Assembly: GCF_002261185.1 (NCBI RefSeq)
Contig: NZ_NEVQ01000009.1
Coordinates: 62,001-126,000, forward strand
Direction of reading: 5' to 3'
From: Bordetella genomosp. 4
GTDB lineage: Bacteria; Pseudomonadota; Gammaproteobacteria; Burkholderiales; Burkholderiaceae_B
Length of the DNA stretch: 64,000 bases
The notes beneath the pieces are model-generated. The model was not told the DNA's origin, ran no database searches, and saw only the letters and a program-made list of their open reading frames with translations. Positions 1 through 64,000 of the stretch are shown in pieces (position 1 is the first letter of the stretch; each line of letters starts with the position of its first letter). The translations under genes were made by a program, and so were the position numbers.

Positions 1-165
1 GTGCCGCATTTTCTGGCTTCTCCGGCGTTGGAGGAGGGAAGGCTTGTGCAGCCGGTGCCGCAGGTGTTGACGGTGGGGCAGGGGTATTACTTTGGGTATT
101 CGCAGCGGGATGAGAGGTCTGAGGCGTTGAGGGCGTTTGAGCGGTGGTTGCGGTCGGTGGCTTAA
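1..165 (+). CDS. LysR-family transcriptional regulator, C-terminal end (5' truncated by window)
   Basis: Frame 1 is open from the first base to a TAA at 163-165 and encodes 54 residues. The piece PHFLASPALEEGRLVQPVP, followed by a YYFGYS strand and a closing amphipathic helix ending in FERWLRSVA, resembles the last part of the LysR substrate-binding domain of the GcvA-like subgroup. Such proteins activate or repress nearby genes according to a small ligand. The HTH domain and regulated genes lie outside the window, so the target is unknown. The next 500 bases hold no gene, only two large palindromes. The family call is inference from a short fragment; a different periplasmic-binding-fold protein is possible. 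Confidence 0.6.
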   Translation: MPHFLASPALEEGRLVQPVPQVLTVGQGYYFGYSQRDERSEALRAFERWLRSVA

Positions 166-203
166 GGGGAGCTTGCAATGCGGTGTTCGGGGTTCTTTAG
201 ACG

Positions 204-419
204 CCGGGGCTCGTCGTGTAAAGGGCGCGCTGGCCCTATCGCCTGGTCTGGCCGCCTGCGCGGCCAGACTGCCCTTCACCTGTCTCGCCAGGCGGGGCGG
301 CTGGGCAAACTCGCTCCGCTGCGCTCCACTCAAACATGCCCAGCCGACTTCCCCCCGCCTGACAAGACAGGTTCGGCAGGCTCTACGGGCCAGCGCGCCC
401 TTTACACGACGAGCCCCGG
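204..419 (-). repeat. Large palindromic cloverleaf element, subfamily B, reverse orientation (locus 1, left)
   Basis: Perfect 33-bp inverted arms at 204-236 and 387-419 enclose about 150 bases that fold again. Within them lie an inner stem (GCCTG/CAGGC on the minus strand), a 10-bp hairpin formed by GTCTGGCCGC, a 4-base loop and its complement, and a long second hairpin built on GGCTGGGCA/TGCCCAGCC. On the minus strand the outer arm is followed by GTAGAGC and the loop closes with GCGATA, close to the junctions of the elements at 500 and 58793. Open reading frames across it are by-products of the arms. Confidence 0.85.
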
Positions 420-499
420 CTCAGAACGTCTCGTATTCGTCGATGTGGGAAAGCTCGTGGATCTATGCTGCACACATCGGTGGCATGCCACCATTGTGA

Positions 500-632
500 G
501 TCCCTGTCGCGTGCCGGAGTGCGGCGCCGGGCCGTTGAGCACGGGGCAGTCCCCGCAGGGGACTTCGGCCCCTGCTAATGGGCCGAACCCGTGCGATAGG
601 CCCGGCGCCGCACTCCGGCACGCGACAGGGAC
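500..632 (+). repeat. Large palindromic cloverleaf element, subfamily B, forward orientation (locus 1, right)
   Basis: Perfect 34-bp arms lie at 500-533 and 599-632. Inside are an inner stem (GCACGGG 539-545 with CCCGTGC 588-594), hairpin 1 (GTCCCC 549-554, loop GCA, GGGGAC 558-563) and hairpin 2 (TTCGGCCC 564-571 with GGGCCGAA 580-587). Junction words are GTTGAGC and GCGATA. The element at 58793 has the same layout with different but still paired stems. It ends about 30 bases before xerD. Confidence 0.88.
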
Positions 633-663
633 GGCTTAATAGAGATATTCGCTCCAGATACTG

Positions 664-1593
664 ATGACTTCCACACCATTAACCTCGCAACCAGATATTG
701 ATGCCTTCATCGACGCTGTATGGCTGGAGGACGGCTTGGCCGCAAATACGCTGGCGGCATATCGGCGTGATCTGACTGCGTTTGCGCAGTGGCTGGAAAA
801 CCCGGCTGAGCACGGCGGGGCTGCGATGGCTACCCAATTACGAGAGGTTGCGGCCGGCGATATCGAGGCGTGGTTTGCAGCGCGTCACGAGGAGAGCCGC
901 GCGACGACAGCAAATCGCCGGTTGGCGGCATTGCGGCGGTTTTATGCCTGGGCGTTGCGAGAGCATCGTGCGGAAAAAGATCCCTGTTTGACGCTCAGCG
1001 CCGCAAAGCAGCCGCCTCGTATGCCCAAGACGCTGTCCGAGGCGCAGGTCGAGGCATTGTTGGCAGCGCCCGATTTGAACACTGCGCGCGGATTGCGGGA
1101 TCGCGCCATGTTGGAAACGTTGTATGCCACGGGGCTGCGCGTGTCTGAGCTGGTCAACGTCAAGGTGCTTGAAGTCAGTTTGAACGAAGGCGTGGTGCGC
1201 GTTGTGATGGGCAAGGGCGGCAAAGATCGCCTGGTGCCGCTAGGGGCCGAGGCTGCGCATTGGATCGAGCGTTATATGCAGTCTGCGCGTCCCGAGCTTG
1301 CTGGCACTCGTGTGAGCGACGCCTTGTTTTTGACGGGGCGCGCGCAACCGATGTCGAGGCAGGCATTCTGGCAACTGATCAAGAAGTACGCCATCATCGC
1401 GGGCGTGCAGGCGCCCTTGTCGCCGCATGTGCTGCGCCATGCGTTTGCAACCCATTTGCTGAATCACGGGGCTGACTTGCGCGTGGTGCAGATGCTGTTG
1501 GGACATGCGGATATTTCTACGACGCAGATTTACACGCATGTGGCACGCGAGCGGCTCAAAGCGCTGCATGCAGCGCATCATCCCCGTGCTTGA
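664..1593 (+). CDS. xerD: Site-specific tyrosine recombinase XerD
   Basis: The 309-residue protein has the usual XerC/D length. XerD pairs with XerC to resolve chromosome dimers at dif, next to FtsK at the division septum. An N-terminal core-binding (SAM-like) domain covers about residues 9-96 and the catalytic domain about 117-300. The full catalytic set is visible: R159 (TGLRVSEL), K187 (GKGGKDRLV), H255 and R258 (HVLRH), H281 (GHADISTTQIYTH) and nucleophile Y290. The motif AFATHLLNHGADLRVVQ and the housekeeping neighbours favour XerD over XerC or an integrase; no att-like sites or cargo were seen. The ATG lacks a strong Shine-Dalgarno, and the gene begins just after the palindrome pair, which may separate it from the upstream LysR gene. 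Confidence 0.93.
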   Translation: MTSTPLTSQPDIDAFIDAVWLEDGLAANTLAAYRRDLTAFAQWLENPAEHGGAAMATQLREVAAGDIEAWFAARHEESRATTANRRLAALRRFYAWALREHRAEKDPCLTLSAAKQPPRMPKTLSEAQVEALLAAPDLNTARGLRDRAMLETLYATGLRVSELVNVKVLEVSLNEGVVRVVMGKGGKDRLVPLGAEAAHWIERYMQSARPELAGTRVSDALFLTGRAQPMSRQAFWQLIKKYAIIAGVQAPLSPHVLRHAFATHLLNHGADLRVVQMLLGHADISTTQIYTHVARERLKALHAAHHPRA

Positions 1594-1758
1594 ATGCAAC
1601 GCGCGGCAGGTGAATGTTTTTCCCTTGCATGATGGGCGTAGAGCAGGTGCGAGAAGGCGTGTAAGGCTTCTGCGTCCCGTGGTATTTTGACGCGCTCTGA
1701 TTGCCGTCCAAGTCTACACTAACGAGTTTCTGGATTACGCCTAATTCCTGCTTGCGCC

Positions 1759-2247
1759 ATGAGTAAAGCCCGTCACGTTTCCGAAACGCCCGCTACCCAG
1801 TTGTTGAAGAAAAACAAGGTGGACTACACCGAACATACTTATGACTATGTCGATCATGGGGGCGCAGGCGAGGCGGCCCGGCAGTTGGGGCTGGACCCTC
1901 ATGCGGTGGTCAAGACCTTGATCATGGAAGACGAGGCGGCGCGGCCTTTGATTGTGGTCATGCACGGTGATCGCGAAGTCTCGACCAAAAATCTGGCTCG
2001 TCAGGCAGGCGTGAAGAAGGTCGCTCCTTGCCATCCCGAAGTCGCGCAGCGGCATTCGGGGTACCAGGTGGGCGGGACATCGCCATTCGGTACGCGCAAG
2101 CGTATGCCCGTGTGGGTCGAGGCGCAGGTGCTGGAGTATCCCGTGGTCTATATCAATGGCGGGCGCCGAGGGTACTTGATCGGCATTGACCCCAAGGTAC
2201 TGGTCAGCCTGCTGGGAGCCAAGCCTGTGTCGGTTGCGCTGGAATAG
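1759..2247 (+). CDS. ybaK: YbaK/EbsC-type Cys-tRNA(Pro) deacylase
   Basis: At 162 residues this is a single YbaK/aminoacyl-tRNA-editing domain. Members of the family hydrolyse Cys mischarged on tRNA-Pro in trans, protecting proline codons. The conserved Lys is K52 (HAVVKTLIM), and the glycine-rich GG-x-SPFG loop that contacts the tRNA 3' end is at about 105-111. The final strand, YLIGIDPKVLVSLLGA, is also typical. It stands alone between xerD and a PfpI-family gene with gaps of more than 160 bases on both sides, so it is probably transcribed separately. Specificity between Cys-tRNA(Pro) and related editing roles cannot be read from sequence alone. Confidence 0.88.
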   Translation: MSKARHVSETPATQLLKKNKVDYTEHTYDYVDHGGAGEAARQLGLDPHAVVKTLIMEDEAARPLIVVMHGDREVSTKNLARQAGVKKVAPCHPEVAQRHSGYQVGGTSPFGTRKRMPVWVEAQVLEYPVVYINGGRRGYLIGIDPKVLVSLLGAKPVSVALE

Positions 2248-2457
2248 CGCATATTGCGCGTTGCTGCGACGGCGTGCCGGGTGGCGGCACTGCGGTAGTT
2301 TTCGGTCCGGCCGTATTTCTGTCCAAGTGGTATTCGGTTACCACCTCTTGTTCCGCCTCATGCCGCACAATGTCCTTTCTCAACCAGGCAGGATACGAGG
2401 CGTTGAGCGCGCCGTCTGCCTGATTGTCGCCTCGCAACCAGGAACAGGGAGACAACG

Positions 2458-3036
2458 ATGGCCAAGAAACTATTGATGTTGGTCGGCGATTACGCCGAAG
2501 ACTACGAAACCATGGTGCCGTTTCAGACGCTGCTGGCGGTGGGACATACCGTGCATGCGGTCTGCCCAGGCAAGAAAGCCGGTGACAATGTCGCGACGGC
2601 GATTCACGATTTTGAGGGCGCGCAGACCTATAGTGAAAAGCGCGGGCACAATTTCGCGCTGAATCACGATTTTGAGCAGGTCGATGTGGCGTCTTATGAC
2701 GGCCTGGTGATTCCGGGCGGCCGTGCGCCGGAATATCTGCGTTTGAACGAACGCGTGCTGGAAATCGTGCGGCAGTTCGATCAGGCGCGCAAGCCTATCG
2801 CGGCCGTCTGCCATGGCGCTCAGTTGCTGGCCGCGGCAGGTATTTTGAAAGGGCGCACGTGCTCGGCCTATCCCGCCTGCGCGCCAGAGGTTCGCCTGGC
2901 AGGCGGCACTTATGCCGAGATTGCCATCGATCAGGCGCACACCGATGGCAATTTGGTGACGGCTCCTGCCTGGCCGGCTCACCCCGCCTGGTTGGCGCAA
3001 TTCTTGCAGGTCCTGGGCACCAAGATCACGCATTGA
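2458..3036 (+). CDS. DJ-1/PfpI family protein (glutamine-amidotransferase-like fold)
   Basis: The protein is 192 residues with a class I glutamine-amidotransferase-like fold. The nucleophile elbow [10 protein letters not shown] places the reactive cysteine at C118 followed by H119, and an acidic residue near E14 (DYAEDYE) matches the third catalytic position of PfpI proteins. The [14 protein letters not shown] motif is also typical. Relatives include proteases, deglycases, chaperones and stress proteins, and the actual activity cannot be assigned here. The start is the ATG preceded by AGGGAGACAACG, a good Shine-Dalgarno. No signal peptide is present, so it should be cytoplasmic. Neighbours give no functional hint. 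Confidence 0.85.
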
Positions 3037-3252
3037 TTTGTCTCTAGGCCATCTGCTGCCTGCTCGATGAGCAGGCAGCAGGTCAGCCATCGCGGCTTGT
3101 ATGATCATGGTCAGTGCCTGCCTGCCGCGAGAGCAGCAGAGCTTTGCGGGCAATCGTCAGATTTCCCTTAAGGCGCGTGGCGTTGCGCAGCCTGGCTTGC
3201 CGTGGGAGCGTCACAATCGTACAGTGACGTTCAGCTACCAGGAATTTGCGCC

Positions 3253-3633
3253 ATGTGTGAAATCTTTATTCGTGCCCATCCCGATTCCTATGCGCCCGAA
3301 AGCCGCTCGCTGCGGCTGCATGGCGTGGCCACCAGTGTGCGGCTCGAACGCCTGTTCTGGTCGGTGCTGGAGGAAATCGCCGCTCGTGATGGCATGCGGG
3401 TGACGCAGCTCATCGAGCGGCTTTATGACGAGCTGATCGAGTATCGAGGCGAGGCGGCGAATTTCACGTCGTTTCTGCGCGTGTGTTGTCTGCGATATGA
3501 GGTGCTGCAGGTGGATGGCCGTATTCCGGCCGATATGGACGTCCCGATTCGCTCGCTGGACGCCCGGGCCGTGCTGGCGGGGTTGCCCGGAACGCTGCAC
3601 GATGGCGCAGTGCTGCAGCGCGCTGCGGCGTAA
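3253..3633 (+). CDS. Ribbon-helix-helix domain protein
   Basis: This start gives 126 residues, beginning MCEIFIRAHPDSY; an in-frame start 51 bases upstream adds a tail with no family-like sequence. About residues 18-85 match the RHH_4 type of ribbon-helix-helix domain: a strand (SLRLHGVATSVRLE) followed by WSVLEEIAARDGMRVTQLIERLYDEL and a second helix. Proteins of this type often lie near arylsulfotransferases or act as small DNA-binding regulators. No toxin-like partner sits beside it, so a toxin-antitoxin role is not supported. The remaining ~40 C-terminal residues are not recognised. It runs convergent to the endopeptidase gene at 3758. Function is unknown beyond likely DNA binding. Confidence 0.75.
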   Translation: MCEIFIRAHPDSYAPESRSLRLHGVATSVRLERLFWSVLEEIAARDGMRVTQLIERLYDELIEYRGEAANFTSFLRVCCLRYEVLQVDGRIPADMDVPIRSLDARAVLAGLPGTLHDGAVLQRAAA

Positions 3634-3757
3634 TCGTTTGCTGGCTTTTGGTCCGGCGCGATCGCGCAAGCCCGCGTGTTTAGAGCACGGTATCAGTGCT
3701 GCGGGCAAAAATTATTCGCAGCACTCTCGCTACAGGCCAACGGCATGCGCCCTAGGC

Positions 3758-4930
3758 CTAGCGCATCGACATGACTTTCGAGCCAGTTGCCGGGGCCAAT
3801 GAGGCGACGTCGCTTTGCAGAATACGGCGCATGCGCACGGCATCGCCGATGCGCGAATATTTGCCCTGGGAATCCAGCAGCACAATGGCGATATCGCGGC
3901 CATTGATGCGGGTCATCATGACGAGACATTCGCCGGCCTCGTTGATATAGCCCGTTTTCGAAACCTTGATATCCCAATCCGGCTTGCGCACCAGCAGATT
4001 GGTGTTGCGGAATGTCTGGGTGCGGTTGGCGACGTCGACCTCGTATTCGTCGTCGGTGGAGTAACGATGGATGAGGGGACGCTGGGCTGCCGCACGCAGC
4101 AGGCGCGCCAAATCGTGAGGCGATGACACGTTTTGGCTGGACAGACCGGTGGGTTCGATGAAGTAGGTGCTGGACATGCCCAGCGCGCGAGCCTTGTCGT
4201 TCATGGCTCGGACAAAGGCAGGGATACCGCCCGGATAATTGCGTCCCAGTGCGTGCGCCGCCCGGTTTTCGGAAGACATCAATGCCAGGTGCAGCATGTC
4301 GCCGCGGCTCAAGCGCGTTCCGACCTGCAGGCGCGATGTCGTGTGCTTGAGGACATCCACGTCTTCGGCGGTGATTTCCAGGATTTGGTCCATGGGCTGG
4401 TTGGCATCCACGACGACCAGCGCAGTCATCAGTTTGGAAATCGAGGCGATCGGCCGAACGACGTTTTCGTTTTTGGCGAACAGGACGGTCGAGGTTTCGA
4501 GGTCCTGGGCGTAGGCCGTGGTCGAACGCAGTGCCCGGATTTCCTCGCGGATGGAGGCTTCGGCAGCGGGCAGGGCGGCAGCGCTGGCGTGTACGGCCGG
4601 GGTGCGCTGGCGCGCGATGATCGTGCTCTTGCGCGATTGGGTGCGCGAGGCGGTTTTCTTGCTCGTGGTGCGGCTTGCGGATTTCTTGGCGCTAGTCTTG
4701 GCCGAGGTCTTTTTGGCCTGGGATGTGGACTTTGCCGTTGTCTTGGCGGATTTTTTGGCGGTGCTCGTCGCGGTCGTCTTGGATTTCGCCGCCTTGCAGG
4801 CAGAGGATTTCGCGTTGGTTTTGCACGGATCGGCCTTGGCCGCATAGGCCGCGCCAGGCAGCAGACCGACCAGTGCCACGGCCAAAGGCACCAGGGTGGT
4901 TACAACGGCGCGTTTCCAGAAAAACACCAT
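3758..4930 (-). CDS. pbpG: D-alanyl-D-alanine endopeptidase, PBP7/8 type (S11 family)
   Basis: A 390-residue exported penicillin-binding protein. Residues 1-30 form a signal peptide ending GAAYA. Residues about 35-105 are a Lys/Ala/Ser/Thr-rich low-complexity linker resembling histone H1 tails. The S11 peptidase domain follows with all three active-site motifs: S163-ISK166, S220-E-N222 and K325-T-G327. PBP7 proteins cut D-Ala-mDAP cross-links in periplasmic peptidoglycan during growth. The linker is unusually long and basic and could bind cell wall or another polyanion (inference). It is transcribed alone, convergent with the RHH gene, and a tRNA gene on the same strand lies about 190 bases upstream. 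Confidence 0.9.
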   Translation of the reverse strand: MVFFWKRAVVTTLVPLAVALVGLLPGAAYAAKADPCKTNAKSSACKAAKSKTTATSTAKKSAKTTAKSTSQAKKTSAKTSAKKSASRTTSKKTASRTQSRKSTIIARQRTPAVHASAAALPAAEASIREEIRALRSTTAYAQDLETSTVLFAKNENVVRPIASISKLMTALVVVDANQPMDQILEITAEDVDVLKHTTSRLQVGTRLSRGDMLHLALMSSENRAAHALGRNYPGGIPAFVRAMNDKARALGMSSTYFIEPTGLSSQNVSSPHDLARLLRAAAQRPLIHRYSTDDEYEVDVANRTQTFRNTNLLVRKPDWDIKVSKTGYINEAGECLVMMTRINGRDIAIVLLDSQGKYSRIGDAVRMRRILQSDVASLAPATGSKVMSMR

Positions 4931-5122
4931 AAGACTACCGAGACAAAAGGGGTACGCGACCGGACTGGTCAGGGGCGGCTTGAGCGGAGCCGGGAAAAAG
5001 TCAGATGAATTATAGACTTACGTGCAGAATTTAAACAGTTTTTTTAACTGTGGCGCAAGCGCGCGATTGCAACAGAGCCTAATCGTGGCGTTTTTGCCCT
5101 GAGATGGGGACACCGAAAGGGA

Positions 5123-5197
5123 TGGCCTCGCCGGGTGGAATCGAACCACCAACTGACCCTTAGGAGGGGTCTGTTATATCCATTTAACTACGGCGAG
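5123..5197 (-). tRNA. tRNA-Arg (anticodon CCT), CCA encoded
   Basis: On the minus strand the 75-base gene folds fully. The acceptor stem is CTCGCCG/CGGCGAG, with discriminator G and an encoded CCA at 5123-5125. The anticodon stem-loop has loop CTCCTAA, giving anticodon CCT, and the T arm is GGTGG-TTCGATT-CCACC. The D arm GTTAAATGGATATAAC is the one seen in other tRNA-Arg(CCT) genes. It reads rare AGG codons. No integrated element was seen at its 3' end, although such genes are frequent attachment sites. Confidence 0.93.
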
Positions 5198-5516
5198 GCG
5201 GGCTCGGAACGCGCAAGTTCCTGATAACAAAGCATATCGTTGGCATCGCCATTCGCTTTGCGAGAGCCGAATTCTAGCATCTGGCCGAGTGTGTTTTGGT
5301 GCGTCGCAAGAATGCGTTCGCGCGTCTGTATGGAGCGCACTCATCTGGGCCAGTCGCGCACGGGGCGGCGATACCCCACTCCTGGGCAGGGGCTAAACCG
5401 CTTTATTACCGCAGCTTGTATATGATGGGCGAAATTTCGTCATGTGCACAATGTTGGTGCTCAGGCCTGCGCTGTGCATCATGTCGGCGCCCGCGCTAAT
5501 CCTCTAGGCAAATCAG
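5198..5516. other. Intergenic gap between tRNA-Arg and MFS gene, nothing identified
   Basis: This stretch of 319 bases has no convincing gene. Its leftmost part presumably holds the tRNA promoter on the minus strand, and the AT-rich patch near 5400-5425 could hold the promoter of the MFS gene; no clear -35/-10 pair was seen. Confidence 0.5.
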
Positions 5517-6722
5517 ATGTCTTCATCGCAATCCGTTTCACTGCGTACCCTGTGGTTGGGCACGTTGATCGTGCTGCTCGCCATGGGCGTGCGTGCCACG
5601 TTTGGCCTGTTTATGCAGCCGATGGGCTTGGCGCATGGGTGGGGGCGCGATGTGTTTTCGATGGCGTTTGCGCTGCAAAACCTGGTGTGGGGCGTGTCCT
5701 GTATTTTCATGGGGATGCTGGCTGACCGATATGGCTCGGGGCGCACGATTGCGCTGGGCGCTTTGCTCTACGTCGCGGGCATGATCGGGACGCGCTTGGC
5801 GACCGACGAATTCAGCCTGTACATGACAGCGGGTGTGTTGGTGGGCTTGGGACAGGCGGGTACGACTTTCCCTGTGATTTTGCCCGTGGTGGCGCGCTCG
5901 GTGCCGCCCGAGTTTCGCAGTACGGCCATGGGCATCGCCAGCGCGGGCGGCTCGATGGGGCAGTTTTTGGTGGTGCCTGCCGGGCAAATGCTGATCAGCG
6001 GATTGGATTGGACAGGGGCGCTATGGGCGCTTTCCTTACTGGCGGCGACGGGTATTCCATTGGCCTATTACTTGCGGGGCAAGCCCGCCGCCCACGCCAG
6101 TGGGCAATCGCTGTCCGCCGCTATCCGCCAGGCTTTGCAGCACCCGTCGTTTCATTTCTTGGCGAGTAGTTATTTCGTTTGCGGATTTCACACCGCATTC
6201 ATCACCTTGCACCTTCCGGCCTATGTCGCCGACGGCGGATTGAACGCCAGTCAAGGCGCGACGGCAATTGCGCTGATTGGCTTGTTCAATGTCATAGGGT
6301 CGTTTTACGCTGGGAAACTCGGCGGGCGCTATAGCAAGAAGAAACTATTGGCAGGTGTCTACGGGTTGCGAGCTTTTGGCATGTTGTTGTTGCTGACAAT
6401 GCCGCTTTCACCTTGGGTACTGTATGCCTTCGCTGCCTGGATGGGCTTGTTCTGGCTTGGTACGGTGCCATTGACACAGGGGCTGATCGGCCAGATCTAT
6501 GGTTTGCGATATGCCGCTACCTTGTCCGGCATTGCGTTCCTAGGGCATCAAGTGGGCAGCTTCATTGGCGTGTGGCTGGGGGGCTATGTCTATTCCACAA
6601 CCGGTAACTACGATCTGATGTGGTGGATCGGTATTGCGCTCGCCATCATCGCGGCGCTGTTGTGCCTGCCGGTACGGGAACAGTCGGTAGAGCCGCAGCC
6701 GGTGCCGCAAGCGGTGGCCTGA
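5517..6722 (+). CDS. MFS transporter
   Basis: This 401-residue integral membrane protein has about 12 hydrophobic segments. The loop after the second segment, MLADRYGSGRT, is the major facilitator signature between helices 2 and 3. The first helices (LIVLLAMGVRATFGLFMQPM) and the GIASAGGSMGQF motif in helix 5 resemble carriers of the monocarboxylate / oxalate-formate antiporter type. The substrate is unknown. The ATG follows GGCAAATCAG, a weak ribosome site. The short membrane peptide gene at 6724 starts two bases after its stop codon, suggesting translational coupling. Confidence 0.85.
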   Translation: MSSSQSVSLRTLWLGTLIVLLAMGVRATFGLFMQPMGLAHGWGRDVFSMAFALQNLVWGVSCIFMGMLADRYGSGRTIALGALLYVAGMIGTRLATDEFSLYMTAGVLVGLGQAGTTFPVILPVVARSVPPEFRSTAMGIASAGGSMGQFLVVPAGQMLISGLDWTGALWALSLLAATGIPLAYYLRGKPAAHASGQSLSAAIRQALQHPSFHFLASSYFVCGFHTAFITLHLPAYVADGGLNASQGATAIALIGLFNVIGSFYAGKLGGRYSKKKLLAGVYGLRAFGMLLLLTMPLSPWVLYAFAAWMGLFWLGTVPLTQGLIGQIYGLRYAATLSGIAFLGHQVGSFIGVWLGGYVYSTTGNYDLMWWIGIALAIIAALLCLPVREQSVEPQPVPQAVA

Positions 6723-6723
6723 C

Positions 6724-6858
6724 ATGAGACGCGGCGTTCTCTGGCGTGCTCTGGGCGGAATCGCCTTAGTGGCAGTGCTCGCGCTGGGATTTCTCGGGTA
6801 TATGCGGCCAGATCTGCAATTGAACTGGGAAACCCTGGCAGCGATGTGCGGGTTTTGA
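6724..6858 (+). CDS. 44-residue single-pass membrane peptide, function unknown
   Basis: An ATG one base beyond the MFS stop codon opens 44 codons ending in TGA at 6856-6858. The peptide starts MRRGVLWRALGGIALVAV, with two arginines before a roughly 20-residue hydrophobic helix ending near GFLGY, then a soluble tail MRPDLQLNWETLAAMCGF. The positive-inside rule predicts the N terminus in the cytoplasm. Tight linkage to the transporter suggests a co-translated partner or accessory peptide. Short length makes chance coding possible, but the transmembrane pattern and spacing argue for a real gene. Confidence 0.6.
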   Translation: MRRGVLWRALGGIALVAVLALGFLGYMRPDLQLNWETLAAMCGF

Positions 6859-6897
6859 ACCTCTATCATTGGTTTTAAGAATTAAATTTTACGTTCA

Positions 6898-6912
6898 ATA
6901 GCTAAAAACTAT
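6898..6912 (+). promoter_or_regulatory. Predicted OxyR binding half-site upstream of katG
   Basis: ATAGCTAAAAACTAT fits the published OxyR half-site ATAGnTnnnAnCTAT at every fixed position. Seven bases downstream, 6920-6934 gives a poor second half-site (about half the fixed positions), as is common in natural OxyR sites. It lies 83 bases before the katG start in an AT-rich island. OxyR control of katG is well established in other proteobacteria; here it is inference from sequence. No oxyR gene is in the window. Confidence 0.6.
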
Positions 6913-6946
6913 TTATTGTTTTATTTAGTTCAATTTCATCTCCTAA

Positions 6947-9133
<2,187 letters not shown>

Positions 9134-9161
9134 TTCCCGCGTCATAACGGGATGCATGATT

Positions 9162-9188
9162 AACCGGCCGCCTTTGGGCGGCCGGTTT
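9162..9188 (+). terminator. Rho-independent terminator-like hairpin after katG
   Basis: The stem AACCGGCCGCC (9162-9172) pairs with GGCGGCCGGTT (9177-9187) across a 4-base loop, about 30 bases after the katG stop. The T tract is short, so termination may be partial. It also separates katG from the convergent Bug-receptor gene. Confidence 0.6.
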
Positions 9189-9205
9189 CGCATGAGGCGG
9201 CGCGA

Positions 9206-10183
9206 TCAGTCCAGCTTCAAGTTGGCTTCGCCGACCACTTTTTGCCATTTCGCGATTTCTGCCTGCCGGAATGTGTCCAACTCGGCAGGCGTCGACCCGA
9301 TGATTTCCGCACCGATTCCTGACAGCGTCTGAGCGACGCCGGGGTCTTTCAGAACCTCGGCCAAGGCTTTAGATAATCGGTCCAAAACGGCTGGCGGCGT
9401 GCCGGCAGGGGCGAAGACCGCATTCCACTCATAGGACTCGTATCCGGGAACCCCCGATTCCGCAATCGTGGGCAGGTCAGGAGCTGAGGGCGAACGTGTG
9501 TCGCCGCCTACTGCCAATGCACGCAGCTTGCCATTCTTGACGTGTTGCCAGCCAGAGCCCATCGAGGCGAACATCACCGGTACCTGGCCTGCCATGACAT
9601 CCAGCATGGCGGGGCCACCACCCTTGTACGCGACGTGTTCCAGATGCGTGCCGGCCATCAGATTAAAGAGTTCGCCTGCCAAGTGTTGCGCCGACCCTGG
9701 ACCTGCCGAGGCGAAGTACACCGGATGGGCGGGATCTTTTCCTTTTGCAATGACCTCGGCCACCGTTTGAAAGGGGGCGTTGGGGGTGACCACCAGCATA
9801 TTCGGGACGCGCAACAGCAACGACACCGGGGCGAAGTCTTTCAGTGTGTCGAACTGCATTTTGCTGTGCACTGCCGGGTTTTGGGCGTGATTGGACGCGT
9901 CCAGCATCAACGTGTAGCCGTCCGGCTTCGCTTTGGCGACCACCGCTCCGCCGATCATGCCACCCGCCCCGCCTCGATTTTCGATGACGACTGGCTGGCC
10001 CAGTTTTTCAGCGAGTTTGGGGCCAATGAGACGTGCGACCACGTCCACCGTTCCGCCAGGTGGATAGGTGACCACCATGGTGATGGGGCGTTCGGGATAG
10101 GCTGCCAGCGCGGCGGAGCAGGTCATCAATGCCGCAGCTATCGTGGCAACAGTACGGCAAGTCAAAGAAAATAATGGATTCAT
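9206..10183 (-). CDS. Tripartite tricarboxylate transporter (Bug/TctC) family substrate-binding protein
   Basis: A 325-residue periplasmic receptor. Residues 1-27 form a signal peptide ending SAALA; the mature start AYPERPITMVVTYPPGGTVDVVAR is typical of Bug proteins, which are greatly expanded in Bordetella and relatives. Family motifs include VVIENRGGAGGMIGG and PDGYTLMLD. These proteins bind carboxylates or similar small molecules, usually for TctA/TctB permeases, but no permease is nearby, which is usual for this orphan class. The gene overlaps the end of the amidohydrolase gene by 4 bases on the same strand, so the two form an operon and the ligand may be the substrate of that hydrolase or its precursor (inference). 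Confidence 0.9.
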   Translation of the reverse strand: MNPLFSLTCRTVATIAAALMTCSAALAAYPERPITMVVTYPPGGTVDVVARLIGPKLAEKLGQPVVIENRGGAGGMIGGAVVAKAKPDGYTLMLDASNHAQNPAVHSKMQFDTLKDFAPVSLLLRVPNMLVVTPNAPFQTVAEVIAKGKDPAHPVYFASAGPGSAQHLAGELFNLMAGTHLEHVAYKGGGPAMLDVMAGQVPVMFASMGSGWQHVKNGKLRALAVGGDTRSPSAPDLPTIAESGVPGYESYEWNAVFAPAGTPPAVLDRLSKALAEVLKDPGVAQTLSGIGAEIIGSTPAELDTFRQAEIAKWQKVVGEANLKLD

Positions 10184-11031
10184 AGAGTGTCTCCCTCGAT
10201 ATCAAACAAGGCCGATGGGGTAGTGGCCAATAGGGTGCGCAGGGTGCTGGGGTCTGTGACCCAGTCGCGCAGCCAGGCAACGGTGCGCGGATAGTTCGCG
10301 TGGTGCTGGTTTTCGGTGTGAGGCCAGTCGCTTCCCCACACCAAGCGGGTGGCCGTAAAAGCCTGCAAGAGTTGTTCGGTCGCCTGGTGTCCGAGCGTCG
10401 CGCTTTGTTCGGTGGGCCACAGACGATAGGCTGCCGACAGCTTTACCCAAACCCGGCCGCTGGCGGCTTGGTCGAGCAGATAGCGAAACCCGGAATCGCT
10501 AATCCCCGCCGCAGGATCTGGCCTGCCGAAGTGGTCCACGACGATGCGGCAGTCTGCAGTGAGCAAGGGCGGCAGCACTTCCGGCAGACGAACAGCGGGA
10601 ACATGCACCTCGACGTGCCAGCCCAATGGATTGATGTGTTCGCACAATGTCCGCCATGTCGCGGAATGCAGGTCCGGCGTAGGCAGTCCAAACAGATTCA
10701 GCCGTATGCCACGTACGCCGGCGTGATGCATCGCGGTGAGTTCTTGCATGGTGATCTGTACAGGATCAACGACGCTGACGCCACGCAATCGATGCCTGGC
10801 CTGTGCCAAGGCGCTCAATAGAAAGCGATTGTCGGTGCCGAGGAAACTGGGCTGCACCAATACGCCGTGAGACAGGCCGTGGGCATCCAGGTGCCTCAAA
10901 TAGTCTGCAAGCGTGGCATCGTAATCCGGCGTATAACGGCGGCGGGAGGCCATGGACAGGTCACGCGTAAAAACGTGGGCATGTGTGTCGATGGCTATCG
11001 GGGTTGATAGCGGGAATGGGGCTGAAGTCAA
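10180..11031 (-). CDS. Amidohydrolase-superfamily metal-dependent hydrolase (lactonase-like)
   Basis: This 283-residue TIM-barrel hydrolase is of the amidohydrolase_2 type. The metal motif THAHVF gives H17 and H19; downstream are VDHFGRPD and a WGSDWPHTE motif near the end whose Asp is the usual proton-transfer residue. Relatives include 2-pyrone-4,6-dicarboxylate lactonase and other lactonases or decarboxylases of aromatic or sugar-acid pathways. The stop overlaps the start of the Bug receptor, and the LysR gene at 11171 is divergent across a 139-base gap: a regulator, enzyme and receptor arrangement common for small catabolic units. The exact substrate cannot be assigned. Confidence 0.82.
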   Translation of the reverse strand: MTSAPFPLSTPIAIDTHAHVFTRDLSMASRRRYTPDYDATLADYLRHLDAHGLSHGVLVQPSFLGTDNRFLLSALAQARHRLRGVSVVDPVQITMQELTAMHHAGVRGIRLNLFGLPTPDLHSATWRTLCEHINPLGWHVEVHVPAVRLPEVLPPLLTADCRIVVDHFGRPDPAAGISDSGFRYLLDQAASGRVWVKLSAAYRLWPTEQSATLGHQATEQLLQAFTATRLVWGSDWPHTENQHHANYPRTVAWLRDWVTDPSTLRTLLATTPSALFDIEGDTL

Positions 11032-11170
11032 ACCAGCGTCTCCAGTGGCACGCCGTGTCGCTTCGAATGCTATGCGGCCACTTATCTATGGGTGTGGAAT
11101 GGCTCGCATTCTAGGATTCCCAGATATATTGATCTATGCTGAATAGGTTAATTATTTATATCCTTTTAAT

Positions 11171-12055
11171 ATGGAAACGAGGCATCTTCGCCATTTTTTG
11201 GCCGTCATCGACCATGGGAGCGTCAGCGCCGCCGCGAATTGGTTAGGCATTGCACAGCCTGCACTGTCTCAGTCTCTAGCCCGCATGGAAAAAGAATTAG
11301 GAGTGCAGTTGTTTGTACGAAGCCGACGGGGCGCCGCACCGACCGCGGCCGCCCAGGCGATCCTGGAGGATGTCCGGATTAGCGTGGCGCGTATTGATGC
11401 CGCGGCCAGACGGGCTCAAGACATTGCCAAGGGTAGCGCAGGCCAATTGACCATCGGATTAGTCAGCTCGGCGTTGTTCGACATGTTGCCGCGAGCGTTA
11501 CGGGCCTTGCGTCGCGCCGCTCCTGGCGTGCGTGTCGTTCTGCGGGAAATGAGCAACGCCGAGCAGGCCGATGCGTTGGTGAGCGGCGAAATCGATCTTG
11601 GTCTGATGCACACGCCCGTGGCCGTTGCAGGCAAAATGCGTGAACGCCTGTTGCTACGTGATCGTCTGGTCGCGGCTGTGCCTGACGAATTTGTCGTCTC
11701 TGAGCACGGCACGGTATCGTTGGCGCAGATCGCAGAAGCGGGGCTGGTGTTGTACCCGCAGAACCAATTGCCGGTTTTTTATGCAGGTATTCTGGATGCC
11801 TTGCGCAAGGCCGGCCTGACGCCGCATGTGGCCCAAGAAGCCAATCGTACGTTGACGGTGCTGGCTTGCGTGGCGGGCGGCTGCGGCGTGGCGCTACTAC
11901 CCAGCTGGATTCAGTCTATGGACTTTCGTGGCGTACGCTTTTGCCAGGTGCACGATGGCGATGAGTTGCCGAGTTTCGATCTCAGCGCCATCTGGCCCGC
12001 CAAGTCAGTACCGACCTTGGCGGATGTGTTTGCGAATCTGGATGTGGCCACGTAG
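11171..12055 (+). CDS. LysR-family transcriptional regulator
   Basis: A 294-residue standard-length LysR protein. Residues 1-60 hold the winged HTH (HFLAVIDHGSVSAAANWLGIAQPALSQ and the wing at VQLFVRSRRGAAPTAAA), and about 90-290 the two-lobed effector domain. It diverges from the amidohydrolase-Bug pair, and LysR proteins usually control the divergent promoter, so that pair is the predicted target. The AT-rich gap at 11100-11170 is where a T-N11-A site is expected, but no clean one could be fixed by eye. The gene meets the CigR-like gene tail to tail with 13 bases between stop codons. The ligand is unknown. Confidence 0.88.
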   Translation: METRHLRHFLAVIDHGSVSAAANWLGIAQPALSQSLARMEKELGVQLFVRSRRGAAPTAAAQAILEDVRISVARIDAAARRAQDIAKGSAGQLTIGLVSSALFDMLPRALRALRRAAPGVRVVLREMSNAEQADALVSGEIDLGLMHTPVAVAGKMRERLLLRDRLVAAVPDEFVVSEHGTVSLAQIAEAGLVLYPQNQLPVFYAGILDALRKAGLTPHVAQEANRTLTVLACVAGGCGVALLPSWIQSMDFRGVRFCQVHDGDELPSFDLSAIWPAKSVPTLADVFANLDVAT

Positions 12056-12068
12056 CGAGCGTTTTTTT

Positions 12069-12620
12069 CTAATCAAATACATCAAACAGCACATCCGCGA
12101 TGATCGCGGTACCGATGGCCACCAGGATCAGATCCGTGCCGGCGACTTGCCATTCGTAGCCTGGGTGAACGGGTAAGTGAGCCAGCATAGGGCCGGGCAC
12201 CATTTTTTTGGCTATGCCCGGAGGCAGGGGCTTGCCGCGCGCCAGATTCTTGCGGATACCGGGAGGCAATGCGCTATAGCGTGTGGCGCCGTATTCGACG
12301 GCATAACCGCGGGCCGTTGATACCGTGATGCCCGCGTAGCTGAGGGAAACGTTGACGTCGCTATCCCGCCCGCCGCCATGGCCGCCTTTGCCGTTGTTGC
12401 CACCTTTTGAGCCGGATGACTTGTTAGAGTGGCTGTCGTTGCTTTGGCCTTTGTTTTTGCCGTTGCCATTCCCCTGATTTTTGCTGTTTCCGTTTCCACC
12501 GCCTTGGCTGGACTGAGCCGGCTTGCCCTTGCCCTCGGGGGGCGCGGCCAGGGGCTGGCTGACCAGTGCGACCTGGCAGATCGCGGCCACAATGAGGGTA
12601 GCTAATGAGGATGTGCGCAT
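12069..12620 (-). CDS. CigR-like membrane protein with Gly/Asn/Lys-rich segment
   Basis: The ATG at 12620, behind GGGAG, gives 183 residues starting MRTSSLATLIVAAICQVALVSQPLAA, a signal peptide or signal anchor; a longer reading frame upstream adds an implausible leader. Residues about 28-85 are low complexity (Gly, Asn, Lys, Ser). The C-terminal third carries the repeated motif LPPGIRKNLARGKPLPPGI and ends with a hydrophobic segment near GTDLILVAIGTAIIADVL. This arrangement matches the CigR family; Salmonella CigR is an inner-membrane protein reported to restrain virulence. Whether this protein has such a role is unknown. It is a single-gene unit, convergent with the LysR gene. Confidence 0.72.
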   Translation of the reverse strand: MRTSSLATLIVAAICQVALVSQPLAAPPEGKGKPAQSSQGGGNGNSKNQGNGNGKNKGQSNDSHSNKSSGSKGGNNGKGGHGGGRDSDVNVSLSYAGITVSTARGYAVEYGATRYSALPPGIRKNLARGKPLPPGIAKKMVPGPMLAHLPVHPGYEWQVAGTDLILVAIGTAIIADVLFDVFD

Positions 12621-12741
12621 GGTAAAGGACTCCCGTTTGTTTTGAGTATTCGATAGGCGAACCCAGTGTATGCCGCCGTTTATCTTCCGGGGCCTCAAAA
12701 TAAGCAGCCGAGGGTTGCTGGTATGACGAAATGCAACAAAA

Positions 12742-12770
12742 AACGCCCCGCTCAGGGTAAGCGGGGCGTT
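12742..12770 (-). terminator. Rho-independent terminator of the APC permease gene
   Basis: Read on the minus strand, AACGCCCCGC pairs with GCGGGGCGTT across a 9-base loop and is followed by a run of six T residues (12736-12743 on the plus strand are A-rich). It lies 25 bases after the permease stop. Confidence 0.8.
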
Positions 12771-12795
12771 TGGCGGAAGGCGGCAGGTTGGTCGA

Positions 12796-14190
12796 TTACT
12801 CGTCGGTCAAATGTTCCGGGTCCAGATGGCGGTGTTCTTTGCGATGCACCAGCACGGTGATGCCCCACATGACGACACCCAAGGCCAGCAACCATCCGGC
12901 CACTTGATACTGAATGGGATCGCGGCCCGTCAGCGGGGTGACCAGAAACACGCAAGCCGCGGCGCCCAGGCATGACAGTACCGTATTGGCGCGGAAATGC
13001 TCATGTTGAACCCGGTCTTTACGCAGCACCAGTACGGCCACGTTGACAAAGGCGAACACCGCCAGCAACAGCAGCGCCGTGGTCCCGCCCAGAGCGCTGA
13101 TAGCCTTGGAGTTGCTGGAAGACACCAGCACGATCAGCCCCAGACCCAGTGCGGTGGTAAAGAGAATCGCCGACCAGGGGGTGTGATTGCGCGCATGCAC
13201 ATATGACAAAAACTTCGGCAGCACGCCTTGGCGCGACATCCCATACAGTAGCCGGCTCGCCATCATCATGTTGATCAACGCCGAGTTCGCCACGGCAAAC
13301 ATCGAAATGATCGGCATGATGGTTTCCATCGGCAGACCGGGGGCGGCACGTTGGACCACCAGCACGAGCGGGGTGGAGCTCGCGGCCAGTTCACCGACTG
13401 GAATCAAGGCGACGGCACAAATGGATACCAATACGTAAATGACGGCGGTAATTCCCAGGCCGGTCAACATGACTTTGGGAAAGATGCGGTGCGGGGCATG
13501 GACCTCTTCGGCCATGTTGACTGAATCTTCAAACCCCACCATGGCAAAAAATGCCAGCGCCGTCGCAGATGTCACAGCCAGGAAGACGCTCTTGTTTTCC
13601 GGGGTTTCGAATGCCACGACGCGCGAGAAATCAGCTTGGCCGTTACTGATGGCATAAAAGCCCAGCAGGATCACCAGCAGCAAACCGCTCAGTTCGACCA
13701 GAGTCAGGATGACGTTGGCTTTTACGCTTTCTGACGCTCCACGGAAATTGATCACCATGATCAACAGCATGAATCCTATCGCCCCCATCGTCACCGTTGT
13801 GGGGTCGTTTTCGAGTCCCAGTGCCACAAATAAATTGGCAGCAAACGCTCGCGAAGCCGTCGCCGCGGAAGTCAGTCCTGAGCACATCACCGTAAAGCAG
13901 ACGATGAATGTCAGAAAATGAATACCGAACGCTTTATGCACATAGAGTGCGGCGCCAGCAGCCCGCGGATACTTGGTGACCAGCTCCAGGTAGGAAAACG
14001 CGGTCAGCAACGCCACGAAAAAGGCGACTAAGAAGGGGGCCCATGCCGCCCCGCCGACTTCTGCGGCGACCTGCCCTGTCAGGGCATAGATGCCGGTGCC
14101 CAGAATGTCGCCAATAATGAACAACAGCAGCAGCTTTGGCCCCATGACCCGTTTCAATTGGGGGTGTTCTGCGCTATCTTGCGTAGACAT
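12796..14190 (-). CDS. APC-family amino acid/polyamine permease
   Basis: This 464-residue membrane protein has about 12 hydrophobic segments. The first helix motif IIGDILGTGIYALTGQVA is the unwound GxGIF-like substrate region of the amino acid-polyamine-organocation superfamily. Helix 6 (AFFAMVGFEDSVNMAEEVHAP) with a conserved Glu pair and loop HAPHRIFPK are further hallmarks. The C terminus is charged (HRKEHRHLDPEHLTDE). Substrate is not predictable; cationic amino acids or polyamines are plausible. Its own terminator follows and no biosynthetic gene is adjacent. Confidence 0.86.
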   Translation of the reverse strand: MSTQDSAEHPQLKRVMGPKLLLLFIIGDILGTGIYALTGQVAAEVGGAAWAPFLVAFFVALLTAFSYLELVTKYPRAAGAALYVHKAFGIHFLTFIVCFTVMCSGLTSAATASRAFAANLFVALGLENDPTTVTMGAIGFMLLIMVINFRGASESVKANVILTLVELSGLLLVILLGFYAISNGQADFSRVVAFETPENKSVFLAVTSATALAFFAMVGFEDSVNMAEEVHAPHRIFPKVMLTGLGITAVIYVLVSICAVALIPVGELAASSTPLVLVVQRAAPGLPMETIMPIISMFAVANSALINMMMASRLLYGMSRQGVLPKFLSYVHARNHTPWSAILFTTALGLGLIVLVSSSNSKAISALGGTTALLLLAVFAFVNVAVLVLRKDRVQHEHFRANTVLSCLGAAACVFLVTPLTGRDPIQYQVAGWLLALGVVMWGITVLVHRKEHRHLDPEHLTDE

Positions 14191-14544
14191 GCTTCTCTCC
14201 TCTAGTTTTTTCCGCCGGGTGCAAGTATGTAGCTGGCGGCTACAGTCTCGTGATTGACTGTGTCACCGTTAATTACGAGAGGTTTCCATCGTGCGCCGAT
14301 TTAATGAAATCCAAGGGGTGCAGGATGTGCGTCAATCGGTCGCATTGCCATTTATTGTGTTTTCTGTGCAAATTATGATTGCAGTCCGCGCCCGATAGGA
14401 GTATTTCTATACCTAACAGCAGTTCGTGACTAACACGCTGGTGTTTTGGTGGACCGGGGCAGCAGAAGTCCGGCCACGCTGAAGTGCCAGGCCAGTAGCT
14501 GTGCAGGCAACGTGTCTGCATAGGCGTAGAGCGAGGAGGCGCAT
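14191..14544. other. Divergent intergenic region, nothing specific identified
   Basis: This 354-base gap lies between the divergent APC permease and small membrane protein genes. It should hold both promoters. An AT-rich run around 14325-14375 is the likeliest promoter area for one of them. No gene, stable RNA fold or repeat was recognised. Confidence 0.5.
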
Positions 14545-14886
14545 ATGGCAGTGGTATACGCGGATTTTGTACGTGAACGAGGCAAGGGTGGGCGTACTGT
14601 CAAGACTTACCGTGCCAAATCACAGCGCGCAAAGGCGTATCAACGCGCGACCGCGGCAGCAGCACAACGGGCAGCAGCACCGGTTCATGTTCGCCAAGGC
14701 GGGGCAATTTTCTGGATGATCATGCTACTGGCGCCTTTGGCAGGCTTGGCGGCGCCGTTGCTGGCAGTGCCTCTTATCGGTGAACCGCAAGGATGGATTC
14801 TGGCCGGTGCCGGATTGTTGGCCTGTGTCTTGATGCTATTGCGTTTGGCAGTGCACGAGGCAGACCACGCTCAGCATAGCAAGTAG
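14545..14886 (+). CDS. Hypothetical two-helix membrane protein
   Basis: A 113-residue protein not recognised as any family. The ATG follows GAGGAGGCGCAT, a strong Shine-Dalgarno, and a terminator follows the stop, both supporting a real single-gene unit. Residues about 1-45 are very basic and Ala-rich (RGKGGRTVKTYRAKSQRAKAYQRATAAAA), suggesting a cytoplasmic nucleic-acid- or lipid-facing tail. Two hydrophobic segments follow at about 55-75 and 85-100, separated by a short loop, and the end is His/Asp-rich (VHEADHAQHSK). Function is unknown. Confidence 0.65.
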   Translation: MAVVYADFVRERGKGGRTVKTYRAKSQRAKAYQRATAAAAQRAAAPVHVRQGGAIFWMIMLLAPLAGLAAPLLAVPLIGEPQGWILAGAGLLACVLMLLRLAVHEADHAQHSK

Positions 14887-14905
14887 TCTTAACCGAGTAG
14901 CTTCA

Positions 14906-14941
14906 GATGCCGGTGCGGGCCCTGTGGACCGCACCGGCATC
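14906..14941 (+). terminator. Rho-independent terminator after the small membrane protein gene
   Basis: A 13-bp stem (GATGCCGGTGCGG with CCGCACCGGCATC) closes a 10-base loop and is followed by ATTGTTTT, 20 bases after the stop codon. It also sits beyond the end of the convergent MFS gene. Confidence 0.8.
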
Positions 14942-14968
14942 ATTGTTTTGATCGGCGGCCCTTTCTGG

Positions 14969-16171
14969 TTATCCTTTTTTTGCCGACGGATTGCCCCGAG
15001 GCAGCCAGCGCCAGAATACCGCCGCTGCGCCCAGGCCGAACATCCCCATGGTGCCGACGGCCAGGGCCAGCGACGCTACACCTGTCATGACCGACAGCAC
15101 AACGGGCCCCAGGCTGCTGCCCATGTCCGCGACCAGCCGCCAGATTCCCAGAAATTCGGTGCGCCCCTTGGAGGGGGCCGCGTCTGCGCCCAGCGTCATG
15201 ACAATACCGGAACTGATGCCATTGCCCAGGCCCAGCATCATCGACACCACGATAAAGCCGATGACGCCCGTGCTGAGCGAAGTGCCGATCAAGGCGACGC
15301 CCATCAACAAGGTAGACGGAACCGCGACCCACAGGCGTCCGCGCCGGTCCATCAGCGTGCCGGCAGGGTAGAACACCGACATATCGATCGCTGCGACCAG
15401 GCCATAAATCAGGGAGGTCGTGCTGGCACTCATGCCGAGATGGTCGGCCCAGAGCGGGATGACGACTTGCCGCGAAGCACGTACTGCGCTGACCAGCAGG
15501 ATGCCTAAACCGAGCGTCAAGAGCACCCGGCTGTGCGACCGTGCGATATCGAGCATGCGCGGCTTGGCCTGGACAGTGTTTCCACGTTGACGTTCGGGCG
15601 GTGCCATATCGGGCGCATGATAGGCAATCAACCCTGCGCCCATCATGGCGGCGATAGCGATCCAATAAGCGCCGTCCAATCCTATGAAATGGATCAATGC
15701 CGCTCCGGCGAAGGGGCCGGCAAAGGCCCCGATTCGCATTGTGCCGGCCAGCGTCGACAGCGCCCGCGCCCGCATATAGGCCGGCACCGCGTCGATCATG
15801 TAAGTTTGCCGCGCCAGCATGAAGACCGACGACGCCATGCCGATAAAGAACACGCCGATCGCGAGCATCCAGGTATGACTGGCGAAAATGCACAGGAGCA
15901 AGGCCAGGATACTGAGCATCGCCGCGCCGACCATGGAGTGCCGCTCGCCATAGCGCGAGGTCACGAGCGCCGCTGGGATATTGCTGACGAGCGAACCGAT
16001 GCCGATCAGCGCCACGATGAGTCCTGACGTGGCGACGGATGCGTCCAGCTCGCGAGCGCTCAGCGCCACCACAGGCAGAATAGCACCGTTACTTACACCG
16101 TAGAGGATCGATGGGCCGAACGCCGGAACGGCTATTTTTTTTAAACTGAAAGGCGCGTCGGGGCTCTGCAC
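14969..16171 (-). CDS. MFS transporter, drug/metabolite efflux type
   Basis: A 400-residue protein with about 12 transmembrane segments. The N half carries LVSNIPAALVTSRYGERHS in the loop 2-3 position of the major facilitator fold, and the C half repeats it as YPAGTLMDRRGRLWVAVP. The sequence RTEFLGIWRLVADMGSSLGPVV in helix 11 resembles drug:H+ antiporter-type carriers. The substrate cannot be named. It diverges from the lipid kinase gene at 16255 across 83 bases and converges on the small membrane protein gene. Confidence 0.85.
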   Translation of the reverse strand: MQSPDAPFSLKKIAVPAFGPSILYGVSNGAILPVVALSARELDASVATSGLIVALIGIGSLVSNIPAALVTSRYGERHSMVGAAMLSILALLLCIFASHTWMLAIGVFFIGMASSVFMLARQTYMIDAVPAYMRARALSTLAGTMRIGAFAGPFAGAALIHFIGLDGAYWIAIAAMMGAGLIAYHAPDMAPPERQRGNTVQAKPRMLDIARSHSRVLLTLGLGILLVSAVRASRQVVIPLWADHLGMSASTTSLIYGLVAAIDMSVFYPAGTLMDRRGRLWVAVPSTLLMGVALIGTSLSTGVIGFIVVSMMLGLGNGISSGIVMTLGADAAPSKGRTEFLGIWRLVADMGSSLGPVVLSVMTGVASLALAVGTMGMFGLGAAAVFWRWLPRGNPSAKKG

Positions 16172-16254
16172 GATGAAGCCAAAAAGTAAGATCAGGCGCT
16201 ATTCTAGACCTTTGCGGCTTGCTTGCCGGGGGCGTGGCGCGCTATCTTTGCCGC

Positions 16255-17208
16255 ATGAAGCCTCTTCATTTGACTGGCGACGAGCCATTTTTCATTGTGC
16301 TGAACACAGGCTCGGGCCGAGATGACGCCAGTGATGTCCAAGCGACCATCCAGAGGGTGCTGGACGAGGCGGGACGCCGCTATACCTTGATGCCGGTTGA
16401 CGATGGCCGGCAGTTGCCCGCCATGGCGCAAGAGGCTGTCGCGCGCGCACGCGAGCAGGGCGGTATCGTCGTGGCGGCGGGCGGCGATGGCACGTTGAGC
16501 GCGGTGGCCCAGGCCGTGCTCGCCAGCGGCTTGCCGTTCGGCATTTTGCCTCAGGGCACCTTCAATTATTTCGGGCGTACCTATGGCATTGCCCAGGATA
16601 CCGAGCTGGCTACCCGGTGTCTGCTGGCGGCACAACCGCAGCCGGCGCAGGTCGGGCTGGTCAACGGCCGGCTGTTCTTGATCAATGCCAGCCTCGGTTT
16701 GTATCCCCAATTGCTCGAAGACCGCGAGGCTTACAAGCGGCGATATGGGCGCAGCAGGTTGGTCGCGGTCTGGTCGGCGCTGGTGACCCTGGCACGGGCG
16801 CACCGCCAACTGACCGTGCATCTTGAACATGAAGGGCACGTACGGACGCTGCGTACGCCAACGATCGTCGTGGGTAACAACGAGTTGCAGTTGGAACAGA
16901 TCGGGATTGCCGAGGCTGCGGCGTTGCAGCAGGGGCAGCTTGTCGCGATGGGAGTTCGGCCGGTAGGCACATGGGCTCTGTATGGCCTGGTATTGCGCGG
17001 CTGGCTCAGCCGTCTGGGCGACGCGGATCATGTGTTCAGTTTTGGGTTTGAACACCTGACCGTGCGCCTGTCGCGAAGCAAGCGGCGCATCAAGGTTGCC
17101 CTCGACGGAGAAATCCATTGGCTCGATGCGCCGCTGGAATTTCGCGTCTCGGAGCAGCCGCTGCAGTTATTGGTGCCTCCACCGTCACTGCGCGCGGCGC
17201 GCGCCTGA
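16255..17208 (+). CDS. Diacylglycerol/sphingosine kinase family lipid kinase
   Basis: From the ATG at 16255 the protein has 317 residues and begins MKPLHLTGDEPFFIVLN; a start 36 bases upstream adds a non-family leader. The DAGK catalytic domain shows the nucleotide motif GGDGTLS at 76-82 and the PQGTFNYFGR loop at 99-108, equivalent to the family's PLGTxNxFAR. Family members phosphorylate diacylglycerol, undecaprenol-like or other lipids with ATP at the inner membrane. It starts a cluster with a metallophosphoesterase (18 bases later) and a PAP2 phosphatase, so a lipid-phosphate cycle is likely. The lipid substrate is not known. Confidence 0.86.
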   Translation: MKPLHLTGDEPFFIVLNTGSGRDDASDVQATIQRVLDEAGRRYTLMPVDDGRQLPAMAQEAVARAREQGGIVVAAGGDGTLSAVAQAVLASGLPFGILPQGTFNYFGRTYGIAQDTELATRCLLAAQPQPAQVGLVNGRLFLINASLGLYPQLLEDREAYKRRYGRSRLVAVWSALVTLARAHRQLTVHLEHEGHVRTLRTPTIVVGNNELQLEQIGIAEAAALQQGQLVAMGVRPVGTWALYGLVLRGWLSRLGDADHVFSFGFEHLTVRLSRSKRRIKVALDGEIHWLDAPLEFRVSEQPLQLLVPPPSLRAARA

Positions 17209-17225
17209 GGGGTGACGGAATATCA

Positions 17226-18218
17226 ATGACACGGATTCTGCACCTTTCAGACACGCATTTCGGTACCGAGCGCGAACCCGTCGTGCAGGCGCTGTTGAGG
17301 CTGGCCAATGACTGGCAGCCCGATCTGGTTCTGCTGAGTGGGGATATCACCCAGCGCGCGCGGCGTGCCCAGTTTGCGGCGGCCCGTCGCTTCGTGCAGG
17401 CGTTACAGCGGCCGGTATTGGCCGTACCGGGCAATCACGATATTCCGTTGTTCAATGTTCTGGCGCGCTGGCTGAATCCGTACGGAGGATATCGCCGGGC
17501 AATGGGCCCTGTGCTGGAGCCGACCGTTGAAATGCCGGGGCTTTTGGCGATTGGAGTCAATTCGACCCGGCCGGGCCGGCACAAAAACGGCCAGGTAGAT
17601 CGCAGGCAGGTGGATCGCGTCGTACAGCGGCTCAAGAAGTCGAGTGCTGATTGCCTGAGAATGGTCGTGTTGCATCATCCCGTGCGGGCTGCAGTGGAAA
17701 GCGATCAGAGCAACCTGCTGATCGGGCGCGAGTGGGCGGTGCCGGCCTGGATCGACGCGGGTGTGGACCTCATATTGGGTGGGCACATTCATTTGCCATA
17801 TGTATTACCCGCCTCCGAACCCTCCGTCGCAGCGCCTGGTCTGGCGGCTGAGCCGGCATCGGCGCACGCCCTGGCGGCAGTGAACGGTCCGGCGGGCTCG
17901 GATACAGTGCAGGCTGCCAGTGCCGCGGGTGCGTCGAGTGGCGTGGCGGCCACCAAGGTTTCGGATGCAAATGCGTCGAATATCGCAGACGCTCCGGGCG
18001 CTGCCGATGCCAGGCGTCGCGCCTGGGTAGTGCAGGCCGGGACGGCGGTGTCACAACGCGTACGGGGCGGTATTTCAAACTCGATCAATCTGATCGAACA
18101 CGGGGTCAGGCAGGGGCAGCATCAGTGCATCATCCAGCGCTGGGACTATGCCGCCGATCTCCGGGCGTTTGCGCGTGCCAATAGCCAGACCTTGGATTGG
18201 TCTCGTGGCGCGGGATAA
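17226..18218 (+). CDS. Calcineurin-like metallophosphoesterase with Ala-rich insertion
   Basis: The ATG at 17226 starts MTRILHLSDTHFG and gives 330 residues. All metal ligands of the calcineurin-like fold are visible: D9 and H11, D40 (LLSGD), N70-H71 (PGNHD), H150 (VVLHH), and H187/H189 (GGHIH). Family members cleave phosphodiesters such as cyclic nucleotides or pyrophosphate-linked lipids. An oddity is the segment at about 197-262, roughly 65 residues of Ala/Ser/Gly/Val-rich low complexity placed between the last metal motif and the final strand (AWVVQAGTA), a position that is normally short. It lies 17 bases after the lipid kinase and 70 before the PAP2 gene on the same strand. Substrate unknown. 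Confidence 0.85.
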   Translation: MTRILHLSDTHFGTEREPVVQALLRLANDWQPDLVLLSGDITQRARRAQFAAARRFVQALQRPVLAVPGNHDIPLFNVLARWLNPYGGYRRAMGPVLEPTVEMPGLLAIGVNSTRPGRHKNGQVDRRQVDRVVQRLKKSSADCLRMVVLHHPVRAAVESDQSNLLIGREWAVPAWIDAGVDLILGGHIHLPYVLPASEPSVAAPGLAAEPASAHALAAVNGPAGSDTVQAASAAGASSGVAATKVSDANASNIADAPGAADARRRAWVVQAGTAVSQRVRGGISNSINLIEHGVRQGQHQCIIQRWDYAADLRAFARANSQTLDWSRGAG

Positions 18219-18288
18219 GATCTGGCCGCAGACCGGCCGCAGTCTTTGTGTGCCGTCATTCATGTTTCGGATTTTTCGTTGACGTTGT

Positions 18289-19059
18289 ATGGAAACAGCT
18301 GCGCAGTGGGCCGCTGCCTATCCCTTGTTGATTCTATTGGCCGTCTCGCTGACGGCTGGTGGCGTGGTCTGCTGGTTGAGCCGACGCTATGACGCCCAGC
18401 AGCCGCTGTCCGGCGAAGGACCGTATTGGTTAGTGGCAATGGGCGCGGGGGCCGTCTTTCTCGTAATTGCAGTTGCCATGAGCCTGGGTAGTCCGTTGGT
18501 CCGGTTCGACAGCCTGCTGGCTGCGGCACTCGGGCAATCCATGTCATCGTCGTTGTTGTGGACGCTGTCCTGGTTCACCTATCTGGGAAATCGCAATCTC
18601 CTCGCCTTGATAGCTGTCGCCCTGACAGTATGGCTGTTGTGGCGGCGAGAGTACGCGCAGGCGCTGCTCTGCGCTGTGGTCACGGGCGGCGGCGGGCTGC
18701 TGAATATGGCGATGAAGCATTCATTTCAGCGCATTCGCCCGGAGCACGTGCATGGCTATGTCCACGAGGTGGGTTGGAGCTTTCCCAGCGGGCATGCCTC
18801 AGCGTCGATGGCAGTATATGGATTCGCCTGCTATCTGGCCGTGCGCATGGTGCCGTCGCGCTGGCATCGTATCTGTCTGGTGGGCGGCGCGACGCTGATC
18901 GCTGCAATCGGCGTCAGCCGCGTCCTGCTGCAGGTGCACTATCTGAGCGATGTGATCGCCGGCTTTGCCTTGAGTCTGGCTTGGCTGTCACTATGCCTGG
19001 GCATGATGAGACGCTGGTACCGACCACGTGCTGACGATGTGGGCCACAGGCTCCGATGA
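18289..19059 (+). CDS. PAP2-family membrane phosphatase
   Basis: A 256-residue polytopic protein with about six membrane segments. The three-part PAP2 active site is complete: K143 to R150-P151 (KHSFQRIRP, the KX6RP motif), P166-SGH169, and S210-R211 through H217 and D221 (SRVLLQVHYLSD). Enzymes of this class dephosphorylate phosphatidic acid, undecaprenyl pyrophosphate or related lipids at the outer face of the inner membrane. With the lipid kinase upstream it suggests opposing reactions on a common lipid (inference). Its last 69 bases overlap the convergent thioesterase gene. Confidence 0.88.
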   Translation: METAAQWAAAYPLLILLAVSLTAGGVVCWLSRRYDAQQPLSGEGPYWLVAMGAGAVFLVIAVAMSLGSPLVRFDSLLAAALGQSMSSSLLWTLSWFTYLGNRNLLALIAVALTVWLLWRREYAQALLCAVVTGGGGLLNMAMKHSFQRIRPEHVHGYVHEVGWSFPSGHASASMAVYGFACYLAVRMVPSRWHRICLVGGATLIAAIGVSRVLLQVHYLSDVIAGFALSLAWLSLCLGMMRRWYRPRADDVGHRLR

Positions 19060-19452
19060 GCGTTCTCCGTGCAGGAACACTTCGCCTGCCGTCATTCTGC
19101 CGATTTTGAGCAGGCGTGCGTCGGCAATGATGGCGCCCGCCGGGCTCTTGCGTAAAAAGTTGATGGTGAGGCTGGCAGTCACTGCGTTGGCCTGACCTGT
19201 GGCGCCGACCACGGCCGCATACAGCACCAGATCGGCCAGTCCCATCAACATGGGGCCCGCGACAATGCCGCCCAGCCGTTGATGGCTGTCCCGGGCGGGC
19301 AGGACGGCGCGCGCCGTGCCGTAGCCAATGTCGGTAATTTCTATGCCCAGCACTTCCGCAAATGGGTGCTGTTCCGCCAGCAGGCGTTGAAAATCAGCCA
19401 CGCTGATGCGTGGCGGCTGGGCGGCGGCCGTTGGGTCCGTGCAAGCGCTCAT
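18991..19452 (-). CDS. PaaI-family thioesterase (hotdog fold)
   Basis: A 153-residue single hotdog-domain protein. The motif QRLGGIVAGPMLMGLADLVLYAAV is the helix and preceding turn carrying the catalytic Asp-type region of PaaI-like acyl-CoA thioesterases, and VTASLTINFLRKSPAGAIIADARLLKIGR matches the following strands. It likely hydrolyses an acyl- or aryl-CoA in the cytoplasm; the substrate is not predictable. The 3' end overlaps the PAP2 gene by 69 bases in antisense orientation, and both frames look genuine because family motifs continue close to each end. Confidence 0.84.
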   Translation of the reverse strand: MSACTDPTAAAQPPRISVADFQRLLAEQHPFAEVLGIEITDIGYGTARAVLPARDSHQRLGGIVAGPMLMGLADLVLYAAVVGATGQANAVTASLTINFLRKSPAGAIIADARLLKIGRMTAGEVFLHGERSSEPVAHIVSTWSVPASHHAQA

Positions 19453-19809
19453 GGTGTTTCCTGCGAGTTGTTTCCAGTCTGTGCAGACCTGTATCCACTA
19501 TTGTTTCGCGTTACCAAAGAAGGAGCGTAGCAGACCGGCGGACAAATCATCAGCTTGACGTCAGGTCGCGCCAATGCTGGTTCTCACAGGAATTTAGGGT
19601 AAACACTTAGATGAATTGAGCCGAGTTCAGGGAGTGTTGCAGTATCCCAACATCTCGGGCATTGATCTCCCTCTTTTATGGGGAGAACCGTAGCCAGTAC
19701 GAGGGTTTTTTGATGCAATAGCGTCAACTTCCCTTCGCGGAGTTAGGGGGGCGCAGGTTCTTCGCAAAACCAGGCGCCCTTGTCACTCAAATCAACGGAG
19801 ATTTCTTAA
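19453..19809 (+). other. Porin upstream region with possible leader hairpin
   Basis: These 357 gene-free bases separate the divergent thioesterase and porin genes. GGGCGC (19749-19754) can pair with GCGCCC (19774-19779) across a loop of 19 bases in what would be the porin mRNA leader. The porin Shine-Dalgarno CGGAG is at about 19796-19800, nine bases from the ATG. No confident -35/-10 pair or OmpR-like site was located. Confidence 0.4.
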
Positions 19810-20913
19810 ATGAAAAAGACTCTGCTCGCTGCCGCCCTGCTCGCTGGCTTTGCCGGCGTGGCCCAGGCAGAAACCTCGGTGACGCTGTACGGCATCATCG
19901 ATACCGGTATCGGCTACAACAAGGTGAAGGGCGACGGCTGGGACAGCGGTAGCCGTGTCGGCATGATCAATGGCGTGCAGAACGGTTCGCGTTGGGGCCT
20001 GCGTGGCACCGAAGATCTGGGTGATGGCCTGCAAGCCGTCTTCCAACTGGAAAGCGGTTTCAACTCCTCCAACGGTAACTCCGCTCAAGGCGGCCGTCTG
20101 TTCGGTCGTCAAGCCACCATCGGTCTGCAAAGCGACAGCTGGGGCCGTCTGGACCTGGGCCGTCAAACCAACATCTCGTCCAAGTACTTCGGTTCGATCG
20201 ACCCGTTCGGCGCTGGTTTCAACCAAGCCAACATCGGTGTCGGCCTGAGCGCTGCCAACACGGTTCGCTACGACAACCTGGTTCTGTACCAAACCCCGTC
20301 GTTCAGCGGCTTCCAATTGGGCGTCGGCTACTCGTTCAACGCTGACGACAACAGCGACAGCTCGTTCCGGACCAACGACAACACCCGTGCTATCACGGCT
20401 GGTCTGCGTTACCAAAATGGTCCTTTGAATGTTGCGTTCTCGTTTGACCAACTGAGCGCTCCGCACGACGAGGACGAAGACGCCAAGCCTCGCATGTACG
20501 CCATCGGCGGTTCGTACGACTTCGAAGTCGTGAAACTGGCGTTGGCCTACGGCCGTACCACCGACGGCTGGTTCGCTGGTCAAGGCATCAACGGCACGTC
20601 GTTCCTGCCGGGCCAAAACGGTCTGGGCAGCAACATGTTTGCTGATGGCTTCAAGTCGAACACCTACATGGTCGGTTTGACCGCCCCCATCGGTGGTGCT
20701 TCGAAGCTGTTCGGTTCGTGGCAAATGGTTGACCCCAGCAACGACAAGCTGACTGGCGGCGACGAAACCATGAACGTCTTCTCGCTGGGTTACACCTACG
20801 ACCTGTCCAAGCGTACCAACCTGTACGCCTACGGTTCGTACATCAAGAACTACGCGTTCTTGGATGACGTGAAGAGCACCGCTGTCGGTGTTGGTATCCG
20901 TCACCGCTTCTAA
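19810..20913 (+). CDS. General outer-membrane porin (Gram-negative porin family)
   Basis: The product is a 367-residue trimeric beta-barrel porin of the betaproteobacterial type. Residues 1-20 form a signal peptide (AALLAGFAGVAQA), then the mature start ETSVTLYGIIDTGIGY. Conserved barrel pieces include SRWGLRGTEDLGDGLQAVFQLESGF near the N terminus, the RQATIGL strand, PSFSGFQLGVGYSF, and the closing strand VGVGIRHRF with terminal Phe, the signal for outer-membrane insertion. Codon use is strongly biased toward C- and T-ended optimal codons, as expected for a very abundant protein, which also leaves a long open frame on the other strand. A strong terminator follows. Confidence 0.93.
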   Translation: MKKTLLAAALLAGFAGVAQAETSVTLYGIIDTGIGYNKVKGDGWDSGSRVGMINGVQNGSRWGLRGTEDLGDGLQAVFQLESGFNSSNGNSAQGGRLFGRQATIGLQSDSWGRLDLGRQTNISSKYFGSIDPFGAGFNQANIGVGLSAANTVRYDNLVLYQTPSFSGFQLGVGYSFNADDNSDSSFRTNDNTRAITAGLRYQNGPLNVAFSFDQLSAPHDEDEDAKPRMYAIGGSYDFEVVKLALAYGRTTDGWFAGQGINGTSFLPGQNGLGSNMFADGFKSNTYMVGLTAPIGGASKLFGSWQMVDPSNDKLTGGDETMNVFSLGYTYDLSKRTNLYAYGSYIKNYAFLDDVKSTAVGVGIRHRF

Positions 20914-20980
20914 TCGACTGCGAGGCGCAAGCCTCGTTTCGATGGATTGCGTATAAACAGGCCTTTGGTCTGTTTATGAA

Positions 20981-21006
20981 AAGCCGCCTCTCGGGGCGGC
21001 TTTTTT
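20981..21006 (+). terminator. Rho-independent terminator of the porin gene
   Basis: AAGCCGCC (20981-20988) pairs with GGCGGCTT (20995-21002) across a 6-base loop, followed by a TTTTTT run. A second, weaker hairpin (ATAAACAG with CTGTTTAT, 20952-20977) lies just upstream. Confidence 0.88.
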
Positions 21007-21155
21007 CATGGTGTTTTCTTGCTGTTGCGGTGCCTTAAAATAAAACAATGATCACTCGGCGAGGGTGGCGCACCGCAGACGTGACGCGACAGCATTATTG
21101 TTCGCGCTTGGCTTGTTTTTGGGCGGCCGGGTTCAGCGCATCGTCACTTTGCAAA

Positions 21156-21164
21156 TGCTACAAT
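21156..21164 (+). promoter_or_regulatory. Possible extended -10 promoter element for the nuo operon
   Basis: TGCTACAAT fits an extended -10 box (TGnTACAAT) 32 bases before the nuoA ATG. No good -35 box lies 16-18 bases upstream, which an extended -10 can tolerate. It is the only -10-like element noticed between the porin terminator and nuoA. Confidence 0.4.
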
Positions 21165-21195
21165 CTGAAGGTTTGCGCATTTGACGGACGCCAAA

Positions 21196-21555
21196 ATGAA
21201 CTTGCAACAGTATTTTCCCGTCCTGCTGTTTATCGCAGTGGCTACCCTGATCGGGTTTGCGCTGTTGACGGCGGGTTCGCTCTTGGGGCCTCGCCGCCCC
21301 TATGCTGAAAAGCTTTCAGCCTATGAGTGCGGTTTTGAGGCCTTCGAAGACGCTCGTATGAAGTTCGATGTGCGCTACTACCTGGTAGCCATCCTCTTCA
21401 TTCTGTTCGATCTCGAAATCGCCTTTTTGTTCCCGTGGGCGATTGCTCATGGCACGGTTGGTCTCGTCGGTTTCTGGACTGTCATGGTCTTTCTGGCGAT
21501 TCTGACGGTCGGCTTCATCTACGAATGGAAAAAGGGCGCGCTGGATTGGGAATGA
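21196..21555 (+). CDS. nuoA: NADH-quinone oxidoreductase subunit A
   Basis: The ATG at 21196 gives 119 residues beginning [12 protein letters not shown]; a TTG 15 bases upstream is in frame but adds nothing family-like. Three membrane helices are visible, and the loop [40 protein letters not shown] is the hallmark of NuoA, including the conserved Cys and the acidic residues near the quinone chamber. NuoA helps join the membrane arm of complex I to the peripheral arm. It is the first gene of the 14-gene operon; nuoB follows after 34 bases. Confidence 0.96.
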
Positions 21556-21589
21556 CCCAAGGCTCTCCTGCACGCTATCAGAGACAACT

Positions 21590-22066
21590 ATGGCTATAGA
21601 CGGCATCCTTAAGCAAGGCTTTATCACCACCAGTGCCGACAAGTTCCTCAACTGGGCAAAAACCGGCTCCATGTGGCCCATGACCTTTGGTCTGGCCTGT
21701 TGTGCGGTGGAAATGATGCACGCCGGTGCGGCGCGCTACGACCTGGATCAATTCGGCATCATTTTCCGCCCCAGTCCCCGCCAGTCCGATCTGATGATCG
21801 TGGCCGGCACGCTGTGCAACAAGATGGCGCCCGCGCTGCGCAAGGTCTACGACCAGATGCCCGAGCCGCGCTGGGTGGTTTCCATGGGGTCGTGTGCGAA
21901 CGGTGGTGGTTACTACCACTATTCGTACTCGGTGGTGCGTGGTTGTGATCGTATTGTGCCGGTCGATGTTTACGTGCCGGGCTGTCCGCCTACGGCCGAA
22001 GCATTGGTCTATGGTCTGCTGCAAATGCAGAACAAGATCCGACTGACCAACACTATTGCCCGCTGA
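21590..22066 (+). CDS. nuoB: NADH-quinone oxidoreductase subunit B (N2 cluster)
   Basis: This 158-residue peripheral-arm subunit of complex I carries the terminal [4Fe-4S] cluster N2, which passes electrons to quinone. Ligands C37, C38 (LACCAVEMM), C102 (MGSCANGGG) and C132 (VPGCPP) are all present. Length and motifs are standard. nuoC begins 65 bases later, the longest gap within the first half of the operon. Confidence 0.97.
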
Positions 22067-22131
22067 CTGCATTCCGCCGCGCGATGTAGTGCGCGGGCGG
22101 TGCCGTCAGCATATCGGTTTACCTAAGCGAC

Positions 22132-22764
22132 ATGACGATGACCAGGCTCGAAACCCTGAAACATAACCTGCAGGCTGCGTTGGGGGCGGATATCGCCCTG
22201 ACCGAGGCATATGGCGAGCTCACGCTCGAGGTGCCGGCCGATCAATGGATCACGGTCTGCAACAAGCTGCGTACGGATGCCAGCCTGCGCTTCGAAACCT
22301 GTATCGATCTGTGCGGCGTTGATTACCTGACCTGGGGTAACGGCAGCCGTCAACTCGAATCGGAAAATGCGGCCGGCGGCGCGCCGAGCCTGCGCTATGC
22401 AGTGGTGGTGCACTTGCTGTCCATCACGCACAACTGGCGCCTGCGGGTGCGTACGTATGCCCCCGATGACGAGTTCCCCATTGTGGCTTCGTTGATCCCT
22501 TGCTGGCCGGGCGTGAACTGGTTCGAACGAGAGGCCTTCGACTTGTATGGCATCGTTTTCGAAGGCCATCCCGATCTGCGCCGCATCCTGACCGACTACG
22601 GTTTCATCGGTCACCCTTTCCGCAAAGACTTCCCCCTGTCGGGCAACGTCGAAATGCGCTACGACCCGGAACAGCGCCGCGTGGTGTACCAGCCGGTCAC
22701 CATCGATCCTCGTGAAATCACCCCGCGTGTCGTACGCGAAGACTCCTACGGCATGGGGCGTTAA
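22132..22764 (+). CDS. nuoC: NADH-quinone oxidoreductase subunit C
   Basis: A 210-residue protein corresponding to the 30-kDa subunit of complex I, here separate from NuoD rather than fused as in E. coli. The signature ERETFD-type motif appears as [29 protein letters not shown], followed by [12 protein letters not shown]. It contacts NuoB and NuoD near the quinone site. Two methionine codons (22132 and 22138) could start it; the first is used. Three bases separate it from nuoD. Confidence 0.96.
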
Positions 22765-22767
22765 ATC

Positions 22768-24024
22768 ATGGCAGAAATCAAGAACTACACTCTGAACTTC
22801 GGTCCTCAACACCCGGCCGCGCACGGTGTGCTGCGTCTGGTGTTGGAGCTCGATGGCGAAGTGATTCAGCGCGCCGATCCTCACATTGGCTTGCTGCATC
22901 GCGCCACGGAAAAACTCGCTGAGCACAAGACTTTCATTCAGGCGCTGCCCTATATGGATCGCCTGGACTACGTGTCCATGATGTGCAACGAGCACGCCTA
23001 TGTCATGGCCATCGAAAAGCTCCTGGGTGTCGAGCCGCCTCTGCGCGCGCAATACATCCGTGTCATGTTCGACGAGATCACGCGTCTGCTCAACCACCTG
23101 ATGTCCCTGGGCTCGCACGCTCTGGACGTGGGCGCCATGGCGGTGTTCCTGTATGCCTTCCGCGAACGCGAAGACCTGATGGACTGCTATGAGGCGGTCT
23201 CGGGGGCACGTATGCACGCGGCCTATTACCGGCCGGGCGGTGTGTATCGCGATTTGCCGGACACCATGCCGCAATACGGCGAGAGCAGCAAATATCGCGG
23301 TGAAAAAGACCTGCGCATCATGAACGATGCGCGCTCGGGTTCGCTGCTGGATTTCATCGAGGACTTCACCAACCGGTTCCCGGCGTGCGTCGATGAATAC
23401 GAAACGCTGTTGACCGACAACCGTATCTGGAAACAGCGTCTGGTCGGTATTGGCGTGGTCGATCCCGACCGCGCCAAGGCTCTGGGCTTTACCGGTCCGA
23501 TGTTGCGCGGTTCGGGCGTGGCCTGGGACTTGCGCAAGATGCAGCCGTACGAGGTTTACGATCTGCTCGAGTTCGACATCCCGGTGGGGGTGAACGGCGA
23601 TTGCTATGACCGTTATCTGGTGCGCGTGGCGGAAATGCGCGAAAGCAACCGCATCATTCGCCAGTGCGTGGAGTGGCTGCGTAACAATCCTGGTCCGGTC
23701 ATGATCGAGAACCACAAGGTCGCTCCGCCCAGCCGTACCAACATGAAAACCAACATGGAAGAGCTGATTCACCACTTCAAGCTCTTCACCGAAGGTTTTC
23801 ACGTTCCTCCTGGCGAAGCTTTCGCCTCGGTGGAGCACCCCAAAGGCGAATTCGGCATTTATCTCGTGTCCGACGGCGCCAACAAGCCTTACCGCCTGAA
23901 GATTCGGGCGCCAGGATTTGCCCATTTGCAATCGCTCGATGAGATGGCCCGCGGTCACATGATCGCCGACGCCGTCACCATCATCGGCACGCAGGATATC
24001 GTTTTCGGCGAAATCGACCGCTGA
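22768..24024 (+). CDS. nuoD: NADH-quinone oxidoreductase subunit D (49-kDa type)
   Basis: A 418-residue subunit forming, with NuoB, the quinone-reduction pocket of complex I. The N-terminal motif [22 protein letters not shown] and the [15 protein letters not shown] stretch are family hallmarks, and the His and Tyr residues used for quinone binding are in the expected segments. The C terminus [41 protein letters not shown] is also characteristic. The long antisense frame opposite it is a codon-bias shadow. Confidence 0.97.
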
Positions 24025-24064
24025 TCCCTCAGCCCGACCGCCCCGCATAACCCGGATTCAAACT

Positions 24065-24559
24065 ATGCTGCTTTCCGCACAGGCCTATCAGAAAATCGAT
24101 CGGGAACTTGCCAAGTTCCCGGGCGACCAGCGCCAGTCGGCCATCATGGCTTCGCTTGCCATCGCGCAAGAAGAAAAAGGCTGGCTCCCTCCCGAGGTGC
24201 TCGAAGATGTGGCCAATTACATTGGCGTGCCTCCTATCGCAGTGCAGGAAGTCGCCACGTTCTACAACATGTTCGACACCCGGCCCGTAGGCAAGCACAA
24301 GATCTCCGTGTGCACGAACTTGCCCTGTGCCTTGCGCGATGGCGAAAAGGCGGGCGATTTCCTCAAGCGCAAGCTGGGTATCGAGTTCCGTGAAACTACC
24401 CCCGACGGCCTGTTCACGCTGGTCGAAGGCGAGTGCATGGGAGCTTGCGGTGATTCGCCCGTGCTGCTGGTCAACAACAAACATATGTGTGTGCGTATGA
24501 CCGAAGAAAAACTCGACGCGCTGGTCCAAGGCCTGAAAGCGCAAGGAGAATCGGCATGA
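24065..24559 (+). CDS. nuoE: NADH-quinone oxidoreductase subunit E (N1a cluster)
   Basis: A 164-residue 24-kDa-type subunit with a thioredoxin-like domain holding [2Fe-2S] cluster N1a. The ligands C83 and C88 ([11 protein letters not shown]) and C124 and C128 ([11 protein letters not shown]) are present. It sits in the NADH-oxidising module with NuoF and NuoG. Its stop overlaps the nuoF start in an ATGA, indicating translational coupling. Confidence 0.96.
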
Positions 24560-25923
24560 ACGCGCCCGATCTGTACACAAAGCTGGCTCAGGGGCTGGAT
24601 CCCAACCCGCTGAACGATCTGTCGAATTCCATGTGCCTGCACGGCCGTCACATTTCGCCGCAAATCATGGCGGATGTCGATGGCAGCAACTGGCGCCTGC
24701 AGGACTACGTCAAACGCGGCGGCTACGAGGCGCTGCGCAAGATCCTGACCACGGGCATGAAACCCGAGGACGTGATCGCCGAGGTCAAGGCCTCGGGTCT
24801 GCGTGGCCGTGGCGGCGCAGGTTTCCCGACGGGTCTGAAATGGAGCTTCATGCCGCGCGCATTCCCAGGCCAAAAATACCTGGTGTGCAATTCCGACGAA
24901 GGCGAACCCGGCACGTTCAAGGATCGCGACATCCTGCGCTTTAACCCGCATATCGTGATCGAAGGCATGGCGATTGCCGCCTATGCCATGGGTATCAGCG
25001 TGGGCTACAACTATATCCATGGCGAGATCTTCGAGGTGTATCAGCGCTTCGAAGAGGCTCTGGAAGAAGCCCGCGCCGGCGGTTTCCTCGGCGACAAGAT
25101 TTTCGGCTCCGATTTCAGCTTCCAGCTGCATGCCTTCCATGGCTATGGTGCCTACATCTGCGGCGAAGAAACCGCGTTGCTCGAGTCCCTCGAAGGCAAA
25201 AAGGGCCAGCCGCGTTTCAAGCCGCCGTTCCCGGCCAGCTTTGGTCTGTACGGTAAGCCCACCACCATCAACAACACCGAGACTTTCGCGGCGGTGCCCT
25301 GGATCATCCGCAATGGCGGCCAGGCCTATCTCGAAGTCGGCAAGCCCAATAACGGTGGTACCAAACTGTTCTCGATCTCGGGCGACGTCGAGCGTCCGGG
25401 CAACTACGAGATCCCGATGGGCACGCCGTTCCCCAAGCTGCTGGAATTGGCTGGCGGCATGCGTGGCGGCAAAAAACTCAAGGCCGTGATTCCCGGTGGT
25501 TCGAGCGCGCCCGTGCTGCCTGCCGACATCATGATGGACACCACGATGGACTACGACTCGATCTCCAAGGCCGGGTCCATGCTGGGTTCGGGTGCGGTGA
25601 TCGTCATGGACGAAACCCGCTGCATGGTGAAATCGCTGCTGCGGCTGTCGTATTTCTACTATGAAGAAAGCTGCGGTCAATGCACCCCCTGCCGCGAAGG
25701 CACGGGCTGGCTCTACCGCATGGTGCATCGCATCGAGCACGGCCAAGGTCGCAAGGAAGATCTCGATCTGCTCGATAACGTGGCCGGCAACATCATGGGT
25801 CGCACCATCTGCGCACTGGGTGACGCTGCCGCTATGCCGGTACGCGGCTTTCTCAAGCACTATCGCGACGAATTCGCGCACCACATCGAGCACAAGTCGT
25901 GTGTGGTTCCGCACTATCTGTAG
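24556..25923 (+). CDS. nuoF: NADH-quinone oxidoreductase subunit F (NADH/FMN-binding)
   Basis: From the ATG overlapping the nuoE stop the protein is 455 residues; the reading frame extends 69 bases upstream inside nuoE without family similarity. NuoF oxidises NADH using FMN. The glycine-rich flavin/NADH motif [13 protein letters not shown] is at 84-96, a second nucleotide stretch is [16 protein letters not shown], and the N3 [4Fe-4S] ligands are in [12 protein letters not shown] near the C terminus. A terminal Cys-containing tail (KSCVVPHYL) is close to the end. nuoG follows after 15 bases. Confidence 0.96.
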
Positions 25924-25938
25924 GTCTCAGGAACAGCA

Positions 25939-28266
25939 ATGGTTGAATTAACCGTCGACGGCAATCAGGTCGAAGTCCCCGAGGGCAGCATGGTGATGCA
26001 TGCGGCCCAGAAGATCGGCTTGTATGTGCCCCATTTCTGCTACCACAAGAAACTGTCCATCGCGGCCAACTGCCGCATGTGCCTGGTTGAAGTGGAAAAA
26101 GCGCCCAAGGCGCTGCCCGCCTGCGCTACGCCGGCCACGAACGGCATGGTGGTGCACACCTGCTCAGAAAAAGCCAAGGCCGCGCAGAAATCGGTCATGG
26201 AATTTCTGCTGATCAATCACCCGCTCGATTGCCCGATCTGCGATCAGGGCGGCGAGTGCCAGTTGCAGGATCTGGCCGTGGGCTACGGCGGTTCTTCCTC
26301 GCGTTACCGCGAAGAAAAGCGCGTAGTCTTTCACAAGGATCTCGGCCCGCTGGTGTCGGCCGAGGAAATGTCGCGTTGTATCCACTGCACCCGTTGCGTG
26401 CGCTTTGGCCAGGAAATCGCCGGCGTGATGGAACTGGGCATGCTGGGCCGTGGCGAGCATTCCGAGATCACGACGTTTGTGGGCCGCTCGGTCGAGTCGG
26501 AACTCTCCGGCAACATGATCGACCTCTGTCCCGTCGGTGCGTTGACCTCGAAGCCGTTCCGCTACACCGCCCGCACCTGGGAATTGGCGCGCCGCCGTAC
26601 GGTCAGCCCGCACGACAGCCTGGGCGCCAATCTGGTGGTGCAGGTCAAGGGCGAGCGCGCCATGCGCGTCGTGCCTTTCGAGGACGAGGCCATCAACGAA
26701 TGCTGGATCAGCGACCGTGATCGCTTTTCCTACGAGGGTCTGAACAGCGGCGATCGTCTGACTGCTCCCATGATCAAGGGCGCGGACGGCAAGTGGCAGG
26801 AGGCCTCCTGGGCCGATGCGCTGCAAGCTGTCGCCCAAGGCCTGTCGCGCGTACGTGATAGCCACGGTGCGGGCCAGATCGGCGCCTTGGCTGCCGAGTA
26901 CGCCACGACCGAAGAATTCGCCTTGCTGGGCCGCCTCGTGCGCGCCCTGGGTTCGGAAAACATCGATTTCCGCCTGCGTCAGACCGACGCGAGCTTCGAC
27001 GCTGCCTTGTCGGGCGCGCCGTGGCTAGGCATGCCGATTGCCGATCTGGATTCGCTGGATCGTGTGCTGGTGGTCGGTTCGTTCCTGCGCAAAGATCATC
27101 CGCTGATGGCGCAGCGCCTGCGTCAGGCTGCCAAACGCGGCACGCAAGTATTGCTGGTCGACAGCGCTGCAGACGATCCGCTGCTGCCGGTGGCCGGCCG
27201 CATCACGGTTGCGCCGTCCGGTCTGCCGTTGGCGCTGGCCCAGGTCGCAGTGGCGCTGGCTCAAGCTAAAGGGCAATCCGTGCCTGCCGAGTTCGCCTCG
27301 GTGACGCCGGACGAGAACGCCAAGCTTATCGCTGCGAGCCTGGCCTCGGGCAGCAATGTCGCTGTATTGATGGGCAATATGGCCGTCGCATCGCCGCAGG
27401 CCTCGCTGTTGGCCGCCAACGCGCGCAGCATCGCCGATATCGCCGGCGCGCGTTTTGGTTTCCTGACTGCCGGCGGCAATACGGTGGGTGGCTATCTGGC
27501 CGGCGCTGTACCGGGGCAGGGCGGCAAGACTGCCGCTGCCATGCTGGCCGAGCCGCTCAAGGCCTACATCGTGCTGCATGCAGAGCCCTCTCTGGATGCC
27601 GACAACGGTCCGCAGGCCGTGGCTGCATTGCGTGCCGCCGAGTTCGCTGTTGCGCTCACGCCGTACGCGTCGTCCGCCGAGGATTGGGCCGACGTCATGC
27701 TGCCCGTGTCGCCGTTTACCGAAACCTCGGGCACCTTTGTCAACGCCCAGGGCCTGCCGCAGAGTTTCAAGGGCACGGTCACCCCGTTGGGTCAGACGCG
27801 TCCGGGCTGGAAAGTCCTGCGCGTGCTGGGCAATGTGCTGCAACTGCCGGGCTTTGACGACGAGACCTCCGAGTCGGTGCGAGACACGGCGCTGGCCGGT
27901 GGCATCGAGGGCCGTCTGTCCAACGAGATCAAGGCCCCGCGCGGCCTGGGCCAGGTCGCTACGTCGCTCGAGCGTGTGACTGATGTGCCGATCTATCGTA
28001 CCGACGCCATCGTGCGCCGTTCGGGGCCCCTGCAAGACGCACCCGCGTCGCAGGCGCCCACGGCGCGCATGAACGGCGCCACGCTGGCCGGGCTGGGTCT
28101 GGCCGCCGGCGTCAAGGTTCGCGTGACCGGTGCGGCCGGTTCGGTCGAGCTTGAAACCGTCCAGGATGATGCTGTGGCCGATCGCTCGGTCCGCATTGCC
28201 GCGGCCTTCGAACAAACCGCCGCCCTGGGTGGCGCATTCGGTGAAATCAGCGTGGAGCGTGCCTGA
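25939..28266 (+). CDS. nuoG: NADH-quinone oxidoreductase subunit G
   Basis: This 775-residue protein is the largest subunit of the peripheral arm. It opens with a ferredoxin-like [2Fe-2S] domain (C34, C45, C48, C62), then the [18 protein letters not shown] segment, and [13 protein letters not shown] for [4Fe-4S] clusters. The remaining two thirds is a molybdopterin-oxidoreductase-like domain that has lost catalytic function in the family and acts as a scaffold. Several Ala-rich stretches (700-775) are less conserved. nuoH begins one base after its stop. Confidence 0.95.
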
Positions 28267-28267
28267 C

Positions 28268-29341
28268 ATGGAATGGCTCAATACTCTTGAAAGCCACGGT
28301 CAGGCCTTGCTGGGCCCGACGGCCTGGCTGGTGATCTGGACGATCATCAAGATCGTCGTCATCGCGGTTCCCATCATTTTGTGCGTGGCTTACCTCACGT
28401 ACTGGGAACGCAAGATGATCGGCTGGATGCACGTCCGTCTGGGCCCGACCCGTGTCGGTTTCCGGGGCTTGCTGCAGCCGTTTGCCGACGTGTTCAAGCT
28501 GCTCACCAAAGAAGTCGTCGTTCCCACGCAGGCCAACAAGATCTTGTTCGTCGTGGCGCCGGTCGTGACGCTGATGCCGGCCTTGGCTGCCTGGGCGGTC
28601 GTGCCGTTCGGACCCGAAGTCGTGCTGGCCAACGTCAACGCTGGTCTGCTCTACGTGATGGCAATCACCTCCATCGGGGTGTATGGCGTGATCGTGGCAG
28701 GCTGGGCGTCGAACTCGAAGTACGCCTTCCTGGGCGCGCTGCGGGCTTCGGCGCAAATGGTGTCCTATGAACTGGCCATCGGTTTTGTGCTGGTGACGGT
28801 GTTGCTGGTTTCCGGCAGCCTGAACATGTCCGAGATCGTGATGGGGCAGAGCCGCGGCTGGTTTGCCGAGCGCGGCCTGACGTTCCTGTCGTGGAACTGG
28901 CTGCCGCTGTTGCCGCTGTTCGTGATCTATGTGATTTCGGCCGTGGCCGAAACCAACCGCCACCCGTTCGACGTGGTCGAAGGCGAATCGGAAATCGTGG
29001 CCGGCCACATGGTCGAATACTCCGGTATGGCATTTGCGCTGTTCTTCCTGGGCGAATACGCCAACATGATCCTGTTGTCCGCGATGGCATCGATCATGTT
29101 CCTGGGGGGCTGGATGCCGCCTATCGACATTGCTCCGCTGACCTGGATTCCGGGTTGGTTGTGGCTGGGCCTGAAGACATTCTGCGTGGTGTCGTTGTTC
29201 GTGTGGTTCCGCGCGTCGTTCCCGCGTTACCGCTATGACCAGATCATGCGGTTGGGTTGGAAAATTTTCATCCCGCTGACCGGCGTGTGGCTGGTCGTGG
29301 TGGCGATCTGGATGCAGACGCCCTGGAACATTTGGCGTTAA
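28268..29341 (+). CDS. nuoH: NADH-quinone oxidoreductase subunit H
   Basis: The ATG at 28268, one base after the nuoG stop, gives 357 residues starting [12 protein letters not shown]; the longer open frame inside nuoG is rejected. NuoH has eight membrane helices and forms the quinone entry and the start of the proton path. Visible hallmarks are [38 protein letters not shown] and the loop [27 protein letters not shown]. The C terminus ends in a normal [10 protein letters not shown]. Confidence 0.96.
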
Positions 29342-29362
29342 CGCGTCAAGCTGAGGCAGGAT

Positions 29363-29851
29363 ATGGAAGCGATCAAAGATTTCTTCGGCAGCCTGATGCT
29401 GGCCGAGTTGCTCAAGGGCATGCGCCTGACGGGCAAGTACTTTTTCAAACGCAAGGTCACCTTGCGTTATCCGATGGAAAAAACGCCGACGTCGGCGCGT
29501 TTCCGTGGCTTGCACGCGTTGCGCCGCTATCCCAATGGGGAAGAGCGCTGCATTGCTTGCAAGCTATGCGAAGCCGTATGTCCGGCCTTGGCCATCACGA
29601 TCGAATCGGACGTGCGTGACGACGGCACCCGCCGCACCACGCGCTACGACATCGATCTGACCAAGTGCATTTTCTGCGGTTTCTGTGAGGAAAGCTGCCC
29701 CGTGGATTCGATTGTGGAAACCCACATTCACGAATACCACGGTGAAAAGCGCGGCGACCTTTATTTCACCAAAGACATGCTGCTCGCCGTCGGCGACCGC
29801 TACGAAGCCGAAATCGCCCGCCGCCGGGCCGAAGACGCGCCATACCGTTGA
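29363..29851 (+). CDS. nuoI: NADH-quinone oxidoreductase subunit I (two 4Fe-4S clusters)
   Basis: A 162-residue ferredoxin-like subunit of the peripheral arm. Two complete cluster motifs are seen, [12 protein letters not shown] and [12 protein letters not shown], holding N6a and N6b and leading electrons toward N2. The N-terminal amphipathic segment ([29 protein letters not shown]) anchors it to the membrane arm. nuoJ follows after 17 bases. Confidence 0.96.
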
Positions 29852-29868
29852 CGCCCAAGGTCTGACTC

Positions 29869-30516
29869 ATGACTTTTACCACTGTCCTGTTCTACATACT
29901 GTCTGCGGTCCTGGTGATCGCCGCGTTCCGCGTCATCACGGCGCGCAGCCCGGTGACTGCCGTACTGCATTTGATCCTGGCGTTCGCCAACGCCGCCATG
30001 CTGTGGATGCTGCTCGGAGCCGAGTTCCTGGCGCTGCTGCTGGTGCTCGTGTACGTCGGCGCCGTGATGGTCCTGTTCCTGTTCGTGGTCATGATGCTCG
30101 ATATCCGTATCGATGCCTTGCGCGGCGGGCTCAAGACCTATCTGCCGCTGGGGCTGATCATCGGTGTTGTGCTGGTGCTTGAAATGTCCTTTGTGCTGGC
30201 CAGCACCTGGTATGGCGCGGGCCCGCAGGCCGTGACTGCCGGCGACTACAACAACAGCCGTGCCCTGGGCGAGGCGATGTACACGCAGTACGTGTACGCC
30301 GTCGAAGTCGGCGCCGCGTTGTTGCTGGTCGGTATGGTCGCCGCCATCTCGCTGACGCTGCGCCGCCGTCGCGACGCCAAGTACAACGACCCCGCCGCCG
30401 CCGTGCGCGTGCGCGCCAAAGACCGTTTCCGTCTGGTCAGCATGCCCGCACAGAGCGACCGTGCCCAGGGCCGCGCTGCCCCGCCGGCCGACGGCGCCCA
30501 AGGAGAAAAACAATGA
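29869..30516 (+). CDS. nuoJ: NADH-quinone oxidoreductase subunit J
   Basis: A 215-residue membrane subunit with five hydrophobic helices, including the conserved [27 protein letters not shown] helix of NuoJ that forms part of the coupling region. The C-terminal tail after residue 165 is long, basic and low in complexity ([24 protein letters not shown]...), which is variable in this family. The last four bases overlap the nuoK start (ATGA). Confidence 0.94.
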
Positions 30517-30821
30517 CGTTGACGCTGGCTCACTATCTGGTGCTGGGGGCGATCATGTTCGCCATCGGCATCTTCGGCATCTTCCTGAACCGCCGCAACC
30601 TGATCATCCTGCTGATGTCCATCGAGCTGGTGCTCCTGGCCGTCAACATGAACTTCGTGGCGTTTTCCAGCTGGTTCGGCGATACCGCCGGCCAGGTGTT
30701 CGTGTTCTTCATCCTGACGGTGGCTGCTGCTGAGGCCGCCATCGGTCTGGCGATTTTGGTGCTGCTGTTCCGTAACCTGAACACGATCAACGTTGACGAA
30801 CTCGATCGCCTGAAGGGCTGA
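30513..30821 (+). CDS. nuoK: NADH-quinone oxidoreductase subunit K
   Basis: A 102-residue subunit with three membrane helices, homologous to MrpC/ND4L. Conserved glutamates in the second and third helices ([11 protein letters not shown] and [19 protein letters not shown]) take part in proton transfer. Its start is coupled to the nuoJ stop by a 4-base overlap. Length is typical. Confidence 0.96.
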
Positions 30822-30838
30822 CGGGGTATTGGAAGAAA

Positions 30839-32877
<2,039 letters not shown>

Positions 32878-32881
<4 letters not shown>

Positions 32882-34380
32882 CGGCAAGCGACATGGCATC
32901 CAACACTTTTCCCTCGCTAACGCTTGCGATCTTCGTTCCGATCGTATTCGGCCTGCTGGTGCTGGCCCTGGGCCGCGATGACCGGCCTGGGCTGACACGT
33001 GGCTTGTCTTTGATTGGCGCGATTGCGGGCTTTCTGGTCACGATTCCGCTGTACACCGGTTTTGATTCTTCGACGGCCGCCATGCAGTTCGTCGAAAAGG
33101 CCTCCTGGATCGAAGCCTTCAACGTCAATTACCACCTGGGTATCGACGGTATCTCGATGTGGTTCGTGCTGCTGACCGCCTTCATCACCATCATCGTGGT
33201 GCTGGCAGGCTGGGAGGTCATCACCAGCCGCGTGTCGCAGTACATGGCCGCCTTCCTGATCCTCTCGGGCCTGATGGTCGGTGTGTTCGTGGCGCTGGAC
33301 GGCATGCTGTTCTACGTGTTCTTCGAAGCCACGCTGATCCCGATGTACATCATCGTCGGGGTATGGGGCGGCCCGAACCGCGTCTACGCTGCGTTCAAGT
33401 TCTTCTTGTACACCTTGATGGGCTCGTTGCTGACTCTGGTGGCGTTCATCTATCTGTGGAACGTTTCCGGCGGCTCGTTCGATATCCTGACTTGGCACCA
33501 AGTCAAACTGGGCTACACGCCGCAGATTCTGATCTTTGTGGCCTTGCTTGCGGCTTTCGCGGTCAAGGTGCCGATGTGGCCGGTGCACACCTGGTTGCCG
33601 GACGCCCACGTCGAGGCGCCCACCGGCGGCTCGATCGTGCTGGCAGCGATCATGCTCAAGCTCGGCGCCTACGGTTTCCTGCGTTTTTCGTTGCCGATCG
33701 CACCGGACGCCTCGCATAGCCTGGCTGGCCTGATGATCACGCTGTCGCTGATTGCGGTGATCTATATCGGTCTCGTCGCCATCGTGCAAGACGACATGAA
33801 AAAGCTGGTCGCGTATTCGTCCGTGGCGCACATGGGCTTTGTGACGCTGGGCTTTTTCATCTTCAACACCGCCGGTGTCGAGGGCGCGATCGTGCAGATG
33901 ATTTCGCACGGCTTCGTGTCGGGCGCGATGTTTATGTGTATCGGGGTGCTGTATGACCGCATGCACTCGCGGCGCATTGCGGACTATGGCGGGGTAATCA
34001 ACGTCATGCCGCGTTTTGTGACGTTCTTTGTGCTGTTCTCCATGGCCAATAGCGGCTTGCCTGCCACGAGCGGTTTCGTAGGCGAGTTCATGGTCATCAT
34101 GGGTGCGGTCGAGCACAACTTCTGGATCGGTCTGCTGGCTGCGACGGCGCTGATTCTGGGTGCCTCGTACTCGCTGTGGATGGTCAAGCGCGTGGCCTTT
34201 GGCGATATCGCCAACGACCATGTGCGTGAACTCACCGATATCAACGGCCGCGAATTCCTGATTCTCGGCGTGATGGCTATCGCTGTGTTGTACATGGGTA
34301 TCTATCCCAAGCCCTTTACCGACGTCATGCATGCTTCGGTCGAGGCCCTGCTGCAACACGTTGCCATCTCGAAACTGTAA
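32878..34380 (+). CDS. nuoM: NADH-quinone oxidoreductase subunit M
   Basis: A 500-residue antiporter-like membrane subunit of complex I with about 14 helices. The family motifs FYVFFEATLIPMYIIVGVWGG (conserved Glu), AFAVKVPMWPVHTWLPDAHVEAPTGGSIVLAAIMLKLGAYG (conserved Lys) and DDMKKLVAYSSVAHMGFV are present. ATG 32878 overlaps the nuoL stop by 4 bases; a second ATG at 32893 (MASNTF) is a possible alternative. nuoN follows after 9 bases. Confidence 0.95.
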
Positions 34381-34389
34381 GACTGACTC

Positions 34390-35874
34390 ATGATGCAATC
34401 TCACATTGATTTCGCCCTGGCTACGCCCGAGATTCTGTTGCTGATTTTCGGTCTGGCGATTTTGCTGATCGATGCGGTCAGCAGCCATCCCGAGCGCAAA
34501 CCCACTTTTGTGCTGACGCTGCTGGCGTTGGGCGTGGTGACCGTCGTCTCGTTGCTGCAATGGAAAAACGGCACGGTCGGTCGTACGTTTAACGGCCTGT
34601 ATGTGGCCGACAATCTGTCGCACCTGCTCAAGGTCGCGTCGTACATTGCCGTTGCCGTTACGCTGATTTACGGCCGCGTTTACGCGCAAGTCCGCGACAT
34701 GCTGCGCGGTGGCGAGCTGTATGTGTTGTCGCTGATGGCCCTGTTGGGCCAGATGGTGATGATCTCGGCGGGTAACCTGATCAGCGTGTATCTGGGCCTG
34801 GAACTGATGTCTCTGGCCCTGTATGCCCTGATCGCGCTGCGTCGCGACGATGTGGTTGCCACCGAAGCCGCCATGAAATATTTCGTGCTGGGCGCGTTGG
34901 CCTCGGGTTTCCTGCTGTACGGCATGTCCATGGTGTACGGGGCGACCGGCCATCTGGACATCGTCGAGATTTCCAATGTCATCGCAGCAGGCAAACAGGA
35001 AAATATGGCGCTGGTGTTCGGCGTGGTGTTCCTGGTTGCGGGTCTGGCGTTCAAGCTGGGCGCAGTACCGTTCCATATGTGGGTGCCTGACGTTTACCAA
35101 GGTTCTCCGACTGCTGTGACGCTGATACTGGGCGCTGCACCGAAGCTGGCCGCATTTGCGATTACGCTGCGCTTGCTGGTCGAAGGCCTGCATGGTCTGG
35201 CTGCCGATTGGCAACCGATGCTGATGATTCTGGCGATTCTGTCGCTGGCCATTGGCAACCTGACTGCTATCGCTCAGACGAACTTCAAGCGTATGCTGGC
35301 GTACTCCACGATTTCGCATGTCGGCTTCGTGCTGCTGGGGCTGATGTCGGGTGTCGTGGCAGGCAAGCCGGATGCATCGGCCAATGCCTACGGTGCGTCG
35401 CTGTTTTACATGCTGATCTATGTGCTGACCACGCTGGGCACTTTCGGCATGATTCTGCTGTTGTCGCGTCAGGGTTTTGAGTGCGAGCAGATCGATGACC
35501 TCAAGGGCCTGAACCGCCGCAGCCCGTGGCATGCAGCATTGCTGCTGCTGTTGATGTTCTCGCTGACGGGCATTCCTCCGATGGTGGGCTTCTACGCCAA
35601 GCTGGCTGTGCTGCAAGTGCTGGTCGATGCCGGCTACGTGTGGCTGGCTGTGGTGGCGGTGGTGTTCTCGCTGATCGGCGCGTTCTACTATCTGCGTGTC
35701 GTTAAGGTGGTGTATTTCGACGAGCCGGCCGCTGATGCTGGCAAGATCGCAGCACCTTGCGGCCATTGCGGTGTGTTGTCGGTCAATAGCGCATTGATCC
35801 TGGTCCTGGGCATTTTGCCTGGTGGCTTGATGGCGTTGTGCGTGCACGCGATTCAGACCTCGCTGGGTCTGTGA
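34390..35874 (+). CDS. nuoN: NADH-quinone oxidoreductase subunit N
   Basis: A 494-residue third antiporter-like subunit, next to NuoK and NuoM in the membrane arm. It shows [21 protein letters not shown] with the conserved Glu, [39 protein letters not shown] with the coupling lysines, and [21 protein letters not shown]. Two consecutive ATG codons start the gene; either could be used. It is the last standard subunit gene; the DUF2818 gene follows after 55 bases. Confidence 0.95.
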
Positions 35875-35929
35875 GGTAGGCGATACCTGTGCGTAATAGG
35901 GCGGTGACGCAGTCGAACACGATGGAGGG

Positions 35930-36259
35930 ATGGTCATGAACCAGACCTTGGCTGTTTGGCTGCTCATCGCTCTTGCTTTAGTCAGCGCGAATTTACCGTT
36001 TTTGACTGAGCGAGTGTTGACGGTGCTGCCGTGGAAACGGGGCGCCGTAGTCAAGCCGTTCTGGCTGCGTATGGTTGAGCTCTTGCTGTATTACGCAATT
36101 GTGATGGGCCTGGGGTTTGCTTTTGAAGCGGCGTTGGGCAATCCGTTTGCGCAGGGGTGGGAGTTTTACGCGATCACTTTTAGTCTGTATCTGGTGCTGG
36201 GGTATCCGGGGTTTGTGTTTCGGTATCTGTTTAAGCGGCATCCGGTTTTGCGGGGCTGA
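35930..36259 (+). CDS. DUF2818 family membrane protein
   Basis: A 109-residue protein with about three hydrophobic segments (WLLIALALVSANLPFL, MVELLLYYAIVMGLGFAFEAALG, and FSLYLVLGYPGFVFRYLF). It matches the DUF2818 family, found directly behind nuoN in many betaproteobacteria, so an accessory or assembly role for complex I is plausible but unproven. The start may be 35930 (MVMNQT) or 35936 (MNQT); the latter is closer to GGAGGG at 35925. It is the last gene before the first 888-bp composite repeat. Confidence 0.85.
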   Translation: MVMNQTLAVWLLIALALVSANLPFLTERVLTVLPWKRGAVVKPFWLRMVELLLYYAIVMGLGFAFEAALGNPFAQGWEFYAITFSLYLVLGYPGFVFRYLFKRHPVLRG

Positions 36260-36300
36260 AAGAGCGTCTTCGTTGCGGGGATGGTGGGGTTCTAATGGTC

Positions 36301-36462
36301 GTCGAGCCGAGGCAATCGGCCCGGCCGGGCTTCACAAAGTCGGTCCGGCGCGCGGGCGCCGGACACCGTGTTCGCTCACCTCGTCCGCGCCTGCGCGCTC
36401 CCTACGGTGTCCGCTCCACTCGACTTTGAGGCGCCCGGCCGGGCCGATTGCCTCGGCTCGAC
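36301..36462 (+). repeat. Cloverleaf palindrome, subfamily A, left unit of composite copy 1
   Basis: Perfect 30-bp outer arms (36301-36330 and 36433-36462) enclose an inner stem AAAGTCG/CGACTTT, hairpin 1 (GTCCGGCGC with GCGCCGGAC) and hairpin 2 based on ACACCGT/ACGGTGT. Junction words are TTCAC and GAGGC. The 67 bases at 36356-36422 are an exact reverse complement of 37037-37103. Confidence 0.88.
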
Positions 36463-36996
36463 TGGCAGCAATTAGAGTTCTCTGCATCGCTGGCACGACT
36501 TTCTTGCTTGGCGTTTTTCTGCGGCCGCGTTGGTAGAGAGAAAGATCTTGCAGTGCTGCTTTCGGCAGGCGCCCTGCGCGCCTACCTCAAGCGATCGGTC
36601 CGGGCATGCGACGGGGTGGCGTCATGCCTGATCGGAAGATCTGCTTGGCTGCGTTTGATGCTTGCGGCGATGATGCGTAGGGCAGTTTTTCCGGCGGTGT
36701 ATCCGTAGCATGTCCGTGCTCTGAATCAGAGTTCATCGCCGCGGACGTGATTTGCGCTCATCCTGATGGCATTACAACGAGTGCCATGCGTGGCATTACG
36801 TCAATGTGACTCGAGAGATCTTTTGCCCGGCAACGGTGCCACAGCCTGTGCATGCAGATCCCGAACGCGATGACCGGGTGTGCAGGGCACCCGGTCATCG
36901 CAGCCCTGCAAGATCTTTCTCTTCACCCAGGCTGACACAGAAAAATGCCAAGCAAGAAAGTCGTGCCAGCGATGTGATGAGCTTGAGTTACTGCGA

Positions 36997-37159
36997 GTCG
37001 ATGCGGAGCAGTGGCTGCGTGGGGGCGCCTCGTGGCCGAGTGGAGCGGACACCGTAGGGAGCGCGCAGGCGCGGACGAGGTGAGCGAACACGGTGTCCGG
37101 CGCGCAGGGCGCCGGACCGGCCACGTGAAGCCCCCACGCAGCCGCTGCCCCGCATCGAC
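36997..37159 (-). repeat. Cloverleaf palindrome, subfamily A, right unit of composite copy 1
   Basis: Outer arms of 30 bp (36997-37026 and 37130-37159) match at 28 of 30 positions. On the minus strand it shows junctions TTCAC and GAGGC, inner stem GTGGCCG/CGGCCAC, and the same two apical hairpins as the left unit. Both outer and inner stems differ in sequence from the left unit yet remain paired. Confidence 0.87.
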
Positions 37160-37196
37160 GTCCAATAGCACCAAACCCATCACACCCGAACCCCCA

Positions 37197-38054
37197 TCAA
37201 CCTTCAAACCAATTCAGCACCCCATCCAGCCCCGCCACATTCAACGCATAAGGCGTCTGCTGCCGCACAATAGGCTTGGCCCGGTAAGCAACGGCATAGC
37301 GCGCAAACCCTAGCATCTTGAGATCATTCGCCCCATCTCCCAGAGCAATGATCTGATCCGACGTCGCCCCGTATGTCTGCGCGAAGGTCCGCAGGTGCAT
37401 CAGTTTGGCATCGGCATCCAGAATATCGCCGAGCACTTTGCCAGTCAGCACGCCGTCTTTGATTTCCAGGGTGTTGGCATATGCGCTATCGAGGTTCAGG
37501 CGTTGGCGCAGGCGTTCCGTAAAGAACGTGAATCCCCCAGACACTAATAGCACCTTGATCCCAGCCGCCTGTGCTGTGGATATCAATTGCTCCGCACCGG
37601 GATTCAGACGCAGTTTGTCTGCATAAACCTGTTCCAGCGCCGATGCCGGCGTCCCCTCCAGCAAGGCTACCCGGCGACGCAGGCTTTCGGAGAAGTCCTT
37701 GATTTCGCCCCGCATTGCAGCCTCGGTGATCTCGGCGACTTTGGGTTTGACTCCCGCGACGCCGGCGATTTCGTCGATGCACTCGATGTTGATCAGCGTG
37801 GAATCCATGTCCATCGCCAATACTTTGCATTGCGACAGACGGACGCCGGCAGGTACGAACGCCGTGTCGACGCCATGTTGTTCTCCCCAGGCCGTGACCT
37901 GCGCGCGTACGTCGGCGTCTTGCGATACGTCCAATAGACGAGAGGCTGTGGCGCTGAGATGGACGACGCCTTGAGCGTGTGCCAGGGCCGCTAATTGTTC
38001 GACCTGGGCAGCGCCGAGCGCCGGGGATTGAATGACGAGATGAGTGGTGGACAT
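37197..38054 (-). CDS. serB: Phosphoserine phosphatase SerB
   Basis: The methionine at 38054 (MSTTHLVIQSP) gives 285 residues; an in-frame start 48 bases upstream adds an unlike leader. SerB releases serine from phosphoserine, the last step of serine synthesis. The N-terminal third is an ACT-like domain and the rest a HAD phosphatase. HAD motif I is D82-M-D84-STL (AMDMDSTLINIE), motif II is VSGGFTFF, and motif IV is ALGDGANDLKML. It stands alone on the minus strand, convergent with the nuo operon across the composite repeat and about 140 bases from mfd on the same strand. Confidence 0.94.
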   Translation of the reverse strand: MSTTHLVIQSPALGAAQVEQLAALAHAQGVVHLSATASRLLDVSQDADVRAQVTAWGEQHGVDTAFVPAGVRLSQCKVLAMDMDSTLINIECIDEIAGVAGVKPKVAEITEAAMRGEIKDFSESLRRRVALLEGTPASALEQVYADKLRLNPGAEQLISTAQAAGIKVLLVSGGFTFFTERLRQRLNLDSAYANTLEIKDGVLTGKVLGDILDADAKLMHLRTFAQTYGATSDQIIALGDGANDLKMLGFARYAVAYRAKPIVRQQTPYALNVAGLDGVLNWFEG

Positions 38055-38193
38055 GGCGGAAAGTGTGTCGGTGAGGGGCCGGTGCGTGGCGATGCTGCTC
38101 AAAGCATAACGCGGACATGAAAGAGGCTATTTTGCAGGCGCATTTTCAGCGCCATGCAAAGGGTGTTTGATCGAGTTCGGTGGCACGCATGGG

Positions 38194-41100
38194 CTATTTT
38201 AATGAGCGCAGCACCGCACGTACGGCATCGGCACGCGTGGAAACTTTGACGACGGTGAACTCGATACGCAGTTTGTCCGGGCCGGCCAGTTTGATGTGAC
38301 GCTGCTTTTGTATGAGTTCGATGATCCGTGCGGGGTCGACCGTGGTTTTGGGGCCGAACTGGATCAGTGCCTGGTTTTCGCTGGCATCGATCTTGATGAT
38401 GCCCAGCGGTTGCGCCGCCAATCTCAATCGATGGGTGGTCAGCAGTACCTGTGCGGCCTCGGGCAGTTTGCCAAAGCGGTCGATGAGCTCTTCCTGAATG
38501 CGGATCAGGTCGTCTTCGTCCTCGGCGTGCGATAGACGTTTGTAGATCGCCAGACGTGCGTGCACGTCCGCACAATAGTCGGATGGCAGCAGTGCCGGGG
38601 CATGCAGATTAACCTCGCACGCCAGGTTGAACGGCGCATCCAAGTCGGGCTCTTCGCCCGCCTTGAGCGCGCGTACGGCTTCGTTCAACATTTCGTTGTA
38701 CATCGAGAAGCCGATTTCGTGGATGTTGCCCGATTGCGATTCGCCCAGGACTTCACCGGTGCCGCGGATCTCCAGGTCGTGCATGGCGAGATAAAAACCA
38801 GAGCCCAGTTCTTCCATCGCCTGAATCGCTTCCAAGCGTTTTTTGGCGTTGGAGGTAATCGCGTCTTCGCCAGGCGTCAGCAGATAAGCATAAGCCTGAT
38901 GGTGAGAGCGCCCGACTCGGCCACGCAACTGGTGCAATTGAGCCAGGCCGAAACGATCGGCGCGATGGATGACAATGGTGTTGGCGCTGGGCACGTCAAT
39001 GCCGGTTTCGATGATGGTAGTACACAGCAGGACGTTAAAGCGCTGCTGGTAAAAGCCCTTCATCACCTGTTCCAGCTCGCGTTCAGGCATCTGGCCGTGC
39101 GCGACGGCGATGCGGGCTTCGGGCACGAGTTCTTCGAGGCGCGCCCGGCGGTTGTGGATGGTCTCGACTTCGTTGTGCAGGAAATAGGCTTGACCGCCAC
39201 GCTTGAGTTCGCGCAGCAGGGCTTCCCGTATGGTGCTGCCGTCTTCGCGCCGGACAAAGGTCTTGATCGCCAGACGCTTTTGCGGCGCGGTGGCGATGAC
39301 TGAGAAATCGCGTATGCCTTCGAGCGACATGCCCAGCGTGCGGGGGATGGGCGTGGCGGTCAGCGTCAGGACGTCGACCTCGGCGCGCAGGGCCTTCAGC
39401 GCCTCTTTCTGGCGCACGCCAAAGCGGTGTTCTTCGTCGATGATGACCAGGCCCAGGCGCTTGAAACGTACGTCTTTAGACAGGATCTTGTGCGTGCCGA
39501 TCACGATGTCGACGCGTCCATCGTTGATGCCTGTGATGGCATCGGCGACTTCTTTTGATGACCGGAAACGCGAGAGCTCGACCACGCGCACAGGCCAATC
39601 GGCAAAGCGGTCGGCAAAGGTCTGGGCATGCTGTTCGGCCAACAGTGTCGTCGGGCAGAGCAGAGCCACTTGTTTGCCATTCGCCACGGCCAGAAAGGCT
39701 GCACGCAGCGCGACTTCGGTTTTGCCGAAGCCGACGTCGCCGCAGACCAGGCGATCCATCGGGCGGCCCGAGGTCATGTCGCTGATGACGGCCTGGATGG
39801 CGGCAGCTTGATCGGGCGTTTCGTCAAAGCCAAAGCCTTCGGCAAAGGCTTCGTAGTCGTTGATGGGCAGGTTGAAGGTATAGCCTTCGCGTGCCGCGCG
39901 TTGCGCGTAGAGCGCCAATAGTTCGGCGGCAGTGTCGCGCACCTGGCGGGCGGCTTTGCGTCGAGCCCTGTCCCATTGGCCCGATCCCAGCTGGTGCAGC
40001 GGTGCGGCCTCGGGGTCGGCGCCGCTATAGCGCGCGATGACATGCAGCTGAGATACGGGCACGTATAGCGTGCTGCCGTTGGCGTATTCGAGATGCAGGA
40101 ATTCCATCTCGCCGTCGCCCATGTCCATGTTGATCAGGCCGTGGTATCGCCCGATGCCGTGCTGCGCGTGTACGACCGGGTCGCCAGCACGCAGCTCGGA
40201 CAAATCCCGCACCATGGCTTCGACGTTGCTGGTGCGTTCCTGGTCACGGCGGCCCCGCCGCGTCGCACCAGCATTGCCCGGGTACAGATCGTTCTCGGTG
40301 AGAAACAGCAGTTCGGCCGAAGGAATGCCAAAGCCCGCGGACAGTGGCGCCGCGATCAGGGCAAAAGAGGACTGAGAGACGAGAAATTCCTGCAGGGATT
40401 CTGGCTGCGCATCGGGCGGCAGGTCGAACTCGGTCAGCATTTGCGCCAGCGTTTCGCGCCGGCCTGCCGAGTCTGCGCACAGCAAGACGCGCGATTCGCC
40501 CCGCGCCAACAAGGCACGCAGACGAGCGATGGGGTCTTCGGCGCGGCGGCTGATGCTGACGTTGGGCGCGGTGGAGAAATCCGGATGCGGCGCGCCCTCG
40601 GTCAATGCCAGGCGCGGAAACGCCTTGAATCGGCCATGCAATCCCTCGCTGTCCAGAAACAGCGCCGAGGGCGGCAGTACGGGACGTTCGCGGTCGCTTT
40701 TCAGAAAGGTATAACGGGTGCTGGTGTCCTGACTGAATCGTTGGATCGCCTCTTCGATATCGCCCAATGTGACGGTAATTGCATCGGTCGGCAGATAGTC
40801 AAATAGCGTTGCAGTCTCGTCAAAGAACAGCGGGAGGTAATACTCGACACCGGCAAAAGCGATGCCGTTGCCGATGTCTTTATAGGGCAGGGCGCGCGAC
40901 GGGTCGCCCTCGAATTCCTCGCGAAAACGTGCCCGGAACCGGTTGCGCGATTCCTCGTCCATCGGAAACTCGCGCCCCGGCAGCAACTGCACCTCGCGCA
41001 CAGGGTACAGACTGCGCTGCGTATCGACGTCAAAGCTGCGTATGGACTCGATTTCGTCGTCAAACAGGTCGAGCCGGTAGGGTACTGCCGACCCCATGGG

Positions 41101-41655
41101 GAACAGATCGATCAGCCCGCCGCGTAGACAGAACTCCCCGGGCGCCGTGACCTGGGTCACGTGGGCGTAGTTTGCCAATGTCAGTTGGGCGCGAAGCGCG
41201 GCCTCGTCCAGTTTGTCTTTCTGCTTGAACGAAAACGTATAGGCAGCCAGAAATGAGGGCGGGGCCAGGCGATACAGGGCGGTCGTGACGGGCACGAGCA
41301 GCACATCGACCGTATGCTGCATAAGGGCATGCAGGGTGTGCAGGCGTTCCGACACCAAATCCTGATGGGGCGAGAACGCGTCGTACGGCAGCGTTTCCCA
41401 GTCGGGCAATTGCCGGACCCGCAGATCGGGCGCGAACTGGGGAATCTCGTCGGCGAGCCGCTGTGCCTCCAGGGGCGCCGCCGTCAACACGACAAGCGGC
41501 CGGCCGCTTTGCCGGGCGAGGTCGGCCAATAGCCATGCGTCGGCCGAGCCTGGCGGACGCGGCTGCGCGTAGCGGGTGCCGGCTTTCAGGGCGGACAATG
41601 TGGCGGCAGTGGCGGGGATCCGCGAGGCCGCATCGAGGAGTGAGGAATCAGACAT
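38194..41655 (-). CDS. mfd: Transcription-repair coupling factor Mfd
   Basis: From the ATG at 41655 (MSDSSLLDAASRIP) Mfd is 1153 residues, its usual length. It removes RNA polymerase stalled at DNA lesions and recruits UvrA. Domains in order: UvrB-like N-terminal region (1-400), RNA-polymerase interaction domain with ELRAGDPVVHAQHGIGRYHGL (~510), RecG-like translocase with Walker A GDVGFGKTEVALRAAF, the DEEHRFGVRQKE box, helicase motif VI HQLRGRVGRS, and a C-terminal TRCF domain. An upstream in-frame extension to 41742 overlaps the ispD promoter and start and is rejected. It diverges from ispD across only 29 bases. Confidence 0.96.
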   Translation of the reverse strand: MSDSSLLDAASRIPATAATLSALKAGTRYAQPRPPGSADAWLLADLARQSGRPLVVLTAAPLEAQRLADEIPQFAPDLRVRQLPDWETLPYDAFSPHQDLVSERLHTLHALMQHTVDVLLVPVTTALYRLAPPSFLAAYTFSFKQKDKLDEAALRAQLTLANYAHVTQVTAPGEFCLRGGLIDLFPMGSAVPYRLDLFDDEIESIRSFDVDTQRSLYPVREVQLLPGREFPMDEESRNRFRARFREEFEGDPSRALPYKDIGNGIAFAGVEYYLPLFFDETATLFDYLPTDAITVTLGDIEEAIQRFSQDTSTRYTFLKSDRERPVLPPSALFLDSEGLHGRFKAFPRLALTEGAPHPDFSTAPNVSISRRAEDPIARLRALLARGESRVLLCADSAGRRETLAQMLTEFDLPPDAQPESLQEFLVSQSSFALIAAPLSAGFGIPSAELLFLTENDLYPGNAGATRRGRRDQERTSNVEAMVRDLSELRAGDPVVHAQHGIGRYHGLINMDMGDGEMEFLHLEYANGSTLYVPVSQLHVIARYSGADPEAAPLHQLGSGQWDRARRKAARQVRDTAAELLALYAQRAAREGYTFNLPINDYEAFAEGFGFDETPDQAAAIQAVISDMTSGRPMDRLVCGDVGFGKTEVALRAAFLAVANGKQVALLCPTTLLAEQHAQTFADRFADWPVRVVELSRFRSSKEVADAITGINDGRVDIVIGTHKILSKDVRFKRLGLVIIDEEHRFGVRQKEALKALRAEVDVLTLTATPIPRTLGMSLEGIRDFSVIATAPQKRLAIKTFVRREDGSTIREALLRELKRGGQAYFLHNEVETIHNRRARLEELVPEARIAVAHGQMPERELEQVMKGFYQQRFNVLLCTTIIETGIDVPSANTIVIHRADRFGLAQLHQLRGRVGRSHHQAYAYLLTPGEDAITSNAKKRLEAIQAMEELGSGFYLAMHDLEIRGTGEVLGESQSGNIHEIGFSMYNEMLNEAVRALKAGEEPDLDAPFNLACEVNLHAPALLPSDYCADVHARLAIYKRLSHAEDEDDLIRIQEELIDRFGKLPEAAQVLLTTHRLRLAAQPLGIIKIDASENQALIQFGPKTTVDPARIIELIQKQRHIKLAGPDKLRIEFTVVKVSTRADAVRAVLRSLK

Positions 41656-41684
41656 CAGGCGGAAGATTATAAAATCTCTCGGCC

Positions 41685-42470
41685 ATGACTGACTCTCTAA
41701 TTGCAATTGTTCCTGCCGCCGGCGTCGGCCAGCGTGCTGCACGGGCCGGTGAATCGGGTCCGCCCAAGCAATATCGCCTGATTGCGGGGCAGCCTATGCT
41801 GCGCCACGCGGTGCAGGCGTTGCTGGCGGACGCCCGTATTGCCCAAGTGCGAGTGGCGGTGTCTGCCGAGGATAGCTGGGCCGCTGAAGCCCTGGCCGGC
41901 TTGCCTCGCACCGTCTGCCGGCCGTGTGGCGGCCCTACGCGGGCTGAGACGGTGGCGGCGGCGTTGGCTGACAGCGGCGTGGCAGGTGATGATTGGGTGC
42001 TGGTCCACGATGCGGCGCGTCCTGGCTTGCCTGCGCAGGCTTTGGCCCGTCTGATTGATACGTGTCTGTCTGACGCGGTGGGAGGGCTGCTGGCGTTGCC
42101 CGTGGCCGATACCGTGAAATCGCAACGCAGGTTCGATAGCGGGGCTCTGGGAGGCCAATCTACCGTCAATGCATCGTCGAGACCCACGGGAGGCAGTAAT
42201 GCCTCTGGTGTCGATTCCACGCCTGCAGAGCCCCGTGTGCGTGCGACGCTCGATCGCGACGGGTTGTGGCTGGCGCAGACTCCCCAAATGTTCCGCGCAG
42301 GCCTGCTGCACGCCGCGTTGGCGAGTGCGCAATCCGCGGGTGTGATCGTCACTGACGAGGCCTCGGCCATTGAGGCGGCGGGCCATGCTCCTTTGCTGGT
42401 GCCTGGCTCGTTGCGCAATTTCAAGGTGACCTGGCCGGATGATTTCGAATTGATGGGAAAATGGCTTTGA
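41685..42470 (+). CDS. ispD: 2-C-methyl-D-erythritol 4-phosphate cytidylyltransferase IspD, with insertion
   Basis: IspD joins CTP to methylerythritol phosphate in the isoprenoid (MEP) pathway. The protein is 261 residues, longer than the usual ~230-236. The nucleotide loop AAGVGQRA (11-18) with K28 (PPKQY), the VLVHDAARP motif (106-113) and R191 (TLDRDGLWLAQTPQMF) are all in place. The extra length lies between K145 (ADTVK) and T188, a Ser/Gly/Pro-rich stretch of about 40 residues where E. coli has under 20. It probably forms a surface loop near the substrate pocket. ispF follows after 38 bases. Confidence 0.93.
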   Translation: MTDSLIAIVPAAGVGQRAARAGESGPPKQYRLIAGQPMLRHAVQALLADARIAQVRVAVSAEDSWAAEALAGLPRTVCRPCGGPTRAETVAAALADSGVAGDDWVLVHDAARPGLPAQALARLIDTCLSDAVGGLLALPVADTVKSQRRFDSGALGGQSTVNASSRPTGGSNASGVDSTPAEPRVRATLDRDGLWLAQTPQMFRAGLLHAALASAQSAGVIVTDEASAIEAAGHAPLLVPGSLRNFKVTWPDDFELMGKWL

Positions 42471-42508
42471 GACGCTCCCTTTGGGCAGCAAGCTTTTTGG
42501 AGTATTGA

Positions 42509-42997
42509 ATGAGTTTTCCTTTCCGAGTCGGTCAGGGCTTTGACGTGCATGCTTTGGTGACGGGCCGGCCTTTGATTATCGGCGGCGTCACGATCCCGCA
42601 CACGCACGGCTTGCAGGGGCATTCGGATGCGGATGTGTTGCTGCATGCGGTGACGGATGCGTTGCTCGGGGCGGCTGGATTGGGCGACATCGGGCGGCAT
42701 TTCCCAGATACGGATCCTGCTTATAAGGGCGCCGACAGTCGTGTGCTATTGCGGGATGCTGTTGCCAAAATTCGCGCGGCTGGCTGGGTGCCGGTGAATA
42801 TCGACGCTACCGTTCATGCCCAGGCGCCGAAAATCGGCCCTCATGCGGCCGCGATGGTGGCGAATATCGCTGCGGATGTGGGGGTTGAGGCGGATGTGAT
42901 CAACATCAAAGCCAAAACCAACGAAGGGCTGGGGTATCTGGGGCGTAAAGAAGGGATTGCCGCTACGGTGGTGGTGTTGCTGGCTCGAGAGGGGTGA
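42509..42997 (+). CDS. ispF: 2-C-methyl-D-erythritol 2,4-cyclodiphosphate synthase IspF
   Basis: A 162-residue trimeric enzyme that cyclises CDP-methylerythritol phosphate in the MEP pathway. Zinc ligands D10 and H12 (GFDVHAL) and the third His in [22 protein letters not shown] are present, as are [13 protein letters not shown] and the C-terminal [17 protein letters not shown] motif. It forms an operon with ispD. Its stop lies about 40 bases before the second copy of the 888-bp composite repeat. Confidence 0.96.
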
Positions 42998-43056
42998 GAG
43001 CGGGTTTGCGGGGTTAAAAGGGGTGTTCTTGGGGGGATGGTGGGGTTCTAATGGTC

Positions 43057-43218
43057 GTCGAGCCGAGGCAATCGGCCCGGCCGGGCTTCACAAAGTCGGT
43101 CCGGCGCGCGGGCGCCGGACACCGCGTCGCTCACCTCGTCCGGCCCCTACGGGCCTCCCTTCGGTGGCTGCTCGCTCGACTTTGAGGCGCCCGGCCGGGC
43201 CGATTGCCTCGGCTCGAC
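43057..43218 (+). repeat. Cloverleaf palindrome, subfamily A, left unit of composite copy 2
   Basis: Perfect 30-bp outer arms (43057-43086 and 43189-43218) are identical to copy 1. Inner stem AAAGTCG/CGACTTT and hairpin 1 are also the same. Hairpin 2 is replaced by a different sequence that still pairs (CACCG/CGGTG with a nested GGCCC-CTAC-GGGCC). Confidence 0.88.
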
Positions 43219-43752
43219 TGGCAGCAATTAGAGCTCTCTGCATCGCTGGCACGACTTTCTTGCTTGGCGTTTTTTCGCAGCCGCATTGGTAAAGAGAAAG
43301 ATCTTGCAGTGCTGCTTTCGGCGAGCGCCCTGCGCGCTCACCTCAAGCTATCGGTCCGGGCATGCGGCGGGGTGGCGCGGTGCCAGTTGGAAGATCTGCT
43401 TGGCTGAGTTTGAGGCTTGCGGCGACGATGCGTGGAGCACTTTTCCCGGCGGCATATTCATAGCATGCTCGTGCTCTGGATCAGAGTTCATCGCCGCAAA
43501 CATGATTTGCGCTCACTATGATGGCTCCACAACGAGTGCCATGCGCGGCATTTACGTCAATCTGACTCGAGAGATCTTTTGTCATGCAACGGTGCCACAG
43601 CCGTTGCATGCAGATCCCGAACGCGATGAGCGGGTGTGCAGGGCACCCGCTCATCGCAGCCCTGCAAGATCTTTCTCTTCACCCCGGCTGATGCAGAAAA
43701 ACGCCAAGCAAAAAGCTCGTGCCAGCGATGTGATGAGCTTGAGTTACTGCGA

Positions 43753-43915
43753 GTCGATGCGGGGCAGTGGCTGCGTGGGGGCGCCTCGTGGCCGAGTGGA
43801 GCGGACACCGTAGGGAGCGCGCAGGCGCGGACGAGGTGAGCGAACACGGTGTCCGGCGCGCAGGGCGCCGGACCGGCCACGTGAAGCCCCCACGCAGCCA
43901 CTGCCCCGCATCGAC
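43753..43915 (-). repeat. Cloverleaf palindrome, subfamily A, right unit of composite copy 2
   Basis: Perfect 30-bp outer arms (43753-43782 and 43886-43915); inner stem and apical hairpins match the right unit of copy 1. Two positions that are mismatched in copy 1 are fully paired here. Confidence 0.88.
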
Positions 43916-43958
43916 GTCCATAAAGCACTACTAACTAACTAACCACCCAGCAGCAAAA

Positions 43959-44477
43959 TCACTTCCCTTGGGCCGCCAACGACAACGCCGCAGCATTCAC
44001 CACAGCCGCAATCCGCCCCACATCCCGCAGCTGCTCCACACTGAACCCATCTTTCTTCAGGTTCTCATAGTGCGACTGCACGCAGAAATGGCATTTGCCG
44101 ATGATGGAAGCCGCCAAGGCAAACAGCTCAAAGCGTTTCTTATCCACCCCGCCATGCGTCGCATACGCATTCATGCGTAACTGCGCAGGCAGGCTTTTGA
44201 GTTGATCGTCGCCGGTCATCTCAACGTATGGATACCAGATATTGTTCATGCCCATCAACGCCGACGCCGTCAGTGCAGCATTGGCGTCGGTTTCCGACAA
44301 GCCGCTTTTGAACGCCTCGATCAGCACGGGGCTGCGCGCTGCAAAGGCGGCCGACAGGGCGGCGCCGACGGCGTCTTCAGGGGCCAGCGTCGAGCGGGCA
44401 ATCACACCGTCCAGATTCAGGCGAATGTCTTTGGCCCAATCCGGCAGTTGTTCCTTGATGGCTGAGATGAATTCCAT
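43959..44477 (-). CDS. ahpD: Alkylhydroperoxidase AhpD
   Basis: A 172-residue carboxymuconolactone-decarboxylase-fold enzyme. The catalytic set E117, C129, C132 and H136 (KCHFCVQSH) has the same spacing as the Mycobacterium enzyme, where AhpD reduces AhpC or acts as a peroxidase itself. Its position directly behind ahpC (54 bases between them) supports a partner role in recycling AhpC in place of AhpF. A hairpin that could attenuate transcription lies in that gap, so ahpD may be expressed less than ahpC. Confidence 0.93.
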   Translation of the reverse strand: MEFISAIKEQLPDWAKDIRLNLDGVIARSTLAPEDAVGAALSAAFAARSPVLIEAFKSGLSETDANAALTASALMGMNNIWYPYVEMTGDDQLKSLPAQLRMNAYATHGGVDKKRFELFALAASIIGKCHFCVQSHYENLKKDGFSVEQLRDVGRIAAVVNAAALSLAAQGK

Positions 44478-44506
44478 AGTTTTTACCTATAATCTGGATC
44501 AGGAAA

Positions 44507-44525
44507 AGCCCGGCAGGGCCGGGCT
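44507..44525 (-). terminator. Terminator or attenuator hairpin between ahpC and ahpD
   Basis: On the minus strand AGCCCGGC pairs with GCCGGGCT around a 3-base loop, followed by a TTTCC tail. It lies 7 bases after the ahpC stop and 30 before ahpD. Short tail suggests partial read-through. Confidence 0.65.
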
Positions 44526-44531
44526 GAGAAA

Positions 44532-45080
44532 TTACAGCGTTGCGCCGCCAACCGAACGGTTGCAGGGGCACAGCTCATCGGTCTGCAGACCGTCGAGCAA
44601 GCGCAGGATTTCTTCGGGGTTGCGACCCACGTTCAGGTTGTTGACCGACACGTGCTGGATGGTGTTGTCCGGATCGACGATGAAGGTGGCGCGCAGAGCA
44701 ACGCCAGCTTCTTTGTCACGGACGCCCAGTTGGTCGATCAGCGAGCCGGTGACGTCGCCGAATTGGTAGTGGCCCAGCTTGTTCAGGTCCGGGTGCTCAC
44801 GGCGCCATGCCAGTTTCACGAATTCGTTGTCCACGGAACCGCCCAGCAGGACAGCGTCGCGGTCTGCGAAGTCGTTGGCCAGCTTGTTGAAGCCGACGAT
44901 TTCGGTCGGGCACACGAAAGTGAAGTCTTTCGGGTAGAAGTAGATGATCTTCCACTTGCCGGGAAAGGAGCTTTCGGTGATGTCTTCGAACGCCGAAACA
45001 CCGTTTTCTTCGTGCTGATTGAAGCCAGGCTTGACACCGGCAACCTTGAAGGGCTCGAGTTTATCGCCAACAGTTTTCAT
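44532..45080 (-). CDS. ahpC: Alkyl hydroperoxide reductase AhpC (2-Cys peroxiredoxin)
   Basis: The ATG at 45080 (MKTVGDKLEPFKVAG) with a nearby GGGAG gives 182 residues; the longer frame reaches back into the promoter. AhpC reduces organic and hydrogen peroxides. The peroxidatic cysteine is C57 (FTFVCPTEI) and the resolving cysteine lies in DELCPCNRS (C171 or C173). This resembles the AhpC/AhpD-linked subgroup rather than the enterobacterial AhpC/AhpF type. The promoter predicted at 45141-45168 overlaps the end of risS. Confidence 0.95.
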   Translation of the reverse strand: MKTVGDKLEPFKVAGVKPGFNQHEENGVSAFEDITESSFPGKWKIIYFYPKDFTFVCPTEIVGFNKLANDFADRDAVLLGGSVDNEFVKLAWRREHPDLNKLGHYQFGDVTGSLIDQLGVRDKEAGVALRATFIVDPDNTIQHVSVNNLNVGRNPEEILRLLDGLQTDELCPCNRSVGGATL

Positions 45081-45140
45081 GAATGCTCCCGTAAGTTGTT
45101 GGGTGGAATGAGGCACACAGTATCGCGTGCTAAGACCCAA

Positions 45141-45168
45141 ATTTTACGCTATTGGCTATCGCTGTCTA
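45141..45168 (-). promoter_or_regulatory. Predicted sigma-70-type promoter of ahpC
   Basis: On the minus strand TAGACA (5 of 6 to TTGACA) lies 16 bases before TAAAAT (5 of 6 to TATAAT). The -10 box is 60 bases from the ahpC start; the -35 box falls inside the last codons of risS. An ATAG with partial OxyR similarity lies in the spacer but is not convincing. Confidence 0.5.
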
Positions 45169-46591
45169 ATTGATAATTTCTAAATCTGGCTTTGGGAATC
45201 TCTATCCTTGCCGTTAATCCGCCGCCTGCCCGTTCCAGCATTTTCAGTGAACCGCCCACGTGCTTGAGCAAGCGTTCGACAATGGCCAGGCCCAAGCCTG
45301 CTCCACTGACGCCCGTGCGCGCCGCCTCGCCGCGGGAGAAGGGGCGCAGCAGGCGGTCGACGTCATCGGGGGCGATGCCCGGCCCCCGGTCGGACACTTC
45401 GATAATCAGCGCACCGCCTTCGCTGTGCAGACTCATGATGAGATGAGCCTGGCCGTCGGCAGAACGGCCGTAGCGGCGGGCATTTTCGATGAGGTTGCTG
45501 ACGACGCGTTTCAAATCCAGGGCCGTTACGCGCGCGTGCAGATCGGGTTCGATGAATGCGTCCAGATTGCCGCCCAAGGAGGCGGTATGGCTGCGTTCGC
45601 GTTCGTATAGCTCTGCGAGGACTTCGGAGATATTCGTGGCGACTTGGGGCAGGGTGCCCGCCGGGCGGGCGTATTCCATCAACTGGCCGATGCTGTGATC
45701 GATTTGTCCCAGGTCGTCGTCGATCGCCTGGCGTGCATCCTCGGACACGCCGCTCATTTCGATTTCGAGCCGCATGCGGGCGAGCGGGGTGCGCAAATCG
45801 TGCGAGATCCCAGCCAGCATCAGTTCGCGATCCGCTTCGGCTTGTCGGAGGTCTTTTGCCATCCGGTTAAACGAAGCATTGAGGTCGCGGATCTCCAGCG
45901 GCCCGTTTTCGGGTAGAGAGGCGGGCGTTTCTCCGCGGGACAGTACCTGTGCTGCCCTGGCTAACCGGGAGAGGGGCCGGTTGACAAAGCCCACGCTGAC
46001 GGCAGCTCCCACGAGAGAGAGCAGCAGGGCGGTTGCACCCCAGCCCAGCCATTCAATACCGCCAGTCAGCCCGATCTGCTCGCGCTCGAAGACCAGCCAA
46101 TACAGGTCTTGGTTGATCTGGAAACTGACCCAGAAGCCGGGGACCTGATTGACGCCCCACATGATCTGGGTCTCGGGCCCAAAGCGGGTGCGTATATGTT
46201 GAGCGACACGCTGCCAGTAGTCGTCGTCGGGCAACGCCTCGGTGAAATCCGTGACCTCGCGGGGATAGACCTGAATCCCCTCGTTGGTGGCCAGGTCGAG
46301 CAGCAGCTTGCTGCGCTCAGTGTCGTCGGAATAGATCAGCGCCGTGCGAGTGATGTTGACGGCCGTGATGACCCGTTGCGCCATTTGATTGGCGCGCGGG
46401 CCGAGTTCCATGCTGAAGAAGACCTGCAGCCATGCCCCGAGGCTCACGAGCATCAGGGCTGCCAGCAGCAGAAACGTGCGGCCAAACAGCCCTAACCTGA
46501 GTCGTGAGGTCAGGTTGCGGAGGATCCTGCGTACACCGGGCACAAGACGTCGTGCTTGTCGAGATCCTTTGGGACGATCAGCTGCCACCAT
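45149..46591 (-). CDS. risS: Sensor histidine kinase RisS (EnvZ-like), full length
   Basis: A 480-residue inner-membrane kinase. Membrane helices lie at about 39-58 and 182-204 and flank a periplasmic sensor region. HAMP follows at ~205-258, then HisKA with H264 in AGISHDLRTPLARMRLEIE, and an ATPase domain with N box SNLIENARRYG, G1 DRGPGIAPDDV and G2 SGAGLGLAIV. It is the cognate partner of RisA, whose gene overlaps by 14 bases. In B. pertussis risS is known to be inactivated by frameshift; here the frame is intact. Confidence 0.92.
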   Translation of the reverse strand: MVAADRPKGSRQARRLVPGVRRILRNLTSRLRLGLFGRTFLLLAALMLVSLGAWLQVFFSMELGPRANQMAQRVITAVNITRTALIYSDDTERSKLLLDLATNEGIQVYPREVTDFTEALPDDDYWQRVAQHIRTRFGPETQIMWGVNQVPGFWVSFQINQDLYWLVFEREQIGLTGGIEWLGWGATALLLSLVGAAVSVGFVNRPLSRLARAAQVLSRGETPASLPENGPLEIRDLNASFNRMAKDLRQAEADRELMLAGISHDLRTPLARMRLEIEMSGVSEDARQAIDDDLGQIDHSIGQLMEYARPAGTLPQVATNISEVLAELYERERSHTASLGGNLDAFIEPDLHARVTALDLKRVVSNLIENARRYGRSADGQAHLIMSLHSEGGALIIEVSDRGPGIAPDDVDRLLRPFSRGEAARTGVSGAGLGLAIVERLLKHVGGSLKMLERAGGGLTARIEIPKARFRNYQLDSDSQ

Positions 46592-47312
46592 CCGGAACGA
46601 AGACGTAGCCCAGACCCCAGACCGTCTGGATGAAGACCGGCTTGGACGGGTTGGGTTCGATCAGTTTGCGCAAACGCGAGATTTGCACGTCCAGACTGCG
46701 ATCGAAGGCTTCGTATTCGCGGCCGCGAGCCAATTCCATCAGCTTGTCACGCGACAGCGGGATCTTGGGGTGACGCGCAAAGACCTTGAGTACGGAGAAT
46801 TCGCCCGTGGTGATAGGGACTTGTTCGTTGTTGCGCGTGAGGGTACGGGTCGACAGATTGAGGGTATAGGGTCCGAATGCGATGGACTCGTTTTCCTGGC
46901 TGGGAGCGCCGGGATGTTCTTCGGTGCCCCGGCGGCGCAGGATGGCGTTGATACGGGCCAGCAGTTCGCGGGGGTTGAAGGGCTTGGACAGATAGTCGTC
47001 GGCGCCCATTTCGAGGCCGACGATGCGGTCGATTTCCTCGGCCTTGGCTGTCAGCATGATGATCGGGGTGTTGTCGTGGCCACCACGCAGGCGGCGGCAG
47101 ATCGACAGACCGTCCTCACCGGGCAGCATCAAATCCAGAACGAGCAGGTCAAAATGCTCGCGCTGCCAGAGCTTGCCCATTTCTTTGGCGTCTTCGGCGA
47201 CAAAGACGTTGAATCCTTGTTCCGACAAGTACCTGCGCAGCAGATCGCGCAGGCGAGGGTCGTCATCGACGACGAGGATTTTGCGGACGGGATTGGTGTT
47301 TTGCGTATTCAT
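46578..47312 (-). CDS. risA: Response regulator RisA (OmpR family)
   Basis: The ATG at 47312 (MNTQNTNPVRKILVVDDDPR) gives 244 residues; a longer frame upstream adds a hydrophobic leader not found in response regulators. The receiver domain has acidic pocket D16-D18, phosphoacceptor D60 (LLVLDLMLPGEDG) and K110-like SKPF. The C-terminal winged helix begins near residue 135 (NLSTRTLTRNNEQVPITTGEF) with recognition helix SLDVQISRLRKLIE. In Bordetella RisA regulates acid-response, motility and virulence-linked genes. It is the first gene of the risA-risS pair. Confidence 0.94.
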   Translation of the reverse strand: MNTQNTNPVRKILVVDDDPRLRDLLRRYLSEQGFNVFVAEDAKEMGKLWQREHFDLLVLDLMLPGEDGLSICRRLRGGHDNTPIIMLTAKAEEIDRIVGLEMGADDYLSKPFNPRELLARINAILRRRGTEEHPGAPSQENESIAFGPYTLNLSTRTLTRNNEQVPITTGEFSVLKVFARHPKIPLSRDKLMELARGREYEAFDRSLDVQISRLRKLIEPNPSKPVFIQTVWGLGYVFVPDGGS

Positions 47313-47445
47313 GGCCGGAAATGTAACAGTGACAAGAATCAACGGCTAGTGGGTATTCACAAGATATTACACATTGCGCATTAAGGTTGAAATCCCCCCG
47401 TCGGTCCTAGAGGGGGACTCTTTGGATTTCGTACAATCTCCTCCT

Positions 47446-48774
47446 ATGAATTTGAACCTGCTGGCCCTCGAAACCTCCTCCTCGCGTTGCGGGGTGGCCC
47501 TTTTGCGCGAAACCGATGCGGGTTGCACGGTTTCCGTGCTGGAGCACGAAGGTGCCCAGGAACACGCCGAGCGATTGCTGCCGATGGCGGGGCAGCTCCT
47601 GGAGCAGGCGAGGCTGACGCCGGGGGACCTGGACGCCATCGCGTTTGGTCAGGGGCCGGGGGGCTTTACAGGCTTGCGAGTCGCCTGCGGCGTTGCTCAG
47701 GGGATGGGCTTGGCGCTGGGGATACCTGTGGTGCCCATTGTGTCTCACCTGGCGGTGGCGCACGAAACCGGCGCGCAGCCGGGGGATATAGTATTGGTGG
47801 CGCTGGATGCCCGCATGAACGAGGTTTATCTGGCCGCCTACGCCTGTGGGCCGGACAGCGAGCGTCCATGGCTGACCTTGCAGGCGCCTATGCTGATTGC
47901 CGTGGACGAGGCGGTGCCCTGGACTGCGCATCATCTGCCGCTATGGGCAGCCAATAACCAGGCCGAATGGTTGGGCCATGGTTTGGCCGGTGGGCTGGTG
48001 GACGGCCTGGCAGGCGGCTTGGTCGGCGGCGTGGTTGCCTCGTTCGCGGGGACATCCCTGCGTTTGGCAGGGGATGCCTGGGATGTTTACGCGGACGAGA
48101 TGGCGCAGCCTGCAACTTGGCGGCGCCATGCTGCCGCACGGCCTCAGGCCAGCGCTGTGGCGCATTTGGCGCGCCAGGCGTGGTTGCGAGGCGAGGCGGT
48201 AGCTCCCGAGCTGGCCGCGCCCTTGTATGTCCGAGACAAAATTGCCTTTACGACGACGGAGCGCGAGCGCGGTCTGGGGGGCAACCCCAAGGCCGCACCT
48301 GCCTGGCCCGCGCCAGTGCTGGAGCCCATGGCCGAGCCGGATGTGGATGCCGTAGCCGAATTGGAGGCCAGCTTGCAGGCGTTTCCCTGGACGCGAGGCA
48401 ATTTTGCGGATGCATTGGCCTCAGGATACGAGGCGTGCGTACTGCGTCAGGGCGGTAAAGTCGTCGGGTTCTGCCTGGTGATGCTGGCGCCCGACGTGGC
48501 GCATTTGCTGGTGATAGGCGTGTCTCGCGCGCATCATCGCCAAGGTCTGGGCAGTGTGCTGTTGAGGTGGTGCGAGCAAATCGCGCGGCAACATGATTTG
48601 CCGGCCGTGATGCTGGAGGTGCGGCCGTCCAATACGTCCGCGCTGGCATTCTATGAAAAAAGCGGCTTTCAGCGTATCGGACTGCGTCGCGGCTATTATC
48701 CTACGGGTAAGGGACAGCGCGAGGACGCCTTGGTGATGCAGAAAATGCTGGTGAGCGAGGGATCGTCGCAATGA
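47446..48774 (+). CDS. TsaB-RimI fusion: tRNA t6A subunit plus N-acetyltransferase
   Basis: The ATG at 47446 (MNLNLLALETSSSRCGVALL) gives 442 residues. About 1-270 is TsaB, the partner of TsaD in t6A37 formation on tRNA, with FGQGPGGFTGLRVACGVAQG and an internal Gly-rich insertion (GHGLAGGLVDGLAGGLVGG). About 290-440 is a GNAT domain of the RimI type (ribosomal protein S18 alanine acetyltransferase) with acetyl-CoA loop HHRQGLGSVLLRWCEQ and NTSALAFYEKSGFQRIGLRRGYYP. Separate genes in E. coli, these are fused in several Alcaligenaceae. The stop overlaps the uracil-DNA glycosylase start by 4 bases. Confidence 0.9.
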   Translation: MNLNLLALETSSSRCGVALLRETDAGCTVSVLEHEGAQEHAERLLPMAGQLLEQARLTPGDLDAIAFGQGPGGFTGLRVACGVAQGMGLALGIPVVPIVSHLAVAHETGAQPGDIVLVALDARMNEVYLAAYACGPDSERPWLTLQAPMLIAVDEAVPWTAHHLPLWAANNQAEWLGHGLAGGLVDGLAGGLVGGVVASFAGTSLRLAGDAWDVYADEMAQPATWRRHAAARPQASAVAHLARQAWLRGEAVAPELAAPLYVRDKIAFTTTERERGLGGNPKAAPAWPAPVLEPMAEPDVDAVAELEASLQAFPWTRGNFADALASGYEACVLRQGGKVVGFCLVMLAPDVAHLLVIGVSRAHHRQGLGSVLLRWCEQIARQHDLPAVMLEVRPSNTSALAFYEKSGFQRIGLRRGYYPTGKGQREDALVMQKMLVSEGSSQ

Positions 48775-49898
48775 CGTCTGTGCTTGACGACATGGCGCAG
48801 ACGGCCGACGGTGTTGCCCAGGAGGCAGCGTTGGCGCCTCCTCGCATCAATGCGCTGCAAAAACTCTGGCTGCGCGAAATCGGTATCGAGAAGACTTGGC
48901 TAAAGGCCGCGGATCCGCAGCCGGAGCCGGCTGCATCGGTGGCCTCGGCGCAGGCGTCTGCTTCAGACGCTGATGCCGGTACGCTGCAGGATCCGGCGGC
49001 ACAGGCAAGAGCAGCGCTGCGGGCAGGGGGGCATCCCAGTGCCGGCGCTGGCGCAACGATGCGTTCGGATGCCGCGGCCGCTGCCGGATATCTCAATGCA
49101 GGCGGTGGCGCGGATTCGCTCGGCGCAGCAGGCCGTCGCGCGGACGCTGTGCCTGCCGCAGGCGCTACGCCTGTTGCCGCGGCGCCCGTACAGGGCGAAC
49201 GTGCTGACGCGGCGTCCGCGCAGGGTGAACGTGCCGACGCACCCGGGCGGCCAGGTGGGGCGCCGACCCGTCCCGCAGCAGGTGCCGCCGCACCTGTGGC
49301 GCGTGCACCGACCCCTACGCCAGAACCTGTTGTCCCCGCGACCGATTTCGACGCCCTGCGCGAACAGGTCCTGCAGTGCACGGCCTGTGGCCTGTGCCAG
49401 GGGCGCCGCCATGCCGTTTTCGGCATGGGCGCTCGTCCTGCGCGCTGGATGGTCGTGGGGGAGGCGCCGGGCGAGCAAGAGGACCGTCAGGGCCTGCCGT
49501 TCGTGGGGCGCTCCGGTCAGTTGCTGGACGCGATGCTGAGCGCCGTAGGGATGAGCCGCGAAAAAGACGTCTTTATCGCCAACGTGATCAAGTGCAGGCC
49601 GCCAGGCAATCGCAACCCCAAGCCCGAGGAAATCGCTGCGTGCAGTCCATACCTGAAGCGGCAGATCGAGCTGATTCGGCCCGAGCGGATTCTGGTGCTG
49701 GGCCGTTTTGCCGCCCAGACCCTGCTGGGAACGGATGCCACCATCGGCAGTCTGCGCGGACGCCAGCATGTGTGGACCATGGACGATGGGCACCGAATTC
49801 CGGTGGTCGTCAGTTATCACCCGGCATACTTGCTACGCAGCCCGGTCGAAAAGGCGCGTGCCTGGCAGGATCTGCAGCTCGCAATGGCCCTGGCCTGA
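48771..49898 (+). CDS. Uracil-DNA glycosylase, family 4-type, with long N-terminal extension
   Basis: A 375-residue protein whose C-terminal 190 residues form the [4Fe-4S] uracil-DNA glycosylase domain. Ligands are the pair QCTACGLCQG, then IKCRPPGNR and AACSPYL; active-site motifs GEAPGEQEDRQGLPFVGRSG and SYHPAYLLR are present. It removes uracil from DNA to start base-excision repair. The first ~180 residues are Ala/Pro/Gly-rich with repeats (QGERADAASAQGERADAPG), except for a helix NALQKLWLREIGIEKTW that may bind a partner. Overlap with the tsaB-rimI stop shows a common transcript. Confidence 0.88.
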   Translation: MTSVLDDMAQTADGVAQEAALAPPRINALQKLWLREIGIEKTWLKAADPQPEPAASVASAQASASDADAGTLQDPAAQARAALRAGGHPSAGAGATMRSDAAAAAGYLNAGGGADSLGAAGRRADAVPAAGATPVAAAPVQGERADAASAQGERADAPGRPGGAPTRPAAGAAAPVARAPTPTPEPVVPATDFDALREQVLQCTACGLCQGRRHAVFGMGARPARWMVVGEAPGEQEDRQGLPFVGRSGQLLDAMLSAVGMSREKDVFIANVIKCRPPGNRNPKPEEIAACSPYLKRQIELIRPERILVLGRFAAQTLLGTDATIGSLRGRQHVWTMDDGHRIPVVVSYHPAYLLRSPVEKARAWQDLQLAMALA

Positions 49899-50048
49899 GC
49901 CTGGGCAGGTCTGCTGGTCTGGAGTAATCAGGCAAGGCTGCAGAGAGCGGCGTCAGCCCAAATGTCAGGTCACGCAGGCGCAGCCATCAGGCTAATCGCC
50001 GAGACGCCTGGATGAGCGCCCAGCAGCGGGCGTTCATCGCGCAGGCGC

Positions 50049-51386
50049 TCAATGTTGCTTGATCGCGTGGCCGTGCCCTTCCTGGCCGATTTGCTCGTGC
50101 AGCGCGGGATCCGCGTTGAGGTTGCGGCGGCTCCAGCGCATGAACAGCACCATCAGGATCGCGACCAGCACGCCAAACAGCACTATCACGACATTGATCG
50201 GCATTTCCAGCCACAGCATCAGCGTATAAACCGCGACCATCAACAAGATGTTGAGCTGTTCGTTGAAGTTTTGCACGGCGATGGAGTGCCCGGCCGATAG
50301 CAGGACATGTCCGCGGTGCTGCAGCAGCGCATTCATCGGTACGACAAAGAACCCGGCGAGCCCGCCCGTCAGGAGCAGGACGCCATAAACCGCCCACGTG
50401 CTGTGCACCAGCGGCATGAGCAGCACCACGAGACCCATCAGAGCCCCGACGGGCAAGACGCATAAGGCTTTGCGCAGGGGAATGCGTCCCGCCAGAATGG
50501 AGCCCACGACGGTCCCGACGGCTGCGACGCCCATCAGCATCGAGGCCTCGTCGAGCCTATAGCCCAAATGCTGGCGTCCCCATTCGATTACGATCAACTG
50601 CAGTACCGCACCGGCTCCCCAGAACAGGGTGGTGACGGCGAGGGAAATCTGGCCCAGCTTGTCTTGCCACAGGACGCGGACATAGCTGGCAAAGACTCGC
50701 GTCAGCTTGATGGGGTTTTTCTGCTGCGGCGGATAGCGCACATGAGTATTCGGGATCAGCAGATTGCACAGCGCCGCCAGCAGATAGACGCAGGCGATGA
50801 CCAGAATGGCAGCTTCGGCAGGGGTGTGCACCCACTGGCCGATGATGTGGTGATCGAGCAGCGCCGTCGAGGCAGCGGGGGAGATCAGCACTCCGCCCAG
50901 CACCGTGCCCAGAATGATGGAGAACACCGTCAGGCCTTCGATCCAGCTATTGCCCTTGACCAGCATTTCCGGCGGCAGCATTTCGGTCACGATGCCGTAT
51001 TTCGCGGGCGAGTAGGCGGCTGCGCCGACCCCCACCAGGCCATAGGCCACACAGACCAGATAGGTCTGGTATTCATCGGGAATGCCCAGATTGGCATAGA
51101 GGAACATCAGCAGGCAGCCGGAGACCTTGAGGGCGTTGGTGGCGAACATCACCCGCCCTTTGGGGAACGAGTCAGCGACTGCGCCGACAAAGGCCGCCAG
51201 CACCACATACGACAGTGCGAACGACCATTTCATCAGCGGCGCCATCCAGTCCGGACCATGCAATTCCAGAATCAAGGCGATCGCCGCAATGAACAATGCA
51301 TTGTCCGCCAGAGACGAGAAGGCCTGAGCGGCCATGACCAGATAAAACCCGCGTTTCAAAAGAGAGTCCCCGGTGGCTGCCGGCAA
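50049..51386 (-). CDS. lplT: Lysophospholipid transporter LplT
   Basis: A 445-residue major facilitator protein with about 12 membrane segments. The N terminus GFYLVMAAQAFSSLADNALFIAAIALI and the AVADSFPKGRVMFATNALK loop are typical of LplT, which flips 2-acyl-lysophosphatidylethanolamine into the cytoplasm for re-acylation. The Aas acyltransferase usually coupled to it is not next to it here. It is transcribed alone, divergent from smc and convergent with the glycosylase gene. Confidence 0.88.
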   Translation of the reverse strand: MPAATGDSLLKRGFYLVMAAQAFSSLADNALFIAAIALILELHGPDWMAPLMKWSFALSYVVLAAFVGAVADSFPKGRVMFATNALKVSGCLLMFLYANLGIPDEYQTYLVCVAYGLVGVGAAAYSPAKYGIVTEMLPPEMLVKGNSWIEGLTVFSIILGTVLGGVLISPAASTALLDHHIIGQWVHTPAEAAILVIACVYLLAALCNLLIPNTHVRYPPQQKNPIKLTRVFASYVRVLWQDKLGQISLAVTTLFWGAGAVLQLIVIEWGRQHLGYRLDEASMLMGVAAVGTVVGSILAGRIPLRKALCVLPVGALMGLVVLLMPLVHSTWAVYGVLLLTGGLAGFFVVPMNALLQHRGHVLLSAGHSIAVQNFNEQLNILLMVAVYTLMLWLEMPINVVIVLFGVLVAILMVLFMRWSRRNLNADPALHEQIGQEGHGHAIKQH

Positions 51387-51621
51387 CCCGGCAGCGGTAA
51401 AAAGTCTGTTTCGGATGAAAAAAAAGTGTCAGCGAGTATAGCGTCTGACGTGTAGATGATGGGATTAGCGTCGTTTTCAGCGTGGGGCGGCAACAGCCTG
51501 GGGTATCATACGAGCCACACTAGATTCGCCATTCTACGGTCCCCGAGGGGCCGGTTCGCTATTCGTAGGGCAGGTCTGTTCAACGCGTTTCGTTTAACCC
51601 CACCCGTCCATCCATCGTACT

Positions 51622-54600
51622 GTGCGCCTGACTCAACTAAAACTCGCCGGATTCAAATCGTTCGTCGACCCTACCGTGATTCCCGTACCCAGCCAGCTGG
51701 TGGGGGTCGTGGGCCCTAATGGCTGCGGCAAATCTAATATTATCGATGCGGTCCGCTGGGTGCTGGGCGAGGCCAAGGCCTCCGAGTTGCGTGGCGAATC
51801 CATGCAGGACGTGATTTTCAACGGCTCGGGCCATCGTAAACCTGCCGCGCGTGCGTCTGTCGAAATGGTATTCGACAACAGCGAAGGCCGCGCTGCGGGC
51901 CAATGGAGCGCCTATTCCGAGATCGCGGTGCGCCGCGTGCTCACGCGCGACGGCACCAGCAGTTACTACGTCAACAACCAGCAGGTACGCCGCCGCGATA
52001 TTCACGATATTTTCCTGGGCACCGGCCTGGGCGCGCGTGGCTACGCCATCATCGGTCAGGGCATGATCAACCGCCTGATCGAGGCGCGTCCCGAGGAATT
52101 GCGCGTCTTCCTCGAAGAAGCCGCCGGCGTCTCGCGCTACAAAGAACGCCGCCGCGAAACGGAAAATCGCCTTTCGGATACTAGGGAAAACCTGACCCGC
52201 GTCGAAGACATTCTGCGCGAATTGGGGGCGCAGCTGGAAAAGCTCGAGGCGCAGGCCGAAGTGGCCCGCCAATACCGCGAGTTGCAGGCCGACGGCGAGA
52301 AAAAACAATTTGCCCTCTGGCTCCTGAAAGAAACCGGCGCGCGCGATGAGCGCCAGCGCAAGAGCCAGGACATGGCTCAGGCCCAGACCAACCTCGAGGC
52401 GGCCATCGCGGGGCTGCGTGCTGGCGAGCTTGAGCTCGAGTCGCGCCGCCAGGCCCACTACGCAGCCAGCGACGCCGTGCACACCGCCCAGGGGCAGCTT
52501 TACGAGGCCAATGCGCAGGTCAGCCGCCTGGAGGCGGAAATCCGCCACGTGGTCGATTCGCGTAACCGCCTGCAGGCACGGCGGGATCAGCTGCAGCAGC
52601 AGATCGCCGAATGGGAAACCCAGCAGGCCCACTGTGTCGAGCAGATCGCCCAGGCCGAGGAAGACCTGGCCGCCAGCGCCGCTCGCACCGAAGAAGCCCG
52701 TGCGCTGGCCGAGGAGGCCCAGGCCAGTTTGCCTGCGACGGAGTCCCGGGTGCGCGATGCCGCGGCTGCGCGCGACGAGATGCGCGGGGCGTTGGCGCGT
52801 GTCGAACAGAATCTGGCGCTGGTCGCACAGACCCAGCGCGACGCCGATCGCCAACTGCAAAACCTGGAGCAACGCCGCGAGCGCCTGCAGCAGGAATTAC
52901 GCGAATTGCACACCCCGGATCTCGCCAGGCTGGAGCAATTGGCGGGCGATCGTGCAGTGGGCGAGGACCAACTCGAAGAAGCCCAGCAACAGCTCGCTGA
53001 CCTGGAAGCCCGTGTTCCCGAGGCGGACGCCGAACGCAGCCGCGCACAGGCAGCCGCCCAGCAGGACGCGCAGGCACTGGCCCGCCTGGAGGCTCGCTTG
53101 GCCGCATTGGTCAAGCTGCAGGAAGACGTCCAGAAGCAAGGCGCGCTAGAGCCTTGGCTGGCCAAGCATGAACTGACCGGCTTGGCCCGGTTGTGGCAAA
53201 AGCTGCACATCGAGCCGGGCTGGGAAAACGCTTTGGAAGCCGTCCTGCGCGAGCGCATGGCCGCCATGGAGGTGCGCAACCTGGATTGGTCGCGGGCCTT
53301 TGCCGAGGACGCCCCGCCCGCGCGTCTGGCGTTTTATCAGGTTCCGGCCGCGGCGCCGGCACCGGCTGCGCCCGCGGGGTTGACCCCCCTGGCGAGCTTG
53401 TTGCGCATTACCGATCCAGACCTGCGCACCTTGCTGAACGACTGGCTGCGCAACGTCTATACCGCTGCCGACATGAGCCAGGCGCTGGCGACTCGTGCGA
53501 CGCTGCCGCCTGGCGCCGCATGCGTGGTGCAGGCCGGGCATCTGATCGATGCGCACAGCGTGCGGTTCTATGCCCCCGATTCCGAGCAGGCAGGCATGCT
53601 CGCTCGCCAGCAGGAAATCGAAAACCTGCAGCGCGAGATCAAGGCGCATCAGCTGATCGCGGACCAGGCGCGAGCCGCCGTGGCACGCGCAGAGAGCGCA
53701 TGGCAGCAGGTGTCGCAGGCCATTACGCCAGCGCGCCAGCGCGTCGCTGAAGTAACGCGCCGGGTGCACGACATTCAGCTCGAGCACTCGCGTTTGCAGC
53801 AGCAGGCCGAACAGTCGGGCGAACGGGCGACCCGCCTGCGCCAGGATCTAGAGGAAATCGCAGCCCACGAGGAAGACCTGCGTGCCACACGCGAGGAGGC
53901 CGAGGCGCGTTTCGAAACGCTGGACCAGGAATTGGGCGAGCATCAGTCGCGTTTTGCCGATGCCGAGATGGCGGGCGAGGACCTCGCCGCGCAAGCCGAG
54001 GCTGCCCGTGCCAAATTGCGCGAACTCGAGCGCGCGGCCCAGGAGGCCGAATTTGCCGAACGCGGCGTGCAATCTCGTATCGCGGATCTGCAGCGCAATC
54101 GCCAGTTGGCCATCGATCAAAGCCAACGTGGGGCTGTCGAGCTCGAACAATTGCAGGCCGAGCTGGCAGAGTTCGATGCGTCTGCGTCGCAAGCCGGCTT
54201 GCAAGACGCGTTGGAGGCTCGAGCCGAGCGCGAAGAAGCCCTGACCCGGGCTCGCCAGGAGCTCGACAACCTGTCGGCCCTGCTGCGCGGCGCCGACGAA
54301 GAGCGCATGCAACAAGAACGTGCGCTGGAACCGCTGCGTGCGCGCATCACCGAACTGCAATTGCAGGAGCAGGCCGCTCGTCTGGCCGAGGAACAATTCA
54401 CCGAGCAGCTGAATGCCCGTGAGGTAGACCGCGAGGCACTGGCTCGGGAACTGGCCGATCGTCCCGATGAATGGCGTCGGGCGAACTGGCTGCAATCCGA
54501 AGTCGGCCGTATTTCCCGCCAGATCGATTCGCTGGGCTCCGTGAACCTGGCCGCGTTGGATGAGCTGAACGCCTCGCGCGAACGCAAGGAGTTCCTCGAT

Positions 54601-55152
54601 TCCCAGCAGCAGGATTTGCTGACGGCGATCGACACCCTCGAAGACGCCATCCGCAAAATCGATCGCGAAACGCGCGAGCTGCTGCAGGCGACCTTCGATA
54701 CCGTCAACGGCCACTTTGGCGAACTATTCCCCAGGCTGTTCGGCGGCGGTGAAGCCAAACTCACGATGACCGGCGACGAAATCCTGGACGCGGGTGTGCA
54801 GGTGATGGCGCAGCCGCCGGGCAAACGAAACAGCACGATTCATTTGTTATCCGGTGGTGAGAAAGCGCTGACCGCTACCGCGCTCGTGTTTGCGTTGTTC
54901 AAACTGAACCCGGCGCCGTTCTGCTTGCTGGACGAGGTGGATGCGCCGTTGGATGACGCCAATACCGAGCGTTATGCCAATCTGGTGAGCAGCATGAGCG
55001 AGCAGACGCAGTTCCTGTTCATCTCGCATAACAAGATCGCGATGCAAATGGCCAAACAATTGGTTGGCGTGACCATGCAAGAACAAGGCGTTTCGCGTAT
55101 CGTTGCTGTTGATATTGATTCGGCCGTGCAAATGGCCTCCGAAGCCGCATAA
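51622..55152 (+). CDS. smc: Chromosome segregation ATPase SMC
   Basis: The 1176-residue protein begins at GTG 51622 (MRLTQLKLAGFKSFVDPT); no ATG fits and the ribosome site is poor, so translation may be weak. Domain order: N-terminal ATPase half with Walker A GPNGCGKSN, a long coiled coil, a hinge near 510-650, a second coiled coil, and the C-terminal half with signature LLSGGEKALTATAL and Walker B CLLDEVDAPLDD. SMC compacts and segregates chromosomes with ScpAB, which are not present here. The smc-zipA-ligA order is typical of this order of bacteria. Confidence 0.95.
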   Translation: MRLTQLKLAGFKSFVDPTVIPVPSQLVGVVGPNGCGKSNIIDAVRWVLGEAKASELRGESMQDVIFNGSGHRKPAARASVEMVFDNSEGRAAGQWSAYSEIAVRRVLTRDGTSSYYVNNQQVRRRDIHDIFLGTGLGARGYAIIGQGMINRLIEARPEELRVFLEEAAGVSRYKERRRETENRLSDTRENLTRVEDILRELGAQLEKLEAQAEVARQYRELQADGEKKQFALWLLKETGARDERQRKSQDMAQAQTNLEAAIAGLRAGELELESRRQAHYAASDAVHTAQGQLYEANAQVSRLEAEIRHVVDSRNRLQARRDQLQQQIAEWETQQAHCVEQIAQAEEDLAASAARTEEARALAEEAQASLPATESRVRDAAAARDEMRGALARVEQNLALVAQTQRDADRQLQNLEQRRERLQQELRELHTPDLARLEQLAGDRAVGEDQLEEAQQQLADLEARVPEADAERSRAQAAAQQDAQALARLEARLAALVKLQEDVQKQGALEPWLAKHELTGLARLWQKLHIEPGWENALEAVLRERMAAMEVRNLDWSRAFAEDAPPARLAFYQVPAAAPAPAAPAGLTPLASLLRITDPDLRTLLNDWLRNVYTAADMSQALATRATLPPGAACVVQAGHLIDAHSVRFYAPDSEQAGMLARQQEIENLQREIKAHQLIADQARAAVARAESAWQQVSQAITPARQRVAEVTRRVHDIQLEHSRLQQQAEQSGERATRLRQDLEEIAAHEEDLRATREEAEARFETLDQELGEHQSRFADAEMAGEDLAAQAEAARAKLRELERAAQEAEFAERGVQSRIADLQRNRQLAIDQSQRGAVELEQLQAELAEFDASASQAGLQDALEARAEREEALTRARQELDNLSALLRGADEERMQQERALEPLRARITELQLQEQAARLAEEQFTEQLNAREVDREALARELADRPDEWRRANWLQSEVGRISRQIDSLGSVNLAALDELNASRERKEFLDSQQQDLLTAIDTLEDAIRKIDRETRELLQATFDTVNGHFGELFPRLFGGGEAKLTMTGDEILDAGVQVMAQPPGKRNSTIHLLSGGEKALTATALVFALFKLNPAPFCLLDEVDAPLDDANTERYANLVSSMSEQTQFLFISHNKIAMQMAKQLVGVTMQEQGVSRIVAVDIDSAVQMASEAA

Positions 55153-55196
55153 CCACTACAACGGAAGGGCGCTGCCTGGCAGCGCAGGATTGACAC

Positions 55197-58369
<3,173 letters not shown>

Positions 58370-58495
58370 TCTTGCGCTGATCCTGTTTTGAGGAAAAAAA
58401 TGCTTCCTGGGGCAGTAGGCTGAAGGCGTAGCGTGTGGGTCTTTGGGGATGCTGGGGGGCTGTCTGTGGCATGCTTCGGGTGGAGTTCTTTTGGC

Positions 58496-58629
58496 GCAGG
58501 AGGTCGGCGTGTAAAAGCCCCGCCGGGCCTATCGCCGCGACTCGGCCCGTCAGCAGGGGCCTCGGCCCGCTTCGCGGGCTAAATCGCGGCTCAACGGCCC
58601 GGCGGGGCTTTTACACGCCGACCTCCTGC
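58496..58629 (-). repeat. Cloverleaf palindrome, subfamily B, reverse orientation (locus 4, left)
   Basis: Perfect 34-bp arms at 58496-58529 and 58596-58629. Inner stem GCCGCGA (58534-58540) / TCGCGGC (58584-58590). Two hairpins: GGCCC/GGGCC (58544-58561) and GCCCGC-TTC-GCGGGC (58565-58579). Minus-strand junctions are GTTGAGC and GCGATA, as in the unit at 500. Stems differ from that unit but remain paired. Confidence 0.88.
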
Positions 58630-58792
58630 TCGCAATGTCTTCCGGTGACGGATGTCATGCGCTTTGCTGCATCAACTCTGTTGTGTTGAGTTCACGATGG
58701 CCGAATGGCACTAGCTCAACCCACCGCATTGCCAAAGTCGGTTTCGAAAAACACGGATGGCAATCAGCCCTCGTTGCATTCCCTCATCATGA

Positions 58793-58926
58793 GTCCCTGT
58801 CGCGTGCCTGGGCGTGGCGGCGGGCCGTTGAGCACGGATTCAGTCCGCGCAGCGGACCGAGGCCCCTGGTCATGGGCCGAGTCCGTGCGATAGGCCCGGC
58901 GCCACGCCCAGGCACGCGACAGGGAC
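58793..58926 (+). repeat. Cloverleaf palindrome, subfamily B, forward orientation (locus 4, right)
   Basis: 34-bp arms (58793-58826 and 58893-58926) match at 33 positions. Inner stem GCACGGA/TCCGTGC; hairpin 1 GTCCGC-GCA-GCGGAC; hairpin 2 GGCCC/GGGCC. Relative to the unit at 500-632 the outer arm has four substitutions, each accompanied by the complementary change on the other arm. Confidence 0.88.
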
Positions 58927-58983
58927 GCTTTCAGAGAGACAATCACGAGCAGCAAACGCCCATAAACCAACAGCGATAAAAAA

Positions 58984-59005
58984 GCCCCAGTTAAAAAACC
59001 AGGGC
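58984..59005. terminator. Bidirectional terminator between ligA and par27
   Basis: A 9-bp stem with two G-T pairs (GCCCCAGTT / AACCAGGGC) and a 4-base loop is flanked by A-rich bases on the left and TTTTT on the right, so it can end transcription from either side. It lies about 110 bases beyond the par27 stop. Confidence 0.7.
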
Positions 59006-59112
59006 CTTTTTCACGTACACAATCATCATGCAACGCCAGCAAGAGCCGTTAACCAACGCCGCCGGCCAAACCTGACCACAGTACTAAACTGCAGCCAGGC
59101 ACATCGTCAGCA

Positions 59113-59889
59113 TTACTTGATCGTCGCTTTGTCGCGCAATTGCTTCTGGTATTCACCCAGAGCCTGCTGACGCAGCATTTCTTCGAGTTGCGGACGGACT
59201 TGATCGAGCGGGGGGAATTCCACCGGACGGGTGTCCTCGACCTCGATGATGTGCCAACCGAACTGCGTTTGTACCGGCTTGTCGGCCAGTTGGCCTTTCT
59301 TCAGGCTGCCGACGGTGTCAGCAAACGGCTTGACGTAGTTGGTGGGAGCTGCCCAGCCCAGGTCCCCGCCATTGGCGCCACTGCCAGGGTCCTTGGAGTT
59401 TTTCTTGGCCAGATCGGCAAACTTGCTTTTGTCTTTCTTGATCTGCGCCAGCAAGTCGTTGGCGGTTTTCTCGTCTTCGACGAGGATGTGGCGGACTTTG
59501 TATTCCTGTTGGCCGGCTTGTTGCTGCTTGGCCTTGTTGTACTCGTCCTGAATCTGCTTGTCGGTGATGGGGTGCTTTTTCAGGTAGTCGGCCATCAGCG
59601 CGCGAACGAGGATGCCTTCGCGGGCCAGCGAGATTTCGGTCTGGACGTCGGCTTGTTTGGCGATGCCGTCTTTTTCGGCCGCCTGGACGAAGATCTGGCG
59701 GTTGATCATTTCCTGCTTGACCTGTTCGCGCAGTTGCGGCGAATCGGTTGCGCCCTGGCTGACCAGCAGTTTGACGAATTGATCCAGGCTTTGCTGAGAG
59801 ATCGCCTTGCCATTGACGGTGGCGACGTTCTGCGCAAATGCGGGTACCGCGACCGCGCAAGCAGCGGCCAGCATCACGATGCGTTTCAT
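59113..59889 (-). CDS. Periplasmic parvulin-type peptidyl-prolyl isomerase (Par27-like)
   Basis: A 258-residue exported foldase. The signal peptide is residues 1-19 (LAAACAVAVPAFA). An N-terminal helical chaperone region (30-120) precedes the parvulin domain with YKVRHILVEDEKTANDLLAQIKKDKSKFADLAKKNSKD, GGDLGW, and TQFGWHIIEVEDTR. This layout matches Par27 of Bordetella, which has both isomerase and chaperone activity on outer-membrane proteins. bolA lies only 9 bases upstream on the same strand. Confidence 0.9.
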   Translation of the reverse strand: MKRIVMLAAACAVAVPAFAQNVATVNGKAISQQSLDQFVKLLVSQGATDSPQLREQVKQEMINRQIFVQAAEKDGIAKQADVQTEISLAREGILVRALMADYLKKHPITDKQIQDEYNKAKQQQAGQQEYKVRHILVEDEKTANDLLAQIKKDKSKFADLAKKNSKDPGSGANGGDLGWAAPTNYVKPFADTVGSLKKGQLADKPVQTQFGWHIIEVEDTRPVEFPPLDQVRPQLEEMLRQQALGEYQKQLRDKATIK

Positions 59890-59898
59890 GGATTTCCT

Positions 59899-60180
59899 TT
59901 AGGAATTTGTCAGAGGGGCTTGGGCGTCAAGCGCAAGCGCATGGATAGGATGAGGGATCAGGTCTTGCAAAAGATCATACACCAGACGATGCCGGGCAAC
60001 AGGCGTCAAACCGGCAAAGCGCGAGGCCACGATACGTACATGGTAATGGCCTGCGCCACCCTGTGCACCCGCATGCCCGGCGTGCAGGTGCGAGTCGTCG
60101 CGGATGTCCAGTGCGGTCGGCTCCAGGGCAGCCAGGCGGGTGCGTATCAGCGCGATGCGGTCAGTGGTGTTGTCGGGCAT
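59899..60180 (-). CDS. BolA family protein
   Basis: A 93-residue BolA-like protein. The conserved segment DDSHLHAGHAGAQGGAGHYHVRIVASRFAGLTPVARHRLVYDLL contains the HxH and His residue used with monothiol glutaredoxin to hold a [2Fe-2S] cluster. Family roles are iron-sulfur trafficking and stress morphology. It probably forms an operon with par27 (9 bases apart) and lies 104 bases downstream of yciB on the same strand. Confidence 0.9.
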   Translation of the reverse strand: MPDNTTDRIALIRTRLAALEPTALDIRDDSHLHAGHAGAQGGAGHYHVRIVASRFAGLTPVARHRLVYDLLQDLIPHPIHALALDAQAPLTNS

Positions 60181-60284
60181 GAGTAAAACAATGAACGATG
60201 GGTAAAACGATCAAACCTTAAATACAGAATACAAGCAGACGACTCAAACTGACGAAAATCGGACGATGAGTCCTCGCTTGAGCA

Positions 60285-60869
60285 TCAGTCTTTGCCTATT
60301 TCGCGTTGGGGATCGTTGGCCTCTGGTTGGCTGGGATGCTGCATGTGCTTGCTGAGCCACAGCGACTGGCCAATCACAAATACCAGCAGCAACCCCATCA
60401 GCCCGAAGACCTTGAAATTCACCCATTGCGATTCCGTGAAATGGCCGGAAAACGCCACGTACAGATTAATGGCGCCGGCGGCCAGGAAAAACAAGGCCCA
60501 GCTCAGGTTGAGTTTGTCCCAGGCTGTATCGGAAAGTTCAATTTGAGTACCGAGCAGCCGGCGCATCAGATTGCGGCCGAACAGGAAACGAGAACCGAGC
60601 AGGGCGCCGCCAAACAACCAATACAGGACGGTGGGCTTCCATTTGATGAACACATCGCTGTGCAGCCACAAGGTCGCGCCGCCAAAAATCACGATGACCG
60701 ACAGATTGATCCAATGTGTCATTTCGATACGTTTGCCTGTTGCCCGTAACCAGACAAACTGGGCAACCGAGGCGGCGATCGCTACCGCTGTCGCGGTATA
60801 GATATCGGCAAATCGGTACGCGATGAAGAAAAGAATCAGCGGAAACAGGTCAAACAGGAATTTCTTCAT
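60285..60869 (-). CDS. yciB: Intracellular septation protein A family (YciB)
   Basis: From the ATG at 60869 ([28 protein letters not shown]) the protein is 194 residues with five or six hydrophobic helices. The motifs [30 protein letters not shown] and [27 protein letters not shown] are family hallmarks. YciB takes part in envelope integrity and septum formation. Its start overlaps the msrB stop by 4 bases, so the two are coupled. The open frame extending further upstream is out of frame with msrB and is rejected. Confidence 0.92.
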
Positions 60870-61267
60870 TCGTTCTCGAGGGGTTCGAATTTGAGCGATA
60901 CCGAGTTGATGCAATAACGCAGCCCGGTGGGCTCCGGTCCGTCGGGGAAGACATGGCCCAGATGGGAGTCGCAGATGTTGCACAGGACTTCGGTGCGCAC
61001 CATGCCATGAGAGGTATCGCGTTCCTCGCGCACTCGCGCTGGGTCGATAGGCTCGAAATAGCTGGGCCAGCCGCAGCCGGCGTCGAATTTGGTGTCCGAG
61101 GCAAATAGCGGGGTGCCACAGCCGATGCAACGGTAAATGCCCAGCTGTGTGGTGTCCCAATAACGGCCCGTAAAGGCACGCTCGGTGCCCTTTTGGCGCG
61201 CGACCGCGTATTCTTGCGGCGTCAGTTGGGCGCGCCATTCCTCGTCGGTTTTACGTACTTTTTCCAT
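60866..61267 (-). CDS. msrB: Peptide-methionine (R)-S-oxide reductase MsrB
   Basis: A 133-residue enzyme that repairs oxidised methionine (R form) in proteins. Zinc is held by two CxxC pairs ([11 protein letters not shown] and [14 protein letters not shown]). The catalytic cysteine is in [11 protein letters not shown] near the C terminus, and GCGWPSYF lies in the substrate pocket. It is first of the msrB-yciB pair and lies divergent from bioM across 65 bases. Confidence 0.95.
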
Positions 61268-61332
61268 GTCACCTCTTGGAGCCCGGATGATTGAAATGGT
61301 TCAAGCATGGGGTTCGGGCATAATTCCGCCCC

Positions 61333-62010
61333 ATGTTAATCGAGTTTGAACACGCCGTTGTTGCCACGCCGCATTCCCAGGCATTGCGGGGGGTGAGTTT
61401 GACCCTCGATCAGCGCCGGGTGGGCGTGGTCGGCCCGAATGGCGCCGGCAAGAGCACCTTTGCCAAGCTGCTCAATGGCCTGGTGTTGCCGACGGCCGGC
61501 CGGGTGACCCTTGATGGCCTGGATACCCGGCACGATATCAAGGCGATTCGCCGTCAGGTGGGGTTCGTGTTTCAGAACCCCGAAAATCAAATCGTATACC
61601 CCATTGTGCGCGAGGACATGGCGTTTGGCCTGAAAGCGCAACGCCTGTCCGCAGACGAGTCGGCGCAGCGTATTCAAGCCAGCCTGGACGGCTTGGGAGT
61701 AGGGCACCTGGCGGATCGGGCGAGCCACACCTTATCCGGCGGCGAATGCCAATTGGTGGCGTTGGCATCGGTCCTGGTGATGCGGCCGGCCCTGGTGGTG
61801 TTTGACGAGCCTACGACGCAACTGGATCTGCGCAATCGTAATCGGGTCGCCCGCGCGATTGCCGGGCTGGAGCAGCAAGCCGTCGTCGTCAGCCATGATC
61901 TGGAATTGCTGCAGGACTTCGATCGTGTCCTGGTGGTCGTTGACGGCCAGATCGCCGCGGACGACAGTCCCGGCCCTGCATTGCGCTGGTATCGGGAGCA
62001 CTGCGCGTGA
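61333..62010 (+). CDS. bioM: Energy-coupling factor ATPase BioM
   Basis: A 225-residue ABC ATPase. Walker A is GPNGAGKST, the Q loop is FVFQNPENQIVYPIVREDMAFGL, the signature is LSGGECQLVALASVL (Cys in place of the more usual Gln), Walker B is ALVVFDEPT, and the H loop is VVSHDLELL. The ENQIV stretch in the Q loop is typical of ECF ATPases. With BioN and BioY it forms a biotin importer. Its stop overlaps the bioN start by 4 bases. Confidence 0.92.
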   Translation: MLIEFEHAVVATPHSQALRGVSLTLDQRRVGVVGPNGAGKSTFAKLLNGLVLPTAGRVTLDGLDTRHDIKAIRRQVGFVFQNPENQIVYPIVREDMAFGLKAQRLSADESAQRIQASLDGLGVGHLADRASHTLSGGECQLVALASVLVMRPALVVFDEPTTQLDLRNRNRVARAIAGLEQQAVVVSHDLELLQDFDRVLVVVDGQIAADDSPGPALRWYREHCA

Positions 62011-62606
62011 TGATCGAGCCCCTGTATATAAAGGGTGATCGCTGGCTGCATCGGCTGCCTGCCGGCTATAAATTGGCGGCGCTGGTGATCGCAGGCATCG
62101 GCCTGTTTTTGGTGCAGAATGTCTGGGGGCTGGCAGTTGCGTTCGCGGTGTCTTGCGTGCTGGTGTGGTCTACCGGCGTAGGCGCGGCGGCTTGCTGGCG
62201 TCAGGTACGTGGGCTGGTTTGGGTGCTGGTTGCCATTGGTGTGTTCGCCGTGGTGTTCCAGGGCTGGCTGTCTGCGGCTATCGTATTGCTGCGCATCGCA
62301 GCCTTGGTCGGGCTGGCTTTGGCGGTGACGCTGTCGACCAGGAGTTCGGACCTGATCGCCGTCTGCGAACGCGCTTTGTCCCCGCTGGACCGGCTAGGAT
62401 GGGTGGACGCAGGAAAAGTAGCGCTTGCCTTGGCGTTGACCTTGCGTTTCGTGCCGGAAATCTGGCGGCATTATCAGGAAATCCGCGAGGCCCAGGCGGC
62501 ACGCGGTTTGGCCCGACATCCTCTGGCATTGATGGTGCCGTTGGTGGTGCGGACATTGAAACGGGCCCAGCAAGTCGCTCAGGCCATTGATGCGCGTGGT
62601 GAATAG
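62007..62606 (+). CDS. bioN: Energy-coupling factor transmembrane protein BioN
   Basis: A 199-residue membrane subunit (T component) with about five helices. The C-terminal coupling region contains the ECF motif pair in RFVPEIWRHYQEIREAQAARGL and an alternative repeat near VVRTLKRAQQVAQAIDARG, including the Ala-Arg-Gly core that docks on the ATPase. ATG 62007 overlaps the bioM stop, and its TAG overlaps the GTG of bioY by one base. Confidence 0.92.
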   Translation: MMIEPLYIKGDRWLHRLPAGYKLAALVIAGIGLFLVQNVWGLAVAFAVSCVLVWSTGVGAAACWRQVRGLVWVLVAIGVFAVVFQGWLSAAIVLLRIAALVGLALAVTLSTRSSDLIAVCERALSPLDRLGWVDAGKVALALALTLRFVPEIWRHYQEIREAQAARGLARHPLALMVPLVVRTLKRAQQVAQAIDARGE

Positions 62607-63169
62607 TGAAAACCCAAGATACCGTATTGATTGCGCTGTTCGCGGCATTGATTGTGGTGCTGAGTCTGGTGCCGCCTATCCCCCTGCCGGCTATTCCGGT
62701 GCCGGTGACCTTGCAGAGCCTGGGCGTGATGCTGACGGGAGCCATGTTGGGGCCGGTGCGCGGCGGGCTGGCTTGCTCGCTGTATTTGCTGCTGGCTGCG
62801 ATCGGACTGCCCGTGCTGCCCGGCGGACGTGGCGGGCTGGGCGTGTTTTTCGGGCCGACTGGCGGCTTTCTGTTCGGCATGGCGCTGGGCGCCTTTGTGA
62901 CAGGCTGGCTTGCGCGTAGCTGGGTCCGTGCCCCAGGCCAGAGCGTCAGGACCGTGCTGGCATATGGCCTGGCGTGCATCGCCGGCGGTATTGGCGCGGT
63001 GTATCTGATCGGCGTGCCGTGGCTCGCCTCAGTGACGCAGATGGGCTTGGGCAAAGCGATGATGGCGATGTTGGTCTTCATCCCCGGCGATCTGGTCAAA
63101 GTCGCCGTTGCCTCATGGGTGGCATGGCGCGTCGAACGCGTGTGGCCGATTCTGCGGGAATCCCCTTAA
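62606..63169 (+). CDS. bioY: Biotin transporter substrate-binding protein BioY
   Basis: A 187-residue S component with about six membrane helices that binds biotin. It starts at GTG 62606 (MKTQDTVLIALFAALIVVLSLVPPIPLP), overlapping the bioN stop. Family motifs are IPVPVTLQSLGVMLTGAMLGP, GGLGVFFGPTGGFLFGM, and the C-terminal FIPGDLVKVAVAS segment. BioY alone can import biotin in some bacteria, but BioM and BioN provide energy. No clear biotin operator was found upstream of bioM. Confidence 0.94.
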   Translation: MKTQDTVLIALFAALIVVLSLVPPIPLPAIPVPVTLQSLGVMLTGAMLGPVRGGLACSLYLLLAAIGLPVLPGGRGGLGVFFGPTGGFLFGMALGAFVTGWLARSWVRAPGQSVRTVLAYGLACIAGGIGAVYLIGVPWLASVTQMGLGKAMMAMLVFIPGDLVKVAVASWVAWRVERVWPILRESP

Positions 63170-63500
63170 TGACGCCGTTCTCGGTCAGAGGCAACATTCG
63201 CTATTGTTGAATGCATTTGATTTTTGGCTTGCCCGGCTGGCCGTGTGAACGGACAGGAACAGTCTTCGCCAAGCGCGGCTGACCCGTCGGTCCCACGAGC
63301 GGCGGCAGGCTTCATGCGGAATCACTTTTTCGCCGTCATGTTTGCACGCATCCGAAGGCGGACTAGGGAAGTCACGGGGTTTTATTTGAAGGCTATTTGA
63401 TACACTTCTGGCTCAAATATTTGAATTTCTGTATAACATCAACCGGGCTCGTTTTCCCGCTTTCGGGGCCATAACAAGAGCCCACACAGGAGACAACAAC
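63170..63500 (+). other. Intergenic region before the livK-like gene, promoter expected
   Basis: 331 bases without a gene. AT-rich stretch 63390-63445 is likely to hold the promoter of the binding-protein gene; TATAAC at 63434-63439 is a candidate -10 box, but no good -35 partner is seen. The ribosome site AGGAGA lies 12 bases before the ATG. No other structure was recognised. Confidence 0.4.
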
Positions 63501-64000
63501 ATGACGCGCAAGTATTTCGGCTTGTCCGCGGCCGCCGCGGCTGTGGCGCTGAGCCTGCCGCTACTGGCCAGTGCCCAAGTCAAAGTGGGGGTCACCATCG
63601 CCAGCACAGGCCCCGCTGCATCGCTGGGGATCCCTGAGCGCAACACGGTAGCGTTGCTGCCCACCGAAGTCGCCGGTCAAAAAATCGAATGGATCGTGCT
63701 GGACGATGCGACCGACACGACTCAGGCCGTGAAAAACTCGCGCAAACTCGTGTCCGACGACAAGGTCGACGTGTTGGTGGGGACTTCCGTCACGCCCGGC
63801 TCCTTGGCCATGGTGGACGTTGCCGCCGAAGCCAAAGTCCCGATGATCAGTGTCGCTGCGAGCGCCAAGATCGTCGAGCCGGTGGATGACAAACGCCGCT
63901 GGGTGTTCAAGACGCCGCAAAACGATGCATTGATGGCCAGCGCCTTGGCCGATGCCTTGGCCAAGTCCAAGGTGAAAACCTTGGGCTTCATCGGTTTTGC
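63501..64000 (+). CDS. Branched-chain amino acid-type ABC transporter substrate-binding protein (3' truncated)
   Basis: The ATG at 63501 follows AGGAGACAACAAC. The first 166 residues are in the window: a signal peptide (about 1-25, ending LLASA), then QVKVGVTIASTGPAASLGIPERNTVAL, typical of LivK-like periplasmic receptors of Leu/Ile/Val or related ligands. VDVLVGTSVTPGSLAMVDVAAEAKVPMISVAAS is the conserved hinge and first lobe. The remainder and any permease genes lie beyond the window. The ligand may be a branched-chain or aromatic compound; it cannot be decided here. Confidence 0.85.
   Translation, partial: MTRKYFGLSAAAAAVALSLPLLASAQVKVGVTIASTGPAASLGIPERNTVALLPTEVAGQKIEWIVLDDATDTTQAVKNSRKLVSDDKVDVLVGTSVTPGSLAMVDVAAEAKVPMISVAASAKIVEPVDDKRRWVFKTPQNDALMASALADALAKSKVKTLGFIGF

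Follow-up and report, generated by a model that had tools for sequence, protein, structure and literature searches.

Short intergenic palindromes of the REP/REPIN kind are among the closest described systems to the elements reported here. As set out in the available part of Bertels and Rainey (2011, PMC3116915), these repeats measure 20–40 bp and occur as inverted pairs, the probable mobile unit, and as single copies besides. Bacterial MITEs, according to the accessible sections of PMC2229807 and PMC10969869, are small, dispersed between genes and bounded by inverted ends. Within Bordetella itself, three families of intergenic stem-loops have been described; in the portions of PMC1590033 and PMC2267715 at hand, Bor (26–30 bp) resembles the REP of Escherichia coli, and Bor-1 and Bor-2 are given in B. 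bronchiseptica as 117 and 167 bp long with 196 and 17 members, respectively. In another genus, the R6 repeat of Pseudomonas fluorescens (177 bp with 34-bp inverted repeats; PMC2718517, in part) is intergenic and similar to our units in size and arm length, a likeness of description rather than of sequence. Template switching, finally, has been proposed to create and maintain perfect hairpin stems (PMC8794818, in the part available); the process described there concerns RNA hairpins, whereas the subject here is dispersed bacterial repeats.

The units reported here share with REPs and REPINs the intergenic palindromes, the inverted pairs and the single copies, but they are mostly 130–220 nt long, carry no GTAG/CGTC-type tag beside the hairpin, do not conserve the stem sequence and have no RAYT in the same genome. 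Like MITEs, the elements are small, dispersed between genes and bounded by inverted ends, with lineage-specific insertions; unlike MITEs, they show no target-site duplication, no parent transposon was found for them in the loci read, and conservation at their ends concerns the fold more than the terminal sequence. With the Bor families they share the genus and the intergenic stem-loops, whereas pairing, cloverleaf and covariation are absent from those parts of the Bor descriptions; compared by description and not by sequence, Bor-1 and Bor-2 could be relatives of this family. We recognized no description of paired cloverleaf palindromes in this group in the literature searched, most of it outside subscription journals. 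The end boxes of integron attC sites, GTTRRRY and RYYYAAC, were not found at the unit ends.

Results

Four Inverted Pairs in the Window

The window, a 64,000-nucleotide stretch of the Bordetella genomosp. 4 genome, contains exactly eight hairpins with arms of at least 18 and a span of 60–330, a class that did not occur once in 50 Markov-1 random windows. They form four inverted pairs (203–632, 36301–37159, 43057–43915 and 58496–58926; Table 1). The original prediction had placed two palindromes in opposite orientation at the first of these sites, and both are present and face each other: the second has 34-bp perfect arms at 500–533 and 599–632, and the first, proposed as 204–419, is one base wider on each side, with 34-bp perfect arms at 203–236 and 387–420. 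Folding reproduced the outer stem and a branched interior, although that of 203–420 is more elaborate than the two apical hairpins envisaged. The right unit is followed by an inverted flank related to P0 (GGTTCTTTAGAC). The six further places listed for the same fold are indeed the remaining hairpins of the window and have the same layout, but they do not belong to a single family, as the four units of pairs 2 and 3 represent a separate family, beta, with 30-bp stems and other loops. Similarly, four stem changes between 500–632 and 58793–58926 are matched on the opposite arm, as had been claimed, but a fifth, at pair 28, affects the 5′ arm only and leaves a G·G mismatch. Searches against Rfam at its cut-offs returned one tRNA only from six sources, and other searches gave weak matches at chance level; the window has a tRNA gene at 5126–5197 on the minus strand (RF00005).

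Table 1. Features of the window. The strand of a unit is the one read from the core outward.
Feature	Position	Strand
Insertion 1 region, from the upstream gene (aligned part ends at 164) to xerD (starts at 664); ends approximate	165..663	.
Outer flank P0 (GGTTCTTTAGAC) of the left unit of pair 1	191..202	.
Alpha unit, type 1 stem (34/34), long loop; left end of pair 1	203..420	-
Alpha unit, type 2 stem (34/34), short loop; right end of pair 1	500..632	+
Beta unit, type 1 (stem 30/30); left end of pair 2	36301..36462	-
Beta core of 534 bp; in part an inverted repeat, with additional hairpins that differ among copies	36463..36996	.
Beta unit, type 2 (stem 28/30); right end of pair 2	36997..37159	+
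Beta unit, type 1 (30/30); left end of pair 3	43057..43218	-
Beta unit, type 2 (30/30); right end of pair 3	43753..43915	+
Alpha unit, type 1 (34/34), short loop; left end of pair 4	58496..58629	-
Alpha unit, type 2 (33/34); right end of pair 4	58793..58926	+

Modules and Their Pairing

Alpha units measure 133–218 nt, mostly with a 34-bp stem that encloses a loop of about 66 or 150 nt, and beta units 162–163 nt, with a 30-bp stem and about 100 nt inside. The orientation of a unit is fixed: first comes the outer flank, which reads GTTCTTTAGGC or roughly GTCTCTATTTAGAC in alpha and roughly GTNCTATTGGNC in beta; the palindrome follows, and then an inner flank starting about TCGCA. Common unit ends are GTCCC, GCCGG and GTCGA, and the outward strand just before the hairpin reads about TGNGA. 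Outer flanks differ even among copies with identical units, which we counted against a mobile element.

Neighboring units less than 1000 nt apart, in this genome and its relatives, face each other in 50 of 51 cases and have the same direction in one (L245). The alpha pairs of this genome combine a type 1 end (e.g. GCCGGGG) with a type 2 end (e.g. GTCCCTG), beta pairs are heterotypic too, and two hybrids (L021 and L034) have one alpha and one beta end. The core between the units is 60–222 bp long, or 434–544 bp in beta, giving beta pairs of about 860 bp, and the beta core contains further hairpins that vary from copy to copy. We saw no convincing gene in the cores looked at; a 175-aa frame at 43286–43813 has no counterpart in the copy at 36301–37159. 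In alpha, long and short loops occur on both stem types (11 long and 12 short on type 1, 6 and 24 on type 2), implying that loops and stems have been reshuffled. Shortly beyond the right flank of one beta element, 17 consecutive C occur (L052:2981–2997).

Very long palindromes with arms of 41–79 nt were found at L086, L189, L208, L214, L239, L032 and L041. At the first of these, the long hairpin joins the two facing units of a pair; we took the other hairpins longer than 240 nt (such as the last six named) for joined pairs of the same kind and left them out of the unit counts.

Copies in the Genome and Its Relatives

BLAST searches with three query units against the whole assembly (5.53 Mb, 23 contigs) gave at least 25, 36 and 99 matching places, with up to 40 candidates scored per query, numbers that count places and not copies because palindromes match on both strands. 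The 75 stretches taken from this genome yielded 110 units, including one (L044) truncated at the end of its contig; further units lie beyond these stretches on contig C7 and at C16:506584. Ten contigs (C1, C2, C3, C4, C9, C10, C14, C15, C17 and C21) have an end that falls inside a beta unit or no more than about 860 nt from one, and beta repeats probably break the assembly. Sixty stretches from six congeners added 83 hairpins, of which 73 were kept as units; 3 of the 183 units had no clear orientation, and the remaining 180 were analyzed.

The original prediction would have been undermined by a lack of further copies, and copies in relatives are many. Matches to R1 were found in 13 of 200 genomes of the GTDB family, representing 3 of 43 genera and all nine Bordetella genomes examined. 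The beta element matched 8 of the nine Bordetella genomes and 20 of the 200 in the family (9 of 43 genera), mostly by short matches to the loop. Outside the genus, all 20 stretches fetched around such matches have a hairpin with arms of at least 16, and in 10 of them TTCTT/TTCTA or its complement lies just outside a hairpin; we regard these as candidate units. An order-wide search with model R2 found matches in at least 2 of 399 genomes, both in Bordetella, under strict filters and with the best 8 candidates per genome scored, so that weak relatives may be missed. Searches of plasmids with window positions 58470–58960 and 36280–37180, and of phages with the latter, gave no match.

Stem Covariation and Matching of the Arms

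Shuffles and slid partners served as controls for covariation. Among 30 alpha units of this genome, the score was 0.566 in comparison with 0.164 for shuffled data (none of 500 shuffles reached as high) and 0.064 to 0.094 for slid partners, confirming that the covariation noticed in the window goes beyond chance. Of the cells, 97.2% were paired (75.3% when shuffled); the number of further pair types, 67 in comparison with 66.4, was by itself not above the shuffles. The signal is extreme in set A3 of 44 units from Bordetella and genus g36, with 97.3% of cells paired, in comparison with 63.6%, and a score of 0.798 in comparison with 0.178. All 33 pairs of its outer stem show two-sided changes, with few wobbles, and the tip of the Bordetella and g36 units holds invariant columns.

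The letters of the stem are variable, mean outer-arm identity being 0.435 over the outer 24 letters of 111 alpha units, and 110 of the 180 units have arms without a mismatch. By our hand count, beta stems show six one-sided and 17 two-sided changes, and 11 or 12 of the latter are double transversions. Copying of one arm is the simpler account of the double transversions, as stepwise compensation via G·U cannot yield them. At stem divergences of 5–10%, two-sided changes outnumber one-sided ones by 5 to 2 in alpha (two copy pairs) and 202 to 2 in beta; at 1–5%, the numbers are 3 and 9 in alpha and 49 and 39 in beta, the copy pairs in these counts not being independent. The one-sided changes among the closest copies are as stepwise change would give and speak against arm copying, and their frequency at 1–5% leaves room for selection that lets only well-paired units spread. 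The original prediction had offered selection for structure or arm correction by template switching. Our data support either or both and, between template switching and selection for well-paired copies, lean toward copying.

The two-sided transversions of beta, the wide differences among stem letters and the many units without arm mismatch would also be expected of old dispersed repeats that have no function and whose arms are equalized only by replication template switching at palindromes. We consider this account quite improbable: tips and junctions are conserved between genera, flanks are conserved, loops and stem types have recombined, and many beta copies of this genome are about 90% identical, which together require more than mutation.

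Strand Bias of Mismatches and Folding

Read from the outside to the core, the 5,477 stem pairs contain 65 A·C and 8 G·T mismatches and 23 of other kinds, or 34, 7 and 19 as distinct events. The bias has the same direction at both alpha end types, here (A·C to G·T 11:2 for alpha type 1 and 22:1 for type 2) and in relatives (4:0 and 19:2); in beta there are few cells, 9 A·C in comparison with 3 G·T (2:0 and 2:1 for types 1 and 2 here, 1:0 and 4:2 in relatives). Fixed-single-strand transposition in the style of IS200/IS605 predicts opposite signs at the two ends and was rejected in that form on the same sign in alpha, the cells in beta being few. The bias does not depend on the direction of host genes, the counts being 32:3 between convergent genes, 10:3 codirectional with and 13:1 codirectional against the genes, 3:1 between divergent genes and 7:0 for unclassified units. 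The strand running from core to outside thus either tolerates mismatches as G·T or G·U or suffers C to T changes, and the bias could arise from RNA or from strand-biased C to T mutation. The outward strand also gives the more stable fold in 94% of 172 units with RNA parameters and in 95% with DNA parameters. Among 111 alpha units, 87 carry a T-N-C triloop, which reads GNA on the outward strand; loops of the GNA type have very high stability in DNA.

Insertion Sites and Gene Neighborhood

Three of the four window sites (1, 2 and 4) have no unit in any of eight congeners and are thus lineage-specific insertions. At site 1, five of the eight relatives keep the upstream gene and xerD, with 25–101 nt between the aligned parts (25 in G015 and about 46–101 in the other four) in comparison with 520 in the window. 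At site 4, the gene pair is kept in all eight, with 69–294 nt in comparison with 746 here; small hairpins of 80 and 95 nt occur in this neighborhood in L267 and L268. Site 3 is common to this genome and G015, on one flank. By our own reading we accepted shared sites for 13 of the 75 stretches here and 19 of the 60 of relatives, several on one flank only, leaving out L203, L204, L207, L214, L240, L223, L235 and L192, with L212 undecided. The empty and the shared sites indicate that the family both moves and persists. At 4 of the 13 shared sites the class differs, with alpha here and beta or mixed in the relative; striking as this looked, we set it aside, since by a rough estimate a similar number could result from independent insertions. 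A test of 33 pairs at k of 2–9 and offsets of 6–29 revealed no target-site duplication: the best offsets gave 9 for k = 2, which falls within the conserved flank, then 3 for k = 3, 1 for k of 4–7 and 0 for k of 8 and 9.

Most complete pairs lie between convergent genes: 20 of 33 here, the others being 8 codirectional, 3 divergent and 2 unclassified, and 11 of 17 in relatives, the other 6 codirectional. The underlying gene calls are imperfect, as the script misses genes and classed pair 1 (L009) as divergent and pair 3 (the second of L051) as codirectional, whereas by sequence these are codirectional and convergent, respectively. Such placement is compatible with insertion in the least harmful places or with a function at the ends of genes. 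Six of eight relatives have a hairpin and T-run terminator at site 2, past the gene that lies downstream of nuoN (window 36260–36300, L277–L284); here, the beta element starts at this point and no such terminator was found in the first 50 nt. In this genome, 5 of 34 convergent gaps with units contain an intrinsic terminator near a stop, as does 1 of the 5 gaps lacking units; the counts in relatives are 0 of 17 and 4 of 16, respectively, and all of these numbers are small. The units themselves are not mere terminators, as the original prediction held: TTTT within 10 nt after the hairpin was found in 2 of 180 units on the outward strand and none on the other, and four or more T within 8 nt in 2 and 3 of 180 on the two strands.

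The convergent excess and the terminators in place of the element at site 2 raise the alternative of an RNA structure useful to the host at gene 3′ ends, in which the outward transcript would fold and cap or insulate convergent mRNA ends without intrinsic termination. The mismatch bias equals G·U tolerance in such an outward RNA, and some sites are common to several species; the 13 shared sites fit retention for a host role as well. We find this explanation somewhat doubtful, as single units beside codirectional genes face either way (4 with and 3 against the genes here, 11 and 10 in relatives), the bias is unchanged where the outward strand is antisense to codirectional genes (13:1), and three of the four window sites are empty in all congeners. 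Moreover, G·U on the favored strand would make up just 65 of 5,477 pairs, and RNA helices usually show more.

Search for a Mover or Parent Element

Inverted pairs, intergenic placement and palindromic units would all suit an outsized REP/REPIN family moved by a RAYT, and the Y1 transposase domain (Y1_Tnp, PF01797) has one match in each of six of the nine Bordetella genomes. The remaining three, namely this genome, G015 and G103, all carry units and have no match. The six Y1_Tnp loci (L301–L306, in G123, G171, G141, G156, G053 and G081) are flanked by several short palindromes of a different, GGTGTC type and contain no unit, the best R2 match being E = 0.012 at 20.2 bits. They look like a classical REP/RAYT system in Bordetella, with palindromes that are perhaps, as a guess, the published Bor repeats. 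As these loci are flanked by another repeat and lack the unit, a RAYT is a most improbable mover of this family.

Among the loci fetched we saw no parent transposon with the same ends. Candidates for autonomous copies were rejected: the widely spaced units at L027 and L036 are not partners in a close pair, and at L027 ordinary genes separate them, and the 2-kb spacing of L307 reflects an IS256-like insertion inside a unit (L307:3135–4516 in G047; the insertion has a 430-aa frame, from the look of which the family was judged, and is flanked by AGAAGCCA on both sides). The core of L308 seems by eye to hold a remnant of an IS256-like IS as in L307. We also rejected pairing of the flanks of the two ends as a four-way junction, as similarity within pairs was below that between pairs in 8 of 9 comparisons, the exception being the inner flank 21–45 of alpha in relatives (0.337 in comparison with 0.274).

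Discussion

The observation made in the window is confirmed, and its interpretation is partly supported. Beyond it, our analysis adds that the units are the ends of paired, dispersed elements, that three of the window copies are lineage-specific insertions and that the mismatch bias marks the strand that matters. The family is real, strongly structured and mobile, and it extends across several genera of the GTDB family.

We tentatively favor, at a little short of even confidence after a slight reduction for the one-sided changes among the closest copies, a nonautonomous, REPIN- or MITE-like element of the Bordetella lineage that is recognized by its fold and whose arms are matched by arm-templated copying. 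A complete element is an inverted pair of end modules with a core of 60–544 bp between them. In each module, the outer flank (about GGTTCTTTTGGC) leads into the palindrome, which combines a 30–34 bp stem of free sequence with a conserved branched tip, and an inner flank beginning with TCGCA completes it. We infer that the module is recognized via this tip with one strand in folded form, the one whose 5′ to 3′ direction leads from the core to the outside. For the stem it would then be enough to be double-stranded, so its letters could drift, and the arms would be kept equal by copying one from the other, via template switching or fold-back synthesis, more than by stepwise compensation. A putative trans-acting enzyme would move the pairs, most of which lie between convergent genes, where insertion should harm least.

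A stem that is free in sequence and yet nearly perfect is an unusual feature in an element of the MITE/REPIN kind. A bolder reading, unlikely in our judgment, is that the family represents fold-defined mobile DNA, with folded-strand ends recognized by their three-way tip and one arm rewritten by fold-back synthesis at each move, a bacterial analogue of rolling-hairpin ends. If true, it would explain how stem sequence can be free yet nearly always perfect.

The family offers a natural, many-copy record of how long palindromes remain perfect, in which template switching and compensatory selection become directly testable against each other in bacteria. It also points to a putative enzyme moving large folded repeats in Bordetella and its relatives.
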